Below are positions 1 through 64,000 of a stretch of 64,000 bases of DNA, piece by piece (within the stretch, counting starts at the first letter, position 1; each line of letters begins with the position of its first letter). The position numbers were made by a program, and so were the translations under genes. The stretch covers positions 124,001 through 188,000 of the forward strand of contig NZ_CBXV010000001.1 of the NCBI RefSeq assembly GCF_000820845.2. The letters run 5' to 3'. The notes under the pieces were generated by a model, which saw nothing but the letters and a program-made list of their open reading frames with translations, ran no database searches and had not been told where the DNA came from. Origin of the DNA: Pyrinomonas methylaliphatogenes (GTDB lineage Bacteria; Acidobacteriota; Blastocatellia; Pyrinomonadales; Pyrinomonadaceae).

Positions 1-254
1 TCGATCCGAAGCGCGATCTCGGATGGCTGGACCAGCGGCGCGCCGGCGAGCGAGACGGAAAAGCGCACCTTGTCGGCGATGGCGACGCGCGCCTCCAACC
101 TCCCGTTCGGCGAACGCAGCCGATATTCATTCTGCGCTCGCGCGACGGCACCGCAACTCAGAAGGAACGCGAGAATTAGCCATAGGCGACCGGGTTCGAG
201 GAGGCAAGATCTTGAAGTCGATATGCATGGAGCCGCGATCCGATCTTCGATCAC
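1..254 (-). CDS. GH97-family glycoside hydrolase, N-terminal fragment (cut by window edge)
   Basis: Only about the first 84 codons are present; the gene runs off the left edge. A GTG at 254 preceded by GGGAG at a normal distance is the best start I can see. The translation has a basic N-terminus, a hydrophobic segment (LWLILAFLLSCGAVARA) ending in a plausible signal-peptidase site, then a stretch starting YRLRSPNGRLEARVAI. That stretch resembles the beginning of the GH97 N-terminal domain, where SPNG(K/R)L precedes alternating beta-strands. GH97 enzymes are periplasmic alpha-glucosidases or alpha-galactosidases (SusB type). With so little sequence the family call is tentative and substrate cannot be judged; signal-peptide evidence is stronger than the family evidence. 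Confidence 0.5.
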   Translation of the reverse strand, partial: MIEDRIAAPCISTSRSCLLEPGRLWLILAFLLSCGAVARAQNEYRLRSPNGRLEARVAIADKVRFSVSLAGAPLVQPSEIALRI

Positions 255-373
255 TATGAAATCTCCCGTGCTTTATGGACTCTTCAGAGCGAGAAGCTTT
301 TGGTTCTAGCACATCTGGCGAAATTTGCAAGAGGGATCTTTCGGGCAAGGCCCGGTCCGTAGCGGCAGGCCGA

Positions 374-2773
374 TCAGTCGGAGCGGCGCGAGATCGCTTC
401 GTCTTCGACCTCCCCGCCTTTGCTGATCGGGACCTCCGCTGGGCCAGCGTAACTCGCGCCGCGCCGTTCTCTTTCGGATGGCGAGTGTGGCGGTTCCTCT
501 GGGGGATTGAAGCCCGGGTAATCGACACGCGGATGATAGATGGCGATCAATGAATTGGTCATCGCTTCTCTGATCTTGGTCAATTCGCGTAGGCTCAGGT
601 CGCACTCATCGAGTTGGCCATCGCTGACGACGGCGTCGAAGATTCTGCTTACGATGGCTGAGATGTTCTCGGGATCGGGGCGCGCCAGCGAGCGGACCGC
701 CGCTTCGCAAGAATCGGCGAGCATCATCACGGCGGCCTCTTTCGATTGCGGCTTCGGTCCGGGATAGCGGAACTGCGATTCGTCGACGCTCTGTCCGGGG
801 GCGGCTTGGGCTTGCGCTTTGCGCAAGAAGAAGTGGAGAGTGCGCGTGCCGTGATGTTGCGGGATGAAGTCGGCGATCTGTTTGGGGAGGCCGATCTCTT
901 TGGCGAGTTTCAAGCCGTAGCTGACGTGATGGATGAGGATGCGCGCGCTGCGTTCCGGCGGAAGGTGATCATGTGGATTTTCGCCCGTTTGATTTTCGAC
1001 GAACATCTCGGGCGCGGCCAGTTTGCCGATGTCGTGGTAGAGCGCGCCGATTCGGGCCAGAAGGGCGTTGGCGCCGATGGCGCGACAGGCATCTTCGGCC
1101 AGTTGGCTGACCGCATGTGAATGTTGATTCGTGCCCGGAGCGCGCATCGCCAGTTGGCTGAGGATGGGCAGATCGGCGTTCGAAAGCTCGAGCAGCTTGA
1201 CGTCCGTCAATATCCCGAAGAGCGATTCGTTGATCGGCAGGCCGCCGGAAGTGAAGATCGTCGTGAGCAATCCGCCAGCGATGCCGCATCCGGCGGCGAG
1301 CAGCGCCGAGTTCAAAGTCAGCGGTTGTTGGGCGGCGAGGATGACGGCCAGCGCCATCAGCGCGTTGACCGCTCCGGCGAAAAGCCCGGCGAGCGTTACC
1401 GATTGGCGTTCGCGATAGCGGTGGATGCCGTAGATCGCCGCGGCGGACGAGGTGAGCGCGTAGAAGGTCATCAACATGCCGTTCGGCGCAAGCAAACCGG
1501 CGAAGAGCGCTGTGATCAAACCGGTGATGAAGGCCAGTTGCGTATCAACGAGAAGCGCCACAAGCAACGCTGCCGAGGCGAAGGGGATGGCGAAGCTCCA
1601 GAGCGTTGGATCGTTCGTCGGCGGGCGAAGGCTCTGCGAGGCGATGCTATCTGCGACCGTAAACCCGACGCGCATTAAGATCGTCTCGACGATGACGCTC
1701 AGGGCGAGCAGCATGAAGGCGCGTTCGAGCGAAAGCGAGAGGCTGGCCGTCGAACTGCGCTTTTCGGTGAACTTCCAAGCGATCCAGTAGAGCGCTGCGA
1801 TGACGAGGAAGAGGCCGATGAAATGGTGCGGGCGGCGCTGCGCGGCGCCGTAATTTTGCACGGCCTCGAATTGGGCCAGCATGTGCTCTGTCACCGTGTC
1901 GCCTTCGCGCGCGATGACTTGATTGCGCTTGAGCGTGATGGTGGCTGGCGGAACCGAGGCGGCGGCTTCGCGGCGGGCCGCTTCGGTCGTCTGCGCATCG
2001 AAGATGAGCGTTGGGGCGAGCAGCGGCGCGAGGGCGCCGAAGATCGCGTCGCGTTCTTCGGTCGGCCAGTCTTTGAGTCGCAGGTTGAGTCGGGCGCGCA
2101 GCGTTTGCCGCGCCATCGAGAGCGATTTCAACGGAGTTTGGTTCGTCGAGATGATCGATTGGGCGCCGGTGCGCCCGTCGACGAGCCGTATCTCGGGGCG
2201 CAGGTTGTCGGCTTCGCGGTCATCGTAGACGTAGCCATCGTTCGCCTCGCGCAGCAGTCGCAGTAGATCGTTCAAGATCTCCGGGTCGAAACGATGGGCG
2301 ATGATGATGCGCGCGACCCGTCCGTCTCCTTCTCCGGTCCAGACCGGTTCGCCCTGCTCGGCGTTCGGCTGAGTCGCGGCTTGACGCTGCAGGTCTTGCC
2401 AAGCGGCGCGGAACTTCTGCGCGCCAGCGGCGCGTGCCGGCTCATAGCGCCAGACGGGACGCACCGCCTCGATCGCCGCCGCGCGCCGTCGCTCGGTCTC
2501 GCGGGCATCGATCGCGCTGATGTCAGCAGGCGAGATGACGGTCGAGCGAACGACATCGCCCTCGCGATAGTTCTCCGTGCGCGCGCGCAGAAACTCGCCG
2601 CCCAGTAGGAGCGTCGAGACGAACGTGAACAGGATGAATCCGCCGATTTTCAAAGCGCGCGGGGGGAAACGTTGCAGGAAGTAGCGGTCGATCTTTTGCG
2701 AAAGAGCTTCGCGAGCTTGCCTGATGGTGAAAGCCGGGGAACGTTTGTGGTGGCGAAGCCAAGAGTTGCGCAT
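374..2773 (-). CDS. 7TM-HD family membrane phosphohydrolase (PgpH-like)
   Basis: A 799-residue membrane protein. An N-terminal membrane segment at about 44-60 is followed by an extracytoplasmic region of about 250 residues, then a cluster of about seven membrane segments (roughly 315-510), then a cytoplasmic HD domain with the signature H580-D581 in YHDIGK and further conserved histidines (HSHAVSQLAED near 551, HHV near 615, HHGT downstream). This is the 7TMR-HDED / 7TM / HD order of PgpH, which in Firmicutes hydrolyses cyclic di-AMP. I infer a cyclic-dinucleotide phosphodiesterase, but no substrate is proven for this phylum. The start codon overlaps the hflX stop by one base (TAATG), so the two genes are translationally coupled. 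Confidence 0.88.
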   Translation of the reverse strand: MRNSWLRHHKRSPAFTIRQAREALSQKIDRYFLQRFPPRALKIGGFILFTFVSTLLLGGEFLRARTENYREGDVVRSTVISPADISAIDARETERRRAAAIEAVRPVWRYEPARAAGAQKFRAAWQDLQRQAATQPNAEQGEPVWTGEGDGRVARIIIAHRFDPEILNDLLRLLREANDGYVYDDREADNLRPEIRLVDGRTGAQSIISTNQTPLKSLSMARQTLRARLNLRLKDWPTEERDAIFGALAPLLAPTLIFDAQTTEAARREAAASVPPATITLKRNQVIAREGDTVTEHMLAQFEAVQNYGAAQRRPHHFIGLFLVIAALYWIAWKFTEKRSSTASLSLSLERAFMLLALSVIVETILMRVGFTVADSIASQSLRPPTNDPTLWSFAIPFASAALLVALLVDTQLAFITGLITALFAGLLAPNGMLMTFYALTSSAAAIYGIHRYRERQSVTLAGLFAGAVNALMALAVILAAQQPLTLNSALLAAGCGIAGGLLTTIFTSGGLPINESLFGILTDVKLLELSNADLPILSQLAMRAPGTNQHSHAVSQLAEDACRAIGANALLARIGALYHDIGKLAAPEMFVENQTGENPHDHLPPERSARILIHHVSYGLKLAKEIGLPKQIADFIPQHHGTRTLHFFLRKAQAQAAPGQSVDESQFRYPGPKPQSKEAAVMMLADSCEAAVRSLARPDPENISAIVSRIFDAVVSDGQLDECDLSLRELTKIREAMTNSLIAIYHPRVDYPGFNPPEEPPHSPSERERRGASYAGPAEVPISKGGEVEDEAISRRSD

Positions 2774-4578
2774 TATATCTTCCTCATCGCGGCAAGTTCA
2801 GCCGCGGACCAGTCGGGTTGCCCACAGAGCGAATCTTCGTGCGCGAGCGCTTCATCGAGGCGAGCGAGAAGCGGATCGAGGGTTTTTCGATCGATGGCCG
2901 AAACGAAAACGTGCGCGCGCACGCCGCACGCTTCGATCTGGCGTTCCGCCGCCGCGATGCTCGCTGGATCGACTAGATCCGTTTTGTTGAAGACCGTAAG
3001 GCGAGGGATTGTCGCAAAGCCCAGTTCGCGCAAGATGCGCTCGACCGCCTCGAACCGCCGCGGCCAACCTTCATCCGAAACGTCTACGACATGAAGCAGC
3101 AGATCGCTATCTCGGATCTCTTCAAGGGTCGCGCGAAAGGCGGCGATCAGATCGGGCGGGAGATCGCGGATGAAGCCTACCGTATCATTGATGATCACTT
3201 CGCGTTCGCGCGGCAAGCGAAGACGCCGCGCGGTCGGATCGAGCGTGGCGAACATGCGCCGCTCGACATGGACGTCGCTTGCTGTCAGCGCGTTGAGCAG
3301 GGTTGATTTGCCGGCGTTAGTGTAACCGACGAGAGAGACGATCGGCCTGTGGCGACGGATCCGTTGCTTGCGCCGCTCTTGTCGGCGTTCGCGCAGCAAC
3401 TCGATCTCGCGCTCGAGACGATTGATGCGATCGCGGACGCGCCGGCGGTCCGTTTCGAGTTTCGTCTCGCCTGGACCGCGCCCGCCGATGCCGCCCGCCA
3501 GACGCGAGAAGGCAGAATCCTGACCGACGACGAGGCGCGGCAGACGGTAGCGCAGTTGCGCCAGTTCGACTTGGATCTTGCCTTCGCGCGATTGAGCGCG
3601 CTGGGCGAAGATGTCGAGAATCAGTTGCGCGCGGTCGATCACCTTCAAATCTGTGGCTTCGGAGATGGAGCGCACCTGCGCCGGTTGCAGTTCGCGATCG
3701 AAGATGATCAAATCGGCGCCTAATTGCATCGCGCGGATGAGCACCTCCTCGAGTTTGCCGCGACCGAGGACGGTGTGCGGGTCGATCGCCGAGCGACGTT
3801 GAATGACGCAATCGAGCACGGCGATGTTGGCCGAAGCGGCCAGCTCGCGCAGTTCCGCCATCGATTCTTCGGCTTCGCTGAGCGGTCCGGTCGTCACCCC
3901 GATGAGGATCGCGCGCTCTTCCGTGCCGGCTTGCCGAGCGGCGCGGCGGTTTCGCGCCATCTCCTCTTCGAGCGAAGAGATGAGGGCGAGAAAGTCGAGG
4001 TTCAGTTGAGATGGAGGACGCGGCTCGAGGAAGACGTAAGGGGAGCGATGGGCTTCGCGCAGCTGATGGGCTGTAGCCGGAAGCAGATGCGCCGCGTAGA
4101 CAACCGTCGGTAACCCCGTCTGCCCATCGACCACAATGGCGGCCATCAGATCGAGTCGCAGCAGAGCGAGATCGGTGAGGTCATCTTGCGTGAGCGGTTC
4201 GGCGTGTAGATGCGTGTGGATGCAGCGCAGACCGCGGAAACGCTCGGGGCTCGTGCGCATGCGGCGGAAATCCGGCAATTCGATGCGATGCGCATCGCCG
4301 ACGATGACGTACTCGACGCGACCCTTGCGATCGACGAGCACTCCGATCTGACGCCGCGTTTCGTGCGATAGTTCGGCCAACTGGCGGGCGAGTTCCGGCG
4401 TGACGATCTGCTGCGGCGCGACCCGGCGCTCGTAAAGCTTTGCGACCCGGCGCTGTTGGCTGGGCTTCAGACCGCCCGTGTGTCCGTAGATCTGGCTAAT
4501 GGTCGATCCCCCCAGAAAGAAGCTGCTCCCCGATCCGCATCCGCCCGCACAGCATACTGCCGGGGCGCTGATCCGCAA
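2773..4578 (-). CDS. hflX: GTPase HflX, long form
   Basis: Ribosome-associated GTPase HflX, which splits stalled or stressed ribosomes in the families studied. The HflX N-terminal domain (about 220-395, including the glycine-rich SRLAGGIGGRGPGETKLETD region) precedes a G domain with G1 GYTNAGKST near 418, a DTVGFI G3 motif and NKTD G4. At up to 601 residues it is longer than the usual 430, with about 190 extra N-terminal residues as in long-form HflX of some phyla. The listed start is a TTG at 4578, and residues 4-26 are Cys/Gly-rich and unlike a protein. An ATT codon at 4500 has a run of six G's about 8 nt upstream and is followed at once by the HflX-like ISQIYGHTGGLKPSQ, so translation may start there (575 residues). 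Confidence 0.93.
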   Translation of the reverse strand: MRISAPAVCCAGGCGSGSSFFLGGSTISQIYGHTGGLKPSQQRRVAKLYERRVAPQQIVTPELARQLAELSHETRRQIGVLVDRKGRVEYVIVGDAHRIELPDFRRMRTSPERFRGLRCIHTHLHAEPLTQDDLTDLALLRLDLMAAIVVDGQTGLPTVVYAAHLLPATAHQLREAHRSPYVFLEPRPPSQLNLDFLALISSLEEEMARNRRAARQAGTEERAILIGVTTGPLSEAEESMAELRELAASANIAVLDCVIQRRSAIDPHTVLGRGKLEEVLIRAMQLGADLIIFDRELQPAQVRSISEATDLKVIDRAQLILDIFAQRAQSREGKIQVELAQLRYRLPRLVVGQDSAFSRLAGGIGGRGPGETKLETDRRRVRDRINRLEREIELLRERRQERRKQRIRRHRPIVSLVGYTNAGKSTLLNALTASDVHVERRMFATLDPTARRLRLPREREVIINDTVGFIRDLPPDLIAAFRATLEEIRDSDLLLHVVDVSDEGWPRRFEAVERILRELGFATIPRLTVFNKTDLVDPASIAAAERQIEACGVRAHVFVSAIDRKTLDPLLARLDEALAHEDSLCGQPDWSAAELAAMRKI

Positions 4579-4900
4579 ATCGTCGTTGAGAGGTTACAGC
4601 GCGAAGGCGGCGAGCGGTTGGGAACGGACGTCGCAGGACGTTGGCTATTTGATGGGAAACGATCATCCCACCGAGAAGGTCAAACATTGTCATCATTCAG
4701 CGACGAGGGCTGAGAATCGGCCTCTGCCCTCGATGACGCTTCGGTGCCAGAGGGAAAATTTATCTCACATCGGCAGCAAAGACAAGATGGAGTCCCACAG
4801 CGAGCTTTGGCCGGCGATGAAGTTGTATGCGCTTTGCGACCCGTCGTATGATGAGTAACTTGGCGTTTGGGTTCCAAAGCTCTATGATCGTCGCCTGTCA
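4579..4900. other. Divergent intergenic region between hflX and the NHL-repeat gene
   Basis: About 320 bp without a convincing gene; it should hold the promoters of the two divergent units. Visible structure includes a 7-bp inverted repeat CGAGGGC / GCCCTCG around 4708-4735 and a short TGGGA / TCCCA dyad around 4652-4672. I see no clear sigma-70 hexamers, tRNA or riboswitch. Short open frames here lack ribosome binding sites and family resemblance. Confidence 0.5.
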
Positions 4901-5932
4901 ATGATGAGCGAAATCGGAAAAATCCTGCGCGTGGATCCACCCGCGGCCATTCCTGGAGGCGAGGTGGTGATCGAGTGTGCGGATTTCGATACGAGTCACC
5001 TGCGCTCATGTAGAGCGCAGTTCGATGGCGTGCAAGGTTGGTTAGTGGCCGCCTCTCCGCGCCGTGTGTTGGCGATCGTGCCGGAGCTCGATCACAGCGG
5101 CGAAGTGGAGGTCCGTTTGGTCTGTCGCGCTGGGCGCAGTTCGGCGGCGCAGCTCAAGCTCGGGATGAAGCTCGCCGATGACTTGCACATGGTCGCCAAT
5201 CCGGTCTTCGATCCGGACGACAGTTCGCTCTACGTGACGCGCTCCGGCTCGCGCGGGCAGCGTGTGCCAAACTCATTGTTGAGGCTCAATGCCGCTGGCG
5301 AACTGATCCCGGTCACCGATGAGATCGTCAATCCGACGGGGCTCGCCTTCGACCGCAACGGTCAACTCTACGTGACCAGCCGTTTGGATGGGACGGTCTA
5401 TCGCGTCTCGGTCTTCGGCGAAGTGATGCCCTTCGCTAAAGACCTCGGGGTGGCGACGGGGCTCGCTTTCGACCGGAACGGTTATCTCTATGTCGGCGAT
5501 CGTACTGGGACGATCTATCGCGTAAGCGGCTTCGGTGAAGCGGAAAACTGGGCGCAGCTTGAGCCATCGGTCGCCGCGTATCATCTGGCTTTCGGCCCCG
5601 ACGATGCGCTTTACGTCACAGGACCAACCGTTTCGAGCTACGACGTCGTCATGCGCATAGACGAGGCGGGGCGTTCGAGCGTCTTCTATCGGGGGCTGGG
5701 GCGTCCGCAAGGGCTGGCCTTCGATCGCGAAGGCTACCTTTATGTCGCCGCCTCTTTGCGCGGAAGGCGCGGCATCGTTCGCATCAGCCCCGATGGGAGC
5801 CGTGCCGAGATGTTCGTCGCTGGGATGAACGTCGTCGGCTTGGCTTTCGGCCCAGACGGCGAGATGGTCGTGGCGACAAGCGAGGCGATCTACCGGCTCG
5901 CCATGGGGATTCGCGGCTTGTTGGTCGCTTGA
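4901..5932 (+). CDS. IPT/TIG plus NHL-repeat beta-propeller protein
   Basis: 343 residues, no signal peptide. Residues 5-85 resemble an IPT/TIG immunoglobulin-like domain (ILRVDPPAAIPGGEVVIE...). The rest is built of about six repeats of roughly 45 residues with the pattern GLAFDRNGxLYVxxRxxGTIYRVS, typical of NHL/SMP-30-like six-bladed propellers. Such proteins act as binding scaffolds or, less often, lactonases; the regular repeats without obvious acidic metal ligands favour a scaffold. Two ATG codons in tandem (4901, 4904) are possible starts and neither has a strong ribosome binding site. It precedes the protease and trpS genes on the same strand. Function unknown. Confidence 0.82.
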   Translation: MMSEIGKILRVDPPAAIPGGEVVIECADFDTSHLRSCRAQFDGVQGWLVAASPRRVLAIVPELDHSGEVEVRLVCRAGRSSAAQLKLGMKLADDLHMVANPVFDPDDSSLYVTRSGSRGQRVPNSLLRLNAAGELIPVTDEIVNPTGLAFDRNGQLYVTSRLDGTVYRVSVFGEVMPFAKDLGVATGLAFDRNGYLYVGDRTGTIYRVSGFGEAENWAQLEPSVAAYHLAFGPDDALYVTGPTVSSYDVVMRIDEAGRSSVFYRGLGRPQGLAFDREGYLYVAASLRGRRGIVRISPDGSRAEMFVAGMNVVGLAFGPDGEMVVATSEAIYRLAMGIRGLLVA

Positions 5933-6049
5933 GGTTGAACCGGGCAAGGTTCGCCTTTGACATGGCAAGGACGGCGTGCTAGCTTCGCTTGATTTGCAAA
6001 GCGAACTCGCGCGCCGCGGCGTTCTCAAGAATCTTTTTCGAGCGGGTTT

Positions 6050-6730
6050 ATGGAGGATCTCAACTTAAGCCTCTTCGTCCTTTACATGGTTGCGCTCGTC
6101 TTCTCGCTATCGGCGCATGAGGCGGCCCATGCTTGGATGTCCGATCGCTTCGGCGACGATCTGGCGCGCTCGTTGGGCCGGATCACGCTCAATCCGGCTT
6201 CGCACATCGACCCAGTGGGCACGTTGCTTTTCCCGGCAGTGGCGTTCTTCACGAACGCGCCGCTTCTCGGATGGGCGCGCCCTACGCCGATCAATCCGGC
6301 GAACTGGACAAGGCGTCGGGCGGCGAACTTCTTCGTCTCGACCGCTGGCGTGCTGGCCAATCTGCTGATCGCTTTTTTGGCGGGCGCGGCGATCCGTCTG
6401 CTGCTTGAGCTTGGAATGATAACCTTTGGCGGCAGTTCCTTCGTTCCGACGATGACCGAGTCGATCCTAGCGCGCGGCGCGGTGGAGCTTTTGGTCGTGC
6501 TCTTCATCTTGAACGTAACCTTGGCGATCTTCAATCTTTTGCCGATCCCGCCGCTCGATGGAAGCAAGATTCTGGGCAGCCTGTTGCCGGAACGATGGGA
6601 GAGCGCGTTTCAGTCGCTCGATCGATTCGGCTTCATCCTGCTCTTCGTCGCCGTCTTGACCGGCGTCTTCAGTTCAATTTTTCGTCTCATCATGCCGTTC
6701 GCTTGGGCTGCCCTCCTGCTCGGCTATTAA
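6050..6730 (+). CDS. Site-2 protease family (M50) membrane metalloprotease
   Basis: 226 residues with about five hydrophobic segments. The zinc-binding motif H23-E-A-A-H27 lies inside the first membrane segment, and the second motif, PPLDGSK near residue 168, supplies the conserved aspartate of the M50 family. This short form, without PDZ domains, is the one commonly found next to trpS and scpA in Acidobacteria, Firmicutes and others. It is predicted to cut membrane-embedded substrates; the natural substrate is unknown. The gene is on the same strand as trpS with about 130 bp between them. Confidence 0.9.
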   Translation: MEDLNLSLFVLYMVALVFSLSAHEAAHAWMSDRFGDDLARSLGRITLNPASHIDPVGTLLFPAVAFFTNAPLLGWARPTPINPANWTRRRAANFFVSTAGVLANLLIAFLAGAAIRLLLELGMITFGGSSFVPTMTESILARGAVELLVVLFILNVTLAIFNLLPIPPLDGSKILGSLLPERWESAFQSLDRFGFILLFVAVLTGVFSSIFRLIMPFAWAALLLGY

Positions 6731-6859
6731 GGTGTCGGGGAGCGAAGGGGCGAGGCGGGCGGAGCTTGCGCGAGCTGCTTTTGAGCGATTGCCTGAAGGC
6801 CCCGGCCTATCGAGCTGGGGATGGAAAAGGCGAAAAGGGGACAAGCGAAGGATTCGTTT

Positions 6860-7852
6860 ATGAAGCGGATTTTGAGCGGAGTTCAACCATCGGGCAACAT
6901 ACATCTCGGGAACTATCTCGGCGCTTTGCGCAATTGGGTGGCATTGCAGCGCGAGTATCAGAGCTTCTTCTGCATCGTCAATCTCCATGCGATCACGTCG
7001 CCGCAGGATCCGCGCGAGCTCGCCGCCAAGACGCGCGAGTTGGCGCGCATATACTTGGCCGTCGGGATTGATCCGCAGATCTCCACGATCTTCGTTCAGT
7101 CGGACGTGCCTGAGCATGCCGAGCTCGCGTGGGTGCTCAACTGCATCACGCGCATGTCGGAGCTCGAGCGGATGACGCAGTTCAAAGACAAGGCGCGGCG
7201 GCAACGGGAGAACGTCGGCGTCGGCGTGTTCGATTATCCGGTCCTGATGGCGGCTGACATACTGTTGTATCAAACGGATCTCGTGCCGGTCGGCGAGGAT
7301 CAAAAGCAGCACCTCGAATTGACGCGCGACCTCGCCATCCGCTTCAACCGCGATTACGGCGAGACTTTCCGCGTGCCCGAGCCGTACATCCCACCGGTCG
7401 GCGCGCGCATCATGTCTTTGAGCGATCCGACGAAAAAGATGTCGAAATCGGACGACGATCAGAAGGGAACGATCGCGCTGCTCGATGATCCGGACGCGGT
7501 GCGCAACAAGTTCCGGCGCGCCGTCACCGACTCGGGGATGGAGATACGGTTCGATCGGGAGCGGCCCGCGATCATGAACCTGTTAACGATCTACCAACTG
7601 CTCACCGGCAAGACGCGCGAAGAGATCGAAGACCATTTCGCCGGAAAGGGCTATGCGCAGTTGAAAGCGGAATTGGCCGAGGTGACGATCGAATTCCTCC
7701 GCCCCTTGCAGGAGCGCATTCGCGCCATCAGCGATGAAGAGCTCGATCGAATTCTGGCCGAAGGGGCGGAGCGAGCGCGAAGCATCGCCAGCGAAACTTA
7801 CAGGCTCGTCAAAGAACGGGTGGGGCTCGTTGGCGCGCGAAACTTCAATTAG
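6860..7852 (+). CDS. trpS: Tryptophanyl-tRNA synthetase
   Basis: Class I aminoacyl-tRNA synthetase charging tRNA-Trp. The HIGH-like motif is in SGNIHLGNYLG (residues about 11-21) and the KMSKS loop is in TKKMSKSDDD. From the ATG at 6860 the protein is 330 residues, the family's normal length. That ATG is preceded by AAGGA at 7-nt spacing, and MKRILSGVQPSGNIHLG is a typical TrpRS beginning, so the in-frame ATG at 6821 is unlikely to be used. It heads the trpS-scpA-scpB-rluB run. Confidence 0.96.
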   Translation: MKRILSGVQPSGNIHLGNYLGALRNWVALQREYQSFFCIVNLHAITSPQDPRELAAKTRELARIYLAVGIDPQISTIFVQSDVPEHAELAWVLNCITRMSELERMTQFKDKARRQRENVGVGVFDYPVLMAADILLYQTDLVPVGEDQKQHLELTRDLAIRFNRDYGETFRVPEPYIPPVGARIMSLSDPTKKMSKSDDDQKGTIALLDDPDAVRNKFRRAVTDSGMEIRFDRERPAIMNLLTIYQLLTGKTREEIEDHFAGKGYAQLKAELAEVTIEFLRPLQERIRAISDEELDRILAEGAERARSIASETYRLVKERVGLVGARNFN

Positions 7853-7871
7853 GGCGAAACGGGCCCGGGAG

Positions 7872-8675
7872 ATGAGAAACGTGTCGGCTGAAACGGAAAA
7901 TGCGCAGATCAAAGTCGCTGGGGCCGACCCCGCGCTCGTCGTCGAGCGGGGCGGAGAAGAGCTGAAGCTCATCCTCGGCGAATTCTCCGGGCCGCTCGAT
8001 CTCCTGCTCTACCTCATCCGGCAGGAGCGTGTGAACATCTACGACATCCCGATCGCGCGCATCACGGATGAATATCTCCGTTACCTGCGATTGATGCAGG
8101 AGCTAGATATAACGGTCGCGAGCGAATTTCTCGTCATGGCAGCGACGCTGCTCGAGATCAAATCACGCATGCTGTTGCCGCGCGAACCAGCGGCTGATGG
8201 CGAGGAGGCGGCGCAAGAGGATCCGCGCCGGGAGTTGGTCGAGCGTCTGCTCGAGTACCAGAAGTACAAGGCCGCCGCGCAGATGTTGTGGGCCAAGGCG
8301 ACGGTCGAGCAGGCCATCTTCACGCGCGCGCCGCTCGAAACGGATAAACAGAATCCGGAGATCGCCGTGACGGTCTTCGACCTCTTCAAAGCTTTCCAAC
8401 AGGTCCTCGCGCGGCGCAAGCAAGAGGCGCTGATCGAAATCGAGCGCGACGAGTTGACGATGGCTGAAATGCTCGACCGGTTGCGCGCGGAGATCTCCGC
8501 GCGCGGCGAATTGAATCTTCGCGAATTCTTCGAACAGGCTCGGTCGCGCCGCGAACTGGTTCTCGCCTTCTTGGCTGTGCTCGAACTCGTGCGCACGGAC
8601 TCGATCGCTTTGATTCAACGAGAGATCTTCGGTGACATCATCGCTCGAAAAGTCGAGCGTGCCGTAGAGCTATGA
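7872..8675 (+). CDS. scpA: Segregation and condensation protein A
   Basis: ScpA, the kleisin subunit of the bacterial SMC condensin. Typical sequence: GEFSGPLDLLLYLIRQERVNIYDIPIARITDEYL near the N-terminus, the central AATLLEIKSRMLLPR helix, and a C-terminal winged helix ending LVRTDSIALIQREIFGDI. It has 267 residues from the ATG at 7872; a GTG at 7881 is better spaced from the GGGAGA sequence and may be the real start. It begins 19 bp after trpS, and its stop overlaps the scpB start by four bases (ATGA), as expected for partners made in a fixed ratio. Confidence 0.95.
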   Translation: MRNVSAETENAQIKVAGADPALVVERGGEELKLILGEFSGPLDLLLYLIRQERVNIYDIPIARITDEYLRYLRLMQELDITVASEFLVMAATLLEIKSRMLLPREPAADGEEAAQEDPRRELVERLLEYQKYKAAAQMLWAKATVEQAIFTRAPLETDKQNPEIAVTVFDLFKAFQQVLARRKQEALIEIERDELTMAEMLDRLRAEISARGELNLREFFEQARSRRELVLAFLAVLELVRTDSIALIQREIFGDIIARKVERAVEL

Positions 8676-9409
8676 GCGAACCTAGGATGAAAGAGATGCG
8701 AGACGGCGAAAACGAGAGCGCGGTTGAGCCTCGGCTCGAAAAGGGGGATTCCGCGCGCCATTCGAACGGGGAGACGACGGCAGACGATGGGCCGAAGCGA
8801 GAGGCTCAAGTCAATGATGTCGAAAAGGAAGAGACGGAACGCGCCGCAACGCCCGGCGCGCGTAGCCTGAGCGAGTTGATGGCGATCATCGAAGCGTTGA
8901 TCTTCGTCTCCGAGGAGCCGCTCTCGGTCAAAACGATGGCTGATATCTTGGGCGAAGATCGCGGCTGGATCGAAACGGCGGTCGAAGCCTTGGCCAAAGA
9001 GTTTAACGAACGCGGCGGCGGATTGATGATGCGCGAAGTGGCGGGCGGTTGGCAGATCGTCACGCGCCCCGAATATCACGAGTATGTGCGCGCTTTCTTG
9101 CGCGCACAGCCGAGCGCCAAATTATCGCTCGCTGCGCTCGAGACCTTGGCCGTCATCGCGTATAAGCAGCCGATCACCGTGCCGGAGATACTCGAGATAC
9201 GCGGCGTACAGTCAACCTCGGCGATCAAGACGTTGCTCGAAAAACGGTTGATCGTCGCCAAAGGGCGCAAGGAGACGGTCGGACGCCCGATGATGTACGG
9301 CACGTCGAAGGAGTTTTTGATCCAGTTCGGATTGAAAGATCTGTCGGAGTTGCCGAGCATCGAAGATTTCGAAGATCTGGAGAAACTGGAAGGCCCCAAA
9401 GAACCTTGA
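8672..9409 (+). CDS. scpB: Segregation and condensation protein B
   Basis: ScpB, which dimerises and binds the ScpA kleisin in the SMC complex. Two winged-helix domains occupy about 68-225 (SELMAIIEALIFVSEEPLSVKTMADIL; LETLAVIAYKQPITVPEILEIRGVQST; GRPMMYGTSKEFLIQFGL). An extra highly charged, low-complexity tail of about 65 residues at the N-terminus is not part of the family core and is probably disordered. The ATG overlaps the scpA stop. The stop codon overlaps a TTG that could serve as an alternative start of the next gene. Confidence 0.94.
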   Translation: MSEPRMKEMRDGENESAVEPRLEKGDSARHSNGETTADDGPKREAQVNDVEKEETERAATPGARSLSELMAIIEALIFVSEEPLSVKTMADILGEDRGWIETAVEALAKEFNERGGGLMMREVAGGWQIVTRPEYHEYVRAFLRAQPSAKLSLAALETLAVIAYKQPITVPEILEIRGVQSTSAIKTLLEKRLIVAKGRKETVGRPMMYGTSKEFLIQFGLKDLSELPSIEDFEDLEKLEGPKEP

Positions 9410-9423
9410 GCCTCGCGAGCTTT

Positions 9424-10200
9424 ATGGAAGAGCGGTTGCAAAAGTTGATCGCAGCAGCGGGTCTCGCTTCGCGGCGCAAAGCCGAAGAGTTGATCCTCGC
9501 TGGCGAGGTGACCGTAAACGGCCAGGTCGTGCGCGAACTCGGAACTAAAGCCGATCCGACGCGCGATCACATCAAGGTGCGCGGCAAGCTCATCAACCCG
9601 CTGCTCGAGAAGAGAGAGAAGATCTACGTTCTACTCAATAAACCGCGCGGCGTTTTGACCAGCCTTCATGATCCCGAGGGGCGTCCGCTTGTGACCGATC
9701 TGATCCCGCCTTCGCTCGGGCGTCTCTATCCGGTCGGACGTTTGGACTTCAATACCGAAGGACTGCTCATTCTCACGAATGATGGTGAACTGGCGAACTA
9801 CATCACTTCGGCGCGCAACCGCATCGGCAAAGTCTACGAGGTCAAGGTCAAGGGAAAACCGCCCGAAGACGCGATCGAGTTTTTGCGCCGAGGGCTCAAG
9901 CTCGATGATGGCGCGCGCACAGCCCCGGCGGAGATCAGGAGATTGGCCGAAACGAAGACGAACACATGGTATGAGGTGGTTCTATACGAAGGCAAGAATC
10001 AGCAGATACGCCGCATGTTCGACAAGATAGGACACTCCGTCGTTAAGCTGCGCCGTGTGGCGATCGGGCCGATCCGCGACGAGAAACTGGCTCCGGGGGA
10101 GTGGCGCTTTCTTACGCCGAAGGAGTTGGAACTGTTGCGACGGCAGAAAGCGCCAGCGCGTTCGCCGACGCTCTCGCGGCGAAGTCGCGGACGGAATTGA
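9424..10200 (+). CDS. rluB: 23S rRNA pseudouridine synthase, RluB/RsuA family
   Basis: S4 RNA-binding domain at residues 2-62 (RLQKLIAAAGLASRRKAEELI) followed by the RsuA/RluB/E/F catalytic domain. The catalytic aspartate lies in YPVGRLDFNTEGLLILTNDG, with LNKPRGVLTS before it and EGKNQQIRRMF after. It converts uridine to pseudouridine in 23S rRNA, as RluB does at the position equivalent to E. coli 2605. The ATG at 9424 fits the family start (MEERLQK); a TTG at 9406 overlapping the scpB stop would add six residues. The arrangement with scpA and scpB is conserved in many bacteria. Confidence 0.92.
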   Translation: MEERLQKLIAAAGLASRRKAEELILAGEVTVNGQVVRELGTKADPTRDHIKVRGKLINPLLEKREKIYVLLNKPRGVLTSLHDPEGRPLVTDLIPPSLGRLYPVGRLDFNTEGLLILTNDGELANYITSARNRIGKVYEVKVKGKPPEDAIEFLRRGLKLDDGARTAPAEIRRLAETKTNTWYEVVLYEGKNQQIRRMFDKIGHSVVKLRRVAIGPIRDEKLAPGEWRFLTPKELELLRRQKAPARSPTLSRRSRGRN

Positions 10201-10228
10201 TCTTTCAGGTCGAATGCCCGGCCCTTGG

Positions 10229-10373
10229 CTTGCAAATTAGGCCCAGTCTTCGGTGGTGATGAGTTGGTTCGTTGGGCGCGCTCGGATCGCTTGCGTTGCA
10301 AATTGGGTTCAGCCTCGATCGCGTCATGATACGTAGATCTCAAGCCCTTTCGCTGAGGATTAGGTTCGGTCTT
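10229..10373. repeat. Three degenerate 22-bp direct repeats
   Basis: Between the pseudouridine synthase and SPFH genes, three related sequences occur at 10229-10250 (core GCAAATTAGGCCCAGTCTT), 10295-10316 (GCAAATTGGGTTCAGCCTC) and 10352-10373 (GAGGATTAGGTTCGGTCTT). Their spacings, 66 and 57 bp, are both multiples of three. Read on the minus strand they are in one open frame and would encode repeats such as KTEPNPQRKGL, EAEPNLQRKRS and KTGPNLQAKGR. There is no good start codon or ribosome binding site, so a coding role is doubtful. Confidence 0.5.
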
Positions 10374-10398
10374 GATCCGTAAAGTGGAAGGCACCAAT

Positions 10399-10403
10399 GG
10401 AGG
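10399..10403 (+). promoter_or_regulatory. Shine-Dalgarno sequence of the SPFH gene
   Basis: GGAGG six bases before the ATG at 10410. It decides the start in favour of that ATG over the in-frame TTG at 10404. Confidence 0.75.
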
Positions 10404-10409
10404 TTGAAG

Positions 10410-11432
10410 ATGGAATTCGAAGTGCTTTTCCTCTTCCTGTTTCTCGCCATCGCTTTGCTCGTCGTCGCGTCGAAGACGATCAAGATCGTACCGCAGGCGA
10501 CCGTCATGTTGATCGAAAGGTTAGGACGCTTCAGCCGTCTGGCGACCAGCGGTTTGAACGTCATCGTCCCATTCCTCGATCGCCCGCGCGCCGTCTACTG
10601 GACCGGAACGCGGCCCGGCTTGACGTCGATCGACTTGCGCGAGCAGTTCATCGATCTCCCGCCACAGCCAGTGATCACGCGCGATAACGTGACGATTCAC
10701 GTCGATTCGGTCGTCTACTGGCAGATCACCGATCCGATCAAAGCCGTCTATGAGGTGGCCGATCTGGTCGGCGCGATCATCCAGTTGACCATCACCGGCA
10801 TGCGTTCGGTGATCGGCGAGATGGACTTGGATCACACGCTCTCGTCGCGCGAGCAGATCAATTCCAAGCTGCGCGTCATCCTCGATGAGGCGACCGATAA
10901 GTGGGGCGTCAAGGTGACGCGCGTCGATGTCAAAAACATCACGCCGCCCGAAGATGTGCGCGTCACGATGGAGAAACAGATGACCGCCGAACGCAACCGT
11001 CGCGCGCTCGTCCTTCAAGCCGAAGGCGAAAAGCAGGCAGCCATCGCGCGCGCCGAGGGCGAAAAGCAAGCGGCGATAACGCGCGCCGAAGGCGAGAAAG
11101 AGGCGGCCATCCTGCAGGCTGAAGGCGCCGCCCAAGCCCGTCTGCGCGCCGCAGAAGCCGAAGCCGCAGCTATCGCGCGCATCTCGCAGGCGCTGCTCGG
11201 ACAGGGCGATCCGTCACACTATCTGCTCACCACGCGCTACATCGAAAGCCTGAAGGAGATGGTTAAAACGAACAACTCCAAAGTGATCTTCATGCCCGTG
11301 GAGACGGCGAGCGTCCTTTCGAGCGTCGGCGCGATCAAAGAGGTCCTCGCCGAAACGGGCGAAAAACGCGGCGACAACGACGAAGAGACGACGGCGCTTC
11401 CTCCTGGACGCACGCGACAGTTACCGCGCTAG
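10410..11432 (+). CDS. SPFH/Band-7 (stomatin/QmcA-like) membrane protein
   Basis: 340 residues. A single N-terminal membrane anchor (FEVLFLFLFLAIALLVVASK) is followed by a Band-7/SPFH domain (about 25-190; GLNVIVPFLDRP, RDNVTIHVDSVVYWQI, MTAERNRRA). A long alanine/glutamate coiled coil contains near-perfect tandem copies of RAEGEKQAAI between about residues 200 and 245. Relatives such as QmcA and stomatin form large membrane microdomain assemblies and often work with membrane proteases. The usual NfeD partner is not adjacent. The C-terminal tail is charged and proline-rich. Confidence 0.92.
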   Translation: MEFEVLFLFLFLAIALLVVASKTIKIVPQATVMLIERLGRFSRLATSGLNVIVPFLDRPRAVYWTGTRPGLTSIDLREQFIDLPPQPVITRDNVTIHVDSVVYWQITDPIKAVYEVADLVGAIIQLTITGMRSVIGEMDLDHTLSSREQINSKLRVILDEATDKWGVKVTRVDVKNITPPEDVRVTMEKQMTAERNRRALVLQAEGEKQAAIARAEGEKQAAITRAEGEKEAAILQAEGAAQARLRAAEAEAAAIARISQALLGQGDPSHYLLTTRYIESLKEMVKTNNSKVIFMPVETASVLSSVGAIKEVLAETGEKRGDNDEETTALPPGRTRQLPR

Positions 11433-11735
11433 ACCACTCTTCTCCCGCCCGATGCCGGGGAGAACAGAGCTTGGCGAAGGCGCTCTCGGCGGACGCGCGA
11501 TGCGCCTGGAAACGACACCGCGCGCGACGCTTTTCTTAGCGAGCGTCGCGCGCGCGAACGCCTCTTGACACTCGCTCCGACCCAAAGCTGACTCGACATC
11601 CCGTCCTCCTCTACTCACTGCCCGCCAACTGCCAGCCGTCGCCGACCACTCTCCTCTTGACAGCAAGCCCCACTTATCATAGCTTTGAAAACTAAAATTT
11701 AGGCTGATCTAAAAAATAGTTTAGGAGTATCTAGA
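11433..11735. other. Intergenic region with hairpins and a candidate promoter
   Basis: About 300 bp with no gene. An inverted repeat TTCTCCC / GGGAGAA (11440-11446 and 11458-11464) just after the SPFH stop could end that transcript but has no U-run. A perfect 11-bp inverted repeat, CGCGCGACGCT (11521-11531) with AGCGTCGCGCG (11542-11552), can form a very stable hairpin, also without a U-run. The last 80 bp turn AT-rich and carry the promoter and operator-like dyads of the TonB receptor gene. Confidence 0.55.
11657..11685 (+). promoter_or_regulatory. Candidate sigma-70 promoter of the first TonB receptor
   Basis: A consensus -35 TTGACA (11657-11662), a 17-bp spacer and a weak -10 TAGCTT (11680-11685), about 50 bp upstream of the start codon. 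Downstream lie two CTAAA...TTTAG dyads (11692-11702 and 11709-11724) and the ribosome binding site AGGAG (11723-11727). Confidence 0.45.
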
Positions 11736-14309
11736 ATGAAGATGGCAGCGGTCACGGCGGCGATCATCTTTCTGGCGCCCGTCGCCGCGTATGGGCAGGC
11801 GGCGGGAGTTGTGCGCGGCATCGCGCGCGATGCGCACGGAGCCGTCATCGCGGGTGCGATGGTAACGCTCTCTCGCGCTGATGATCTCCGCTACGAAAGA
11901 ACAGATCGAGAAGGTCGGTTCACTTTCTTCAATGTTCCCTTCGGCCCTTATTTGTTGAGCGCTTCGCAAACTGGCTTCGCTACGGTCACGCGAGAAGTTC
12001 TGGTTCAATCGAGCGTGCCCGTGGATCTGGAGCTGGTCCTCGTGCCGTCAGGACTTGCCGAAGAGGTGACGGTTATGGGAGAGGCTGCGGTCAAAATCGG
12101 CGCGGCGGCGAGCGAGTACGGCGTCGACCGCGAAAGTTTGCGCAACATCGCGGGCGCATTGCCTTCGCGCCAGATGGAGACCCTCATCTTGTCAGTGCCC
12201 GGCACGGCGCGTGATGGCAAGGGCGTCTTTCATGCGCGCGGAGCGCATTATCAGGCTTCGGTCGTCATCGATGGCGTTCCGGTGAGCGATCAGCTTTCGA
12301 CCATCTACGCCAACAATTTCGATGCGCGCAATGCGGAGGATTTGAACGTTCAACTTGGCAGCATCCCGCCGGAGTTTGGCAACAAGGTGTCGGCGGTCAT
12401 CCAAGTGACGACGCGATCGGGACTCGGCGCGGGCAAGAGGTTGTTCGGCGAACTTTCGTCGAGCCTCGGATCGTTCGCTTCGGGCGAGGCCGGGTTCAAA
12501 CTGGGCGGCGAATCGCGCGACCGCCGCTGGGGCTATTTCGTCTCTGGCGCTTTCAACCGTTCATCTCGTTTCGTCGATCCGCCTTTTCAGAACGCGCAGG
12601 CGATCTTCGCCGACGGGCGAGTGGTGACAGCTTCGGGGCGCGGCTTGCACAACACAGGGGCGAGCCAGAATCTATTTGCGCGGTTCGATTTTGTGCCGGA
12701 TGACCGGAACTTCTTCAAGCTCAATCTGGTCGCGGCGCGCTCGCGCTTCGAGGTGCCGAATCTTCCCTCGCAGCAGCTCAACGGGCAGGACCAGAAACAG
12801 GAGAATCGCAACCTCGCCATCTATCCTTCGTGGCAAAGGGCAGTGGGGGGAGGCGGGCTTGTCACCATCGCGCCATATTTGCGCCTATTCACCGCGGGCG
12901 CAACGAGCAGCGCGGGCGACACCCCGATCAGTTTCGATTACGGGCGCCGCTTGGCGACCTATGGTCTTGTGGCTAGTTACGCACACTCGACCGCCTCGCA
13001 CCAATTCAAGACTGGACTGGATCTGTTCGCCTTTCCCGTCAGCGAACGCTTCGATTTCGAGATCACTGACGCCTCTTACAACCCTCTGCCGGTCAACTCG
13101 CGGGCGATCATTCGCCCCGATGGGCAGGTGGAGTTCTTCTTCGATCCGCGGTTGAGCGAAGAGGAGCGATGCGAACTGTTGCTCGTCTTCAATCCGAATT
13201 TGGTCGCTTACGATCGCACCATCTACGAGCAGGCGCGCGCCAGCGGCTCGGTTGTGCAAGGCGCGGTGCGACGCTTCACCGCTTCGCCGCGCCGGACGGG
13301 GCGGCAATTCTCCTTCTACGTTCAGGACACTTTCCGTCGGGGCGCGTGGACCCTATCGGGCGGAGTGCGAATCGACCGGTACGCCTTTCTCGTCAGGGAC
13401 TCTGCCATCAGTCCGCGTCTAGGCGTCGCGTACCGTGTGCCTTTGACGGGGACGGTGGTGCGCGCTTCCTACAATCGCATCGCACAAACGCCTTCGACCG
13501 AAAATCTCTTGATCTCGGAATCGCCCGAAGCGGCTTCGCTCGTCAACCCGGAAACGGTGCGGCGGCTGGGCGCTCGATTGCGTTTCGTGCCTCTCGAACG
13601 CGCGAACTGGTACGAGGCAGGCGCACAACATCTCTTCGGGCGGCGCGTCAAACTGGATGTCGCATACTATGCGAAGCGCATACGCAATATCCACGACAAC
13701 GATCAGTTCTTAAACACGACGATCATCTTCCCGATCGCGCTCGCGCGGGGGCGCGTAGATGGCCTTGATCTCAGCTTCGATGCGCGGCTTGGCGGTGGCG
13801 TGCGGACGATCTTGAGCTTGGGAACGGTGCGCGCGCGCGTGCGCCCGCCGTTTGCCGGCGGGCTGTTTCTAAGCGGCGCGACGCCTGAAGATTTCGGCGA
13901 CCGGGAATTCGTCATCGATCACGACCAGAAGCTCAACTTGCAGACGGCGATTCAGTACGTCAACGAACGGATCGGGTTGTTCGCGCAGTTTCTGGTGCGA
14001 CACGACAGCGGTTTGGTCACTGGCGTGAGCGCCGAAGACGTTCCGGCGCTGCTCGCCGATCCCGACACGGCTGCTGGCGTGCCGTTGCTCGATTTCACGG
14101 AAGAGCCAGTGCGCGTGCGGGCCAGAACGACCTTCGATGTCTCGGTCGGTTATGACCTCGTGCGCTCAGCAGGCGGGCGCGTGCGCGTGCAGTTCGACGC
14201 GCTCAATTTGACCAATCGTTTGGGGCTATATAACTTCCTCTCCGTCTTTGGCGGGACGAACTACGCGCCGCCGCGCGCTCTGAGCGTGCAGGTGAAATAT
14301 ATCTTCTAA
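11736..14309 (+). CDS. TonB-dependent outer-membrane receptor with regulatory-like N-terminal domain
   Basis: 857 residues. The signal peptide (about 1-22, ending AAYGQA) is followed by a carboxypeptidase-regulatory-like beta-sandwich (about 25-105; GVVRGIARDAHGAVIAGAMVTLSR), a plug domain (about 115-230, with VVIDGVPVSD) and a long beta-barrel ending in VQVKYIF, the terminal aromatic residue expected for BAM-inserted barrels. The domain order is that of the Acidobacteria/Myxococcus Oar-like receptors. Substrate is unknown; such receptors import sugars, peptides or metal chelates with energy from TonB-ExbBD. It stands alone between strong inverted repeats and the convergent thpR. Confidence 0.9.
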   Translation: MKMAAVTAAIIFLAPVAAYGQAAGVVRGIARDAHGAVIAGAMVTLSRADDLRYERTDREGRFTFFNVPFGPYLLSASQTGFATVTREVLVQSSVPVDLELVLVPSGLAEEVTVMGEAAVKIGAAASEYGVDRESLRNIAGALPSRQMETLILSVPGTARDGKGVFHARGAHYQASVVIDGVPVSDQLSTIYANNFDARNAEDLNVQLGSIPPEFGNKVSAVIQVTTRSGLGAGKRLFGELSSSLGSFASGEAGFKLGGESRDRRWGYFVSGAFNRSSRFVDPPFQNAQAIFADGRVVTASGRGLHNTGASQNLFARFDFVPDDRNFFKLNLVAARSRFEVPNLPSQQLNGQDQKQENRNLAIYPSWQRAVGGGGLVTIAPYLRLFTAGATSSAGDTPISFDYGRRLATYGLVASYAHSTASHQFKTGLDLFAFPVSERFDFEITDASYNPLPVNSRAIIRPDGQVEFFFDPRLSEEERCELLLVFNPNLVAYDRTIYEQARASGSVVQGAVRRFTASPRRTGRQFSFYVQDTFRRGAWTLSGGVRIDRYAFLVRDSAISPRLGVAYRVPLTGTVVRASYNRIAQTPSTENLLISESPEAASLVNPETVRRLGARLRFVPLERANWYEAGAQHLFGRRVKLDVAYYAKRIRNIHDNDQFLNTTIIFPIALARGRVDGLDLSFDARLGGGVRTILSLGTVRARVRPPFAGGLFLSGATPEDFGDREFVIDHDQKLNLQTAIQYVNERIGLFAQFLVRHDSGLVTGVSAEDVPALLADPDTAAGVPLLDFTEEPVRVRARTTFDVSVGYDLVRSAGGRVRVQFDALNLTNRLGLYNFLSVFGGTNYAPPRALSVQVKYIF

Positions 14310-14397
14310 TCAAGATCGTGGCGGTAAGAATTCCCTCATTGGGCACGCCACAGGTTTGAAGCGCGTCTTCCGATCCAGAGGCCGTCGTGCTTTCGCC

Positions 14398-14991
14398 TCA
14401 TTCGCCGCGAAGAGGTAGGGCGGCAAGTTCTGTGTAGCGCGCGCCTTCGGGCCGCAGTTCACTGCGCATGATGACCATTTCGTGCACTGCGAATCTTTCT
14501 GTTTCGACGGGCAGTTCGAGATGAAGCTTAACGAGTTGCGGCGCAGGGTTGCGCAGCCGCGCAAGCGTGATGTGCGGGCGAAACGGTCGCGCCTCGCGCG
14601 GGAAACCAACCTTGTGGCATTCATCTTCGAGGCTCGCTTGCAGGTGCGCAAGCCGTCCCGATGGGTCGCCAAGTCCGAGCCAGAGGACGCGCGCCGCGCC
14701 GCGCGGCGGGAAGACTCCGGGGCCAGCGAGCGTCAGTTCAAACGGAGCGACACTCATCGCCGCGCGTTCCGCTGCGCTTCTTAAAGCGTCGAGGCGCGAC
14801 GCTTCGATCTCACCCAAGAACTTGAGCGTAAGGTGCAGCTTTTCGCTTCGCTCCCAGCGCGCCGCAAAACCTTGAGGAGAGGCGCGCAATCGTCCGATGC
14901 GTTCGGCAAGGCGTGCGCGCGTCGCGTCGGGAAGCGCGATGGCGCAAAAGACGCGAAGAGATTTCGCTTCGTCTGTTGCCCTGTTAATCAT
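14398..14991 (-). CDS. thpR: RNA 2',3'-cyclic phosphodiesterase (2'-5' RNA ligase family)
   Basis: 197 residues from the ATG at 14991. The two catalytic HxTx motifs of the 2H phosphoesterase superfamily are visible as HLTLKFLG and HITLARL. ThpR opens 2',3'-cyclic phosphates on RNA ends and can also ligate 2'-5' bonds. The open frame extends upstream to 15198, but that stretch overlaps the end of the penicillin-acylase gene and has low-complexity Arg/Ser composition, so the internal start (MINRATDEAKSLRVFCAIALP) is preferred. It is 41 bp downstream of that gene and probably co-transcribed. Confidence 0.9.
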   Translation of the reverse strand: MINRATDEAKSLRVFCAIALPDATRARLAERIGRLRASPQGFAARWERSEKLHLTLKFLGEIEASRLDALRSAAERAAMSVAPFELTLAGPGVFPPRGAARVLWLGLGDPSGRLAHLQASLEDECHKVGFPREARPFRPHITLARLRNPAPQLVKLHLELPVETERFAVHEMVIMRSELRPEGARYTELAALPLRGE

Positions 14992-15031
14992 CTTGCTAGA
15001 CTGGCGAACCGAACCGCCATTACCTCGCCCC

Positions 15032-17521
15032 TCATCGCTCCGTACCGGCGAAGCTGCCGTTCGCGCGATGCTCGCGTCTGATCGGGTTGCGTTCCGCCGT
15101 TTGCGTCGTTGGTCTGAGCACGGCTTCGACCTGTGCTGTGGTTGCGACGGCTTTCGCGGAGAAAGGGAAGAGGCTCGGACGTGCGGCGAGCCAATCATTC
15201 AATTGATCTTTCCAGTGCTGGCTTGCGGGATCGCCCGAAACGCCGAGCGCGATGCCTTGTCGCGTCCGATCCCAATCGCTCGCATCGGCGATGAGGCGCA
15301 TCGAAACGCCTGCGCCGACGTTGACCGTGGCGATCAAGCCGTTGCCGCTGCCGCGTTGCGGCACGGGGGCGATGGCGAACGCCTGTCCGATCAACGGAAT
15401 CGAAGCGAGCGGATGCGGAAAGCGCGCTTGCGCGTAGCGTCCCCACGTCCACTCATCTTCGTTCTGGCCCAGCCGCGCCGAAAGCGCCGCGCGCGCGTCT
15501 TCGTAGCATGCGCGAATAAGCTCGGCATAGTTTTTGAACTCGCGCGGCAGCCAGTCGGTCGGGCGCTCTTGGATCAAGCGGTCGAGCAAGGTCGCTTCGT
15601 TGCCCCAGCGAAAATCGCGCGCACGTTCCGGCCCGATCGCCGCCGCAATGATGCGCTGGCGAAAGGCTTGTTTCATCTCAGCGACGAGAGGTGCAACGCG
15701 CGACGTCGGCTCAAGCTGGCCATCCCAACCGTCGAGAAGCCCAGCTACTGACTTCATGCGCGCGTCGTCCGAAAAGGCTTCGCGGATGAGCTTGGCCGCT
15801 TCGCGCGCGAACAGGTGGCCGCCGATCGAATAGGTGTCGCCCTGTATCTGCGCGAAATCTTCAATGCTCAGCTTCTGTTTGGCTTGTAGAAGATCCCAAA
15901 TGCGGCGTGCGCGATACGGAGCGATCCAGCTATAAGTCAGGTGATACGGGTAATCCAATCCGACGACGCGATTGTTAGCTGTGACGATCATGCCCGAAGG
16001 CGGATCGAAGACGTGCGGCAACTTTTCGAACGGGATGTAACTGGTCCACTCGCCATCATCCGTTGTCCCGTCATAGGGGAGGCTGCCGTCGCCTTTGCGC
16101 CGGATGGGTATGAGTCCGGCTCCGTAATAGCCTATGTGGCCGTCCACATCGGCATAGACGAAGTTCTGCGTCGGGCCGCGGTATTTTCGTAGCGCGTCGC
16201 AGAACTCATCCCAGTTACGCGCGCGGTTGAGCGCGTAGAAGGCTTCGAACTCGATGGCGTCCGGATCAAGCGCCGTCCAACGTAGCGCGTAACGTTCCGC
16301 TCCTCGCTCGAGGATGATCGGGCCGTGCCGCGTGATGGTCACTTCGTGGACCACCACGTCGGTTGTGGTGTCGGTGAAGTTGCGCCGCACTCTGATCTCT
16401 TCGCGACGGATCGCGGCTTCGCGCCAACCTTGGGGCGTCAGGTAGCGCTTCGGGTTGTTGGCATCGAACTTTTCGAGATAGAGATCTTGCACATCAGGGC
16501 CGAGATTGGTCGCGCCCCACGCGATGCGGTCGTTGTGGCCCAGTATCACGCCCGGTGCCCCCGGCGCCGTCACGCCCGCCACGCGCAGGTTCGGCAGCGA
16601 AAGATGGACCATGTGCCAGATGGATGGCGCCGAGGCGGGAAGATGCGGATCATTGGCGAGCAGAGGTTTGCCGCTTGTGGTGCGCGTTCCTGCCACGACC
16701 CAATTGTTGCTCGCGGCGAGATCTTCGACATACAGGCCGACTCTTTCGAGCGATCGGCGATCGAGTTCTGCCGCGCGCCTCATCTCGGCGAGCAGCGAGC
16801 CGCTCGGAAGAGGCGCATCACGTGCGCCTTCGCGGCGGCCAGTTTGCGCTGAGATGGATCGCTGATCGCTGCCGATCACGATGACGTCGAGCGGTGAAGT
16901 TGTCGGCAACAGTTGCTGAAGCCTATCTTGCAGCAGATCGCGGAGCGAAGCGCGCATCAGATCCGTTTGCCATGTGGTCGAAAGGACTTCGGCGAAGATC
17001 TTGCCGATGAGGATCGAGTCGGTCGGGCGCCACGGTTGCGGGCGATAGCGCAAGAGGCGAAACTCCGCGGGCAGATTCTGATCCGTCAGCGAAGCGATGT
17101 AGGCGTTAACGCCGCGCGCGTAGGCTTCGAGCGCGCGGCGCAATTCGGGCGACGCTTTCGCGTAAGCTTGCTCAGCCAAGAGCGCGAAGCCATAGGTGCG
17201 CCGCCGTTTGTCTTCTTCGAGCGTCGTTTTGCCGAAGATCTCCGAAAGTTCTCCTCGCGCGGTGCGCCGCAATAGGTCCATCTGCCATAGCCGGTCGCTC
17301 GCCGTCACGTAGCCTTGCGCGAAGAAGAGATCCTCTTCATTCTCCGCCTCGATGTACGGGATGCCGCGCGCGTCGCGCCGAATGGTTACGCTCGCGCGCA
17401 ATCCGGCTAGATCGATGACACGCGATGTGTCGTTCGAGGCGACCTGTTGTGTGTGCAGGTGAAAACCGGGAATGATCGAGAGAAGGAATAGGGCTGAAAG
17501 CAAAGTCACGCTGTTTCTCAT
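15032..17521 (-). CDS. Penicillin acylase family hydrolase (Ntn amidase)
   Basis: 829 residues from the ATG at 17521, which has GAGGT at good spacing; an upstream in-frame start at 17605 would hide the signal peptide (MRNSVTLLSALFLLSIIPGF). The N-terminal alpha chain contains RDARGIPYIEAENEEDLFFAQGY. The nucleophile serine of the beta chain is S271 in SNNWVVAGTRT, preceded by the spacer that is cut out during self-processing. It should be exported and mature to an alpha/beta heterodimer. Family members hydrolyse acyl-homoserine lactones, beta-lactam side chains or other N-acyl compounds; nothing here fixes the substrate. Confidence 0.92.
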   Translation of the reverse strand: MRNSVTLLSALFLLSIIPGFHLHTQQVASNDTSRVIDLAGLRASVTIRRDARGIPYIEAENEEDLFFAQGYVTASDRLWQMDLLRRTARGELSEIFGKTTLEEDKRRRTYGFALLAEQAYAKASPELRRALEAYARGVNAYIASLTDQNLPAEFRLLRYRPQPWRPTDSILIGKIFAEVLSTTWQTDLMRASLRDLLQDRLQQLLPTTSPLDVIVIGSDQRSISAQTGRREGARDAPLPSGSLLAEMRRAAELDRRSLERVGLYVEDLAASNNWVVAGTRTTSGKPLLANDPHLPASAPSIWHMVHLSLPNLRVAGVTAPGAPGVILGHNDRIAWGATNLGPDVQDLYLEKFDANNPKRYLTPQGWREAAIRREEIRVRRNFTDTTTDVVVHEVTITRHGPIILERGAERYALRWTALDPDAIEFEAFYALNRARNWDEFCDALRKYRGPTQNFVYADVDGHIGYYGAGLIPIRRKGDGSLPYDGTTDDGEWTSYIPFEKLPHVFDPPSGMIVTANNRVVGLDYPYHLTYSWIAPYRARRIWDLLQAKQKLSIEDFAQIQGDTYSIGGHLFAREAAKLIREAFSDDARMKSVAGLLDGWDGQLEPTSRVAPLVAEMKQAFRQRIIAAAIGPERARDFRWGNEATLLDRLIQERPTDWLPREFKNYAELIRACYEDARAALSARLGQNEDEWTWGRYAQARFPHPLASIPLIGQAFAIAPVPQRGSGNGLIATVNVGAGVSMRLIADASDWDRTRQGIALGVSGDPASQHWKDQLNDWLAARPSLFPFSAKAVATTAQVEAVLRPTTQTAERNPIRREHRANGSFAGTER

Positions 17522-17655
17522 CGCCGACCTCAAGCTTGACAAGCGTCGCTTCCGCGGCAGCGATGATAAACGCTCGAGTGTTCGTTGGCAATCATCGCGT
17601 GACAAAGGAGCGCCCTGCGCGATTGATGCGATGATGGATGCGCTGCAAACCGTCT

Positions 17656-18552
17656 TCAGTCGAACTTAGCTCGGATCCATAGTGGCCAGTGGTCCGAGTA
17701 ATTGATGCGGCGGGCGATCCCCCAGGCTTGAGGGGATAATCCGTGCAGCCAGATCCAATCGAGTTTGAGTTCGAGCAATCTCAATCCCATGGCTGTGAAT
17801 CTCCAAGTCGGTTGATCCTCGTCAAAAGGGGTCAAAAATCCGGCCTGCGCGAAGAGTCGGCGCGTCTCTTTGAGGGCCGCCACTTCGGTTGTATTGAAAT
17901 CGCCGAGCACGATATAGCGCGTGATTTGAGGATAGCGTTTAAGGTCGTCGAGGACGGCGCGCAATTGATCTATCTTCTGCCAAACCTCGATGCGCGTCTC
18001 AGAGTGGACCGTATAAACGCGAACCGCGCGGTCGGGAGCGATTTTAATCGTTGCCCCGAGCGCGACTCGCCGGCGACCGCGTGGGCCGGGATGTGGGAGA
18101 ACGATGCGGCTGATTTCGGTGAGCGGATAGGGGCTGAAGAGCGCGACGCCTGTCTCCTCTTCCGTCGAGTCTTCTGATTGGGGCGGGGCGGCCCATGCGT
18201 AGTTCATTCCGAGCCCCTCGGCGATCAATCGCGCTGTGTTCGTATAACCGGTTCGTCGCTTGCGGCGATCGACCTCTTGCAGACCGATGATCTGCGCGCC
18301 GCCGACTTCCGCATCGGAGCGCAAGCGTTCGATGATCTCGTGCAACTCTTCGCCGCTGCGCCAACGTATGTTGTAGGAAACGATCTTCAGTTCATCCGAT
18401 GTCGATGGAACGGTGAGTTTTGGTGGGCTGCCCGTTTCGAGCAGCGCCGCATCGTCATTGGGCGAAGCTGCGGGGAATGGAGACGGATCTATGTCGAAGC
18501 GAAGAGATGACGCTAAGGTCAGAACACAGGCGAAGAGCAGACTGCAGCGCAT
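17656..18552 (-). CDS. Secreted endonuclease/exonuclease/phosphatase family protein
   Basis: 298 residues with a signal-like N-terminus (MRCSLLFACVLTLASS). Signature residues of the EEP fold are present in order: SYNIRW (Asn), LQEVDRR (metal-binding Glu), LGDFNTTE (Asp/Asn) and NYSDHWPL (Asp/His). These enzymes cleave phosphodiester or phosphomonoester bonds in nucleic acids, inositol phosphates or sphingomyelin-type lipids with Mg2+. The exported location favours an extracellular phosphodiesterase. GGGGC lies 7 nt upstream of the start. It lies about 130 bp upstream of the penicillin-acylase gene on the same strand. Confidence 0.87.
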   Translation of the reverse strand: MRCSLLFACVLTLASSLRFDIDPSPFPAASPNDDAALLETGSPPKLTVPSTSDELKIVSYNIRWRSGEELHEIIERLRSDAEVGGAQIIGLQEVDRRKRRTGYTNTARLIAEGLGMNYAWAAPPQSEDSTEEETGVALFSPYPLTEISRIVLPHPGPRGRRRVALGATIKIAPDRAVRVYTVHSETRIEVWQKIDQLRAVLDDLKRYPQITRYIVLGDFNTTEVAALKETRRLFAQAGFLTPFDEDQPTWRFTAMGLRLLELKLDWIWLHGLSPQAWGIARRINYSDHWPLWIRAKFD

Positions 18553-18712
18553 GATTCAGCCCCGACCGTTTCGCTCTGCTTTCGATTTTAGCCTAGCGAT
18601 AGCCAAATTTCATGCGGGCGGATGCCGAGATAGGGAGCCTCTATGAGCCTTTGAGGAGCGAAGAGCCTATCTAGCGAGCGGCTTTAGATCGAGTTGACTT
18701 AATCTCTGACGC

Positions 18713-20923
18713 TCAATCCGCGACCTCGAAACCGGCTTCGAGCCCGCCGACGGAGCTGTTGCCGACATATACTTTGAATTCGCCCGGTTCGACGACGAAT
18801 CTCATCTGGCGGTCATAGAAGCCCAATTGTTCCGGGCCGAGCGTGAATCGAACGGTTCGCTTCTCGCCGGGCTGTAGCGTGAGCCGTCTGAATCCTTTCA
18901 ATTCGCGGACGGGGCGCGTCACGCTGGCGGCGACGTCGCGGATGTAAAGCTGGACCACCTCATCGCCAGGGCGTTGGCCGATATTTTCAACTTCGGCGGT
19001 GACCGTCAAATTCTCATCTCGGCGGATTCGGGTTGCGCTCAATTGCAGATTCGTCAACCGAAACTGCGTGTAACTCAAGCCAAAGCCGAAAGGGAAAAGC
19101 GGCGTCCACTGCGCATCGAGATATTTTGATGTGTACTTATTGTCCTCTTGTGGTGGCCGTCCGGTGTTTTTGTGATTGTAATAGAGCGGCACCTGGCCGA
19201 CGGTGCGCGGGAAAGTCACGGGCAATTTGCCGCCCGGATTGACATCGCCGAAAAGGACATCGGCGATGGCGTGTCCGGCTTGAATGCCTGCGAACCATGT
19301 CTCCAAGATAGCCGGGACGTTCTCCGCCACCCAGCCGATCGTGAGCGGACGGCCGTTCATCAAGACGACGATGATCGGTTTGCCCGTAGCGTGGATCGCT
19401 TTGATCAGTTCGAGTTGATGGCCCGGTAGATCGAGCGAAGTGCGCGAAGCCGCTTCGCCGCTCATCTCCGCCGATTCTCCGACGGCGAGGATGACGACAT
19501 CGGCCTGCTGGGCGAGCCGGACGGCTTCACCGAAGCCTTTCGTCGAACCCCCTTCGATCTCGCACCCTTTGGCGTACATGACCTTCGTCTTCGGGCCAAC
19601 TTTGGCCCGAACGCCCGCGAGCAAGGTGACGACATCCTCAGGGCGGCCAGCGGCATGCCATGGGCCGAGCGGAGCGTTCCGGTCGTCGGCTAGTGGGCCG
19701 ATCACGGCGATGGATTTTAGCTCCTTACTGAGCGGAAGGAGGTTGTTCTCATTCTTCAGCAACACCATCGAGCGAGCGGCGGCTTCGCGCGCGACTTTGA
19801 CGTGTTCGGGGTTGAGGATGAGCGTGCGTTCGCGCGCTTCATCCACATACGGTCGATCGAAAAGGCCCAAGCGGAATTTGATGCGCAAAATTCGCCGCAC
19901 GGCTTCATCTATCTGCTCCATAGTGAGCTTGCCATCTTTGATCAATCGCGGTCCGTGCGTGCTGAAAAGGTGGCTCACCATCTCCATATCCAAGCCAGCC
20001 CCGAGCGCGTAATAGACCGCTTCAGCTTCGTTGGCGGCCAAGCCGTGAGCGATCAACTCCGGCACGGCTGTGTAGTCGCTTACGACGAAGCCGTCGAACT
20101 TCCACTCGCCGCGCAGCACGCGAGTGAGCGTGAATGGATTGGCTGAAGCGGGCACGCCATTTAGATCATTGAAAGCGCTCATCAGCGTCCCCACGCCGGC
20201 TTCAACAGCGGCTTTGAACGGCGGAAGATAGATCTGGCGTAAGGTCCATTCGGAAAGATCCGTGGTGTTGTAATCTCGTCCGGCTTCCGCTGCGCCATAG
20301 GCGACGAAGTGTTTGGCGCACGCGAGCACGCGGTCGGGCGCGCTGTAGTCGGTGCCTTGGAATCCGCGGACACGCGCGCGCGCCATCTCCGCCCCGAGGT
20401 ATGGATCTTCGCCCGCCCCTTCGACAATTCGCCCCCAACGCGCATCGCGCGTAATGTCAACCATCGGCGCAAAGACCCAGTTTATGCCGGCGGCTCTGGC
20501 TTCGGCAGCCGCAACGCTCGTCGTCCGTTCCACCGTTGCCGGATCCCAGCTGCTCGCTTCGCCGAGCGGGACGGGGAAGATCGTGCGATAGCCGTGGATG
20601 ACATCGAAGCCGAAGAGTAGAGGGATCTTCAGCCTTGATTGCTCGACGGCGATGCGTTGCAGCTCGTTCACGCGGCGCGCGCCAAGCACATTCATGAAGC
20701 CGCCGACGAGACCTTTCCGTATCATCTCGATCCGTTCGTTATAGTTGTCATCGTTCGGACCATCGAACAGTTGCAATTGCCCTAGTTTCTCTTCCAGCGT
20801 CATCTGTTTGAGGAGGGCATCGATCTTCCGTTCGATCTCATCGTGTGGCGGTGCTGGCAGCGCGATGATTGGTAGTTTGGCGATGATCAGGTAAAGTATG
20901 AGCGCTCGGGCGACTGCTTTCAT
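18713..20923 (-). CDS. GH3 beta-glucosidase (BglX-like)
   Basis: 736 residues, probably exported (hydrophobic N-terminus, 5-22). A GH3 N-terminal (beta/alpha)8 domain carries the nucleophile D283 in DGFVVSDYTAV and the KHF / GRDYNTTDLSE substrate-site motifs. The GH3 C-terminal alpha/beta sandwich (about 390-600) and a fibronectin type III-like domain (about 650-725; EVENIGQRPGDEVVQLYIRD) follow. It releases glucose from the non-reducing ends of beta-gluco-oligosaccharides. It is transcribed divergently from the TonB receptor-TPR-GH144 run, a layout that fits a shared glucan-use locus. Confidence 0.95.
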   Translation of the reverse strand: MKAVARALILYLIIAKLPIIALPAPPHDEIERKIDALLKQMTLEEKLGQLQLFDGPNDDNYNERIEMIRKGLVGGFMNVLGARRVNELQRIAVEQSRLKIPLLFGFDVIHGYRTIFPVPLGEASSWDPATVERTTSVAAAEARAAGINWVFAPMVDITRDARWGRIVEGAGEDPYLGAEMARARVRGFQGTDYSAPDRVLACAKHFVAYGAAEAGRDYNTTDLSEWTLRQIYLPPFKAAVEAGVGTLMSAFNDLNGVPASANPFTLTRVLRGEWKFDGFVVSDYTAVPELIAHGLAANEAEAVYYALGAGLDMEMVSHLFSTHGPRLIKDGKLTMEQIDEAVRRILRIKFRLGLFDRPYVDEARERTLILNPEHVKVAREAAARSMVLLKNENNLLPLSKELKSIAVIGPLADDRNAPLGPWHAAGRPEDVVTLLAGVRAKVGPKTKVMYAKGCEIEGGSTKGFGEAVRLAQQADVVILAVGESAEMSGEAASRTSLDLPGHQLELIKAIHATGKPIIVVLMNGRPLTIGWVAENVPAILETWFAGIQAGHAIADVLFGDVNPGGKLPVTFPRTVGQVPLYYNHKNTGRPPQEDNKYTSKYLDAQWTPLFPFGFGLSYTQFRLTNLQLSATRIRRDENLTVTAEVENIGQRPGDEVVQLYIRDVAASVTRPVRELKGFRRLTLQPGEKRTVRFTLGPEQLGFYDRQMRFVVEPGEFKVYVGNSSVGGLEAGFEVAD

Positions 20924-20941
20924 CTTGCTCTCTCGGCGTCA

Positions 20942-20953
20942 TGTATTTATACA
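20942..20953. promoter_or_regulatory. Short palindrome upstream of the GH3 gene
   Basis: TGTATTTATACA (arms TGTAT/ATACA) lies about 20 bp before the GH3 start codon, a position suited to an operator. It could equally be a scar of the adjacent insertion-sequence remnant. Confidence 0.3.
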
Positions 20954-20994
20954 CAACTTGACGGATATCGGTAAGAGAAAGGTTTGACCAATCC

Positions 20995-21486
20995 TCAGAC
21001 CCTTCCCGCTAATCCCTGTCCTTTCTCCCATTGAGTGGTAATGTTGTGTCGGTCGATGAGAGAAGGGAGGCGAATCCTCAGGCGTTTCAGGTAAGCGTAG
21101 GCTGGGGCCAAGGAGATCTTCTTGCCTAGTCGTTCTTGCACCCAAATCTGAACCTTCCTCCCCGTCCACGCCCCTCCGCCGGGGGCGGGGCCCTGCAGCG
21201 CTTCCAGAAGCTCGCTCTGCTCTTCTGGAGTAAGCTTGAGGGGCGGTCCGGGGTTCTGGTGGCGACGGTCTCGCAGGGCCTCTGGCCCCTCCCGATTGTA
21301 GCGGCGCAGAGTTTGCGTTACCCACCTTTCAGTGCGACCCAGAGCCGCAGCCACCTCTTTGCGGCTCTTGTTCTGCGCCGCGAGTCGGACGGCTTGGAGG
21401 CGATCGCGAGTCAGGGGATCGGTCTCCTCGTTGCATCTTCGCTCGAGTTCGTTCAAGGTCAGGTGGTGCGCGACATAAAGAGGCAT
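20995..21486 (-). pseudogene. IS630-family transposase, N-terminal remnant
   Basis: 163 residues containing the IS630-type helix-turn-helix (residues about 30-75; SRKEVAAALGRTERWVTQTLRRYNREG) and the winged-helix part (TGRKVQIWVQERLGKKISLAPAYAYLKRLRIRLPS). The DDE catalytic domain that should follow is absent: after IRLPS the sequence becomes unrelated and the frame ends about 70 bp before the GH3 gene. It is therefore a fragment, or at best an orfA without orfB, and cannot transpose by itself. Confidence 0.7.
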
Positions 21487-21531
21487 AGGAAAACCTTCCC
21501 TCAGTCTGGTCTTTCTGCCTTTAAATTACCC

Positions 21532-21555
21532 CGGAAATTTTTAGAAATATTTCCG
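21532..21555. promoter_or_regulatory. Inverted repeat upstream of the second TonB receptor
   Basis: CGGAAAT (21532-21538) and ATTTCCG (21549-21555) form a perfect 7-bp dyad in an AT-rich stretch 45 bp before the receptor start codon. It may be an operator or an IS630 end. Confidence 0.35.
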
Positions 21556-21600
21556 ACTCAATCTATAAACGAGCAGTTACGCCCGAGAAGGAGTGACCCT

Positions 21601-24600
21601 ATGCGACGGAAGTGTGTGCGTCTACTATTGCTTTTCTCTTTCGCTTTTTGGTTCGGCGGAGCCGCCTATAGTCAATTTAGGACGGCCATTCAAGGCATCG
21701 TCACGGACGTAAACGGCGCCGTCGTTCCGAACGCTACGGTAACGCTATTGAACAAAGAGACCGGGAGGGCGCAGCAGACGATCACCAATGAGACCGGATT
21801 CTATCGCATCTCGGGGCTTGCGCCCGGTTCGTACACGATCAGCGCCGAGGCTGCTGGTTTCAAAAAGCAGGTCATCGAAAACCTTGTGATCGGCGCCGAA
21901 GAGCTTCGCGGGGTTAATCTCACTCTTGAACCGGGGCAGGTGACCGAGACGGTTACTGTGAGCGCCGAATCTAACCTCTTGCATACGGAAGGCGGCGAGG
22001 TCGCTGGCACGATCACGACGACCGAGATTCTGCGGTTGCCGCAGATCGGGCGGGATCCGTATGAGCTCGTGCGATTGGCGCCGGGCGTCTTCGGTCTTGG
22101 CGCGCGCACGGGGACGGGCGCCGCGGTCAACCTGCCGAACACGGTAGGTCCTGGCGGCTCAAACGATCAGATCTTCGCCACCGAGAATCGCCCGCCGATC
22201 ACCGCCAATGGCCAGCGAGTCGAAGCCAACAACATCCAGATCGATGGCGTGACCGCGATGAGTCAGGCGTGGGGCGGAGCTGCCGTCGTCACTCCCAATC
22301 AAGAGTCGGTCAAAGAGGTTCGCGTCCTAGCGAACAACTATTCGGCGGAGTACGGGCGCAACACTGGCGCGCAGGTGCTCGTCGTCTCGCAGACGGGGAC
22401 GAACGATCTTCATGGAAGCTTCTTCTTCAAGCGGAACACGCCGGGGATGAATGCCAAGCAGGATTTCACACGCGCTGGAACCGCGATCCGCGAGGATCCA
22501 CAGCGCGTCGAGCAGTTTTTGAGCCAATGGGGCGGTAGCGTCGGCGGCCCCATCTACCTGCCGCGTTTTGGCGAAGGCGGACCGGCCTACTGGAGCGGCA
22601 AGAACAAGCTTTTCTTCTTCATCTCCTACGAACGGGTCGGAAGATCAAGCAGCCGTCTGGCTGGCGAGTGGATCGAGACGCCAAATTATGTCGAGGCCGT
22701 CAAAAGGTTGCGCCCGAATAGCGTCGCAGCCAAAATCCTCAACTTCCCGGGCATGACGCCGCCGCGCGTCGCGAGCATCGATTCTTCGCGCAATTGCGCT
22801 TCCGCCGGTTTCATCGAGGGGGTGAACTGCCGAACGGTTGCGGGCGGCCTCGATATTGGCTCGATCAATCAGGCGGCGCGACCGGGCGTTCCACAGCCGG
22901 ACACGGGCGGCGGCCTTGACGGCGTCCCTGACATTCAGTTCGCGCAACTTTTCATTCCCGACAAGACGACGGCGCAGCAATTTAACGCGCGCATCGATTT
23001 TCAGGTGACCAAGGATGATCTGGTCGCTTTCAGCATGTACTGGGTGCCGAACACGCGCAACTTCAACGATCCGTGGAACAAGGGGCGCCCGGCGCTCGAT
23101 TTCACTTCCGCGCGGCGCAACATGGTCGGCACGCTCCTGTGGACGCGGACGCTATCGCCGACGATGATCAACGAGGCGCGGTTCAACGTCACGCGCTGGT
23201 ATTTCGACGAGGTGAAATCGAACCCGAACATCGGGTGGGGCATCCCGCGCGCCAACGTCTGCTTCAATCCGGGCTGCATCGGTTTCGGCACCGGCATCGG
23301 TCCTGGGGTCTTCTATCAGACGACCTACAACGCGCGCGATACGCTCAGCAAAGTCGTCGGCGCACACGCGCTCAAGTTCGGCGTCGATCTGATCGCCGAA
23401 CAGAACAACGATCATGCGCCGTGGGCCGGACGTCCGACCTTCGATTTCGGGAACTTGTGGAGTTTCGCCAATGACGCGCCGAATGATGAGTCAGCGTTCT
23501 TCGATCCGAAGACGGGCGGATTCACGGATCTGGCCGCTTACGCGCGCAGCAAGTATTACGCGCTCTTCGTGCAGGATGATTGGAAACCGCGTCCCAATCT
23601 GACGCTCAACCTTGGTCTGCGTTGGGAGTATTTCACGCCGCTGCGCAGCGCTAACGATCACATCTCGAACCTCATCCTCGGGCCGAACGGCAGTCTGCTC
23701 GGCGCGCGCCTCAAGGTCGGCGGCGACCTGTTCCGCCCTGATCGCAACAACTTCGGTCCGCAGCTCGGTTTCGCGTGGAATCCGGCGGCTTTCGAGCGAA
23801 AGATGGTCCTGCGCGGCGGGTTCGGCATCGGGTACAACCGTCTTCCCGGGTCGCGACTGCTCGAATCGCGCTTCAATCCGCCGTTCTTCGCCGGTTTCTT
23901 CTTCGATCAGGCGAGCGGAAACATCTTCTACGCGACGGCGAGCGATCTCAATTCGTTCAACTATCCGGCCAACCGCGCCGCCACTTTGACCTTCGACCCG
24001 AACACGGGCATCCCGTTGAGCGGCCCGCCGGTCAACGTCAACGCGACGCTTCAAGACGTGCCGAATCCATATGCCTATCGTTACTCCTTGACGTGGGAGT
24101 ATGAGCTTGGTGCAAACTGGCTCGCTTCGGTCGCTTATCAAGGAAGTGCGGCGCACAAGCTCCCGCGCTTGGTGCCATACCACAAGTTTGTGACGCCCAA
24201 TCCGCGCATCGGCAGCGTCAACTTGATGCTGACGGATGTCAATAGCAATTTCAACGCGCTTCTTGTCGGCGCGACGCACCGCTTCGCACGCGGCTTCCTG
24301 TTCAACGCCGAGTATCGTTGGAGCAAGAGTCTCGATACTTGCTCCAACGATCACGATTGTCGTCAAACCTATCCGTTCGATCAGCGGACTGAGTATGGCC
24401 CCTCGGACTTTGACGTCCGCCATGCGCTCAAAGCCTATGGCGTGTGGGAGCTTCCGCTGCTGCGCGGGAGAAGCGATTGGCTCGGTAAGCTCGTCGGAGG
24501 TTGGGAAGTGAGTGGCATCCTAACGGCTAGCTCCGGCTTCCCGTGGACGCCCGTTGTCGGCGGCGGACAGTGCAACGCGCAAGTGGCCGGCGGCAATGTC

Positions 24601-25020
24601 TGTCCGTTGCGTCCCGTCGCGCAGGTAAGACCGCCAGCGACGACCGACACGGGCAACGACACTTTCCTCGGCGCTGGACCATTTCCGGGCGGCGGATTGC
24701 TTTACTTCGTGCCGCCTCCAGCGGGAACGTTCGCCGTCCCGCCGCGTCCCGGAGTTGGGCGCAATAGCTTGCGCGGTCCGCGTTACTTCAGCGTTGACAT
24801 GACGCTTCTTAAGCGTTTCGGTCTTCCCGCGATGCCGGTCCTTGGCGAGAAGAGCGGAATAGAGTTGCGCGCCAACTTCTACAATCTCTTCAATACGGTG
24901 AATCTTGCGCCCTTCCAAGCCAACGACGACAACACGCAGATTCAACATCCAGACTTCGGTCGCGCGTTGCACGTGTTGGCTGGGCGGGTCGTCGAGATTC
25001 AAGCGCGCTTCAGCTTTTGA
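21601..25020 (+). CDS. Large TonB-dependent receptor with carboxypeptidase-regulatory-like domain
   Basis: 1139 residues from the ATG at 21601, which has GGAG at 8-nt spacing and a clear signal peptide (about 1-25). The open frame continues upstream to 21136, but that part lies opposite the IS630 remnant and is not credible. After the signal come a regulatory-like beta-sandwich (about 27-110; IQGIVTDVNGAVVPNATVTLLN), a plug (about 120-260) and a barrel ending in QARFSF with the terminal Phe. It is an Oar-like receptor. It leads directly into the TPR and GH144-like genes, so I infer that it imports glucan oligosaccharides. Confidence 0.92.
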   Translation: MRRKCVRLLLLFSFAFWFGGAAYSQFRTAIQGIVTDVNGAVVPNATVTLLNKETGRAQQTITNETGFYRISGLAPGSYTISAEAAGFKKQVIENLVIGAEELRGVNLTLEPGQVTETVTVSAESNLLHTEGGEVAGTITTTEILRLPQIGRDPYELVRLAPGVFGLGARTGTGAAVNLPNTVGPGGSNDQIFATENRPPITANGQRVEANNIQIDGVTAMSQAWGGAAVVTPNQESVKEVRVLANNYSAEYGRNTGAQVLVVSQTGTNDLHGSFFFKRNTPGMNAKQDFTRAGTAIREDPQRVEQFLSQWGGSVGGPIYLPRFGEGGPAYWSGKNKLFFFISYERVGRSSSRLAGEWIETPNYVEAVKRLRPNSVAAKILNFPGMTPPRVASIDSSRNCASAGFIEGVNCRTVAGGLDIGSINQAARPGVPQPDTGGGLDGVPDIQFAQLFIPDKTTAQQFNARIDFQVTKDDLVAFSMYWVPNTRNFNDPWNKGRPALDFTSARRNMVGTLLWTRTLSPTMINEARFNVTRWYFDEVKSNPNIGWGIPRANVCFNPGCIGFGTGIGPGVFYQTTYNARDTLSKVVGAHALKFGVDLIAEQNNDHAPWAGRPTFDFGNLWSFANDAPNDESAFFDPKTGGFTDLAAYARSKYYALFVQDDWKPRPNLTLNLGLRWEYFTPLRSANDHISNLILGPNGSLLGARLKVGGDLFRPDRNNFGPQLGFAWNPAAFERKMVLRGGFGIGYNRLPGSRLLESRFNPPFFAGFFFDQASGNIFYATASDLNSFNYPANRAATLTFDPNTGIPLSGPPVNVNATLQDVPNPYAYRYSLTWEYELGANWLASVAYQGSAAHKLPRLVPYHKFVTPNPRIGSVNLMLTDVNSNFNALLVGATHRFARGFLFNAEYRWSKSLDTCSNDHDCRQTYPFDQRTEYGPSDFDVRHALKAYGVWELPLLRGRSDWLGKLVGGWEVSGILTASSGFPWTPVVGGGQCNAQVAGGNVCPLRPVAQVRPPATTDTGNDTFLGAGPFPGGGLLYFVPPPAGTFAVPPRPGVGRNSLRGPRYFSVDMTLLKRFGLPAMPVLGEKSGIELRANFYNLFNTVNLAPFQANDDNTQIQHPDFGRALHVLAGRVVEIQARFSF

Positions 25021-25085
25021 GTTATGATGCTTCTCGCAGCGTGAGATCTGTAAAGCGCCGAAATCGTGATCCTTCACCGAGGGGC

Positions 25086-26264
25086 GTGAGACTGCTCTTG
25101 TTGAACCGGCGGTTTAAATATGCTGCGCCATTTGCGGCCACTCTGCTCGTTTGTGCGACAGCGTGGGCGCAAGCGAACAGAGCGTCTTTCACACAACTCG
25201 TCGCGCAAGCCGAACAAGCGCGACAGGCTGATCGCGTCGAAGAAGCGCTTGCGCTCTACCGCCGAGCTTTGACCATGCGGCCCAATTGGACGGAAGGGTG
25301 GTGGTATCTCGGTACGCTCCTTTACGACCGCGACGCTTTCGCCGAGGCGGCAGAAGCTTTCAGAAGGGCGGCTGCTCTCGATCCGAAGGTCGGAACGATG
25401 TGGGTCATGCTTGGGCTGTGTGAGTTCAAACTCGGTCGTCACGCGGACGCGCTCGCACACATACAGCGGGGCAGGCGACTGGGCACGAGCGCCGATCCGC
25501 AGTTTCGGCGGGTCATGCTCTACCACGAGGGGCTGCTGCTAATTGGCAAAGGCGCATTCGAGCAGGCCCGGCGGACACTCAGTCTTTTGAGCCGCGAGGG
25601 CGTGGAGAGTGAAGAGTTGCTCACGGCGCTCGGACTTGCAGCGCTCAACCGACGTTTCGCCGATTTGCTGGCGGGCGGTCAACGGATGCAGCGATTGGTC
25701 CAGCGCGTCGGTCGAGCGGAACATCTCGCGGCGCAGAAGCGCGTCGCTGAAGCTTTGCGCGAATACGAGGGGTTGCTCGCCGAATTTCCTAAGGAGCGCA
25801 ACGTCAACTACGCTTTCGGGCGCTTCCTTCTTGATGTGCGGGACAACGAGCGGGCTGCGCTCGCCTTCGCGCGCGAGATCGAGAACCATCCGGACAACGT
25901 GGCGGCGCGCTTGAATTTCGCTGCGCTCAAAGCGCGCACCGATCCGCATCTTGCGCTCCGACATGCCGAGGAAGCGGTCAGACTGGACGCGCGTCTGCCG
26001 CTGGGCCACTATCTGCTCGGTACGCTCCTTCTTCAAACCGATCAGATCGCGCGCGCTATCGCGGAACTCGAGATCGCGCGACGCGCTCTTCCGCGCGAAC
26101 CGCAGATCTATTTCGCGCTGGCGCGGGCCTACGCGCGCGCCAATCGGCCCCAAGATGCAGAACGGGCGCGCGCCATCTTCCGCCGTCTGACGGAGGAGAG
26201 GCAACGGTCGGAGGTCGATGAGACGGAGATCCCTTATACGATCAGCCAGAAGGATCCTCGATGA
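25086..26264 (+). CDS. Exported TPR-repeat protein
   Basis: About 392 residues. A signal peptide ([19 protein letters not shown]) precedes about eight tetratricopeptide repeats such as [27 protein letters not shown] and [23 protein letters not shown] arrays mediate protein contacts; in the periplasm they may link the receptor with the enzyme. The start is uncertain: a GTG at 25086 gives a normal signal peptide, while a TTG at 25017 overlaps the receptor stop. The stop overlaps the next ATG (ATGATG), showing tight coupling to the GH144-like gene. Confidence 0.85.
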
Positions 26265-28441
26265 TGGAGCTATTGAAGAGACTTGCACGCCTAATCTTCA
26301 TCTTTCTGTTTTCGATCAACCCGACTTTCGCGCAACTCGATTATGATCGTCACGTCGCTTTCGATAACAGCTTGACTGATGGCAACTACTACTACAGCGA
26401 GGGGAGCGTCGTCGCCCCGAGCGAGTTGGAGTTAGTCAGCGGCAAGATCCCGATCGACACGACGCGGTATGTGACGCCTCCGAATAGTTTGCGCTTGAAG
26501 TGGCGATCGCGTAGCGGCGGCGATTGGCAGGTTGCGCTCAGGCTCGAAAAATTCTACCGGAGGGTCGATTTCTCGGGGAGCGAACTCTCCTTTTGGTGTT
26601 ATTCGGAGACGGAGCTTCGCGCCGATCAGTCGCCGCTCATCTATCTGAGCGACGCGAGCGGGGAGGGGACGCCGGCGATCAGACTCCTCGGTTCTTTGGA
26701 GAAACTCCCCGCCCGACAATGGGTGCGAATCCGATTGCCGTTTTCCTCCTTCGCCGGACTCTACCGTTCGACGCGCGAAGTCAACTTCGATCCACGCCGT
26801 CTGGCGCGCATAGCGATCATGCAAGGGCTCGATGATGATGAGCCGCACACTCTTTATATCGATGACGTGATGATAGGCGACGCCGTGAGCGATGCAAACG
26901 CGCCGGCGACTCCCGTCGGATTGAGCGCGAAGGGGTATGAACGGCATGTCGATCTCGTCTGGCAACCGAATCGAGAGCGAGATCTGCTCTTCTACAAGAT
27001 CTATCGCTCTTTCGACGGCAAAACCTACGAGCCGATCGGCATTCAAAAAGGGCGCTTGACGCGCTACGTCGATTTCGTCGGCGCGAGCGGCAAGGCCGTC
27101 TGGTACAAGATCAGCGCCGTGGATGCGAACTATAACGAGTCGCCATTGTCCGCCGCAGTTCAGAGCTCGACGCGCGCGATGACGGATGACGAATTGCTCA
27201 CGATGGTCCAGGAAGCGTGTTTCCGCTATTACTGGGAAGGGGCGCATCCTGTGGCGGGAATGGCGCTCGATCTCATCCCAGGAGATGAGAACTTGATCGC
27301 TCTGGGGGCTTCGGGATTCGGGATCATGGCGCTCGTCGTCGGTGTGGAAAGAGGCTTCATCACGCGCGAGCAAGGCGTCGAGAGGATGTTGAAGATCGTC
27401 CGGTTTCTCGCCCATGCGGATCGCTTCCATGGCGCTTGGCCGCACTTTCTGGATGGCAGGACGGGGCGCGTCATCCCGTATTTCGGCAAGTATGATGATG
27501 GTGGCGATCTGGTCGAAACGGCCTTCCTCATCCAAGGGCTGCTGGTCGCACGTCAGTATTTCGATCGCGAGACGGACGCGGAACGGGAGATCAGGCAGAC
27601 GATCACGAAACTGTGGGAGTCTGTCGAGTGGGATTGGTATCGCAAAGACCCGCAGAGCGATTTCCTCTACTGGCACTGGTCACCCGATCACGGCTTCTAC
27701 ATCGGTCATCCGTTGGTCGGCTGGAACGAAACGATGATCGTCTATCTGCTCGCCATCGCGTCGCCGACGCATCCGGTGCCAGCGAGCATGTACTATACGG
27801 GCTGGGCCGGGCAATCGGATCTCGCCGTCGAATATCGACGCGGATGGAGTCGCACGACGCATGGCGACCATTATGTGAACGGGCATACTTACTACGGGAT
27901 CAAGCTAGATGTCGGTCCGCCGAGCGAGCTGTTCTTCACGCACTACTCCTTCTTGGGATTCGATCCGCGGAACAAACGGGACCGGTACACGAACTACTTC
28001 AAGAACAATCGCCACATGGCCTTGATCCATCACGCATACAGCATCGCCAATCCGATGAAGCACCCCGGTTACGGTGATGCGGCTTGGGGGCGCACTGCCG
28101 GGATCAATGCCGGAGCGGGACGCCCCATCCCGGCGGGCGACAACGGGACGATCACTTGTACGGCGGCGCTCGCCTCGTTCCCATATACGCCCGAAGAATC
28201 GATGAAGGCGCTCAAACATTTCTATCGCGATTTGGGGAGCAAGCTCTGGGGCATATATGGTTTCCGCGACGGCTTCAACTTGCGCGAGAACTGGTTCGAA
28301 GATGTTTACATGGGGCTCAATCAAGCGCCGATCGTGGTCATGATCGAAAATTACCGGTCGGGTCTGATCTGGCGATTGTTCATGTCGAATCCGGAGATCG
28401 AACCGGCGCTCAAAGCGATCGGGTTCGAGAAGGATAACTGA
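26261..28441 (+). CDS. Glucoamylase-like (GH144-type) secreted glucanase
   Basis: 726 residues with a signal peptide (about 1-24, ending PTFAQ). Residues about 30-210 look like a carbohydrate-binding beta-sandwich, about 215-305 like a fibronectin type III domain ([20 protein letters not shown]), and about 310-715 match the glucoamylase-like domain (PF10091; [58 protein letters not shown]). Characterised members of this group are GH144 endo-beta-1,2-glucanases that release sophorose-type oligomers. Linkage specificity is inferred from the family, not seen. It completes the receptor-TPR-enzyme operon. Confidence 0.88.
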
Positions 28442-28460
28442 TGATCGTGATGGTGAAAGC

Positions 28461-29009
28461 TCAACGCAGAAGATGGGCTCCCATTTGATAGGTCAGGCCG
28501 ACCCAGGCGCTCGCCCAGATGAAGGCGCTGATCAGATTGAGCGTGCTGTATTTGAGCGGATTCATCCCGGCGGTCGCACAGACGAGCGGGATGGTGATGC
28601 GCAAACCGGCGGCAAAGCGCGATAGGAGGACGGCCCATGTTCCGTGGCGCTGAACGAAGGCCCGCACGCGCGGCAACCATCGCCTCAAACGCGCTGAACG
28701 AGAGATGAGACGCGCCGCCCGCTCGTGGGCGATGTAAAAGTAGATTTGATCGCCCGCCGCGCCGCCTATCGCCGCGGCGATGATGGTCCAGCGCCAGTCC
28801 AAATAACCCGCACCGCAGAGCGTCCCGGCGACGATGAGCAACCCTTCGCCTTCCCAGAACGCGGCGAGCGCGATGGCCAAATAACCGTACTTCGCAAATA
28901 GGCGAAGCGTCGATGCCTCATCGAACGCGAAGAGTAGCGCGCAATGATTCAGATGCGAAGCGAATTGCATCGCAAAGAGCGAACGGCGAATCGGTGCGAT
29001 TTCGATCAC
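28461..29009 (-). CDS. DedA/SNARE-associated family membrane protein
   Basis: 182 residues with about five hydrophobic segments and the DedA core: FWEGEGLLIVAGTLCGAGYLDW, GDQIYFYIAHERA and SRFAAGLRITIPLVCATAGM. DedA proteins include undecaprenyl-phosphate and phosphatidyl-lipid flippases. It lies 73 bp after the DegT aminotransferase on the same strand and could be the last gene of the biosynthetic operon. The listed start is a GTG; an ATG at 28970 would shorten it by 13 residues and leave the first membrane segment intact. Confidence 0.87.
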   Translation of the reverse strand: MIEIAPIRRSLFAMQFASHLNHCALLFAFDEASTLRLFAKYGYLAIALAAFWEGEGLLIVAGTLCGAGYLDWRWTIIAAAIGGAAGDQIYFYIAHERAARLISRSARLRRWLPRVRAFVQRHGTWAVLLSRFAAGLRITIPLVCATAGMNPLKYSTLNLISAFIWASAWVGLTYQMGAHLLR

Positions 29010-29082
29010 GCTTCAATGGAAATCCGTTCAAAATCTTTCGCGAGGCCCAAGCACTCGCTTCTTAGTCGGTCATTCGTTTCGC

Positions 29083-30390
29083 TCAGCTTCCGGCGAAAGT
29101 GGCGGCTCCCGTCCGCAGTTCGGATCTTTCGGTTTCGCCAATAGGTGGAAGATCAGTTGTGACTTCGCGCATGATGCGCAAGATCCGTTCCACGTCCGAT
29201 GCGCGCAAACGCGCGTAAACGGGCAATTGCAGCGCGCGCGTCGTCTTACGCGCTCCGGGACAGTCAGCGGAAAATTCGGCAAACAGCGGCAATTCCGAAC
29301 ATAGATCGACGTGCGTTGTCTCGCAATCTATGCCGCGGCGGATCATTCGCCGCGCTGTCAGTTTCGGGTCCGAGACGTAGATCGAGTATTGATAATAGAC
29401 ATGCTCTGCGCCGTTTATGACCTTAGGCGTCCGTATGGCGTGATGACCAGCCAATCCTGAAGTGTATCGTTCGGCGTGCGCGCGCGTGCGCGCGTTGAAC
29501 TCCTCCAATCGATCCAGCGCGCGCAGTCCCAAGATCGCCTGAGCGTTCGCGTAGCGCCGCCGATAAGACGCCGGGAAAGGCGTGAGCGGGCGGATCTTCT
29601 CCCACACGTATTTCGATAGATCATAGTGACCAAACAACGAAACTAAAGCTTGCAACGGAAATCCCCACCAGATGAACCCGCGCGGGCTGATGGCGCAACG
29701 CGCAAGGTAACCGATGATGAAGCGTTGCGCCAGCTCCATCGGCGTCTGCAGCGGTTCGCTTTCAGCCTGTGCGCGGATGCGTGCGGCAAGCTCCGGATCG
29801 CGCGTTATGGCCATGCCGCCGCCATAGGTGTTGATCCCTTTGAGCATCTGAAAGCTGAAGAAAGCCGCGGTGCCGAAGGTGCCGACCAGACGTCCGCGGT
29901 AGCGCGCGCCGACAGCTTGCGCGCAATCTTCGATGACGACGAGCCCGTACTTCTCCGCTAGGCGCAGGATCGGCTCCATTTCGCACGGTTGGCCGTAAAG
30001 GTGGGTCGGAATGATGGCGCGCGTTCGTTCCGTGATCGCCGCTTCGATCTTTTCAGGCGCGAGATTGAATGTCAGCGGATCGACATCGACGAAGACAGGG
30101 CGCAATCCGGCGCGCCGCGCGATTTCCGGGATGACCCAGAAGGTGAGCGCCGGGATGATGATTTCGCTATCCGGCGGGAACTCCAATGCCCGCAGGATGT
30201 AATAGCACGCCATGCGCCCGTAGGAAGTCGCTATGGCGTGCTCGACCTGATGATAAGCGGCGAAGCGCCTTTCGAACTCCGCGATCGCTGGACCGGTGAC
30301 GGCTTCGCCGCGGCGAAAGGCGGCGATGATTTCGCGTTCATCTCCGGGGATCGAACGGATGCCGTAACGCGCGATAGCTCTAAGCCTCAT
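29083..30390 (-). CDS. DegT/DnrJ/EryC1/StrS-family PLP aminotransferase
   Basis: 435 residues. The PLP lysine is K184 in FSFQMLKGINTYGGG, with the cofactor aspartate in VVIEDCAQAVGARYRG. Family members transaminate keto-sugars for deoxyamino sugars, and some act on other ketones. The start overlaps the stop of the cobalamin-type radical SAM gene by four bases, so it belongs to the large operon. It may supply an amino-sugar head group or modify a keto-lipid. The C-terminus (last 30 residues) is Thr/Glu-rich and not conserved-looking. Confidence 0.92.
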   Translation of the reverse strand: MRLRAIARYGIRSIPGDEREIIAAFRRGEAVTGPAIAEFERRFAAYHQVEHAIATSYGRMACYYILRALEFPPDSEIIIPALTFWVIPEIARRAGLRPVFVDVDPLTFNLAPEKIEAAITERTRAIIPTHLYGQPCEMEPILRLAEKYGLVVIEDCAQAVGARYRGRLVGTFGTAAFFSFQMLKGINTYGGGMAITRDPELAARIRAQAESEPLQTPMELAQRFIIGYLARCAISPRGFIWWGFPLQALVSLFGHYDLSKYVWEKIRPLTPFPASYRRRYANAQAILGLRALDRLEEFNARTRAHAERYTSGLAGHHAIRTPKVINGAEHVYYQYSIYVSDPKLTARRMIRRGIDCETTHVDLCSELPLFAEFSADCPGARKTTRALQLPVYARLRASDVERILRIMREVTTDLPPIGETERSELRTGAATFAGS

Positions 30391-31823
30391 GCCGTCATCC
30401 TCCCTGATTGGTTGGCGTTAATCAACTCGTCGCCTATCCCAGCTTCGAGCATCCAATCGCGATCGAAGTGATCATACGCGCGCCAGGCTAAATCGTCCAA
30501 AAACTGAACTGGCTGCGAACGCGCGATGCCGTGCAGGCCGAAGAGATTGAAGAGTTGCGATGGTCGCCCGAAGAAACGCGAATAGGCCATGCCAAGCAAC
30601 AATCGGGCGCGCCGCGGCGTCAGGTTCGGATGGTTGAAGGTGAGAGTGTAGCCGTCGAACTTTTCCCAATCCCGCTCGAAGATGAGCGGTTTGAGCTGTT
30701 TGTAGAGCGGCGTGCCGGGATAGGGGGTGAGTACTTTGAAATTGGCGTGAGTCGTGTCGAGATCGCACGCGAAACGGATCGTATCGCGGATGCTCTCTTC
30801 GGTGTCTTGCAAGAAGCCGAAGACATAGAACGCCGTCGTCTTGATCCCGAGCTTCCAACAGAGCGCGATCATCCGGCGCATGTGTTCCGGCGGGATATAG
30901 CGGCGCCCGACGCGCTTCAAGATGCGTGGATCCGGAGATTCGACGCCGAAGGCGATGCCGCGCAGCCCAGCCGCGTGGAGCGCGCGGATTAACTCTTCAT
31001 CGAGATCATCCATGCGCGTTTCGCATTCGAAGGAACATTTGAGCCGGCGTTGCCGGATGAGTTCGGCAATCTGTAGGCAGCGTTCGCGGTCCAAGGTGAA
31101 GATCGGATCGCGAAGGACGAAATGTAACCGTCCGAAGCGCGCGCGGAGTTCTTCCATCTCTGCGACGACAGAGGCCGCCGAACGAGCCCGAAAGCCTGCT
31201 GTGATACGGTGCGGGCAATAGGTGCAATGCTCCGGGCAACTGCGACTGGTCAGCATCGGAACGGCATGCGTCAGCCCGATGCGCCGACGATTGGTATAGC
31301 CGAAACGCTTGATGCCAACCAGATCCCATCGCGGGAAGGGTAAAGAGTCGAGGTCGTTAATCGCCGGACTTTGGACCAGCCCGCTTAACTCTTCGCCGCG
31401 CGCCAGGCGCTCTGCCGCCGCTTCCGGTTCGCCGCTGATGATAAAATCGGCGACGTCGGCGAAGAGCTCCGGTAAGAAGGTGGCCGGAGTCCCGAAGAAG
31501 CCGACGCGCATGCCGCGCGCGCGCGCCGCTTGTGCCCACTCGCGTTCGCGTTTGTAGTCGACGAGCGAAGTGAGCACGAGGGCGATGTCCGCTTCCGCAA
31601 ATTCGCCGCGCGTGAAGATGACGCGATGACCGTGTTGCGCGAAGATCGCCGCTAGATACCCGACATGAATGCTCGGGAGGTTTTGGAAGACGCGCCGCAC
31701 GCGCTCGATGAAGCGCGTGTAGAAAGAGTCGGCATAAAACCGCGATCCATAACCGCCGGCGATCGTGTCTTTGTTGACGAAGCCATTCTTCGATTCGAGA
31801 TCAGCGATGATGATTGTGGCCAT
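30387..31823 (-). CDS. Cobalamin-binding-domain radical SAM protein
   Basis: 478 residues. An N-terminal Rossmann-like domain (about 1-150) of the B12-binding type is followed by a radical SAM domain with C196-C200-C203 in SRSCPEHCTYCPHR and a C-terminal region of about 120 residues. Class B enzymes of this layout methylate unactivated carbons or perform ring chemistry on lipids and natural products (HpnP- or BchE-like). The canonical DxHxxG cobalamin loop is not evident, so cobalamin binding is uncertain. It lies 15 bp after the ligase gene and overlaps the DegT gene by four bases. Confidence 0.88.
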   Translation of the reverse strand: MATIIIADLESKNGFVNKDTIAGGYGSRFYADSFYTRFIERVRRVFQNLPSIHVGYLAAIFAQHGHRVIFTRGEFAEADIALVLTSLVDYKREREWAQAARARGMRVGFFGTPATFLPELFADVADFIISGEPEAAAERLARGEELSGLVQSPAINDLDSLPFPRWDLVGIKRFGYTNRRRIGLTHAVPMLTSRSCPEHCTYCPHRITAGFRARSAASVVAEMEELRARFGRLHFVLRDPIFTLDRERCLQIAELIRQRRLKCSFECETRMDDLDEELIRALHAAGLRGIAFGVESPDPRILKRVGRRYIPPEHMRRMIALCWKLGIKTTAFYVFGFLQDTEESIRDTIRFACDLDTTHANFKVLTPYPGTPLYKQLKPLIFERDWEKFDGYTLTFNHPNLTPRRARLLLGMAYSRFFGRPSQLFNLFGLHGIARSQPVQFLDDLAWRAYDHFDRDWMLEAGIGDELINANQSGRMTA

Positions 31824-31838
31824 ATGATCATTCCTCTC

Positions 31839-33227
31839 TCAGATCGCCATGGGATAAAAGAGCGTTTGATCCGTGCTCCGCTCTCCGACGACTGTCGGTC
31901 GGCGGTCCAAAATCAGTTTGAGCTTCCTTCCGCGACGTAACTCGCCGCGCGCTGCTGGGCGCACGCGCAGCTTGTAGAGGCGCATCTCGTAGTTCTTCCA
32001 AAAATCCGGGAACCGTTCGCGCAGTCGCGCGAGGATGAGGCGCTCTAAATCCGGTGTCGCCAGTTCTGTCTCGACGCGCAGTTCGATCACATCGCATTGG
32101 CCGTCGTGCTCGACTGCGGCTTGCCATTCGGCGGTCGCTAAAGGCGTATCGCGCAACAGTTCGGCGAACACCCACGGCCCGACGTTGCCCATGCCGCAAA
32201 CGACCATCTCATCGCTTCGGGCGCGGATCTTCGCGATCCTTCGGGTGGGCCACCCGCACGCGCAGGGCTCTTCGATCAGGCGCGTGATGTCGCCTGCGCG
32301 ATAGCGAATCAGCGGCATGACGCGGCGCGTGAGCGTCGTGTAGACGAGTTCGCCGTAACCATCGGCATCCGCATCGGCGATCTCGAAGAAGAAATCGAGG
32401 TCGTTACGGTGATAACCGGCTTGAGCTTGACATTCGATACCAAGCGCGCCGAAGGCTTCCGTCTGGCCGTAGTTCAGATAGAGCGGCGCGCGCCATACGC
32501 GCTCGATCCGCCGCCTCGCGCTCTCGACGATGTTCTCGCCCCCGGCGAAAAGGAATTTTATGGGCCATGTGCCGCGCTCTTCGGCCACATCGGTCAGACG
32601 GGAGAGCCACGACGGCTCACCGAAGATGACGGTCGGGCGGTATGAGCGAATCCGTTCGTAAAATTCGAGCGGTTCGATCTTGCCCGCTTCGATGTGGAAA
32701 CATCCGATGTGTTTCAGCGTCGCGCGGAGGATGGCGGGCGAAACCCAGAACGAGCAGTCGAAAGCGCTCGCCACGCGATCCGCGCGTTCTAGGCCGAGCA
32801 GGCGAAGGCAGATGGCCGCCAGACGCCCCGCTCGGTCCATCTCTTCGTCGGAAAAGAAGGCGCGCTTAGGGATCGCTGAGGTCGTCCCCGTAGTCTCAAA
32901 AGCCGTCTCGGGCCTGCCGGTCAAGAAGGCTTCGGCCCCGTAGTGACGCAAGTCTTCGCCAGTCGTGTAGAAGTCACCGAGCTGCTGCGGATGTTCGATC
33001 CTCTCGATGTCGATCCGATGGCGGCTGAACTGCTCGCGATAGAAGGGGGAGTGTTCAGCGACGAAACGCAGCGTCTGGCGAAAGCGCGCGCGTTGGATCG
33101 CGCCGAGAAGTGACGGCGGGAGATGGCTGAGCGCGCCCACCGCTAAGCGCGGATGCGCGGCGCGCAGGGCGAGCGCTTCCAAATTGTCGGCAATAGTTAG
33201 AAACGAAAGTGCCCTCATCTCTATCAA
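31839..33227 (-). CDS. PaaK-like adenylate-forming enzyme
   Basis: 462 residues resembling phenylacetate-CoA ligase and capsule-associated CapK proteins. The phosphate-binding motif is FETTGTTSAIPKRAF, the substrate-site motif LNYGQTEAFGALGIEC, and PLIRYRAGDITRL precedes a short C-terminal domain. It should activate a carboxylic acid as an acyl-adenylate and pass it to CoA, a carrier protein or an amine. In this operon the amine formed by an aminotransferase is a possible acceptor. It overlaps the class III aminotransferase stop by four bases. Confidence 0.87.
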   Translation of the reverse strand: MIEMRALSFLTIADNLEALALRAAHPRLAVGALSHLPPSLLGAIQRARFRQTLRFVAEHSPFYREQFSRHRIDIERIEHPQQLGDFYTTGEDLRHYGAEAFLTGRPETAFETTGTTSAIPKRAFFSDEEMDRAGRLAAICLRLLGLERADRVASAFDCSFWVSPAILRATLKHIGCFHIEAGKIEPLEFYERIRSYRPTVIFGEPSWLSRLTDVAEERGTWPIKFLFAGGENIVESARRRIERVWRAPLYLNYGQTEAFGALGIECQAQAGYHRNDLDFFFEIADADADGYGELVYTTLTRRVMPLIRYRAGDITRLIEEPCACGWPTRRIAKIRARSDEMVVCGMGNVGPWVFAELLRDTPLATAEWQAAVEHDGQCDVIELRVETELATPDLERLILARLRERFPDFWKNYEMRLYKLRVRPAARGELRRGRKLKLILDRRPTVVGERSTDQTLFYPMAI

Positions 33228-34654
33228 GTGCGATCTGGAGCGCAGCGGCGGATCAGTTGGTCCAGCAAATCGATCGCTAGGTCGATCTCCTCATACGTGA
33301 TGTCGAAGCAAGGCGCGAGCGTGAAGACGTTCTTGTAGTAACCGCCGATGTCAAGGACCAAACCCATTTTGCGACCGCGCCCATCGAGGTCGCCGCGCAA
33401 ACCTTCGGCGAAGATGCGGTCGGTCAGTTCGCGGTCTGGCGTATATCCATCTTCGGCGCAGATCTCGATTCGCAACGCCATCCCCATCCCGTCAACGTCG
33501 CCGATCACTTTGGGATAGCGGCGCTGAAGCTCGCGCAAGCGATCGAGGAAATATCCTCCTTTGCGGCGCGTGATCTCTTCGTAGTCTTTCTCTTCGAGCA
33601 TCGAGATCGTCTCTAAGCCGATGGCGGTGCCGAGCGGATTCGACGAGAACGTCGAATGCGTCGAGCCGGGCGGAAACTTCGCCGGCGAGATCAACTCCTC
33701 GCGCGCCCAGATGCCGGATAGCGGGTTCAGACCGTTGGTCAGCGCTTTGCCGAAGACGATGATGTCCGGCGCGACATCGAAATTCTCGATGGCCCAGAAT
33801 TTCCCCGCGCGATAGAAGCCCATCTGGATCTCGTCGTCGACGAGCAAGATCTTGTGTTCATCGAGGATTCGTTTGAGCGCGCGGAAATAACCGGGCGGCG
33901 GGACGATATATCCGCCGGTCCCTTGGATCGGTTCGATGTAAAAGGCGGCGAACTCACATTCGCCCGCCTTCGCATCCCAGAAAGAGTGATACTCGGTCTC
34001 AAACAGACGGGCGAACTGTTCGACGCAGTAAAGGCCGCAATCGTCGCGCCGTTTGCCGTAAGGGCAGCGGAAACAATATGGGAAGGGAACGAAATGGGCG
34101 CGGTCGGAGAAGTGCCCATAGCGTCGGCGATAGCGATAGCTCGACGTGATCGCCGAGGCGCCGAGCGTTCGTCCATGGTAGCTGCCCATGAAGGCGAAGA
34201 CCAAAGATTTGCCGGTCTCGTTGCGCACGATCTTGAGCGAATCTTCGATCGCTTGTGCGCCGCCGACGTTGAAATGCACGCGCCCTTTGAGGCCGAACTT
34301 CGATTCATTCAGGCGGGCGATGGCCGCGGCGAGCAAGACCTTCTCGGCGTGGAGATATTGGCAGGCGAGTTGCGGCAATCTCTCCAACTGTCTTTTGAGC
34401 GCAGCCTGCAATCGCTCGTTGGCGTAGCCGAAACTCGCCGCCGAATACCACATCTGCAGATCGAGATACGGTCGCCCGTCATCATCGTAGAGATAACTTC
34501 CTTCGCATCGCGCGAAGAATTTCGGAGTTTCGAGATAGTGGACCGTATCGCCCCACGAGCAATATTCGCGCTCCAATTCGCGCAGTTCATCTTCGCTCGC
34601 GCGGCGTTGAATTTGGACCAGCCGTGTTCTTGCTTCGTAACCTTCAGCCTTCAT
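33224..34654 (-). CDS. Class III PLP aminotransferase
   Basis: 476 residues from the ATG at 34654, which has GGAGG four bases upstream and overlaps the HAD stop (ATGA). The open frame continues to 35002 but that part is an Arg/Ser-rich shadow of the HAD gene. The PLP lysine is K303 in IVFGKALTNGLNP, with DDEIQMGFYR (PLP-ring aspartate) and GSYHGRTLGASAIT before it. Residues 194-210 contain four cysteines (YCFRC...CGLYC) in a loop where several class III enzymes carry a YCFRCP-type sequence. Such enzymes convert aldehydes or keto-acids to amines. The SDR reductase in the same operon could provide a fatty aldehyde. Confidence 0.92.
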   Translation of the reverse strand: MKAEGYEARTRLVQIQRRASEDELRELEREYCSWGDTVHYLETPKFFARCEGSYLYDDDGRPYLDLQMWYSAASFGYANERLQAALKRQLERLPQLACQYLHAEKVLLAAAIARLNESKFGLKGRVHFNVGGAQAIEDSLKIVRNETGKSLVFAFMGSYHGRTLGASAITSSYRYRRRYGHFSDRAHFVPFPYCFRCPYGKRRDDCGLYCVEQFARLFETEYHSFWDAKAGECEFAAFYIEPIQGTGGYIVPPPGYFRALKRILDEHKILLVDDEIQMGFYRAGKFWAIENFDVAPDIIVFGKALTNGLNPLSGIWAREELISPAKFPPGSTHSTFSSNPLGTAIGLETISMLEEKDYEEITRRKGGYFLDRLRELQRRYPKVIGDVDGMGMALRIEICAEDGYTPDRELTDRIFAEGLRGDLDGRGRKMGLVLDIGGYYKNVFTLAPCFDITYEEIDLAIDLLDQLIRRCAPDRT

Positions 34655-35361
34655 GATGCCTCCATTCCGACCAGAATCTCTTCGTCGGCTCGCCCGTTTA
34701 GCGCATCGCCGCGCGCGGCGAGATGAGCGGCGACCTCGGCGAGCCGGGCATAAGGGAAGAACGCGATACCGCGCGTGGCGCAGAAGTCGGCCAGTCTGCC
34801 TTTCGCGAAGACTTCGTCGGCGTGCTGTGCTGCGTAACGATCGGAAAGGCCATCGCCGACAAAGATGGCGCGCGCGCTGGCGCGTGCGAGAAGTCGCATC
34901 ACCATCGGTTTGCAAGTCGCGCAACCGTGAGGGCAGGAGTGATGAGCGAAGGGGAATTCGATGCGCCAGCGATCCCCTTCCGGTTCGAGATGACTGGCGC
35001 AAATGCGGACGCCGCGAAGAAGCGGCGTAAGTTCAGCCGAACGCGCGAGGATGCGGCGGATGCAATAATCGAATCCTTCGCTGACTATGTGAACCTGAAT
35101 GGAATTACAGGCGCAAACTTCCAGCAGGCCGCCGAATCCATCGTCGATTTCGATGCTATCGAGCAGATCGTCCAATTCCCGACGCGAGGCGCGAACCAAT
35201 CGCATCTGGGCGTGAAGGCAATCGCGTGATCCCATGCGTCCAGCCTCCCAGTCGGCCTCGATCGCGCGCCATTGCGGCTCGGCGAAGGCTTCGAGGATCA
35301 AATCCGTTACGTCGCACTGCGTGATCGTCCCATCGAAGTCGAGAAAGAGAACGTTTTTCAT
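34651..35361 (-). CDS. HAD-family phosphatase (MtnX/SerB-like)
   Basis: 236 residues. HAD motif I is D8-F-D10-G-T in FLDFDGTITQCDVTD, with HIVSEGFDYCIRRIL as motif II and FVGDGLSDRYAAQHAD as motif IV. The helical cap and length match the HAD-IB group that includes phosphoserine phosphatase and MtnX. Here it most likely removes a phosphate from a biosynthetic intermediate. A cysteine-rich stretch (CPHGCATC near 145) is unusual and may bind metal. It is translationally coupled to the aminotransferase. Confidence 0.87.
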   Translation of the reverse strand: MKNVLFLDFDGTITQCDVTDLILEAFAEPQWRAIEADWEAGRMGSRDCLHAQMRLVRASRRELDDLLDSIEIDDGFGGLLEVCACNSIQVHIVSEGFDYCIRRILARSAELTPLLRGVRICASHLEPEGDRWRIEFPFAHHSCPHGCATCKPMVMRLLARASARAIFVGDGLSDRYAAQHADEVFAKGRLADFCATRGIAFFPYARLAEVAAHLAARGDALNGRADEEILVGMEAS

Positions 35362-35394
35362 ATCTCAACCCTTTCACCCATTGACTGGACCGGT

Positions 35395-36111
35395 TCATCC
35401 AGCGAGCAGTTCATCGAGCGAAACGAAGCTCAATCCGCGAGAGCGCGCGCCTTCGATGATGATGGGGAGCGCCGCCACGGTCGCGCGCCGATCGCTTTTC
35501 CCGGAACTGTCGCCATCGTGCAGCAGGATGATCGCGCCGGGCTCGAGGCGATGAAGGACTGCGCGCGCGATCTCCGCAGCATCCCTCTTCTTCCAATCGA
35601 AACCGGTGACGGTCCACTGAATGGTCTCCAAACCCAATTCACGCGCGGCGCGAAAGTAGGCCGGCGTGCGCACGCCGCAAGGCGGGCGGGCGACCTTCGG
35701 TAAGATGCCCGTCGCTGCGAAGATCGCTCTTTGCGCGCGTTCGAGTTCCCATCGCGTGCGATGCGCGCGGCAGTAGAGATAGATCGGATGCGAGTAGGAA
35801 TGATTGCCGATCTCATGCCCGCGCGCCGCAACTTCGCGCGCTAGATCGGGACGGCGTTCGACCTCGCGACCGATCATGAAGAAGGCAGCGCGTACATCGT
35901 GCCTCGCTAGAACATCGAGGACTTCCGGCGTTTGGTCGGATGGACCGTCATCGAAGGTGAGAGCCACTGCGTTGGTCTCCGCTCTGCCGCGCCAGCGAGT
36001 GCGCCCGAGCAGCTGCGAACGGACCGCGTAGGTCGCATAATAGACAGCTCCCCACGCGCCACTGGCGGCGCATATGAACGCGAGAGGGATCGTTGGCAAG
36101 TTAAGCGTCAT
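35395..36111 (-). CDS. Polysaccharide deacetylase (NodB/CE4) family protein
   Basis: About 238 residues from the ATG at 36111; an in-frame TTG at 36129 is less likely. A hydrophobic N-terminal segment (LPTIPLAFICAASGAWG) may be a signal anchor. NodB motifs are complete: TFDDGPS (catalytic base and metal Asp), HEIGNHSYSHP (two metal His), RPPCG and a C-terminal LLHDG. CE4 enzymes remove N-acetyl groups from GlcNAc or related sugars. Beside two lipid-type glycosyltransferases, this suggests conversion of a GlcNAc-lipid to a glucosaminyl-lipid. It overlaps the preceding glycosyltransferase by about 11 bp. Confidence 0.9.
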   Translation of the reverse strand: MTLNLPTIPLAFICAASGAWGAVYYATYAVRSQLLGRTRWRGRAETNAVALTFDDGPSDQTPEVLDVLARHDVRAAFFMIGREVERRPDLAREVAARGHEIGNHSYSHPIYLYCRAHRTRWELERAQRAIFAATGILPKVARPPCGVRTPAYFRAARELGLETIQWTVTGFDWKKRDAAEIARAVLHRLEPGAIILLHDGDSSGKSDRRATVAALPIIIEGARSRGLSFVSLDELLAG

Positions 36112-37300
36112 GTCGGAACATCGCTCCAATCCGTCTCTTCGTTATCGCCTCGATGATCCAAGCCGCGATCCGATCGGCGGCGCCTTCGCGCTTGTGTGCG
36201 CGACACGCGCGTCGCATGCGTTCAAGGCGCATTGGATCGGCGAGAAGGCGCGCCGCGATCGTCGCCGCTTCGCGTGCGGTCTTAGCCGCGCAGCCGACTC
36301 CCCAAAGTTCGAGCAAAGAGTGTTGCGCGCGTTCGGCTCCGGGCGGCGGAAGCGGAGCGACGATCGGTAGTTCGGCGACCAACGCTTCGTCGAAGAAATT
36401 CCCCAATTTGCTCACCGCCAGATCGGCTGCGCGCATGAGCAAGGGCATCTCATCGGTCCAGCCGAGAACGCGCACGCGCGCCTTCGCTTTCGCGGCGAGC
36501 TTTTCGCATTTTTCCTTCAAGCGTGCGCACCGTCCGGCAAGGACGATGAGTTGAGCGCGCGGGACATGCCGAATGGCCTGGTCCAGCATCTCAGCCAGAT
36601 TCAACCCCTCGCCTCCGCCGGCGATGAGAAGCAGAGGGAGTTCTGGCGTGAGCTCGAACCTCTGACACACGGCTTTTCGCGCCTCCGCGCGCGCGGGCAT
36701 CGATTTGAACTCCGGCGCCAGTGGCAACCCCCAAGCGACTACGGAAGAGGCCGGCGCGCCGTTGGCGATGTAAGCTTCGCGTAGGCTTTCGGTCATCACC
36801 CCATAGAGATCGACCTCAGGTTGAACCCACGCGCGGTCGGCGTCGTAGCAAGTGTTGACGGCGACGATCGGACAATCGAGCGCCAGATCGCGCTTGATGA
36901 GCGCGGCGATCTCGCAGCATCCTACTTCAGTTGCGACCATCGCCTGCGGTCGAACGCTTCGCGCAAGCTCGAATAGCTGGCGGCAGTTCAAGCGGTAGTA
37001 CCATGCCGGACTGGTCCTCGGGCGCTGCTTTTGGTAGCGATCTATGCGATCCCAGAGCGTCGGGGCATAGCGCAATAGCCATAGATACGCCGTAACGTGT
37101 GTGAAGCGCGCGATCGCGCTCATGTAGCTCGAGATCTCGATGATCCGTAAGTTCAAATCCCCATGCGCTCGGAGCGCCGAGGCGATTGAAGAAGCCGTGC
37201 GCATGTGGCCCGCCCCGTTGGCGATGGCGAGCAGCCAGATTGGGCCATGCCCCATCGCTACGTTCTCTTCAAAACTCGATTTGTATGCGATCTGCCTCAT
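36101..37300 (-). CDS. GT-B glycosyltransferase, MGDG synthase/MurG-like (second copy)
   Basis: 399 residues, related to the upstream glycosyltransferase. The N-terminal acceptor domain has GAGHMRTASSIASAL, matching the GxGHxxAA loop of MGDG synthase and UgtP. The C-terminal donor domain has LLLIAGGGEGL and VLGWTDEMPLLMRAADLAVSKLGNF. The donor-loop glycines (usually KPGGLT) read SKLGNFFDEA, so donor use may differ from its neighbour. It probably adds a second sugar to a lipid. It overlaps the neighbouring glycosyltransferase gene by four bases. Confidence 0.86.
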   Translation of the reverse strand: MRQIAYKSSFEENVAMGHGPIWLLAIANGAGHMRTASSIASALRAHGDLNLRIIEISSYMSAIARFTHVTAYLWLLRYAPTLWDRIDRYQKQRPRTSPAWYYRLNCRQLFELARSVRPQAMVATEVGCCEIAALIKRDLALDCPIVAVNTCYDADRAWVQPEVDLYGVMTESLREAYIANGAPASSVVAWGLPLAPEFKSMPARAEARKAVCQRFELTPELPLLLIAGGGEGLNLAEMLDQAIRHVPRAQLIVLAGRCARLKEKCEKLAAKAKARVRVLGWTDEMPLLMRAADLAVSKLGNFFDEALVAELPIVAPLPPPGAERAQHSLLELWGVGCAAKTAREAATIAARLLADPMRLERMRRACRAHKREGAADRIAAWIIEAITKRRIGAMFRHDA

Positions 37301-38535
37301 GCCCTTTGCGCGATCGGTTCAACCGTTTGGTACGTTTGCGAGTTTCGATAAAAGCCATCCTCGGATCGCCCATCAGCGCTCATGCGCGGATCCTCACCGT
37401 GAAGCGCCAGACGGGCGATTCGCTGCGCGGCATCGGATGCGGCGAAGCGCGCAAGTTGCACCTTCATCTCTTGTCGGCGCGCGTCGTCACGGAGCAGAGC
37501 GAGCGCATATTCGGCTGCCTGTTTCGGATCGCGCGCTAGGAGAGCCGCGCCGCCTTCGACGAGCCTCATCGCGTTCTTCTCTTCTGGTCCGGGGATCGGA
37601 TCGTAGAGCACCAGCGGCAGTGCGCAATTGGCCGCTTCCGTCAACGTGAGCCCGCCCGGTTTGCTGATCAGCACGTCAGCGGCTTTCATGAAAGACGGGA
37701 CATCGTCGGTCCAACCGATACGGTGTAGCGTGACTGGAGGTGTAGCTTGTAAACGCGCGAGCGCGCGGCGCGCGCGCTCATCGCGCCCGGCGATGGCGAT
37801 CAACTGTAGCGGCTCGCCGCAAGAGCAGAGATGCGCCGCGACTTGATCCATCCGCGTCGGTCCCATCCCGCCGCCCATCAATAAGACCACCGGGCGGCCA
37901 TCATCGAGACGGTGGTGGGCAAGTGCCTTCTTCTCGCTTCCAGTTTCCGTGATGCTTGGGATGCCGGTTACGCTGATCGCATCTTTTCTGACGCCCCATG
38001 CGCAGAGTTGTTCGGCTGTATGGCTGTCTGCGACGGCGTAGTGCGAGACTTCGTCTTGAACCCAAACGGGCTCTGTCTCGTAATCGGTGATGACGGCGAG
38101 GATGCGCGCTTCCGTTTGCCCGCGCCGTCGCGCGAGCGCCGCTATTTCGCAAGCCGCGACTTCGACGGCGATGATCACGTCGGGCGCGAAGCTTTCGATG
38201 GTGCGGAAAACGTGGGCACATCCCCATTCGAAGAGGAGAGCGGGCGCCGTCTTCTTGTGCATGTGGTGGCGGCGTGCGGTGAAAAGCCGCGCCCATAATT
38301 TAGGCGCGTGGCGAATCATCGCCCAATATGGCCAGACATAGAAGAGATGGAAAAAGAAGCGACATCCATCGAGCGCGTCGAGGAGAAGAACGCGCTCCGG
38401 CGAAAGGATGGTGCGGAGTTGCTGAGCGATCGCTTGTGCGGCACGCACGTGCCCGTAACCGAACGAAAGCGTCAGCACGAGCGCGCGCTCCTTCTTCGGT
38501 TCGTAAGCGACTTCGTTCAAGGCGATTTCTCCCAT
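37297..38535 (-). CDS. GT-B glycosyltransferase, MGDG synthase/UgtP-like (first copy)
   Basis: 412 residues from the ATG at 38535. The acceptor loop SFGYGHVRAAQAIAQQL and the donor motifs VVLLMGGGMGPT and KPGGLTLTEAANCALPLVLYDP are typical of processive diacylglycerol glycosyltransferases (UgtP, MGDG synthase), relatives of MurG. The predicted reaction is transfer of a hexose or GlcNAc from a nucleotide sugar to a membrane lipid. The ATG has GGGGAG immediately before it; a TTG at 38520 with better-spaced GGGAG is an alternative. The gene follows the ABC permease by 7 bp. Confidence 0.88.
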   Translation of the reverse strand: MGEIALNEVAYEPKKERALVLTLSFGYGHVRAAQAIAQQLRTILSPERVLLLDALDGCRFFFHLFYVWPYWAMIRHAPKLWARLFTARRHHMHKKTAPALLFEWGCAHVFRTIESFAPDVIIAVEVAACEIAALARRRGQTEARILAVITDYETEPVWVQDEVSHYAVADSHTAEQLCAWGVRKDAISVTGIPSITETGSEKKALAHHRLDDGRPVVLLMGGGMGPTRMDQVAAHLCSCGEPLQLIAIAGRDERARRALARLQATPPVTLHRIGWTDDVPSFMKAADVLISKPGGLTLTEAANCALPLVLYDPIPGPEEKNAMRLVEGGAALLARDPKQAAEYALALLRDDARRQEMKVQLARFAASDAAQRIARLALHGEDPRMSADGRSEDGFYRNSQTYQTVEPIAQRA

Positions 38536-38542
38536 CTCCCCT

Positions 38543-39292
38543 TCAATCCTCGGTCCAACGCAGACTGCGCACGCCGAGCGCGAGCGCAATGCCGGTCATC
38601 GCGAAAAGCGCCAGAAAATCGGCCATCGGCGCTTCATCCCCTCTCAGCGCGCATAAGATGGCGCGTTCAACACAGGCCGTGGGTAACCACTCCGCAATCG
38701 GACGCATCAGGCGCGGCAGAACCTCGGCGCGGTAGTAGACGGGCGCGAGGAAGACCAGACCGGCGCCGAGCGCGTCGGTCAACAGCGAGCCTTCGCTGAA
38801 ACTGCGCGCGCGCGTCGCCACCACGACGCTCAAGCCGCATAGACACAGTGCTCCCAAGCCGATCGCTACGATGAAAGGCAACGGGCTCAGCTTGAGGTCG
38901 ATCCCGAAGAAGCGGGCGACGATGAGCAACGCGCTCGTGCCGAGCGCCGTTTGCGCGAGCGCGAAGGTGAGGATGCCGAAGAGATATGAAGAGGGCGCTA
39001 GTGGCGATGTGGCGAAAAGTTTCAAGCGTCCGGTGAATCGGTTTTCGAGCAGCAGATAGCCGAGCCAGCTGATCGATGTGAGCGAAATCGAGAAAGTTAT
39101 CGAACCGGCGAGGAAGCGTGTCTGCTGTTCGCTCTGTCCGGTCGTGTTTCCGATAGCTTGCGCGAACAGATAGATCGCCGTCGGAAAGATGAGCGCAGCG
39201 AGGATGAACGGCCCAGCTTCGACGCGCAGTCTGGCCAGATGGATGCGAAAGACGCACTCGACCTCGTTCAATCTTCTTCGCAGGCCCATCAT
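38543..39292 (-). CDS. ABC-2 type transporter permease
   Basis: 249 residues with six predicted membrane segments, the ABC-2 fold found in DrrB-, NodJ- and polysaccharide-exporter permeases. The start overlaps the ATPase stop by four bases, so the pair forms one exporter. Placement between lipid-assembly and glycosyltransferase genes suggests it moves the product or an intermediate across the inner membrane. Confidence 0.86.
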   Translation of the reverse strand: MMGLRRRLNEVECVFRIHLARLRVEAGPFILAALIFPTAIYLFAQAIGNTTGQSEQQTRFLAGSITFSISLTSISWLGYLLLENRFTGRLKLFATSPLAPSSYLFGILTFALAQTALGTSALLIVARFFGIDLKLSPLPFIVAIGLGALCLCGLSVVVATRARSFSEGSLLTDALGAGLVFLAPVYYRAEVLPRLMRPIAEWLPTACVERAILCALRGDEAPMADFLALFAMTGIALALGVRSLRWTED

Positions 39293-40245
39293 CGCCTCTC
39301 GACGTAGCTCTCCCCATCGGCTGAGATAAAAGGCTTACCTGTGATCTGAAAGTAGATGTCTTCGAGCGACGCGCGCGCGATCTGATATTCGTTGAGGCGC
39401 AAGCGCGTGACATGCGCCTGCGCGTCTGACAACGTCGCAAAATGTCGAATGCAGGATCGCTGCGCATCGCGCGGATCGCGATAGCTGACGCGGTAGCTTC
39501 GTGTGACCCGTTCGGATAGATCAGCGAGCGTGCCGAAGGCGGCGAGCCTTCCCTCGCAGATGATCGCGATGCGATCGCTCAAATGTTCGGCCTCTTCCAT
39601 GTAGTGCGTCGAAAGGATGACCGTTGCCCCTTCGGCTTGCGCCTCTTTGATGGCTCGCCAGACGACGCGGCGTGAATCCGGATCCAGTCCGGTCGTCGGC
39701 TCATCGAGAAGCAAGAGCGGCGGTTTGCCGATGAAGGCCAACCCGATGAGCAAGCGTCTCTTCTGTCCGCCGGAGAGCGTCCCGACGCGCTTCGTCATCT
39801 CTCGTTCGAGATCGAGCTTCCGGGCGAGTTCGAGCGCGGTTCGTTGCGCCTCACCTGTGCCTTGCCCTTTCAATCGCGCGAAGAGCGTGAGATGTTCGGC
39901 GACCCGCAGCGCGTCAAACAAACCGGCCTCTTGCGGCACGATGCCCATTAAACTTTTCACCGCTTGTGGCGAGGAGATCGCGTCGAGGCCAAAGACCTCG
40001 ATCGTGCCGGAGGTCGGGCGCAATTCGGTCGATAGCTGTCGCAAAAGCGTCGTTTTACCTGCCCCGTTGGGGCCCAGGATGGAGAGGATTTCGCCGCATC
40101 GAACATCGAAGCGGATTCGGTCGTTGGCGACGGTGCCATCCTTGAAACGTTTGGTCAGCTCGCGGATGCGGACGGCGAGTGCCGCTCCGTCATCAGTGCG
40201 CCTTCTCGCCCGCTCTTCCGTCATCATTTCGATCATCGTCGCCAT
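39289..40245 (-). CDS. ABC transporter ATP-binding protein (DrrA/CcmA-like)
   Basis: 318 residues. Walker A GPNGAGKTT at 58-66, signature LSGGQKRRLLIGLAFIG, Walker B LLLLDEPTTGLDPDSRR and the H-loop STHYMEEAEHL are complete. The C-terminal domain of about 75 residues is typical of the drug/polysaccharide-exporter ATPases. It powers the adjacent ABC-2 permease. The start lies 10 bp after the radical SAM/SPASM gene. Confidence 0.93.
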   Translation of the reverse strand: MATMIEMMTEERARRRTDDGAALAVRIRELTKRFKDGTVANDRIRFDVRCGEILSILGPNGAGKTTLLRQLSTELRPTSGTIEVFGLDAISSPQAVKSLMGIVPQEAGLFDALRVAEHLTLFARLKGQGTGEAQRTALELARKLDLEREMTKRVGTLSGGQKRRLLIGLAFIGKPPLLLLDEPTTGLDPDSRRVVWRAIKEAQAEGATVILSTHYMEEAEHLSDRIAIICEGRLAAFGTLADLSERVTRSYRVSYRDPRDAQRSCIRHFATLSDAQAHVTRLRLNEYQIARASLEDIYFQITGKPFISADGESYVERR

Positions 40246-40254
40246 CTCTGCACC

Positions 40255-41274
40255 TCAGTTCCAACGAAGGAAATCGAGCGCGTTGCGCAGCGCCGTCAAC
40301 GGGCTGTTGCGATACGAGGAGACTTCGTAAGGGCAACCGATTTTGCATCCGCGACAGAAGTCCCACATGCGCGGCGATTGGCGAATGATTTCGCGCACCT
40401 CGGGCGAAGCGTAGATCTCGCGCAAACTCATCTCCGGCGCGCCGCGATGCAGGTTGACGAAAGCGCATGGGAACTGGACCGATCCATCAGGGCGGATGTT
40501 GATCAGATGCGAAGCGGATCGGCACGGGAACTTTTCAGAAAACCCGCCCTCACGATAGAAACGGTAGTAGTCCTTGTAGAAGCGTATGCACTTGTACTGT
40601 CGCCTGAGCTCCATCAAACGCGCGGCGACATAATCCAGCGCTTCGCGCTCGAGTTCGACGTTCTCCGTGCGCCACGTCGTGCGCACGACGTTGTGAACGG
40701 CTTCGGTATGCAAGATAAGCCCTCGCTCCTCGCAGAACCGGGCCAGAGCCGGTAGATCGTCGAGGTTGTCGAGATCGACGGCGGCGTTGATCTGGATCGT
40801 ATTGTGTTCGTACTTGCCGAGCAGATAGTCGAGTCCGTCGAGGATCGTCGGCAACCCGTCGAGTCCGCGACGGCGAGCGAACTTTTCGCGGTCGAGCGTG
40901 TCGATCGAAATTTCGAGTAGATCGAGTTTGGCGCAAGCCTCGGCGTACTTCTTGAGCGCAAGGCCGTTGGTCGGCATCGAAGTGTAGAAGCCTTTGCGCG
41001 CGGCATATTCGATGTAGTCGGGCATGTTGGGATTGAGCAGCGGTTCGCCGCCCGAAAAGCTCCACGCGAAGACGCCGATCTCCGCGGCCTCATCCATCCG
41101 TTTGAAGATCCGTTCGCGCACGGCGCGTTGTTCCGGCAACTGGTTCTGCCAGATGGCGCAGTAGACGCATTTCATGTTGCAATGAAGCGTCGTCTCGAAC
41201 ATGACCATGAACGGGCGGTTGAAGCCGTGGCACAACTGTTTGAGCGCGTTTTTCAAGATCAATCGCTTCTTCAT
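40255..41274 (-). CDS. Radical SAM/SPASM-type protein
   Basis: 339 residues. The [4Fe-4S] cysteines C32, C36 and C39 sit in TTLHCNMKCVYCAIW, followed by FSGGEPLLNP. The C-terminal part has a cysteine at PCAF and CRGCKIGC, a shortened SPASM-like auxiliary-cluster region. Relatives include HpnH (adenosylhopane) and peptide-modifying maturases; no precursor peptide gene is nearby, so a small-molecule or lipid substrate is more likely. Strong ribosome binding site GGAGG at 5-nt spacing. It lies in the middle of the operon. Confidence 0.9.
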   Translation of the reverse strand: MKKRLILKNALKQLCHGFNRPFMVMFETTLHCNMKCVYCAIWQNQLPEQRAVRERIFKRMDEAAEIGVFAWSFSGGEPLLNPNMPDYIEYAARKGFYTSMPTNGLALKKYAEACAKLDLLEISIDTLDREKFARRRGLDGLPTILDGLDYLLGKYEHNTIQINAAVDLDNLDDLPALARFCEERGLILHTEAVHNVVRTTWRTENVELEREALDYVAARLMELRRQYKCIRFYKDYYRFYREGGFSEKFPCRSASHLINIRPDGSVQFPCAFVNLHRGAPEMSLREIYASPEVREIIRQSPRMWDFCRGCKIGCPYEVSSYRNSPLTALRNALDFLRWN

Positions 41275-41295
41275 CTTCGCCTCCCGATCGAAAGA

Positions 41296-41751
41296 TCACG
41301 CTCGAGCGAAAATTTGGGGGAATAAACCCATCAGTCGCGCGCGCGCTTCATCGCGCTGCGCTTCGCCGGCGAAGGGCACGAGCGCGAGGTAAATGGTCGC
41401 TTCGGCGCGCAAGCCGTCATCGCTTTCTGCCGATGCGGAGAGCGCGCACCCTTCCATCGCGCGCGCCTCGGCCAAGCGCGCCGAGATGAGCAGCCTCGCT
41501 CCCGGACGCGCTTCCGCGTTAGTTTGGAAACCGTTGACTTTGGCGAGGAGCGGTTGAGCGTCGGGCCAGCTCGCGGCGACGAGCAAGCCCGCAGCTTGCG
41601 CCATCGCTTCGAGCATCATCGAAGCGGGCAGCACGATGTGACCCGACGCGCGCGTCACGGCGAACGCATCGCTCGCTGTGACGTTCTTGAGCGCGCGGAT
41701 GTGATCGCCAACGGCAAGATCCAAGATCTGGTCAACGAGCAAGTAGCGCAT
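41296..41751 (-). CDS. FabZ/ApeP-like 3-hydroxyacyl-ACP dehydratase (second)
   Basis: 151 residues from the ATG at 41751 (AGGA at 8 nt). Hot-dog fold with the catalytic pair H38 and E48 in SGHIVLPASMMLEAMAQAAG, the FabZ-type pattern. It dehydrates 3-hydroxyacyl carrier-protein thioesters or acts as a partner dehydratase. An upstream in-frame start at 41835 would overlap the SDR gene further and add residues unlike the family. It is the second dehydratase of the operon; two divergent dehydratases are also seen in aryl-polyene-type clusters. Confidence 0.85.
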   Translation of the reverse strand: MRYLLVDQILDLAVGDHIRALKNVTASDAFAVTRASGHIVLPASMMLEAMAQAAGLLVAASWPDAQPLLAKVNGFQTNAEARPGARLLISARLAEARAMEGCALSASAESDDGLRAEATIYLALVPFAGEAQRDEARARLMGLFPQIFARA

Positions 41752-41764
41752 CGGGCGATCCTCA

Positions 41765-42856
41765 TCATGCGGCGATGCGGCGTAGATAACCGCTTTCGAC
41801 GGCGTAACGGCCGAGCCGCCGCAGGTAATCCGCATCCGTTACGGGAAGCGGCATCAACCGCGCCGCATTCGCCGTCTCGAACGACAATTGCAGATTGAAG
41901 TAAGGGAAACAAAAGGCCACCGATTCGAGCAGTTCGCGTTCGCGCGGCGGACACTCAGCGATCTCAAATTGGTCCGGCGGACACAGCCGTGGGCGGCTCG
42001 CGCCGGCGGGGAAGAACTCATCGCAAGCGAGCAGTTCTTCGACAGTAGGCGGCGTCGGCGATGTCAGGTGGAAAGTCCGACCGATGGCCCAGTCAGCTTC
42101 CATCGCCCGCAGCGTGGCTTCGACGACGAAATCGATCGGGGCGAGATGAACCCGCGCATCGGGTCGCGCCGGGAAGCGCGAAATCCACCCATTCGACATC
42201 AATCGCAGCAACGGATAGATGACGTTAAAATCGCGAGTCCATCCCGTGACGGTGTCGCCGACGACCATGCTCGGGCGCAAGATGGTGACCGGCAGGCCGA
42301 CGCCAATCGTCGCGCGCACGATTCGCTCCGCCTCGTATTTGCTCCACTCGTAATGGTTGAGATGGCATGGCGTCGGGGCCAAATGATCCTCTTTGACCAC
42401 GCCTCGCTTCCCGCTGCCGACGACGAAGACCGTGCTCAAATGGATGAACCTTCGCAGAATGCCTTCGCCGAGCGCGCGACCGGCGAAGACCAAAAGATTG
42501 GCCGTCCCGTTGACGTTGACCGATTCGCACAGCGCGCGATCGGCGGTCAGCGAAGTGACGGCGGCGGTGTGAATGATGATTTCGGTTGAAGCGATCAAAC
42601 GCGCTTCGACCGTCGGCTCCAAACCGAGTCCATCGAGCGTGAGGTCTCCGGCGACGACCTCCACGCGCGCGCGCTCCTCTGCCGTCAGACCGATTTCATC
42701 GAAGACGCGCGCCGCGCGTTCTTCCGCGGTCCGACGCGCGCGGGGGCGAATGATGATGGCGATCTTGTAATCGGTCCGACGCACAAGCGCGAGGAGGAGT
42801 TCGCGCCCGATCGTTCCCACGCCGGTCAGCAGAATCGCTCTCGTCCTATCGCGCAT
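41765..42856 (-). CDS. Extended SDR, fatty-acyl/thioester reductase-like
   Basis: 363 residues. The NAD(P)-binding motif is TGVGTIG at 11-17 and the catalytic Tyr-Lys pair is Y169/K173 in HYEWSKYEAERIV. The sequence around it (FIHLSTVFVVG, ILRPSMVVGDTVTGW, LAPIDFVVEATLRA) resembles male-sterility-type fatty-acyl reductases and carboxylic-acid-reductase terminal domains. I infer reduction of an acyl thioester to an aldehyde or alcohol, releasing the chain from the carrier protein. It could instead be a sugar epimerase-like SDR. It follows the ketosynthase gene by 6 bp. Confidence 0.82.
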   Translation of the reverse strand: MRDRTRAILLTGVGTIGRELLLALVRRTDYKIAIIIRPRARRTAEERAARVFDEIGLTAEERARVEVVAGDLTLDGLGLEPTVEARLIASTEIIIHTAAVTSLTADRALCESVNVNGTANLLVFAGRALGEGILRRFIHLSTVFVVGSGKRGVVKEDHLAPTPCHLNHYEWSKYEAERIVRATIGVGLPVTILRPSMVVGDTVTGWTRDFNVIYPLLRLMSNGWISRFPARPDARVHLAPIDFVVEATLRAMEADWAIGRTFHLTSPTPPTVEELLACDEFFPAGASRPRLCPPDQFEIAECPPRERELLESVAFCFPYFNLQLSFETANAARLMPLPVTDADYLRRLGRYAVESGYLRRIAA

Positions 42857-42862
42857 ATCTTT

Positions 42863-44161
42863 TCAGCTTCCATCCTTGCCGATGATGAGTGCGACGTTCT
42901 GTCCGCCGAAGCCGAATGAGTTCGACATCGCGAAGCGAAACTCATGGTGGCGCGCTCGATTCGGCACATAGTCAAGATCGCATTCCGGATCGGGCTCTTC
43001 GAGGTTGATCGTCGGCGGTAAGAGTTGAGCTTCGAGGGCGAGCACCGTGGCGATCAGTTCGACCGCTCCGGCAGCCGCGACCATGTGACCTGTCATGGAC
43101 TTGGTCGAACTGACCGGAATGTGCGGCGCCGCTTTCCCGAAGGCGCGGTGAAGCGCGAGCGTTTCCGTGCGATCATTCTCGAGCGTCGAGGTGCCGTGCG
43201 CATTCACATATCCGATCTCTTCAGGATCGAGGCCCGCATCTTGTAACGCAGCGTTGATGGCGGCAATGGGGCCGCGCGCTTCTGGATGCATGTCGGTGAT
43301 CCGGTAGGCGTCGCTCGATAGTCCGTAACCGAGAAGCTCCGCGCGGATGCGCGCGCCGCGTCGTCGCGCGTGTTCGCGTTCTTCGATGACGAGCGCGCCG
43401 GCTCCTTCGCTGAGCACGAAGCCGTCGCGGCGTAGGTCGAAAGGGCGCGAAGCGCGCGTCGGCTCTTCGTTTCGCGTGGAGAGCGCTGAAAGAGAGGCGA
43501 ATCCGATCACATCGAGCGGGGCTGTCATCGCGTGTGCGCCGCCGACCAGCGCGACGTCGCACTCGCCCGTTTGTATGCGGCGCATCCCTTCGCCGATGGC
43601 TTGCGCGCTCGCGGCGCAAGCCGTCAGACACGTAGTGACTTCGCCTTCGATCCCGAAGCGCGATGCGATCACAGAAGCGGGGATCGTCGCTTCCATCAAC
43701 TGATCGTGAAGGGCGAAGGATGGGTCGCGCGCTTCGCTGAGCAATCTTGCCGTATCGCAACCTTCCGATAGCGCGTAAGGGCTGAGCAATTGGGCCAGCC
43801 ATTCGAGATCATTGGGCCCTTCGCCGGAGCCGAAATAGAGGCAGGCTTCGGCCAGTTGCGACACCGTGAGCGCCGCTTCGCGCACGGCCAGTTCGGCGGC
43901 GGCGATCGCGTATTGCGTACGCAGATCGAACTTGAGGCGCGTTCCATCGGAAGTCAGATATTCGATTGGCGCCGGAGAGTAATCTTCGAGAGCGAAATCG
44001 GTGATCTCGCCAGCGATGCGCACGGGCAGACCCGAAGCATCGAAGCGGCTGATGGCGCGAATGCCCGAGCGGCCACTGATGAGCGATTGCCAGAAGGCCG
44101 TGCAGCCGTTGCCGATGGGCGAAATGACTCCCAGTCCGGTGATGACGACGCGCCGTTTCAT
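42863..44161 (-). CDS. Beta-ketoacyl-ACP synthase, complete active site (FabF-like)
   Basis: 432 residues of the KAS I/II thiolase fold. The nucleophile is C182 in TACAASAQAIGEG, with histidines H322 (NAHGTST) and H359 (KSMTGH) and lysine K354, so the condensing machinery is complete. It should extend acyl chains on the operon's carrier protein with malonyl units. It overlaps the preceding ketosynthase-like gene by four bases, the classical layout of a KS alpha/beta pair. I do not use fabF as symbol because this is probably not the housekeeping enzyme. Confidence 0.93.
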   Translation of the reverse strand: MKRRVVITGLGVISPIGNGCTAFWQSLISGRSGIRAISRFDASGLPVRIAGEITDFALEDYSPAPIEYLTSDGTRLKFDLRTQYAIAAAELAVREAALTVSQLAEACLYFGSGEGPNDLEWLAQLLSPYALSEGCDTARLLSEARDPSFALHDQLMEATIPASVIASRFGIEGEVTTCLTACAASAQAIGEGMRRIQTGECDVALVGGAHAMTAPLDVIGFASLSALSTRNEEPTRASRPFDLRRDGFVLSEGAGALVIEEREHARRRGARIRAELLGYGLSSDAYRITDMHPEARGPIAAINAALQDAGLDPEEIGYVNAHGTSTLENDRTETLALHRAFGKAAPHIPVSSTKSMTGHMVAAAGAVELIATVLALEAQLLPPTINLEEPDPECDLDYVPNRARHHEFRFAMSNSFGFGGQNVALIIGKDGS

Positions 44162-45462
44162 CGGTCCACCCTCCGCAAGATGAGCGCCGCGGCGTGGCCG
44201 CCAAAGCCATATCCTGCGATCAACACGTGATCGAGCCTTGCAGCGCGCGCCCCTTCGGTGACGAAAGCGAAATCGGCGATCGGTCGCTCGAGGTTGATCG
44301 TCGGCGGGAGTTGCCCGGCCTCAAGGGCTTTCACCGCGGCGATCAGATCAAAAGCTCCCGAAGCCGCGTGCGCATGTCCCAACAGAGAGCGCGTCGCCGT
44401 GACAAACGGTCGGCAGCGCGCGAAGACGGTCGACAGCGCGCAAGCCGTTGCGCGATCGAAATCGGGCACTGATATCGCCGGCGCGAAGATCGCATCTATT
44501 TCATCGGGCGCGAGTCCGCTCCGTCGCAGGCAGATCGTGATGGCGCGCGCCAGCGCCCGTCCTTCGGGCGAAGGATGGAGCGGATCGCCAGCCTCATTAG
44601 CGGCGCCGTATCCGATGATCGCGGCGCGAATGGGCGCGTTGCGCTGGCGCGCCGCTTCTTCATCTTCGAGAAGAAGCGCGCCCGCCCCTTCGCCGCAGAC
44701 GAACCCGGCAGCGTGTGCATCGAACGGGGCACTGACGGCGATGGGCGGCACGTCATCACGTGTAGCGAGCCAGCCTAGATCGCGATAGCGCAGAAGGGCC
44801 AACGGCGAGATGCGCGCGTCGGTCCCGCCGGCGAAAACCGCCGAAGCTTCGCCTCGCGCGATAAGGCGCCTCGCTTCACCGATGGCCGCGAGAGAGGCGA
44901 CGCAGCCGTTCATGATTGTGTTGGCTGGTCCTTGAAGATTGAGCGCGATTGAGGCGTGCGCGCTCGTCATGTTCGGGATATGGCGCAAAAGCCAGAGCGG
45001 GAAGAGTTGCGGGACGCCATATCTACTGAAGGCGGCGAGATCGAACCGCATCTTTTCGCCTCTTCGCTCTTGAGCGGTGGCAGCGAAAGCGCGTCCGAGA
45101 TCGGCGACATCGGCGTTGAGCATCCCGGTGCCGAGGACGACGCCCAATCGCGACGGTGGGTAAAAAGGTTCGCCGCCGATCAAGCGCGCCGTTCGGCCAG
45201 CTTCGCGTGCGGCGGCAAGGGCAAATTGCGCATGGCGCCCCATCAGCTTCAGTTTGCGCGGCGCTAGATCCAGCGCCTCGGGCGAGAATTCACGCGCTTC
45301 CGCGGCATAGTTTGGGCGGAAGTCGCCGGTAGGGAAGGCGCTGATCGGCGCGACGCCCGATCGCGCCTCAAGTAGCGATCGCCAGAGCGAATCGACATCG
45401 TTGCCCAATGCCGAGATCGCGCCGTATCCGGTGATCACGATCTGTCTATCTGTGGCTCGCAT
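44158..45462 (-). CDS. Ketosynthase-like partner subunit with degenerate active site
   Basis: 434 residues, clearly of the FabF fold (VITGYGAISALGNDV, FVCGEGAGALLLEDE, LPPTINLERP). C187 (NTIMNGCVAS) aligns with the nucleophile, but the HGT histidine position is P328 (IFAPAISVPDF) and the KSMTGH lysine position is R358 (RSLLGHAH); the second histidine H363 is kept. It is therefore unlikely to catalyse decarboxylative condensation itself. It probably pairs with the complete ketosynthase as a chain-length-factor-like subunit. In classical chain-length factors it is the Cys that is lost, so this pattern is different. Four-base overlap with the partner gene. Confidence 0.88.
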   Translation of the reverse strand: MRATDRQIVITGYGAISALGNDVDSLWRSLLEARSGVAPISAFPTGDFRPNYAAEAREFSPEALDLAPRKLKLMGRHAQFALAAAREAGRTARLIGGEPFYPPSRLGVVLGTGMLNADVADLGRAFAATAQERRGEKMRFDLAAFSRYGVPQLFPLWLLRHIPNMTSAHASIALNLQGPANTIMNGCVASLAAIGEARRLIARGEASAVFAGGTDARISPLALLRYRDLGWLATRDDVPPIAVSAPFDAHAAGFVCGEGAGALLLEDEEAARQRNAPIRAAIIGYGAANEAGDPLHPSPEGRALARAITICLRRSGLAPDEIDAIFAPAISVPDFDRATACALSTVFARCRPFVTATRSLLGHAHAASGAFDLIAAVKALEAGQLPPTINLERPIADFAFVTEGARAARLDHVLIAGYGFGGHAAALILRRVDR

Positions 45463-45486
45463 CGAAGTAACTGCCGATCTCGCTCC

Positions 45487-46260
45487 TCACTGAAAAGCGA
45501 ACGTTCGATCATCCAAACCGACGTTGACGCGCATATCTTTGAAGCGATGGCGCTCGATGAGCGCACCGGAAGCATCATAAAGTTCGATGGCGACCGGCAA
45601 TCTGAGCTTTTCGTCCACCCAAATGAAAGCGTGATGCGCGCCATCGAGATCGGGAGGGAGCGGCCCGGTCGCGGTCAAAGCGAATTTGTAAAGCGCGCGC
45701 CCATCGCCTCGATCCTCGCCCAAGTAATCCATCTTGATGTTGTGTCGTGACAGTTCTTGCGCGACGCGCTCGATGATGTATCCGATGCCGGCTTGCGTCA
45801 CCGGATGGCGCGAATCGGCGAGCGCGAGCGGATCGTTCGGATCGAGGCGCAGAGTGCCGAAGAGCGAACCGAGTGGACCAGTTCGACGCGCGAGCACTTT
45901 GCCACCATTCTCTCCTGCGCGATAGATGGCGGTTTGGTCAACGCGACCGCGATCGTTCAGCCAATCGCACCGCACGTCGAAAGGTTTGCGAAAATAGAAT
46001 CTGATCGTCTGCTTCTCGCCGTTGGAGATGGCGCGCTCCTGCTTCTCGTAGAGGCAGGTGTAGTCGCGCACGCTGGCGTAACTTTGCGCGATTTCGGCCC
46101 ACGAGATGGGCGCGCTTGAAGGCGACGATGTTTGTGGCGCCGGAGCTTCTCCTTCGAACGGCGCGCGCCGCCCGCAGCCGAAAGCGAGCGCACACAACGC
46201 CAGCATAAAGGATGTTCGCCATGCCGATATTGAACGCATCTTAACGGATTCGATCCTCAC
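45487..46260 (-). CDS. DUF1571/LolA-like lipoprotein
   Basis: Up to 257 residues. A signal peptide with lipobox LAFGC (C29 from the GTG start at 46260; an ATG at 46239 is also possible) marks it as a lipoprotein. The mature part has beta-strand sequences such as YTCLYEKQERAISNGEKQTIRFYFRKPFDVRCDWL and FIWVDEKLRLPVAIELYDASG, resembling DUF1571 and the LolA/LolB lipid-carrier fold. Lipid carriers of this type accompany aryl-polyene and similar clusters. I infer that it helps move the lipid product to the outer membrane. Confidence 0.8.
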   Translation of the reverse strand: MRIESVKMRSISAWRTSFMLALCALAFGCGRRAPFEGEAPAPQTSSPSSAPISWAEIAQSYASVRDYTCLYEKQERAISNGEKQTIRFYFRKPFDVRCDWLNDRGRVDQTAIYRAGENGGKVLARRTGPLGSLFGTLRLDPNDPLALADSRHPVTQAGIGYIIERVAQELSRHNIKMDYLGEDRGDGRALYKFALTATGPLPPDLDGAHHAFIWVDEKLRLPVAIELYDASGALIERHRFKDMRVNVGLDDRTFAFQ

Positions 46261-46264
46261 TCGA

Positions 46265-47026
46265 TCACTCGATCCAGCGCACGACGCGATCGAAGCGGAT
46301 GCGCCGCGGTGCGCTGATACGCGGATTAGCCGCGTAGCCTAAGGGGACGACCGCCACCAATTCCCAGGGAGGTTCGATCCCGAGCAGTTCGTGCAGTTGT
46401 CGTTTGGCGAAAAGCGGAGCGGTCATCCAACAAGTGGCCAGACCGAGCGCGTGCGCGGCTAATTGCAAGTTCTGAATAGCGGCGGCGACGCTTTGCATCG
46501 CAGGATTGGCCGCCTCTTCTTGGTTCTCCGGATAGGAGATCTGCGCGCGTTCGAGGAGACTGGCGATCACCTGTCCATACTCGCGGTAGAGGACGTTGAT
46601 GATGACGGGCGCGCGCCGAAAAAGCGTTGCATAGTTACGCAAGTATCCACTCACTTTGTCGGCGAATTGATCGCCAGCGAGAAGCGCGATGATCGTTTCG
46701 ATTTCGCGGCTGACGCGCGCGACCATCTCCATCTTGACCTCTTCATTGGTCACCACGACGAAGCGCCACGGTTGCTTGTTCATTCCCGAAGGCGCGTAAG
46801 TCGCCGCCTCGATCGCGCGCAAGATGAGTTCGCGCGGCGGCGCATCGGGCGCAAACTGCCGCACGCTACGCCTTCCGGCCAGCAGCGCGAGGAACGGTTC
46901 GGCTGCTTCGAGCGCCTCCGCGACCGTCGGGCGCGCGACGGTTCCTCCATCGAGACGCAAGTCGCTTGGCACGTCTTCGGCTTCGAGCAACTCTTTAAGC
47001 TCGACTGGTGAACGCTCAACGCTCAT
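46265..47026 (-). CDS. Nitroreductase-family flavoprotein
   Basis: 253 residues. FMN-binding family features: LLAGRRSVRQFAPDAPP, AIEAATYAPSGMNKQPWRFVVV and LAAHALGLATCWMTAP. An N-terminal extension of about 45 residues precedes the core. Family members reduce or desaturate with FMN and NAD(P)H; in biosynthetic clusters they can oxidise rings or reduce enoyl bonds. Since no enoyl-ACP reductase is in the operon, a redox step on the carrier-bound chain is possible. Four-base overlap with the ACP gene. Confidence 0.88.
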   Translation of the reverse strand: MSVERSPVELKELLEAEDVPSDLRLDGGTVARPTVAEALEAAEPFLALLAGRRSVRQFAPDAPPRELILRAIEAATYAPSGMNKQPWRFVVVTNEEVKMEMVARVSREIETIIALLAGDQFADKVSGYLRNYATLFRRAPVIINVLYREYGQVIASLLERAQISYPENQEEAANPAMQSVAAAIQNLQLAAHALGLATCWMTAPLFAKRQLHELLGIEPPWELVAVVPLGYAANPRISAPRRIRFDRVVRWIE

Positions 47027-47427
47027 ACGGTCGCAGATGAAGCGAGACGCAGTTTGCTCTCGACGTAATCAACTATCGTTCGCACGGTCAACAGATCGTT
47101 CACGAGTTCTTCAACGTTCTGCCCGACGGTGAGTTGCGATAGATCGGTGAAATTAAAGCGATCCCGAAGCGCCGCTACACCGGCTTCCGTCAACTTTCCG
47201 CCCTGGACCAGTTGCGGATCGCGTAACATCTCTTGCGGGAAGAGTTCGCCGCGAGCGACCTCGATCCCGAAGGTCTTCTCCAGACGGAAAATGATGTCGA
47301 GAAAATCTATCGATTCGGCTTCGAGATCGCCGACGAGGGAAGTCTCCGGTTTGATTTCAGCTCGGCTGACGCCGAGCGCCTGAACGAGTACATCGGCGAC
47401 CTTTTCATGAATCTCTTCGCGCGTCAT
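47023..47427 (-). CDS. Acyl carrier protein, extended form
   Basis: 134 residues, longer than the usual 75-90. The phosphopantetheine site is S39 in GDLEAESIDFLDIIFRLEKTFGI; the usual DSL is ESI here. About 45 residues (70-115) are inserted between the helix after the serine and the terminal helix (TVRTIVDYVESKL). The inserted region (GKLTEAGVAALRDRF) looks helical. It carries the growing chain for the operon's ketosynthases and dehydratases. It overlaps both neighbours by four bases. Confidence 0.9.
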   Translation of the reverse strand: MTREEIHEKVADVLVQALGVSRAEIKPETSLVGDLEAESIDFLDIIFRLEKTFGIEVARGELFPQEMLRDPQLVQGGKLTEAGVAALRDRFNFTDLSQLTVGQNVEELVNDLLTVRTIVDYVESKLRLASSATV

Positions 47428-47861
47428 CGTTGCACCTCGATTGACCGATTTGAATCTCCTCTCCGCTGCACGCCCTCGCTCGCCGCATCTCGCAAACGAA
47501 ACCGAGCGCGCATGCAGCGTTCGTTTGCGACCATACCTTGAGCTTCGAAGTCAGCCGCGCCGTCGCTCAACCCTTTCAAGATCACGCGCGCGATGAAGGT
47601 CTCTCCCGGCTCGACGCGGCGCGTGATGCGTAACTGCTCGATCCGTTCGAGGTAAGATGAGAAAGCTCGTTCTCCTTCGTGGCATAAAGCGCGCCACAGA
47701 GCCGATGCCGCTTGCGCCGCCGCTTCGAGCATCAGCGCACCGGGAAGCGTTGGCCAAGCGGGGAAATGATCGGCCAAGTAATCGGCTTCGCCGCTGACGT
47801 GCAGGCGCGCTTCAGCCATCCACTTGGCCGGATCTACTGAGATCTCATCGGCCCATTTCAT
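47424..47861 (-). CDS. 3-hydroxyacyl-ACP dehydratase (first), operon's first gene
   Basis: 145 residues, hot-dog fold. Catalytic H32 and E46 are in DHFPAWPTLPGALMLEAAAQAA, a clear FabZ/FabA-type signature. It dehydrates 3-hydroxyacyl-ACP to enoyl-ACP. Being the first gene after a non-coding region, it marks the 5' end of the minus-strand operon running down to about 29 kb. The ribosome binding site is weak (GAAG before ATG). Confidence 0.9.
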   Translation of the reverse strand: MKWADEISVDPAKWMAEARLHVSGEADYLADHFPAWPTLPGALMLEAAAQAASALWRALCHEGERAFSSYLERIEQLRITRRVEPGETFIARVILKGLSDGAADFEAQGMVANERCMRARFRLRDAASEGVQRRGDSNRSIEVQR

Positions 47862-48049
47862 CTTCAGATCGAGCGTTTGGTAGATAGCAAACGTCGCGCC
47901 ACGCGCTGTGAGGGCGAGGATCAGATCGTCATTGGGCCGTCATTCCGCTTGAGTGGCGGAGCAGGCCCGCGAGAGGTCGAAGCATCGTTGTGTGGCTTTT
48001 TGTCCCGTCGTGTGGCCGCCTGGGACATGCGGGCTAAAATGAAAAAAGT

Positions 48050-48078
48050 TTAATCCAATCTTCATCCTTTCTTCATGC
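48050..48078 (+). promoter_or_regulatory. Triple direct repeat, probable response-regulator operator
   Basis: Heptamers TTAATCC (48050), TTCATCC (48061) and TTCATGC (48072) start exactly 11 bp apart, one helical turn, the arrangement bound by tandem OmpR/PhoB-type regulators. A -10-like TATCTT starts at 48088, 9 bp after the third heptamer, which would overlap the -35 position. The same layout occurs before the efflux genes at 50560. Confidence 0.6.
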
Positions 48079-48087
48079 GTTTCGGGG

Positions 48088-48093
48088 TATCTT
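48088..48093 (+). promoter_or_regulatory. Candidate -10 hexamer of the response-regulator operon
   Basis: TATCTT placed 16 bp downstream of the first base of the third operator repeat, with no good -35. This is as expected for a class II activator-dependent promoter. Confidence 0.4.
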
Positions 48094-48099
48094 CCTTCG

Positions 48100-48317
48100 C
48101 GTCAGGTGTTGCTGGTTCTCAACGGCGCTTCAGCCGAAGCGAGCGAGAGGTGCGCAGCACACAGGTCTCGCATGAATCACGTGAGGTGCCATGGCTGTTA
48201 GGGGCAAGTCATGTGGCTGAACGTGATCGAACCAAGCGGTCGCAGAGGATGATCGCACCTTTGGGGGCACGGATGGGCACGACCTTTGCTTTACCGTTCG
48301 TGCCCCATTTTTTATTT
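48100..48317 (+). ncRNA. Structured 5' leader / possible riboswitch or attenuator
   Basis: If transcription starts just after 48093, the leader is about 230 nt. By eye it has a hairpin with CGCTTC/GAAGCG (48126-48131, 48136-48141), one with GCGAGA/TCTCGC (48143-48148, 48166-48171) and one with ATCACGT/ACGTGAT (48176-48182, 48221-48227). A crossing pair AGGTGC/GCACCT (48184-48189, 48255-48260) could form a pseudoknot. It ends in an intrinsic terminator. It matches no riboswitch class I can recognise. Confidence 0.4.
48275..48317 (+). terminator. Intrinsic terminator/attenuator before the response-regulator gene
   Basis: GGGCACGA (48275-48282) pairs with TCGTGCCC (48298-48305), followed directly by CATTTTTTATTT. 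The start codon is only 17 nt further on, so this acts on the leader and not on a separate gene. A second copy, GGGGCACG at 48264-48271, could pair with the same right arm, which offers an alternative fold. Confidence 0.65.
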
Positions 48318-48334
48318 CGTTCGGTCAGGATGCG

Positions 48335-49009
48335 ATGCGCATTCTCGTGGTAGAAGACGAGCCGAAGGTGGCGAGCTTCATCAAGCGCGGATTGGAGCAG
48401 GCGCAGAACGTCGTTGACATCGCGTCAACGGCTGCCGAGGCCGATTATCTCGTCTCCGTTCAGGATTACGACTTGTTGATCCTCGATTGCATGTTGCCCG
48501 ACGAAGATGGGCGTAAGCTCTGCCGTCGTTTGCGCGCGCGCGGCGTCGATCTTCCGGTCCTGATTTTGACGGCGAAGGATTCGACTGCCGACAAAGTGCT
48601 TGGGCTCGATAGCGGCGCGGACGACTATTTAACCAAGCCCTTCGATTTTACGGAGCTTCTGGCGCGCGTGCGCGCGCTCGGGCGGCGGCGCGGGCGCCCG
48701 CTTTTGCAGCCGATCGCGATAGCCGATCTGACGATCGATCCCGTCACGCGGCGCGTCACGCGCGGCGGCCAGGTCATCGCGCTGACCCCCAAAGAGTACG
48801 CGCTGCTCGAACTGCTGGCGCGGCGCGTCGGGCAGGTAGTCACCCGCGCCGAGATCATCGAACAGGTTTGGGACATGCATTTCGATCCGACGAGCAACAT
48901 CGTCGATGTGATGATCAAGATGTTGCGTGACAAGATAGATCGTCGGTTCGAACCGAAGCTCATTCAAACTGTGCGCGGCGCCGGATACATGATCGAAGAT
49001 CCGAGTTAA
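48335..49009 (+). CDS. OmpR-family response regulator (CusR/CopR-like)
   Basis: 224 residues. The receiver domain has the acidic pair in VVEDEP, phospho-acceptor D51 (LILDCMLPDEDG) and the LTAKD lysine. The C-terminal winged helix (about 125-222; LTPKEYALLELLARRVGQVVTRAEIIEQVW) is of the OmpR type. It is followed after 18 bp by its kinase and then by a metal efflux system, so metal-responsive activation is inferred. The start ATG follows TCAGGATGCG. The triple-repeat operator upstream suggests autoregulation. Confidence 0.94.
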   Translation: MRILVVEDEPKVASFIKRGLEQAQNVVDIASTAAEADYLVSVQDYDLLILDCMLPDEDGRKLCRRLRARGVDLPVLILTAKDSTADKVLGLDSGADDYLTKPFDFTELLARVRALGRRRGRPLLQPIAIADLTIDPVTRRVTRGGQVIALTPKEYALLELLARRVGQVVTRAEIIEQVWDMHFDPTSNIVDVMIKMLRDKIDRRFEPKLIQTVRGAGYMIEDPS

Positions 49010-49027
49010 ACGGGCGTCCGAGAGGTT

Positions 49028-50581
49028 ATGCCGCTCTCTTTCCGCTCTCGTTTGACGGCTTGGTACATCGCCGTGCTCGCCACGTTGCTGGCGGGTGCCG
49101 CAACGCTCATCATCCTCATCTTGCAAGGCATGGCCGAGCGACGGCTCGACGCCACGCTTTGGGTGTTAGGTGCGACTGAAGCGGAAGGCGTCGTTGCGCG
49201 GTTGCGTGACCGTGGTTTGCGCGCTCCCGATGATGCGACGGTCAGCGACATAGATTACCGCATGCTTCCCGGTTACGGCGCTTTTCGTATCCAGAAGTAT
49301 GTCACGGTTGTCAATCGCGAAGGCCGCATCGTCGATTTCTCGATCAACCTGCCGAAGCCTCTGCCGATCAGCGATGAGTTGGTGCGACGGGCGATGCGCG
49401 GCGAGATCGGCTATCAGACGGCGGATGTCCCTGACGTTGGGCGTTTGCGCATGATCTATATCCCTGTCTTGCGCCCGCAGTTCGAGCCGTTCGTCGTCAT
49501 CGTCGCCGTCCCGACCGAATTCGTCGGGGCCGAAATAGGTACGCTCTCGCGTCGAATCGCGGCGATCATCATCGCCGTGCTCGTCTTGGCTGGAGTGAGC
49601 GGCTTGCTTCTGGCGCGGCGGGCGCTGCGTCCGATTAGCGAGATCTCGCTTGCCGTGCAGCGCCTCACCGAACGCAATTTACATGAGCGGCTGCCTGAAC
49701 CGAGGACCGGCGACGAGATAGACGAACTGGTCAAGGTGTTCAATCAACTGCTCGCGCGCCTCGATCATGCTTTCGATGCGCAACGTCGCTTCACTGCCGA
49801 TGCTTCCCATGAACTTTGCACCCCTCTTACCGTCTTGAAGGGCGAGACGGAAGTTGCTCTGCTCGAACGGCGCACGCCGGAAGAATATGAGGCTCTCCTG
49901 CGGAGCAACCTCGAAGAGATCGAGCGCCTCTCGCGGTTGGCGGCCAACTTGCTGTTGCTCGCTCGTTCTGATGCCGGAGAGCAGCAGATCGTCAAAGATC
50001 TGATTGTTCTCAACGACCTGATCGCCGAGGCGTGTGCGCGCCTTTCGCCGCTCGCCAAAGAACGCGAGATCGAAGTTTACGTCAACGCCCCGCAGCTTAT
50101 CCTGCTCGAAGGAGATCGTCTCGCGCTCGAACATGTGATCATGAACCTGCTGAGCAATGCGCTGCGCTATACGCCGCGCGGCGGGCAGGTTTCGATCGAG
50201 GCGGCTTTGACGGCGGATGGTTTTGCGCGGCTCGACGTATGCGATACGGGGATCGGCATCCCCCCTGAAGCTCTGCCGCATATCTTCGAAAGGTTCTACC
50301 GCGCCGACAACGCGCGCGCCCGCGAACCTCAGGGCTCCGGATTGGGACTGGCGATCTGCCAAGCGATCGCTAAAGCCCACGGCGGGAGGATCGAGGTCGA
50401 AAGCGAGTTAGGTAAGGGGTCGCGTTTCACGCTCTTCATCCCACTGGCACCGGCTCTTCACTCAGCGCAAACCCATGAGGGGAAGGGATGCGCTTCGGTG
50501 TGTGCGGCGCAAGAGGAACGGATCGCTGAATCGCCGGCGCGCCGATGGATGAAAGTTTTTTCATCTCTTCTTCATCTTTGA
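49028..50581 (+). CDS. Sensor histidine kinase, heavy-metal type
   Basis: 517 residues. Membrane segments at about 10-33 and 175-197 enclose a periplasmic sensor of about 140 residues. A HAMP linker (198-255) follows. The phospho-histidine is H261 in DASHELCTPLTVL, where the usual HELRTPL Arg is Cys. The ATP domain has NLLSNALRYTPRGG, DTGIGIP and GSGLGLAICQAIAKAHGG. It should detect periplasmic metal and phosphorylate the adjacent regulator. The last 40 residues after the kinase domain are non-conserved, and the triple-repeat operator of the next operon overlaps the 3' end of the gene. Confidence 0.93.
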   Translation: MPLSFRSRLTAWYIAVLATLLAGAATLIILILQGMAERRLDATLWVLGATEAEGVVARLRDRGLRAPDDATVSDIDYRMLPGYGAFRIQKYVTVVNREGRIVDFSINLPKPLPISDELVRRAMRGEIGYQTADVPDVGRLRMIYIPVLRPQFEPFVVIVAVPTEFVGAEIGTLSRRIAAIIIAVLVLAGVSGLLLARRALRPISEISLAVQRLTERNLHERLPEPRTGDEIDELVKVFNQLLARLDHAFDAQRRFTADASHELCTPLTVLKGETEVALLERRTPEEYEALLRSNLEEIERLSRLAANLLLLARSDAGEQQIVKDLIVLNDLIAEACARLSPLAKEREIEVYVNAPQLILLEGDRLALEHVIMNLLSNALRYTPRGGQVSIEAALTADGFARLDVCDTGIGIPPEALPHIFERFYRADNARAREPQGSGLGLAICQAIAKAHGGRIEVESELGKGSRFTLFIPLAPALHSAQTHEGKGCASVCAAQEERIAESPARRWMKVFSSLLHL

Positions 50582-50588
50582 CTCATCT
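50560..50588 (+). promoter_or_regulatory. Triple direct repeat, operator of the efflux operon
   Basis: Heptamers TTCATCT (50560), TTCATCT (50571) and CTCATCT (50582) start 11 bp apart. They match in phase and sequence the repeats at 48050-48078. A -10-like TAAACT begins at 50598, again 16 bp after the start of the third repeat. Confidence 0.65.
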
Positions 50589-50597
50589 TCAGCCGGT

Positions 50598-50603
50598 TAA
50601 ACT
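50598..50603 (+). promoter_or_regulatory. Candidate -10 hexamer of the efflux operon
   Basis: TAAACT at the same distance from the third operator repeat as TATCTT in the regulator promoter, about 60 bp upstream of the channel gene. Confidence 0.4.
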
Positions 50604-50656
50604 GAAAAACTTAACTGAGCGGCATTAGCGCGAAGCTTGGATTTTCGGGGCAGCGT

Positions 50657-52033
50657 GTGGGTCAGAAGATGCGTTCTGCGAGCGGAAAGGGAGAGTTTGC
50701 GTCTCGGGACGCCAGGTTCTGCTTTTGCGTGTTGATGGTTCTCTTCCTTGAGATGGGGGCTGCCGCGCAGTCAGTGCCGACGAAATTATCGCTTGCGGCG
50801 GCGACCGATCTGTTGATGAAAAGGAATCTGGCCGTACTGGCGGCGCGATATAACGTCGATGCCGTGCGCGCGCAACGCATCGCGGCTGGGTTGCGCCCCA
50901 ACCCGACGCTCAGCGTCAGCGCGACGCAATTGACCATCCCGCGCCTATTCGCGAATCCATCGCTCGCTCTCAGGACGGGCGATAACGTCGCGGCGAATTC
51001 GACCTATACGGTCGAAGTGGACCAGTTGATTGAGCGGGGGAATAAACGCGGATTGCGCGTCGCACAAGCCGAACTGAATGTCCGGGTCGCCGAAGCGCAA
51101 CTAAGAGATGCTTTGCGTCAACAACTTTTCCAACTTCGGCAAGCTTTCTTTAGCGCCGTCCTCGCGCGCGAGAATCTGCGCGTCGCGCGTGAGAACCTCG
51201 CGCACTTCGAGCGGACGGAGCAGATCCTACAGGCGCAGTACAGGGAAGGGTACACGGCGGGCGTTGATCTGCGGAGAATCGAGATTCAGAAATTTGAGTT
51301 GGAGCATGAAGCGGCGACCGCTGAACAGGGCTATCAACAAGCTGTGCGCGATGTTCTGAACCTGATCGGCGTCGGAGATGCGCCATCGAATGCTAGCGTG
51401 CAATTGACCGGCGGGCAGTCGGCGAACGATGCGGATTTGCAGATCATTGATGGAGATCTCGATGTCATCCCGGTGCTTCTGTGGATAGACGATCTTCGCC
51501 AGATGGCGCTCGCCAACCGGCCCGATGTACAAGCGGCGCGTCTTGCCGTCGATGCCGCCAAGATCGGGGTGCAATTGGCCGCCGCCCAGCGCGTGCGCGA
51601 TGTGACGATCGGAGGGCAATATGCGCGCAACGGGAGCGATAACACCGTCGGCATAGTTTTGAGCGTCCCGCTAAAGGTTGGTCCGCGTGCGCAAGCGGCC
51701 ATCGAACAAGCGACGGCACTCGAACTGCAGGCGGAAGCGCAGTTGAGGCAAGCTGAAACGCAAGCTCTGACCGATGTTGAAAAGGCTTTCATCGCCTACC
51801 GCACGAGCCGCGATCGTTTGCGCGCTTTCAGCAGCGATGTTCTGCGTGCTGCCGAAGATGTCCGGCGGACGGAAGAGATAGCTTATCGCGAAGGTGCGAA
51901 GGGCTTGCTCGATTTCCTCGACGCGCAACGCGCCTACAATCAGGTTCGCCTCGATTACAACCAAGCGCGCTACGATTTCCTGATGAGCCTCTATCAACTC
52001 GAGTATGCGACCGGAACTTCGATCGTGAAGTAG
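50657..52033 (+). CDS. TolC/CzcC-family outer-membrane efflux channel
   Basis: 458 residues from a GTG at 50657 (ATG at 50669 also possible). A signal peptide (CVLMVLFLEMGAAAQS) is followed by two repeats of the outer-membrane efflux domain, rich in coiled coil (RVAEAQLRDALRQQLFQLRQAFFSAVLARENLRVARENL; KGLLDFLDAQRAYNQVRLDYNQARYDFLMSLYQLEYATG). It forms the trimeric outer-membrane duct of the RND pump encoded downstream, 15 bp before the adaptor. Confidence 0.92.
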   Translation: MGQKMRSASGKGEFASRDARFCFCVLMVLFLEMGAAAQSVPTKLSLAAATDLLMKRNLAVLAARYNVDAVRAQRIAAGLRPNPTLSVSATQLTIPRLFANPSLALRTGDNVAANSTYTVEVDQLIERGNKRGLRVAQAELNVRVAEAQLRDALRQQLFQLRQAFFSAVLARENLRVARENLAHFERTEQILQAQYREGYTAGVDLRRIEIQKFELEHEAATAEQGYQQAVRDVLNLIGVGDAPSNASVQLTGGQSANDADLQIIDGDLDVIPVLLWIDDLRQMALANRPDVQAARLAVDAAKIGVQLAAAQRVRDVTIGGQYARNGSDNTVGIVLSVPLKVGPRAQAAIEQATALELQAEAQLRQAETQALTDVEKAFIAYRTSRDRLRAFSSDVLRAAEDVRRTEEIAYREGAKGLLDFLDAQRAYNQVRLDYNQARYDFLMSLYQLEYATGTSIVK

Positions 52034-52048
52034 AAGATTCGGCGAGGT

Positions 52049-53368
52049 ATGGATATGAGCCAAGGCGTGATCGAACCGGAAGTGGAACGCGAGGCCCCCT
52101 TCGATCAGGAGGAGCGGCGGGACATCGCAGATACAGGGCGAAAGCGGGCGAGAAAACGCCGTGCGATGAAGTTGATAGGATCGCTGGCGCTCTTTTTGCT
52201 GTTACTCGCGATCACATGGTCGGTGTTGCACCGGCGACCGGCGGCCAGGGAGCGAGCGACAGAGAAGGTCGAGGTGGGGCCGGCTTCAACGGTCAAACTC
52301 GCGCCGGCCCAACTGGCAAACGTCGCGACGGAGATCGTCTTGCGGCGGAGCATGTCACAAGAGATCACCACGCCGGGCAAAGTCGCCATCCGGCGGATGA
52401 CGCCGGTCTTCTCGCAATTTTCCGGTCGCCTCGTTCAACTGAGGGCTGAGATCGGCGATCACGTGCGAGTTGGGCGAGTGCTTGGCGTGATCGACTCGCC
52501 CGACATCATCGGGCTGGAATCCGATTATCAACAGGCGTTCGCTTCGCTTTCGACGGCGCGCACTTCGTTCGATCTGGCGCGCCGGACTAGGGAACGGGCC
52601 GAGCGGCTTGCGAACGTCGATGCCATTCCGAAGCGCGAACTGCAGCAAGCGCAAGCTGACGAAGCGCGCGCCGCGGACGATTTAAGGCGCGCGCAGGCGG
52701 CGCTCATCGCTGCGCGCGAACGGTTGCGGAACGCTGGCGTAAGCGAGGCGGAGATCGAGCGTCTCGAATCAGGAGCGCGCGCGGTGTCGCGGCTCGTCCC
52801 GCTCGTCGCTCCGATCAACGGAGTCATCATCGAAAGGCACGTCGGACTGGGCCAGATGGTTCAATCAAACGGCGGCGATCCGCTCTTCATGATCGCCGAT
52901 CTATCGTCCGTTTGGGTCAACGCCGATATCTATGAGGATCAGCTAACCTACGTGCGCGTCGGGTCTCCGCTCAAGATCAAAGCCGCGGCCTATCCGGATC
53001 GCATCTTCAACGCGCGCGTCGATCAAATCGGTAGCGTCGTGGACCCCGAAAAGCACACGATCCCGCTCCGCTGCGTCGTCGCTAATCCGGGCGAGTTGTT
53101 GAAGCCGGGGATGTTCGTGACGGTCATCCTGCGCACGGCGACGTTGGAGGACGTTCTGACTGTGCCGAACACAGCGATCGTGACAGAGGGCGAGCGCCAC
53201 ATCGTCTTCGTCGAGACTTCGCCCGGCGAATTCGTCAGACGCGAAGTTCAAGTGGGCGAGGAACGAGAAGGGAGAGTGATCATCAGATCCGGTTTGCGCG
53301 AAGGGGAGCGCGTCGTCACCAACGGCAGCTTGCTGCTCGATGCCGAAAGGCGAATGGAGGGGAGTTGA
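52049..53368 (+). CDS. Periplasmic adaptor of metal RND efflux (CzcB/CusB-like)
   Basis: 439 residues. A cytoplasmic tail of about 30 residues and one membrane anchor (LIGSLALFLLLLAITWSVLH) come first. A barrel-sandwich domain (FSGRLVQLRAEIGDHVRVGRVLGVIDSPDI), a long alpha-hairpin (about 150-235), a beta-barrel (YEDQLTYVRVGSPLKIKAAAYPDR) and a membrane-proximal domain follow. The adaptor bridges pump and channel. A second ATG at 52055 has better spacing to GAGG and may be the true start. I see no Met- or His-rich metal-binding N-terminus. Confidence 0.92.
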   Translation: MDMSQGVIEPEVEREAPFDQEERRDIADTGRKRARKRRAMKLIGSLALFLLLLAITWSVLHRRPAARERATEKVEVGPASTVKLAPAQLANVATEIVLRRSMSQEITTPGKVAIRRMTPVFSQFSGRLVQLRAEIGDHVRVGRVLGVIDSPDIIGLESDYQQAFASLSTARTSFDLARRTRERAERLANVDAIPKRELQQAQADEARAADDLRRAQAALIAARERLRNAGVSEAEIERLESGARAVSRLVPLVAPINGVIIERHVGLGQMVQSNGGDPLFMIADLSSVWVNADIYEDQLTYVRVGSPLKIKAAAYPDRIFNARVDQIGSVVDPEKHTIPLRCVVANPGELLKPGMFVTVILRTATLEDVLTVPNTAIVTEGERHIVFVETSPGEFVRREVQVGEEREGRVIIRSGLREGERVVTNGSLLLDAERRMEGS

Positions 53369-53426
53369 GACGCGGGTCGCGGACTTGCGCGTTTGCGAGG
53401 ATGTGATCGGTTGAGGTGAGCGAAAC

Positions 53427-56400
53427 GTGATCGCACAGCGGATAGTCGCCTTTGCTCTTCGGCAGAAGTTCCTGATCGTCGCCTTAAGCTTCTTGATCGC
53501 GCTCGGTGGCGCGCTCGCTTTCCGCGCTCTGCCGGTGGAAGCTTTCCCGGACGTCATCGACACGCAGGTGCAGATCATTACGCAGTGGCCCGGACACGCC
53601 GCTGAAGAGGTCGAAAAACAGATCACCTTCCCGATAGAGACCGAGGTCAATGGCACTCCACGGCTGGCCGTTCTGCGTTCGATTTCGCTCTTCGGTCTTT
53701 CGATCGTCACCGCGACCTTCGAAGATGGAACGGATGACTATTTTGCGCGCGCGCAGATCGTCGAGCGTTTGCAGAATGTGACTTTGCCCGAAGGCGTCCA
53801 AGCGCAATTGGGGCCGCTCGCGAGCGCTACCGGCGAGATCTATCGTTATACGATTCAGGCGCCGCCCGACATGCCGCTCATCGAAGTCAAGGCGTTGCAG
53901 GATTGGACGCTTGAACGCGCCTATCGGTCCGTCCCCGGAGTCGCCGACGTGGTCAGTTTCGGGGGCGGGACGAAACAGTTCCAGGTGCTCGTCGATCCGG
54001 CAAAGCTACGTCGCTTCGGATTGACGCTCGGGCAAGTCTTTGCCGCCGTCAAAAACGGCAACGGCAATGCGGGTGGGAATTTCATCCAACACGGGGCCGA
54101 AGAGTACGTCGTGCGCGGTATCGGATTGATCCGCGACGAAGATGATATCCGCAACATCGTCATTACGGCGCGCGACGGCACGCCGATCAGGGTTGGACAG
54201 ATCGCCGAAGTGCGCGTCGATGCTGGCGTGCGGCGCGGCATCGTCGGTCGAGACGACAAGCCCGATGTCGTCGAGGGGATCGTGTTGCTGCGTCGCGGCG
54301 AAAACGCGCTCGAAACCCTGAAGCGCGTGGAGGCCAAGACCGAAGAGTTGAATGCCTCTCTGCCCGCCGGCGTGCGCATCGTGCCGCATTACGATCGCAC
54401 GGAATTGATCAACCGCACAGTCCATACCGTCGAACGCAATTTGATCGAAGGGGCGCTGCTCGTCGTGTTGGTCCTCTTCATCTTCCTCTTCGACGTGCGC
54501 GCCGCTTTGGTCGTTGCCGTCGTCATCCCGTTCGCGTTGCTCGTGGCCTTTGGCCTCTGCTACCTGTTCGGCATCCCCGCTAATTTGATCAGTTTGGGGG
54601 CCATAGATTTCGGCATCATCGTCGATGGCGCGGTCGTCATGGTCGAGGCGATCTTCGGGAAACTGGTCCATGAACCGAGCGATGAGCGAAGTATAGATGA
54701 ACGCATCACCGAGGCGGCGGGCGAAGTTGGCATCCCCATCCTCTTCTCGCAACTGATCATCATCCTCGCGCTCATCCCCATCTTCACCTTGCAGCGCGTT
54801 GAAGGGAAGCTCTTTCGCCCGCTCGCCTTCACGATCTCGTTCGCGATGTGTGGAGCGCTCCTCTGCTCGCTCACGCTGATCCCCGTGCTTTGCTCGCTCG
54901 TCTTACGTCGGACGCAGGAGAGGGCCAATCCTTTGATGCGCATCGCGCAGCGGATTTACGCGCCGGTGCTCCGCTACTCGCTCCTGAATCGGGCGGCGAC
55001 GTTTGCAGTCATCATCAGCGCTGTGCTGATCGGCGCGATCGTCTTCTCGCAATTGGGAACCGATTTCTTGCCCAAACTTGACGAAGGGGCGATTTGGGTG
55101 CGCGCTACCATGCCGAATTCGATAAGCCTGGCGGCGGCGGCTGAATTGACGCCGAAGATGCGGCAGATATTGCGTTCCTTCCCAGAGGTGAAGACGACCG
55201 TCACACAACTCGGACGTCCCGACGATGGAACCGATCCGGCGGGCGTCAACAATGCCGAAACCTTTGTCGACTTGCGCCCGAAAGATGAGTGGCGGCCAGG
55301 CATGACGAAGGAGAAGCTGATCGCCGAGATGGAGGCGAAGCTGAAGACCATCCCCGGCGTCATCTACGATTTCTCGCAACCGATCACAGATAACGTGGAT
55401 GAAGCGGTTTCGGGAGTCAAAGGGGCGCCCAACTCGATCAAGATCTTCGGCGATGATCTTGGCGAACTGCAGCGACTTGCCAACGAAATCAAAGCCGCCA
55501 TCGCCGACGTTCCAGGTATTGCGCAGCTTTCAGCCGATCAACTCGCCGGACAGGCGCAATTGCAGATCGAGATCGATCGCGCACGCGCCGCGCGTTACGG
55601 ATTAAACGTCTCTGACGTTCAAGATGTCGTCGAGACGGCCATCGGCGGCAAGGTTGCTTCCCAAGTCGTGCAAGGCGAACGCCGCTTCGATCTGGTCGTT
55701 CGTTTGATACCGGAGGCGCGAATCGACGTCGAGAGCATCGGCAGCATATCGGTTGCAACGCCCGACGGACAACAGGTGCCTTTGCGCGATATCGCTAATC
55801 TCGTCGTCAAGCAGGGGTATACGTACATCAATCGCGAGGCGAATCAAAGGCGCACCGTGGTCCGCTTCGACGTGCGCGGGCGTGATTTGGGAAGCGCGAT
55901 CGCCGATGCGCAGCGCGCCGTTCGCGAGAAGGTGCGCATCCCGCCCGGTTATAGGATAATCTGGTCCGGTCAGTTCGAAAATCAGCAGCGGGCTGTCGCC
56001 AGATTGAAGGTGATCTTGCCGGTCACGGTCTTGATGATCTTCATGGTGCTTTACGCTGCCTTCAACTCCGTTGAAGATGCGCTCATCATCTTGCTCTGCG
56101 TCCCGTTTGGCGCTGTGGGCGGAGTGCTTGCGCTCGAGTTGACCGGGCAGACGCTCTCGGTTTCAGCGATCATCGGCTTCATCGCGCTCTTTGGGTTCTC
56201 TGTCCTGATCGGGATGTTGCTCGTATCAGCTTTCAACCATAAAAGGCGCAGAGCCTTCAATCTGCGCGAGGCGGTGATGGCTGGCGCGCGCCAGCAATTG
56301 CGCCCAGTGTTGATGACGGCGAGTTTAGCGATGCTCGGATTGCTTCCGGCAGCCGTTTCGACCGAACCGGGCTCCGAAGTGCAGAAACCGCTCGCGATCG

Positions 56401-56501
56401 TGATCATCGGCGGTTTGTGCACGGCGACCGTCTTGACATTGATCGCTATGCCGCTCATCTATGAATTGGTCAAGCGACCGCGTAGAACGCAGAGTCGATA
56501 A
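53427..56501 (+). CDS. Heavy-metal efflux RND pump (CzcA/CusA family)
   Basis: 1024 residues, twelve membrane segments and two large periplasmic loops. The HME-class proton-relay motif is DFGIIVDGAVVMVE in TM4. N-terminal features such as FRALPVEAFPDV and VEKQITFPIETEVNGTPRL are typical of CzcA/CusA/CnrA. It drives out divalent (Co/Zn/Cd/Ni) or monovalent (Cu/Ag) cations with protons. The DFGxxxDGxxxxxE form is the one seen in divalent-metal pumps, so Co/Zn/Cd/Ni is more likely; this is inference from family motifs. Confidence 0.95.
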   Translation: MIAQRIVAFALRQKFLIVALSFLIALGGALAFRALPVEAFPDVIDTQVQIITQWPGHAAEEVEKQITFPIETEVNGTPRLAVLRSISLFGLSIVTATFEDGTDDYFARAQIVERLQNVTLPEGVQAQLGPLASATGEIYRYTIQAPPDMPLIEVKALQDWTLERAYRSVPGVADVVSFGGGTKQFQVLVDPAKLRRFGLTLGQVFAAVKNGNGNAGGNFIQHGAEEYVVRGIGLIRDEDDIRNIVITARDGTPIRVGQIAEVRVDAGVRRGIVGRDDKPDVVEGIVLLRRGENALETLKRVEAKTEELNASLPAGVRIVPHYDRTELINRTVHTVERNLIEGALLVVLVLFIFLFDVRAALVVAVVIPFALLVAFGLCYLFGIPANLISLGAIDFGIIVDGAVVMVEAIFGKLVHEPSDERSIDERITEAAGEVGIPILFSQLIIILALIPIFTLQRVEGKLFRPLAFTISFAMCGALLCSLTLIPVLCSLVLRRTQERANPLMRIAQRIYAPVLRYSLLNRAATFAVIISAVLIGAIVFSQLGTDFLPKLDEGAIWVRATMPNSISLAAAAELTPKMRQILRSFPEVKTTVTQLGRPDDGTDPAGVNNAETFVDLRPKDEWRPGMTKEKLIAEMEAKLKTIPGVIYDFSQPITDNVDEAVSGVKGAPNSIKIFGDDLGELQRLANEIKAAIADVPGIAQLSADQLAGQAQLQIEIDRARAARYGLNVSDVQDVVETAIGGKVASQVVQGERRFDLVVRLIPEARIDVESIGSISVATPDGQQVPLRDIANLVVKQGYTYINREANQRRTVVRFDVRGRDLGSAIADAQRAVREKVRIPPGYRIIWSGQFENQQRAVARLKVILPVTVLMIFMVLYAAFNSVEDALIILLCVPFGAVGGVLALELTGQTLSVSAIIGFIALFGFSVLIGMLLVSAFNHKRRRAFNLREAVMAGARQQLRPVLMTASLAMLGLLPAAVSTEPGSEVQKPLAIVIIGGLCTATVLTLIAMPLIYELVKRPRRTQSR

Positions 56502-56513
56502 ATGGCATAGGCT

Positions 56514-57110
56514 ATGGATGAGATGGAGATCAGAGAGGTAAGCGTCGAGCGAGTAGCTGAAGAGGTTCAAGAGGAGGTTCTACGCGAAGAGCGCACCTCG
56601 TGGAAAAGAGGGCTTGCCCTTTCGACGGCGCTCTTCGCCGTGCTGACGGCGATCGCCGCTTTGCAATCGGGTAGCTTGGCGAATAAAGCGCTGCTCGAGA
56701 TGGATGAGGCGGTGCTCAAACAGACGCAAGCTGCCGACCAATGGGCCTACTATCAAGCTAAGAGCGTCAAACAAACGGTCCGCTTAAGCGAAGCCGAGCT
56801 TTTGACCGGGATGCGGGTCGCAGGCGAAGAGGTCGATAATGCGCGCAAAGAGGCGGCGCGTTTGCGCGCTGAGCAAGAAGAGATCCAACGCGAGGCGACC
56901 GCTCTGGAAGCGGAACGCGCGCGGCTCGAACGCGAAGCCGAAGCGAACCTCGAACGTCACCATCACTTCGCTCTGGTCGTGACCGTATTCCAAGTCTCGA
57001 TCGGGCTCGCCGCGATCGCCGCGCTCGTCGAACGCCGTATGTTGTGGTTCGCTGCGCTTGCGGTCGGGATCGCGGGGTTGGTCCTGCTGATCGCCGGTTT
57101 TATGCGTTGA
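56514..57110 (+). CDS. DUF4337-family membrane protein
   Basis: 198 residues. An acidic N-terminus, one membrane segment (about 30-52; RGLALSTALFAVLTAIAALQSG), the family motif QAADQWAYYQAKSVKQT, a charged coiled coil (about 100-150) and two C-terminal membrane segments. The function of DUF4337 is unknown. It starts 12 bp after the RND pump stop and is probably co-transcribed, which may indicate a role in envelope stress or metal efflux. Confidence 0.87.
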   Translation: MDEMEIREVSVERVAEEVQEEVLREERTSWKRGLALSTALFAVLTAIAALQSGSLANKALLEMDEAVLKQTQAADQWAYYQAKSVKQTVRLSEAELLTGMRVAGEEVDNARKEAARLRAEQEEIQREATALEAERARLEREAEANLERHHHFALVVTVFQVSIGLAAIAALVERRMLWFAALAVGIAGLVLLIAGFMR

Positions 57111-57504
57111 TCGAGCGGCAACTGGTTCCCGTCTCCCAAGTGGATCAGCAGGGATGGAAGCCCCGCGGTTTGCGCCACCTCCGAAAATCTAATCATCACC
57201 GCTTCATACCATGCGCTTATGAGGATGGTTTCATGGCTCCCTAGACTGTGGCATTGTGGACCGGGAAGCAAAGACGCCACACGCTTCGAGTAGATCGCGA
57301 GGCGAAGATCGTTGGATGGAGCCGCGTCCGCCGATTGGCACGAAGTTTGCTCAAGAGATTATGCGCGGCATCGAGTTCTTGGCGATGTCGCGCGCGAAGA
57401 TGAGGAGAGGGATGAAAGAATGGGGGAAGAGGCTTCTGCTCTCTTTCCCCATTGATTTGCCGGGCTGAGCGTTTGGCGCATGCAAAAAGGGGGCAGATTG
57501 ACCT
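57111..57504. other. Intergenic region before the GH18/CE4/GT2 gene
   Basis: 394 bp. A GTG-initiated frame of 70 codons (57256-57468) encodes an Arg/Met-rich peptide with no recognisable domain or ribosome binding site, so I do not call it a gene. A hairpin with a 10-bp stem, GGGGGAAGAG (57422-57431) with CTCTTTCCCC (57441-57450, one G-U pair), followed by ATTGATTTG, may be a weak terminator. Confidence 0.5.
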
Positions 57505-60500
57505 TTGATTGAGGGCGAATACCCGATCTTCTATGATCCGCGAGAAAGGCGTTGGCGGCGCGTGCGCCTTATCGGGTTGATCTTCGCCGTTTCGAGCACA
57601 CTGTTAGCCGCATTGTTCATCGCCAGCGTGCTCGTCAATCCGATCCTTCCGCAGCTCGAACTTCATCCGGCGAGGGCTTTACCTCAGATGCCGGATACGA
57701 AGTTGAAGCCTCCACGCCTGATCCTCACGCGCCGCGAAGCGCGCGCTCATCGTGCTGTCCGTGAGCTTAAAGGGGCGTTGCGGAAGACCAAATATGTGCC
57801 TGGAGCATATCCTGCGCGGATCGTTACGTTGCCATCGCGCGTGGCGCTCAGCGCAAGTTCGAGCTCCCCGCTCGCCATCGGCTTTTACGTCAATTGGGAC
57901 GATTCGAGTTACGCTTCGCTCAAGCGTAACTTAAACGATCTCGATTGGCTCGTCCCGGCTTGGTTTAAACTGACGGAAGGTGCGGATGCGGTCAGAGTCG
58001 AAATCGATCCGCGCGCTCTCGATCTCATTCGCCGCGAGCGACCGCAACTGGCCGTGTTACCGCTGATTCAAAATTACAGCGAAGATCATTGGGATGGCGC
58101 GCTCGTCGCGCGCGCGGTCGCTACGGAAGACGGACGTAGAAAGCTGATCAGCGCGCTTGTCGATCTGCTGGAGCGCAATGGTTTCGCTGGACTCGTCGTG
58201 GATTTCGAAGAGGTTCCAGCGGGCGCGCAGGCTGATCTTTTGCGCTTCGTGCGCGCTCTGCACGCTGAGTTGGGCGCGCGCGGTCTGACGTTAGCGCAAG
58301 CCGTCCCTTTCGATAATCCCGATTGGGACTATCAGGCTTATCAGGCGGCGACCGATTACTTGATGCTGATGGCTTATGACGAACATTGGGCGAGCGGCGC
58401 GCCCGGCCCGGTGGCGAGTCAGCGTTGGTTCGAAAAGACGCTCGCGCATAGGATGCGCGAATTAGATCCAACGCGAACGGTCATCTGCCTTGGGAATTAT
58501 GGTTACGATTGGTCGGATGGTGATACGGAAGCGACGGAGTTGACTTTCCAAGAAGCGGTGCTCGCGGCGCGCGATTCCACTGCGCACATCGCTTTCGACC
58601 GCCAGACGCTCAATCCCTCTTTCACCTACGAAGATGAAGACGGCGCAGCCCATACCGTTTGGTTCCTCGATGCCGTCACCGCCTACAACCAGATGCACAC
58701 CGCCGGTCAATACCATCCAGCCGGTTTCGCTTTATGGCGTTTGGGATCAGAGGATCCTTCGGTATGGAATGTTTTCGGGCGGACCAAAAGATCCTTCGAT
58801 GGGGCGGAATCATTGCGCCTGATCCGCTACGGCTACGACATAGATTTCGAAGGAGTGGGAGAGATCTTGCAGATCGAAGCTGCGCCGCAGGATGGCGAGC
58901 GCGATCTGCAAGTGGATGCGCAAACCGGTTTGATCGTCAAGGAAGATTACACGGCCATCCCTTCGAGCTACGTTATCCGGCGAGTCGGAGATCGCCCGGG
59001 ATACGTCGCTTTGACTTTCGATGATGGGCCGGATCCGAAGTGGACTCCGCTCATCCTCGATATCTTAAAGCGCGAGGGGGTGCCGGCGACCTTCTTCATC
59101 ATCGGCGAGAACGGACAGGCGCATCCTGACCTCGTGCGCCGCATCTTCCAAGAGGGGCACGAGATCGGCAATCACACATACACGCACCCGAATCTCGGTG
59201 AAGTCCCGGCTCGTATCACGGAGCTTGAGCTGAACGCGACCGAGCGTTTGATCGAAGCGCTCACGGGACATTCGACGCTGCTATTTCGTCCGCCATATTT
59301 CGGCGATGCGGAACCAACCACGCCAGATGAGATCGAACCGATCGCCGTCGCTAAGCGTTTGGGCTACATTACGGTGGGGCTACATGTCGATCCGGAAGAT
59401 TGGAAGTTGACCGATGAGGACGGGCATCGGCGGACCGCCGCGGATATCGCCCGCGAGACGATCGAAGGGGTCACCTCCTCAGACCCTGAGCGGCGCGGAG
59501 AAGTGGTCCTGTTGCACGATGGCGGAGGCGACCGGTCCGAGACGGTCAGGGCGTTGCCGGAGATCATTCGCGAGCTGCGGGCGCGAGGATACCGCTTCGT
59601 TACCGTCTCTGAGTTGGCGGGGCTGAAAAGGGAGCAGACGATGCCACCCATCGCCGAGCGGCGTGATCTGTTCGCCTACGCTGACGGCGTCGCTTTCGCG
59701 CTCCTTTCTGCTGGCGGCTGGCTATTGCACTGGCTTTTTCTCATCGGGATCGCGCTCGGACTGGGACGCTTGCTGTTCATCGGCGCGCTCGCCTTCGCGC
59801 AATGGGTGCGAGCCCATCGGCGCGAGCGCCAACGCGCGGGAATCGCCTACGAGCCCTTCGTCTCGGTGCTCGTCCCGGCGTATAACGAGGAGCGAGTCAT
59901 CGTGCGCACGATCGAGAGCTTGCTCGCTTCGAACTACCCATCTTTCGAGGTGATCGTCGTTGATGACGGATCGAGCGATCGAACTTACGAGGTTGCGCGC
60001 GCGCGGTTCGCCTCCGAATCGCGTGTGCGCGTCTTTCGCAAGGGGAATGGCGGCAAAGCAGATGCGCTCAACTTCGGCTTGCGACGTGCCCGCGGCGAGA
60101 TCATCGTCGCGCTCGATGCTGACACGATCTTTGCGCCCGAGACTCTGCGCGCGCTCGCGCAGCGCTTCCACGATCCGCGCATCGGCGCGGTCGCGGGCAA
60201 TGCCAAAGTCGGCAATCGCATCAATCTCATCACGCGCTGGCAGGCGCTCGAATATATAACTTCACAGAATTTGGATCGGCGCGCGTTCGCTTCTTTGAAT
60301 TGCATCACCGTCGTGCCCGGGGCTGTCGGGGCGTGGCGGCGCGAGTTGATCGCACGCGCCGGAGGTTTTTCTGGCGACACGCTTGCTGAGGATCAAGATC
60401 TGACGCTGCGCATCAGGCGGCTCGGGTGCAAGATCGGTTACGAGGAAAGGGCCATCGCCTGGACGGAGGCGCCCGACACCATTCGCGGTTTAGCGCGCCA

Positions 60501-60969
60501 ACGCTTCCGTTGGTCATTCGGCACGTTGCAGTGCATGTGGAAGCATCGCGATGCGCTCTTCCGTCTACGCTACGGCGCGCTCGGTTTCATCGCGCTGCCG
60601 AACGTATGGATCTTCCAGATCATCTTCCCGCTCATCTCACCGGTGATGGACCTGGTCCTGATCTGGGACCTCGTTTCGGCGTTACTCGATCGCTTCGCAC
60701 ACGGTGCTGAATACGCCTCCTCTTCGTTGCAACGAACGCTCTTTTACTACGCGCTCTTCCTCGCGCTCGATTGGATCGCTTCAGCTTTCGCTTTTCTGCT
60801 CGAAAAGCGCGAGCAGTGGGGATTGCTCTGGTGGCTTTTCTGGCAGCGTTTCGGTTATCGTCAGATGATGTACTACGTCATGCTGAAATCTGTGCTGACG
60901 GCGTTGCGCGGTGCGCTCGTCGGTTGGGGGAAGCTCGAAAGGAAAGCGACGGTCGAAGCGCCGTACTAA
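57505..60969 (+). CDS. Three-module GH18-like / polysaccharide deacetylase / GT2 protein
   Basis: 1154 residues. An N-terminal membrane segment (about 22-46) precedes a GH18-like domain (about 125-445; GFAGLVVDFEEVPAG holds the acidic catalytic motif). A CE4/NodB deacetylase (about 495-705; LTFDDGPDPKW, HEIGNHTYTHPN, RPPYFGD, LLHDGGGD) and a membrane-bound GT2 synthase (about 790-1060; VLVPAYNEERV, VVDDGSSD, ALDADTIF, LAEDQD, RQRFRWSFGT) follow, then more membrane segments. It resembles a one-protein version of the PNAG (pga/ica) synthesis and deacetylation machinery. A TTG start at 57505 is used because no nearby ATG exists and IFYDPRERRWRRVR is the family-like beginning. Confidence 0.92.
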   Translation: MIEGEYPIFYDPRERRWRRVRLIGLIFAVSSTLLAALFIASVLVNPILPQLELHPARALPQMPDTKLKPPRLILTRREARAHRAVRELKGALRKTKYVPGAYPARIVTLPSRVALSASSSSPLAIGFYVNWDDSSYASLKRNLNDLDWLVPAWFKLTEGADAVRVEIDPRALDLIRRERPQLAVLPLIQNYSEDHWDGALVARAVATEDGRRKLISALVDLLERNGFAGLVVDFEEVPAGAQADLLRFVRALHAELGARGLTLAQAVPFDNPDWDYQAYQAATDYLMLMAYDEHWASGAPGPVASQRWFEKTLAHRMRELDPTRTVICLGNYGYDWSDGDTEATELTFQEAVLAARDSTAHIAFDRQTLNPSFTYEDEDGAAHTVWFLDAVTAYNQMHTAGQYHPAGFALWRLGSEDPSVWNVFGRTKRSFDGAESLRLIRYGYDIDFEGVGEILQIEAAPQDGERDLQVDAQTGLIVKEDYTAIPSSYVIRRVGDRPGYVALTFDDGPDPKWTPLILDILKREGVPATFFIIGENGQAHPDLVRRIFQEGHEIGNHTYTHPNLGEVPARITELELNATERLIEALTGHSTLLFRPPYFGDAEPTTPDEIEPIAVAKRLGYITVGLHVDPEDWKLTDEDGHRRTAADIARETIEGVTSSDPERRGEVVLLHDGGGDRSETVRALPEIIRELRARGYRFVTVSELAGLKREQTMPPIAERRDLFAYADGVAFALLSAGGWLLHWLFLIGIALGLGRLLFIGALAFAQWVRAHRRERQRAGIAYEPFVSVLVPAYNEERVIVRTIESLLASNYPSFEVIVVDDGSSDRTYEVARARFASESRVRVFRKGNGGKADALNFGLRRARGEIIVALDADTIFAPETLRALAQRFHDPRIGAVAGNAKVGNRINLITRWQALEYITSQNLDRRAFASLNCITVVPGAVGAWRRELIARAGGFSGDTLAEDQDLTLRIRRLGCKIGYEERAIAWTEAPDTIRGLARQRFRWSFGTLQCMWKHRDALFRLRYGALGFIALPNVWIFQIIFPLISPVMDLVLIWDLVSALLDRFAHGAEYASSSLQRTLFYYALFLALDWIASAFAFLLEKREQWGLLWWLFWQRFGYRQMMYYVMLKSVLTALRGALVGWGKLERKATVEAPY

Positions 60970-61005
60970 GAACGCCCCGCTCGAACGTGCCGCGTAATAA
61001 TGGGG

Positions 61006-61094
61006 CTTTCGGTTGAAAGTTCATGATAGGGAGTTTCGCAAATCAAGGGCTTGCCGTCGAATACCTGGTCCTTTCGGTTGAAAGTTCATGATAG
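61006..61094 (+). repeat. Duplicated 24-bp start-region repeat before dedA-like gene
   Basis: CTTTCGGTTGAAAGTTCATG followed by ATAG occurs at 61006-61029 and again, identically, at 61071-61094, 65 bp apart. Each copy carries a CTTTC/GAAAG dyad and an ATG; the ATG of the second copy starts the DedA gene. Confidence 0.8.
61023..61091 (+). CDS. Possible 22-residue leader peptide upstream of dedA-like gene
   Basis: The ATG in the first repeat copy opens a 22-codon frame (MIGSFANQGLAVEYLVLSVE then SS) whose TGA overlaps the DedA ATG (ATGA). This is an arrangement for translational coupling. It may be only an accident of the duplication; there is no independent sign of expression. Confidence 0.25.
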   Translation: MIGSFANQGLAVEYLVLSVESS

Positions 61095-61657
61095 AGAATT
61101 TCTTGATCAACTACGGTCTAATTGCGGTCTTCCTCATCGCTACGGTCGAGGTGGACGTCGCGCCAATCATGGCTGGGGTCGTCGCTCATCTGGGATATTT
61201 CGATTTCTTCGCCGCGACGTTGGTGGCCGCTTGCGGCGCGTTCGCTAGCGACAGCGCCTGGTATTGGCTCGGTCGTTGGCGCGCCGATTCGATACGCGCT
61301 AGCCGCCTCTATCAGCGAACGGGCGCGCGTGTCGAACGACTCATCCGACGATTCGGTTGGTGGCAGTTGCCCGTATGCCGTCTGTTCTACGGGACGCGCG
61401 TCGTGACGATGACTTTCTTTGGAATCCAACGCCGCCCTTTTCGGGCTTTCTTGCTCGTGGATGCGGCGAGCTGTCTGTTCTGGTCAACGTTGCTGACAGG
61501 CTTGGGGTTTATACTGAGCGGAAGCGCGGAGTTGATCATCGGGCGCCTCAAGCGCGTCGAACTCTGGCTGCTTCTCATCTTGCTCGTGGTCATCTCGGGA
61601 GCCATAGCGATTCAACGACTGGTCCAGCGCGGCGAAAAGAAGCTGATTGGTGAATGA
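61088..61657 (+). CDS. DedA family membrane protein (second copy in window)
   Basis: 189 residues with about five hydrophobic stretches and DedA features: ATVEVDVAPIMAGVVAHLGYFDF, DSAWYWLGRWRADSIRAS and CRLFYGTRVVTMTFFGIQRRPF. It is probably a lipid-carrier or phospholipid scramblase-type transporter. It follows the GH18/CE4/GT2 gene and may help recycle lipid carriers for polysaccharide synthesis. The tnpB element begins immediately after its stop. Confidence 0.87.
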   Translation: MIENFLINYGLIAVFLIATVEVDVAPIMAGVVAHLGYFDFFAATLVAACGAFASDSAWYWLGRWRADSIRASRLYQRTGARVERLIRRFGWWQLPVCRLFYGTRVVTMTFFGIQRRPFRAFLLVDAASCLFWSTLLTGLGFILSGSAELIIGRLKRVELWLLLILLVVISGAIAIQRLVQRGEKKLIGE

Positions 61658-61659
61658 TG

Positions 61660-61850
61660 GGTCAACTACCCCACGGCTGAAGCCGGGGGCTTGCACCTAG
61701 CCCGCTTGCGCGGGCTGGCACGCGAGGCCGGTTGACGGCGGCCCGCCAGCGGCAGGCATGCCACCGCTGGCAAGGTACTTCCGGGCTATATTGCGGGCAG
61801 CGTTGAGATCGGCGTTTAGCTCGAACCCGCAAGCCCGGCACAGAAACCGT
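61660..61850 (-). ncRNA. Predicted omega RNA (reRNA) of TnpB
   Basis: In characterised elements the guide RNA scaffold covers the 3' end of tnpB and the right end, with the guide taken from flanking DNA. Here that interval contains a perfect GCCCGC/GCGGGC stem (61700-61705, 61710-61715) that includes the tnpB stop codon, then the right-end hairpin. The guide would come from sequence just below 61660, the end of the dedA-like gene. Boundaries are inferred by analogy. Confidence 0.45.
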
Positions 61851-62854
61851 GATTGGGAGCGTCGATTTCGACGATGGACATGTCCGCAACGGGAGCACAT
61901 CTGCGACGTGTGACGGGGATCGACACCCACAACCTTGCACCCCTTAGCTGCTGCCTTGTATGCCAGGAAGCTTCTGAGTCGCGCGAAGCTCCAGGAGTGC
62001 AGGCGACGGCGCGATTCCCTGCCGCGCTGCTTAGTGCGGGTGCGGATGTCCACCAAGTTCTCCACGACGATCACGGTGCCGGGCTGGACGGAATCGACGA
62101 TACGCCGACTGAGTACGTGGTCGCAGTCGCGCCGGAAGCGGTTGACCTTCCCGGCCAGCTTACGCAGGTGCCTCTTGGCCGAGCGGGTGCCTTTGCGCTG
62201 GAGACTGCGACGGAGCCGGAAGTACCGGCGCTCGATCTCCTTCCAGCGGCGTTTCCCAAAGAAGCGATTGTGGGAGCAGACGGCAGGGCGCGAAAGGCCC
62301 ATGTCCACCCCAACGACATCTCCAGACGGCTGAAATTCCACGTCCGGGATCGTAACGACGACATGCAGCCAGAATCGGCCCTTGCGGTAGATCAGGTCGG
62401 CGCTATCGAAGCCGACGGCTCGGCCCAGGGTGTGCTGAGCGTGGGGGTCGGCGGCGAATGGCACTTTGAGTCGTCCGGCTACCGAAGACAGGCTGACGAT
62501 GCCCTGCGGAAACTTGATGGAATAGGTGCGTGCGTCGTAGCGAATCGGTGTGAGGACTGCATTTGGACAGGACGCCTTGCGCCCCTTCTTTTTCCGCGCG
62601 AGAACGGACTTTATCGCCTCCGTCGCCCGGACACGGGCCGCGATGACCAACTGCGCGGGGAGGCTGGGAAATCGCTCACGCAGACCGTGGTACGTGGCGT
62701 GGTGCAGCCGGACGCCGTTCTTCTCCCTATTCTCCCAGCCATAGGCCGCAACGGCGTTGAAGCACGCTGTGTGTTGGCGCAGCGTCTGCAGGAGGGCACT
62801 GGCCTGTTCGGATGTTGGGCCCAGTCTAAGCCGGATAGTCCGCTGCATGTTCAT
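61697..62854 (-). CDS. tnpB: RNA-guided endonuclease TnpB (IS605 OrfB family)
   Basis: 385 residues from the ATG at 62854 (MNMQRTIRLRLGPT); the frame is open to 63160 but that region covers the left end and flanking DNA. The RuvC-like site is complete: D184 (GVDMGLSRP), E265 (VIVVENLVDI) and D349 (FELNADLNAARNIA). A zinc finger is formed by C320, C323, C339 and C342. TnpB cuts DNA at sites matching its omega RNA guide next to a TAM and helps keep the element in place. Nothing suggests inactivation. Confidence 0.92.
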   Translation of the reverse strand: MNMQRTIRLRLGPTSEQASALLQTLRQHTACFNAVAAYGWENREKNGVRLHHATYHGLRERFPSLPAQLVIAARVRATEAIKSVLARKKKGRKASCPNAVLTPIRYDARTYSIKFPQGIVSLSSVAGRLKVPFAADPHAQHTLGRAVGFDSADLIYRKGRFWLHVVVTIPDVEFQPSGDVVGVDMGLSRPAVCSHNRFFGKRRWKEIERRYFRLRRSLQRKGTRSAKRHLRKLAGKVNRFRRDCDHVLSRRIVDSVQPGTVIVVENLVDIRTRTKQRGRESRRRLHSWSFARLRSFLAYKAAAKGCKVVGVDPRHTSQMCSRCGHVHRRNRRSQSRFLCRACGFELNADLNAARNIARKYLASGGMPAAGGPPSTGLACQPAQAG

Positions 62855-62938
62855 ATAGTACAACATTTTGCAAAAAGAGGAAAGCGGCGCCTCCTCCCCA
62901 TGCCTAAAGGCAGGGGTCTCCGCGCCGCCAGGAACTGA

Positions 62939-63032
62939 TGAGAGGTCGAAAATGAGGCGGGTCGAAAGCGTTGGGCTTCGTAAAACCCAACAGTGTGCTC
63001 CACCGTGAGAGGTCGAAAATGAGGCGGGTCGA
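62939..63032 (+). repeat. Two 27-bp direct repeats, 67 bp apart
   Basis: TGAGAGGTCGAAAATGAGGC plus GGGTCGA occurs at 62939-62965 and 63006-63032. The second copy includes the left arm of the downstream terminator and its T-tract; the first copy, next to the tnpB element, has only that half. It looks like a 67-bp tandem duplication. Confidence 0.75.
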
Positions 63033-63049
63033 GAGGATCGACCCGCCTC
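63011..63049 (-). terminator. Intrinsic terminator of the repeat-protein gene
   Basis: A perfect 12-bp stem, GAGGCGGGTCGA (63021-63032) with TCGACCCGCCTC (63038-63049), loop of 5, followed on the minus strand by ATTTTC. It starts 8 bp beyond the stop codon at 63057. Confidence 0.8.
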
Positions 63050-63056
63050 TCGGCCT

Positions 63057-63647
63057 TTAGGTGGAGCGTTTCGCAGTTCTCTTGATCCTCTCGTGCCGCT
63101 CAAAACGGCGCTCGCGGCGCATGAACAGGCGTGGGTTTTCGGCGACCTCTTTACGCACACCCGGGTGTTTGGCGAGGAAATCGTTCAACGCCGGATGATT
63201 TGCCAAGTAGTTCTGATCATCGATGAGCTTCGGGTTTTTCCTGAGATCCTCAGCGATTTCGGGATGCGCGTCGAGAAAGCGGTCGAAGTTGCGCAGCTCT
63301 TGTCGCGTGATGTCTCCGCCGTGGCGCTCGAAGCGGCGCTCGCGCAGCATGAAATAGCGCGGCGTCTCTTTCAGCTCCTCGCGCACGCCCGGATGTTTGG
63401 CGAGAAAGTCACGCAGCGCCGGATGGGCATCCAAGTACTGTTGGTTATTGACGAGCGTCGGATCCTTTTGCAGATCCGCATCTATTTCCGGATGGACGTC
63501 GAGGAAACGATCGAAATTGCGCAACTCGCGCCGTGTGATATCAGAGTTGCGTTGCCCGTAGACTTGCTCGCTGGCTGCGAGAGCGAGCAGCGAGAGGGCG
63601 AGCGACATAGCGAGCATAAAGGTCTTTTGCCGGATCTTAAGGACCAT
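63057..63647 (-). CDS. Secreted protein with two 80-residue repeats
   Basis: 196 residues. A signal peptide (about 1-31; LAMSLALSLLALAASEQVYG) is followed by two tandem repeats of about 78 residues, each beginning DITRxELRNFDRFLDxHPEI, then LxxxQxYLxxHPALxDFLAKH and PGVRxE, and ending in FMxRERRFERH. The tail is basic. Repeats are about 70 percent identical by eye and predicted helical. I recognise no function; similar secreted repeat proteins occur in Acidobacteria as hypothetical proteins. It has its own terminator and is probably monocistronic. Confidence 0.82.
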   Translation of the reverse strand: MVLKIRQKTFMLAMSLALSLLALAASEQVYGQRNSDITRRELRNFDRFLDVHPEIDADLQKDPTLVNNQQYLDAHPALRDFLAKHPGVREELKETPRYFMLRERRFERHGGDITRQELRNFDRFLDAHPEIAEDLRKNPKLIDDQNYLANHPALNDFLAKHPGVRKEVAENPRLFMRRERRFERHERIKRTAKRST

Positions 63648-63800
63648 TCTCTTCGGCTCCTTTCAAGATGAAGGATTTCGCGCGAAGATAAAGATCGGAG
63701 AGGGTGGGGAGAAGGGGATTCGACCGTTTGGCGACGGTCACTCGTTTAGACGATCGATCTGTCTGAATGGTTGAAAAATCTTCTCCGCGGGGCGAGAGTA

Positions 63801-64000
63801 ATGGAACAGCCCGTTTCTGAGGTCGAGAGGGTTAGGGAATTGAAAGGGCGCGCCGGTCGCCTCGGCGCGCGCGTGCGCTATGGGCGGCGGAAACTCAGAC
63901 GCCTTTCGCGCACGGCGACGCTCGGTGGATTGTTCCTTTCGTTTCTGCGAATAGGAGCTATCGGGTTCGGCGGCGGCTTGGCCGTGCTTGCGCAGATCCG
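63801..64000 (+). CDS. chrA: Chromate transporter family protein, N-terminal fragment
   Basis: 66 codons are present before the window ends. After a basic cytoplasmic stretch of about 40 residues the sequence LGGLFLSFLRIGAIGFGGGLAVLAQI matches the first membrane segment and FGGG motif of ChrA-type transporters. These export chromate with proton or sulfate coupling. The extended N-terminus and truncated view leave some doubt. A 6-bp dyad GACCGT/ACGGTC lies about 70 bp upstream, near 63721-63738. Confidence 0.7.
   Translation, partial: MEQPVSEVERVRELKGRAGRLGARVRYGRRKLRRLSRTATLGGLFLSFLRIGAIGFGGGLAVLAQI

Follow-up and report, generated by a model that had tools for sequence, protein, structure and literature searches.

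Direct-repeat boxes with an 11-bp period are familiar from OmpR/PhoB-type regulators, and the pho box and the boxes of PmrA and HssR are examples. For heavy-metal-type regulators of the OmpR family, a useful point of reference is AgrR of Cupriavidus metallidurans, which has been characterised by footprints and mutants. According to the available part of that report (PMC7380067), the 6-4-6 inverted repeat of the AgrR box matters and so do its in-phase direct half-sites, and AgrR activates its own gene as well as others from promoters whose -35 elements are poor. The same text describes CzcR, which activates czcCBA and represses oprD, and names the CopR, PcoR and CusR boxes of Proteobacteria.

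Here, we describe a 64,000-nucleotide stretch of DNA (the window) from Pyrinomonas methylaliphatogenes, of the acidobacterial class Blastocatellia, in which a metal-type two-component system and an adjacent efflux operon are each preceded by an array of phased repeats. Like the AgrR box, as far as the available part of PMC7380067 describes it, each array combines a 6-4-6 inverted repeat with in-phase direct half-sites beside a heavy-metal-type OmpR-family regulator; the related regulators and the 16-bp inverted geometry are likewise shared with the CopR/PcoR/CusR boxes named there. Compared with the AgrR/CopR/CusR-type consensus ATKACANNNNTGTMAT taken from that text, each of the two sites (ATGAAA/TTTMAT) departs at the two conserved C/G positions, and neither lies within one mismatch of it. 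The centre of the inverted repeat also falls at about -53.5 from the estimated start, versus -43.5 for AgrR in the same source, that is, one turn further up, with two direct half-sites below. A literature search of open-licence papers found none on this box and little regulatory work on this bacterial class; the finding offers a concrete, testable candidate binding code for metal-type two-component systems.

Genes and repeat arrays of the locus

The features of the locus, in window coordinates, are as follows.

48039..48054, + strand: promoter 1, imperfect 6-4-6 inverted repeat ATGAAA-AAAG-TTTAAT (inverted half-site plus repeat 1), one mismatch
48050..48078, + strand: promoter 1, direct half-sites TTAATCC (48050), TTCATCC (48061) and TTCATGC (48072), period 11
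48088..48093, + strand: promoter 1, -10-like TATCTT, 16 bp from the start of repeat 3
48264..48316, + strand: terminator-like hairpin with T-rich tail in the regulator leader, fold -26.4 kcal/mol, z -2.75
48335..49009, + strand: OmpR-family response regulator, CusR/CzcR-like, best NCBIfam match TIGR01387
49028..50581, + strand: sensor histidine kinase, best NCBIfam match TIGR01386, its 3' end containing part of promoter 2
50549..50564, + strand: promoter 2, perfect 6-4-6 inverted repeat ATGAAA-GTTT-TTTCAT, by direct reading
50560..50588, + strand: promoter 2, direct half-sites TTCATCT (50560), TTCATCT (50571) and CTCATCT (50582), period 11
50598..50603, + strand: promoter 2, -10-like TAAACT, 16 bp from the start of repeat 3
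50657..52033, + strand: outer-membrane efflux protein (Pfam OEP)
52049..53368, + strand: periplasmic adaptor (membrane-fusion) protein, CusB/CzcB-like by family and domain matches
53427..56501, + strand: RND pump, CusA/CzcA heavy-metal family (TIGR00914)

The regulator is a member of the OmpR/PhoB family, with a receiver domain and a C-terminal winged helix (Response_reg, 96.4 bits; Trans_reg_C, 93.8 bits; both above cut-off). Its top match is the heavy-metal response regulator subfamily TIGR01387, at 253.9 bits and below the cut-off of 279.2; that of the kinase is the heavy-metal sensor kinase subfamily TIGR01386, at 285.4 bits and below the cut-off of 292.55. The pump passes the TIGR00914 cut-off (1055 bits vs 701.45) and is a CusA/CzcA heavy-metal RND pump.

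An earlier, sequence-only reading of this DNA had described three direct repeats at each promoter, followed by a -10-like hexamer 16 bp past the start of the third. Direct reading agrees to the base: the repeats and their coordinates are exact, the period is exactly 11 at both promoters, and a TAnnnT hexamer stands at that distance in both. That reading had overlooked an inverted half-site, ATGAA at 48039 and 50549, exactly 11 bp 5' of repeat 1 at both promoters. Two 6-bp half-sites, inverted and with a 4-bp spacer (the AgrR/CopR/CusR-type palindrome geometry), are present at both promoters. The sequence-only count of three sites per promoter holds for the direct repeats here, but the core found across the class has two, and these promoters carry four, the outermost inverted. 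The class-wide two-repeat box (TTHATC-N5-TTHATC with TAnnnT at +16, a definition made in the present analysis) occurs at both promoters with one mismatch each; repeat 1 and the inverted half-site lie outside this core.

As in the OmpR/PhoB-type direct-repeat boxes, the tandem half-sites stand one helical turn apart and end about 10 bp before the -10. Unlike in those boxes, the half-site is TTyATCTT, in a CusR/CzcR-like clade, and an inverted half-site is added at these two promoters. At promoter 2, repeats 1 and 2 lie inside the last kinase codons (stop 50579-50581), beyond the recognised domains of the protein; the HATPase match stops at residue 474 out of 517.

Proposed regulation of the two promoters

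We think it quite probable that one OmpR-family, metal-type regulator activates both its own operon and the adjacent efflux operon through these phased half-sites. The metal-type sensor kinase would activate the regulator encoded at 48335, presumably by phosphorylation in response to a metal signal. The regulator would then bind half-sites one helical turn apart: first the inverted pair ATGAAA-N4-TTTMAT and then, downstream and in phase, two direct half-sites. These two would occupy the place of the -35, the last seven-base repeat ending 9 bp before the TAnnnT -10, and RNA polymerase would be recruited (class II activation) at the regulator's own operon and at the efflux operon. By analogy with AgrR, as described in the available part of PMC7380067, all four half-sites would be occupied at both promoters.

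What we infer is that this regulator binds and is phosphorylated, that it activates and does not repress, and that the signal is a metal. Activation is suggested by the position of the sites and by the lack of a sigma-70-like hexamer pair; a scan for such promoter pairs in 47400-51000 found 0 (shuffles mean 0.8). The view that one OmpR-type regulator probably serves both promoters, already put forward in the sequence-only reading, is well supported by comparison: the core with its -10 at +16 recurs before regulator genes and after kinase genes, 11 bp is the sole favoured period, and the box types cluster on the regulator tree. The locus is most likely a switch of a known kind, in a little-studied bacterial group whose relatives appear to share the core layout.

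Other boxes in the same genome must be weighed here. The refined core with its -10, at no more than one mismatch, has five matches in the genome versus 0 for the reversed control, and two of these are the promoters. Another (G000:C1:301267-301299, - strand; L260:11268-11300) is a TTAATC/TTTATC box with a -10 at +16, placed between a paralogous kinase and its efflux genes; the paralogous regulator (C1:303085-303738) is about 54-55% identical to that of the window. The sites might on these grounds serve the paralogous regulator too, or instead, with two metal systems sharing or cross-regulating their boxes. We consider this unlikely: the paralog's box is of the two-repeat type and lacks the inverted half-site, the paralog has a different recognition helix, there is no box 5' of the paralog's own gene (best 9/15), and the genes adjoining the sites are those of the window's own system. 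A further match (G000:C3:183627-183659, - strand; L259:7628-7660) is a two-repeat box with one mismatch, 48 bp 5' of a CzcA-like RND gene (49% identical) on another contig. It is a possible distant regulon member; no regulator match was found within the 14 kb fetched around it. The fifth place showed no match to the window's proteins.

Less probable still is that the regulator binds both sets of sites but represses at one of them, for example at its own promoter. Regulators of the OmpR family can do both, as the available part of PMC7380067 records for CzcR, but the geometry to the -10 is identical at both promoters and in relatives, and the interval scanned above holds no sigma-70-like pair able to work unaided.

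Uniqueness in the genome and recurrence in the class

Within the window, TTCAT-N6-TTCAT-N6-TTCAT at no more than two mismatches has two matches, which are the two promoters (shuffles mean 0.05; 0 of 100 with two). In the 3.79-Mb genome, only these two promoters match at no more than one mismatch; at no more than two there are three matches, and the reversed-pattern control gives 0. A four-element pattern, composed after both sites had been seen, likewise matches only the two promoters in the window (shuffles mean 0.00).

The motif-free similarity of the two upstream regions is modest. The best ungapped 40-base match between them falls in the repeat register, with 26/40 identical bases at 48037/50547, and 5 of 300 shuffled pairs do as well; for a 60-base motif-free comparison, 14 of 300 are equally good. 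When each region is taken alone and the period is left free between 7 and 24, the triplet of region 1 is equalled in 13 of 200 shuffles, and tied by a 13-bp triplet at 48225, and that of region 2 in 1 of 200. The case for the repeats being real lies in their genome-wide uniqueness and in the relatives, not in the motif-free tests.

In 32 of 60 genomes, a protein search with the regulator found matches at E no higher than 1e-60. The 49 class regulator loci examined are 48 from this search plus L075, which was fetched for its motif. A perfect TTHAT pair at 11 bp lies no more than 200 bp 5' of the regulator start in 11 of the 49 loci and is absent there in 38; as controls, none of the eight remaining periods between 7 and 15 yields more than 1, with 2 loci on the reverse strand at 11 bp, 0 in coding stretches and a mean of 0.2 in shuffles. 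Fifteen upstream-of-regulator sites have at least 9/10 matches and were picked irrespective of the -10: 12 of them have TAnnnT at +16 and 2 have it at +15, while the remaining one lacks it. After the kinase gene, the perfect pair is found in 14 of 37 loci (absent in 23), with TAnnnT at +16 in 13 of the 14, or in 13 of 36 with 13/13 when the motif-fetched L075 is left out. Here, other periods give 0-2, the reverse strand at 11 bp gives 0 and shuffles a mean of 0.10. These after-kinase counts come from a scan without a -10 bonus, which replaced a first scan that rewarded the -10.

At both positions, then, 11 bp is the only favoured period in class relatives. Six loci (L080, L091, L092, L095, L096, and L118) have a perfect pair after the kinase together with a perfect or 9/10 pair 5' of the regulator. 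The two-promoter plan thus recurs, albeit in loci that are related to one another and not independent. A chance similarity in T/C-rich DNA, for which the modest plain likeness of the two regions (equalled by 5 to 14 of 300 shuffles) and the any-period result for region 1 would speak, is extremely improbable and can be dismissed on the genome-wide counts and the relatives: the pattern is near-unique in the genome and period-specific, and its spacing to the -10 is fixed in relatives at both positions.

The strict core with its -10 occurs at 35 places in 162 class genomes versus 4 for the reversed pattern (counted by eye). Of the 30 class loci fetched around it, 15 lack any match to the six proteins of the window inside roughly 1.5 kb, and a close regulator lay beside the triple-pattern place in 3 of the 15 loci fetched around that pattern. 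Such places are often away from the genes of this system, so use of the half-site extends beyond this system. A profile built from 29 of 53 unique sites (the ones with a regulator, kinase, or efflux match next to them; 24 others were set aside) reads TTyATCTTnCR twice; all were selected with the core pattern, and only columns outside it count. The third repeat is not conserved: the unit 5' of the core carries little information in the 29 sites, and three repeats were discarded as a class-wide rule.

In 2.25 Mb of fetched loci, leaving aside the window's two sites, the four-element array scores 19-20/20 at 7 distinct places versus 0 for a control with element 1 reversed, and 17-18/20 at 31 versus 27; duplicate places were merged in the array count but left in the control count, and the triple pattern was the reason why many of the loci had been fetched.

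Some individual places in the fetched loci were also noted. The only other 20/20 four-element match there is in a same-genus genome (L064:3898-3935, - strand); it has no -10 at +16 and lies about 100 bp 5' of a TatA/B-like frame followed by a TatC-like frame (by eye), in a genome with no regulator match reaching E 1e-60. At L264:5157-5863 (- strand), the box is about 670 bp 5' of the regulator, with a gene-like frame (by eye) between them. L077:4875-7684 holds three TTCAT/TTCAT/TTCAG arrays, of which two are divergent; the arrays that were scored have CTGAA 11 bp to their 5' side, and the surroundings gave no match to the window's proteins.

The best 80 named relatives of the regulator present the reverse picture. 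A 6-4-6 palindrome within one mismatch of ATKACANNNNTGTMAT stands 5' of the regulator in 24 of 79 (control 1; the raw count was 25 before L218 was removed as a partial-match artefact), and a direct-repeat box with a -10 in 0 of 80. Among class relatives, the palindrome is found in 0 of 49 and the direct-repeat box with a -10 in 9 of 49.

Box types cluster on the regulator tree. It was built from 72 chosen regulators, omitting named relatives without the palindrome and all beyond L189, and its groups were labelled by hand, with L116 counted as four-element although its match was weaker. The 22 palindrome rows make up one side of a branch, the 4 four-element rows do likewise, and all 20 direct-repeat rows belong to a single set of 28 (100/97). 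This set is joined by the window regulator on a long branch (95/87); the placement of that regulator is unsure, and it does not lie beside the four-element clade, whose boxes most resemble its own. Recognition helices differ between the box-type groups. Taken together, the locus and its relatives suggest that half-sites are arranged differently among related regulators, as a palindrome, as direct repeats, or as both.

A hairpin in the regulator leader

Between the promoter 1 -10 and the start codon of the regulator lies the hairpin at 48264-48316, unnoticed in the sequence-only reading and one of three places in the window, with both strands scanned, that fold at or below -20 kcal/mol. A simple terminator scan did not report it and listed two others versus 4.2 expected in shuffles; as background, 10 of 200 random 245-nt stretches of the window have a hairpin with a T-rich tail at or below -15 kcal/mol. 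The window has no match to a known RNA family at gathering score, and two matches near the leader are at chance level (E 1.1 and 3.8). No hairpin of this kind was found directly after promoter 2. In 396 genomes of the phylum, a search with the leader DNA found only the window's own copy, and the searches brought up no nearer relative carrying this gene pair.

Among loci with leaders longer than 100 nt (the window, L090, L068, and L264), three of four have a hairpin with a T-rich tail between the box and the regulator; none of five loci with 50-63 nt leaders has one. The contrast is no more than suggestive. Since the gene upstream of the leader sits on the opposite strand, the simplest source of a + strand transcript running into the hairpin would be promoter 1, whose start site we estimate from sequence to lie near 48100. 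Transcription from promoter 1 may produce an attenuated leader, or a terminated RNA some 215 nt long. A stronger version is that it chiefly makes this RNA (roughly 48100-48316), as a metal-induced small RNA or attenuator leader, with the regulator and kinase expressed only by read-through; we hold this to be possible and on balance doubtful. If true, the feedback loop would have a built-in brake, with the efflux operon fully induced. The leader hairpin, if it does terminate, would be an extra layer of control on an autoregulated system.

A nine-codon frame, MNHVRCHGC, at the end of the ORF at 48106-48201 was considered as a metal-sensing leader peptide and set aside, as short frames arise by chance. 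The divergent neighbour of the locus (window 41765-47861, - strand) is a gene cluster whose frames, by eye, are ketosynthase-, acyl carrier protein-, and dehydratase-like.
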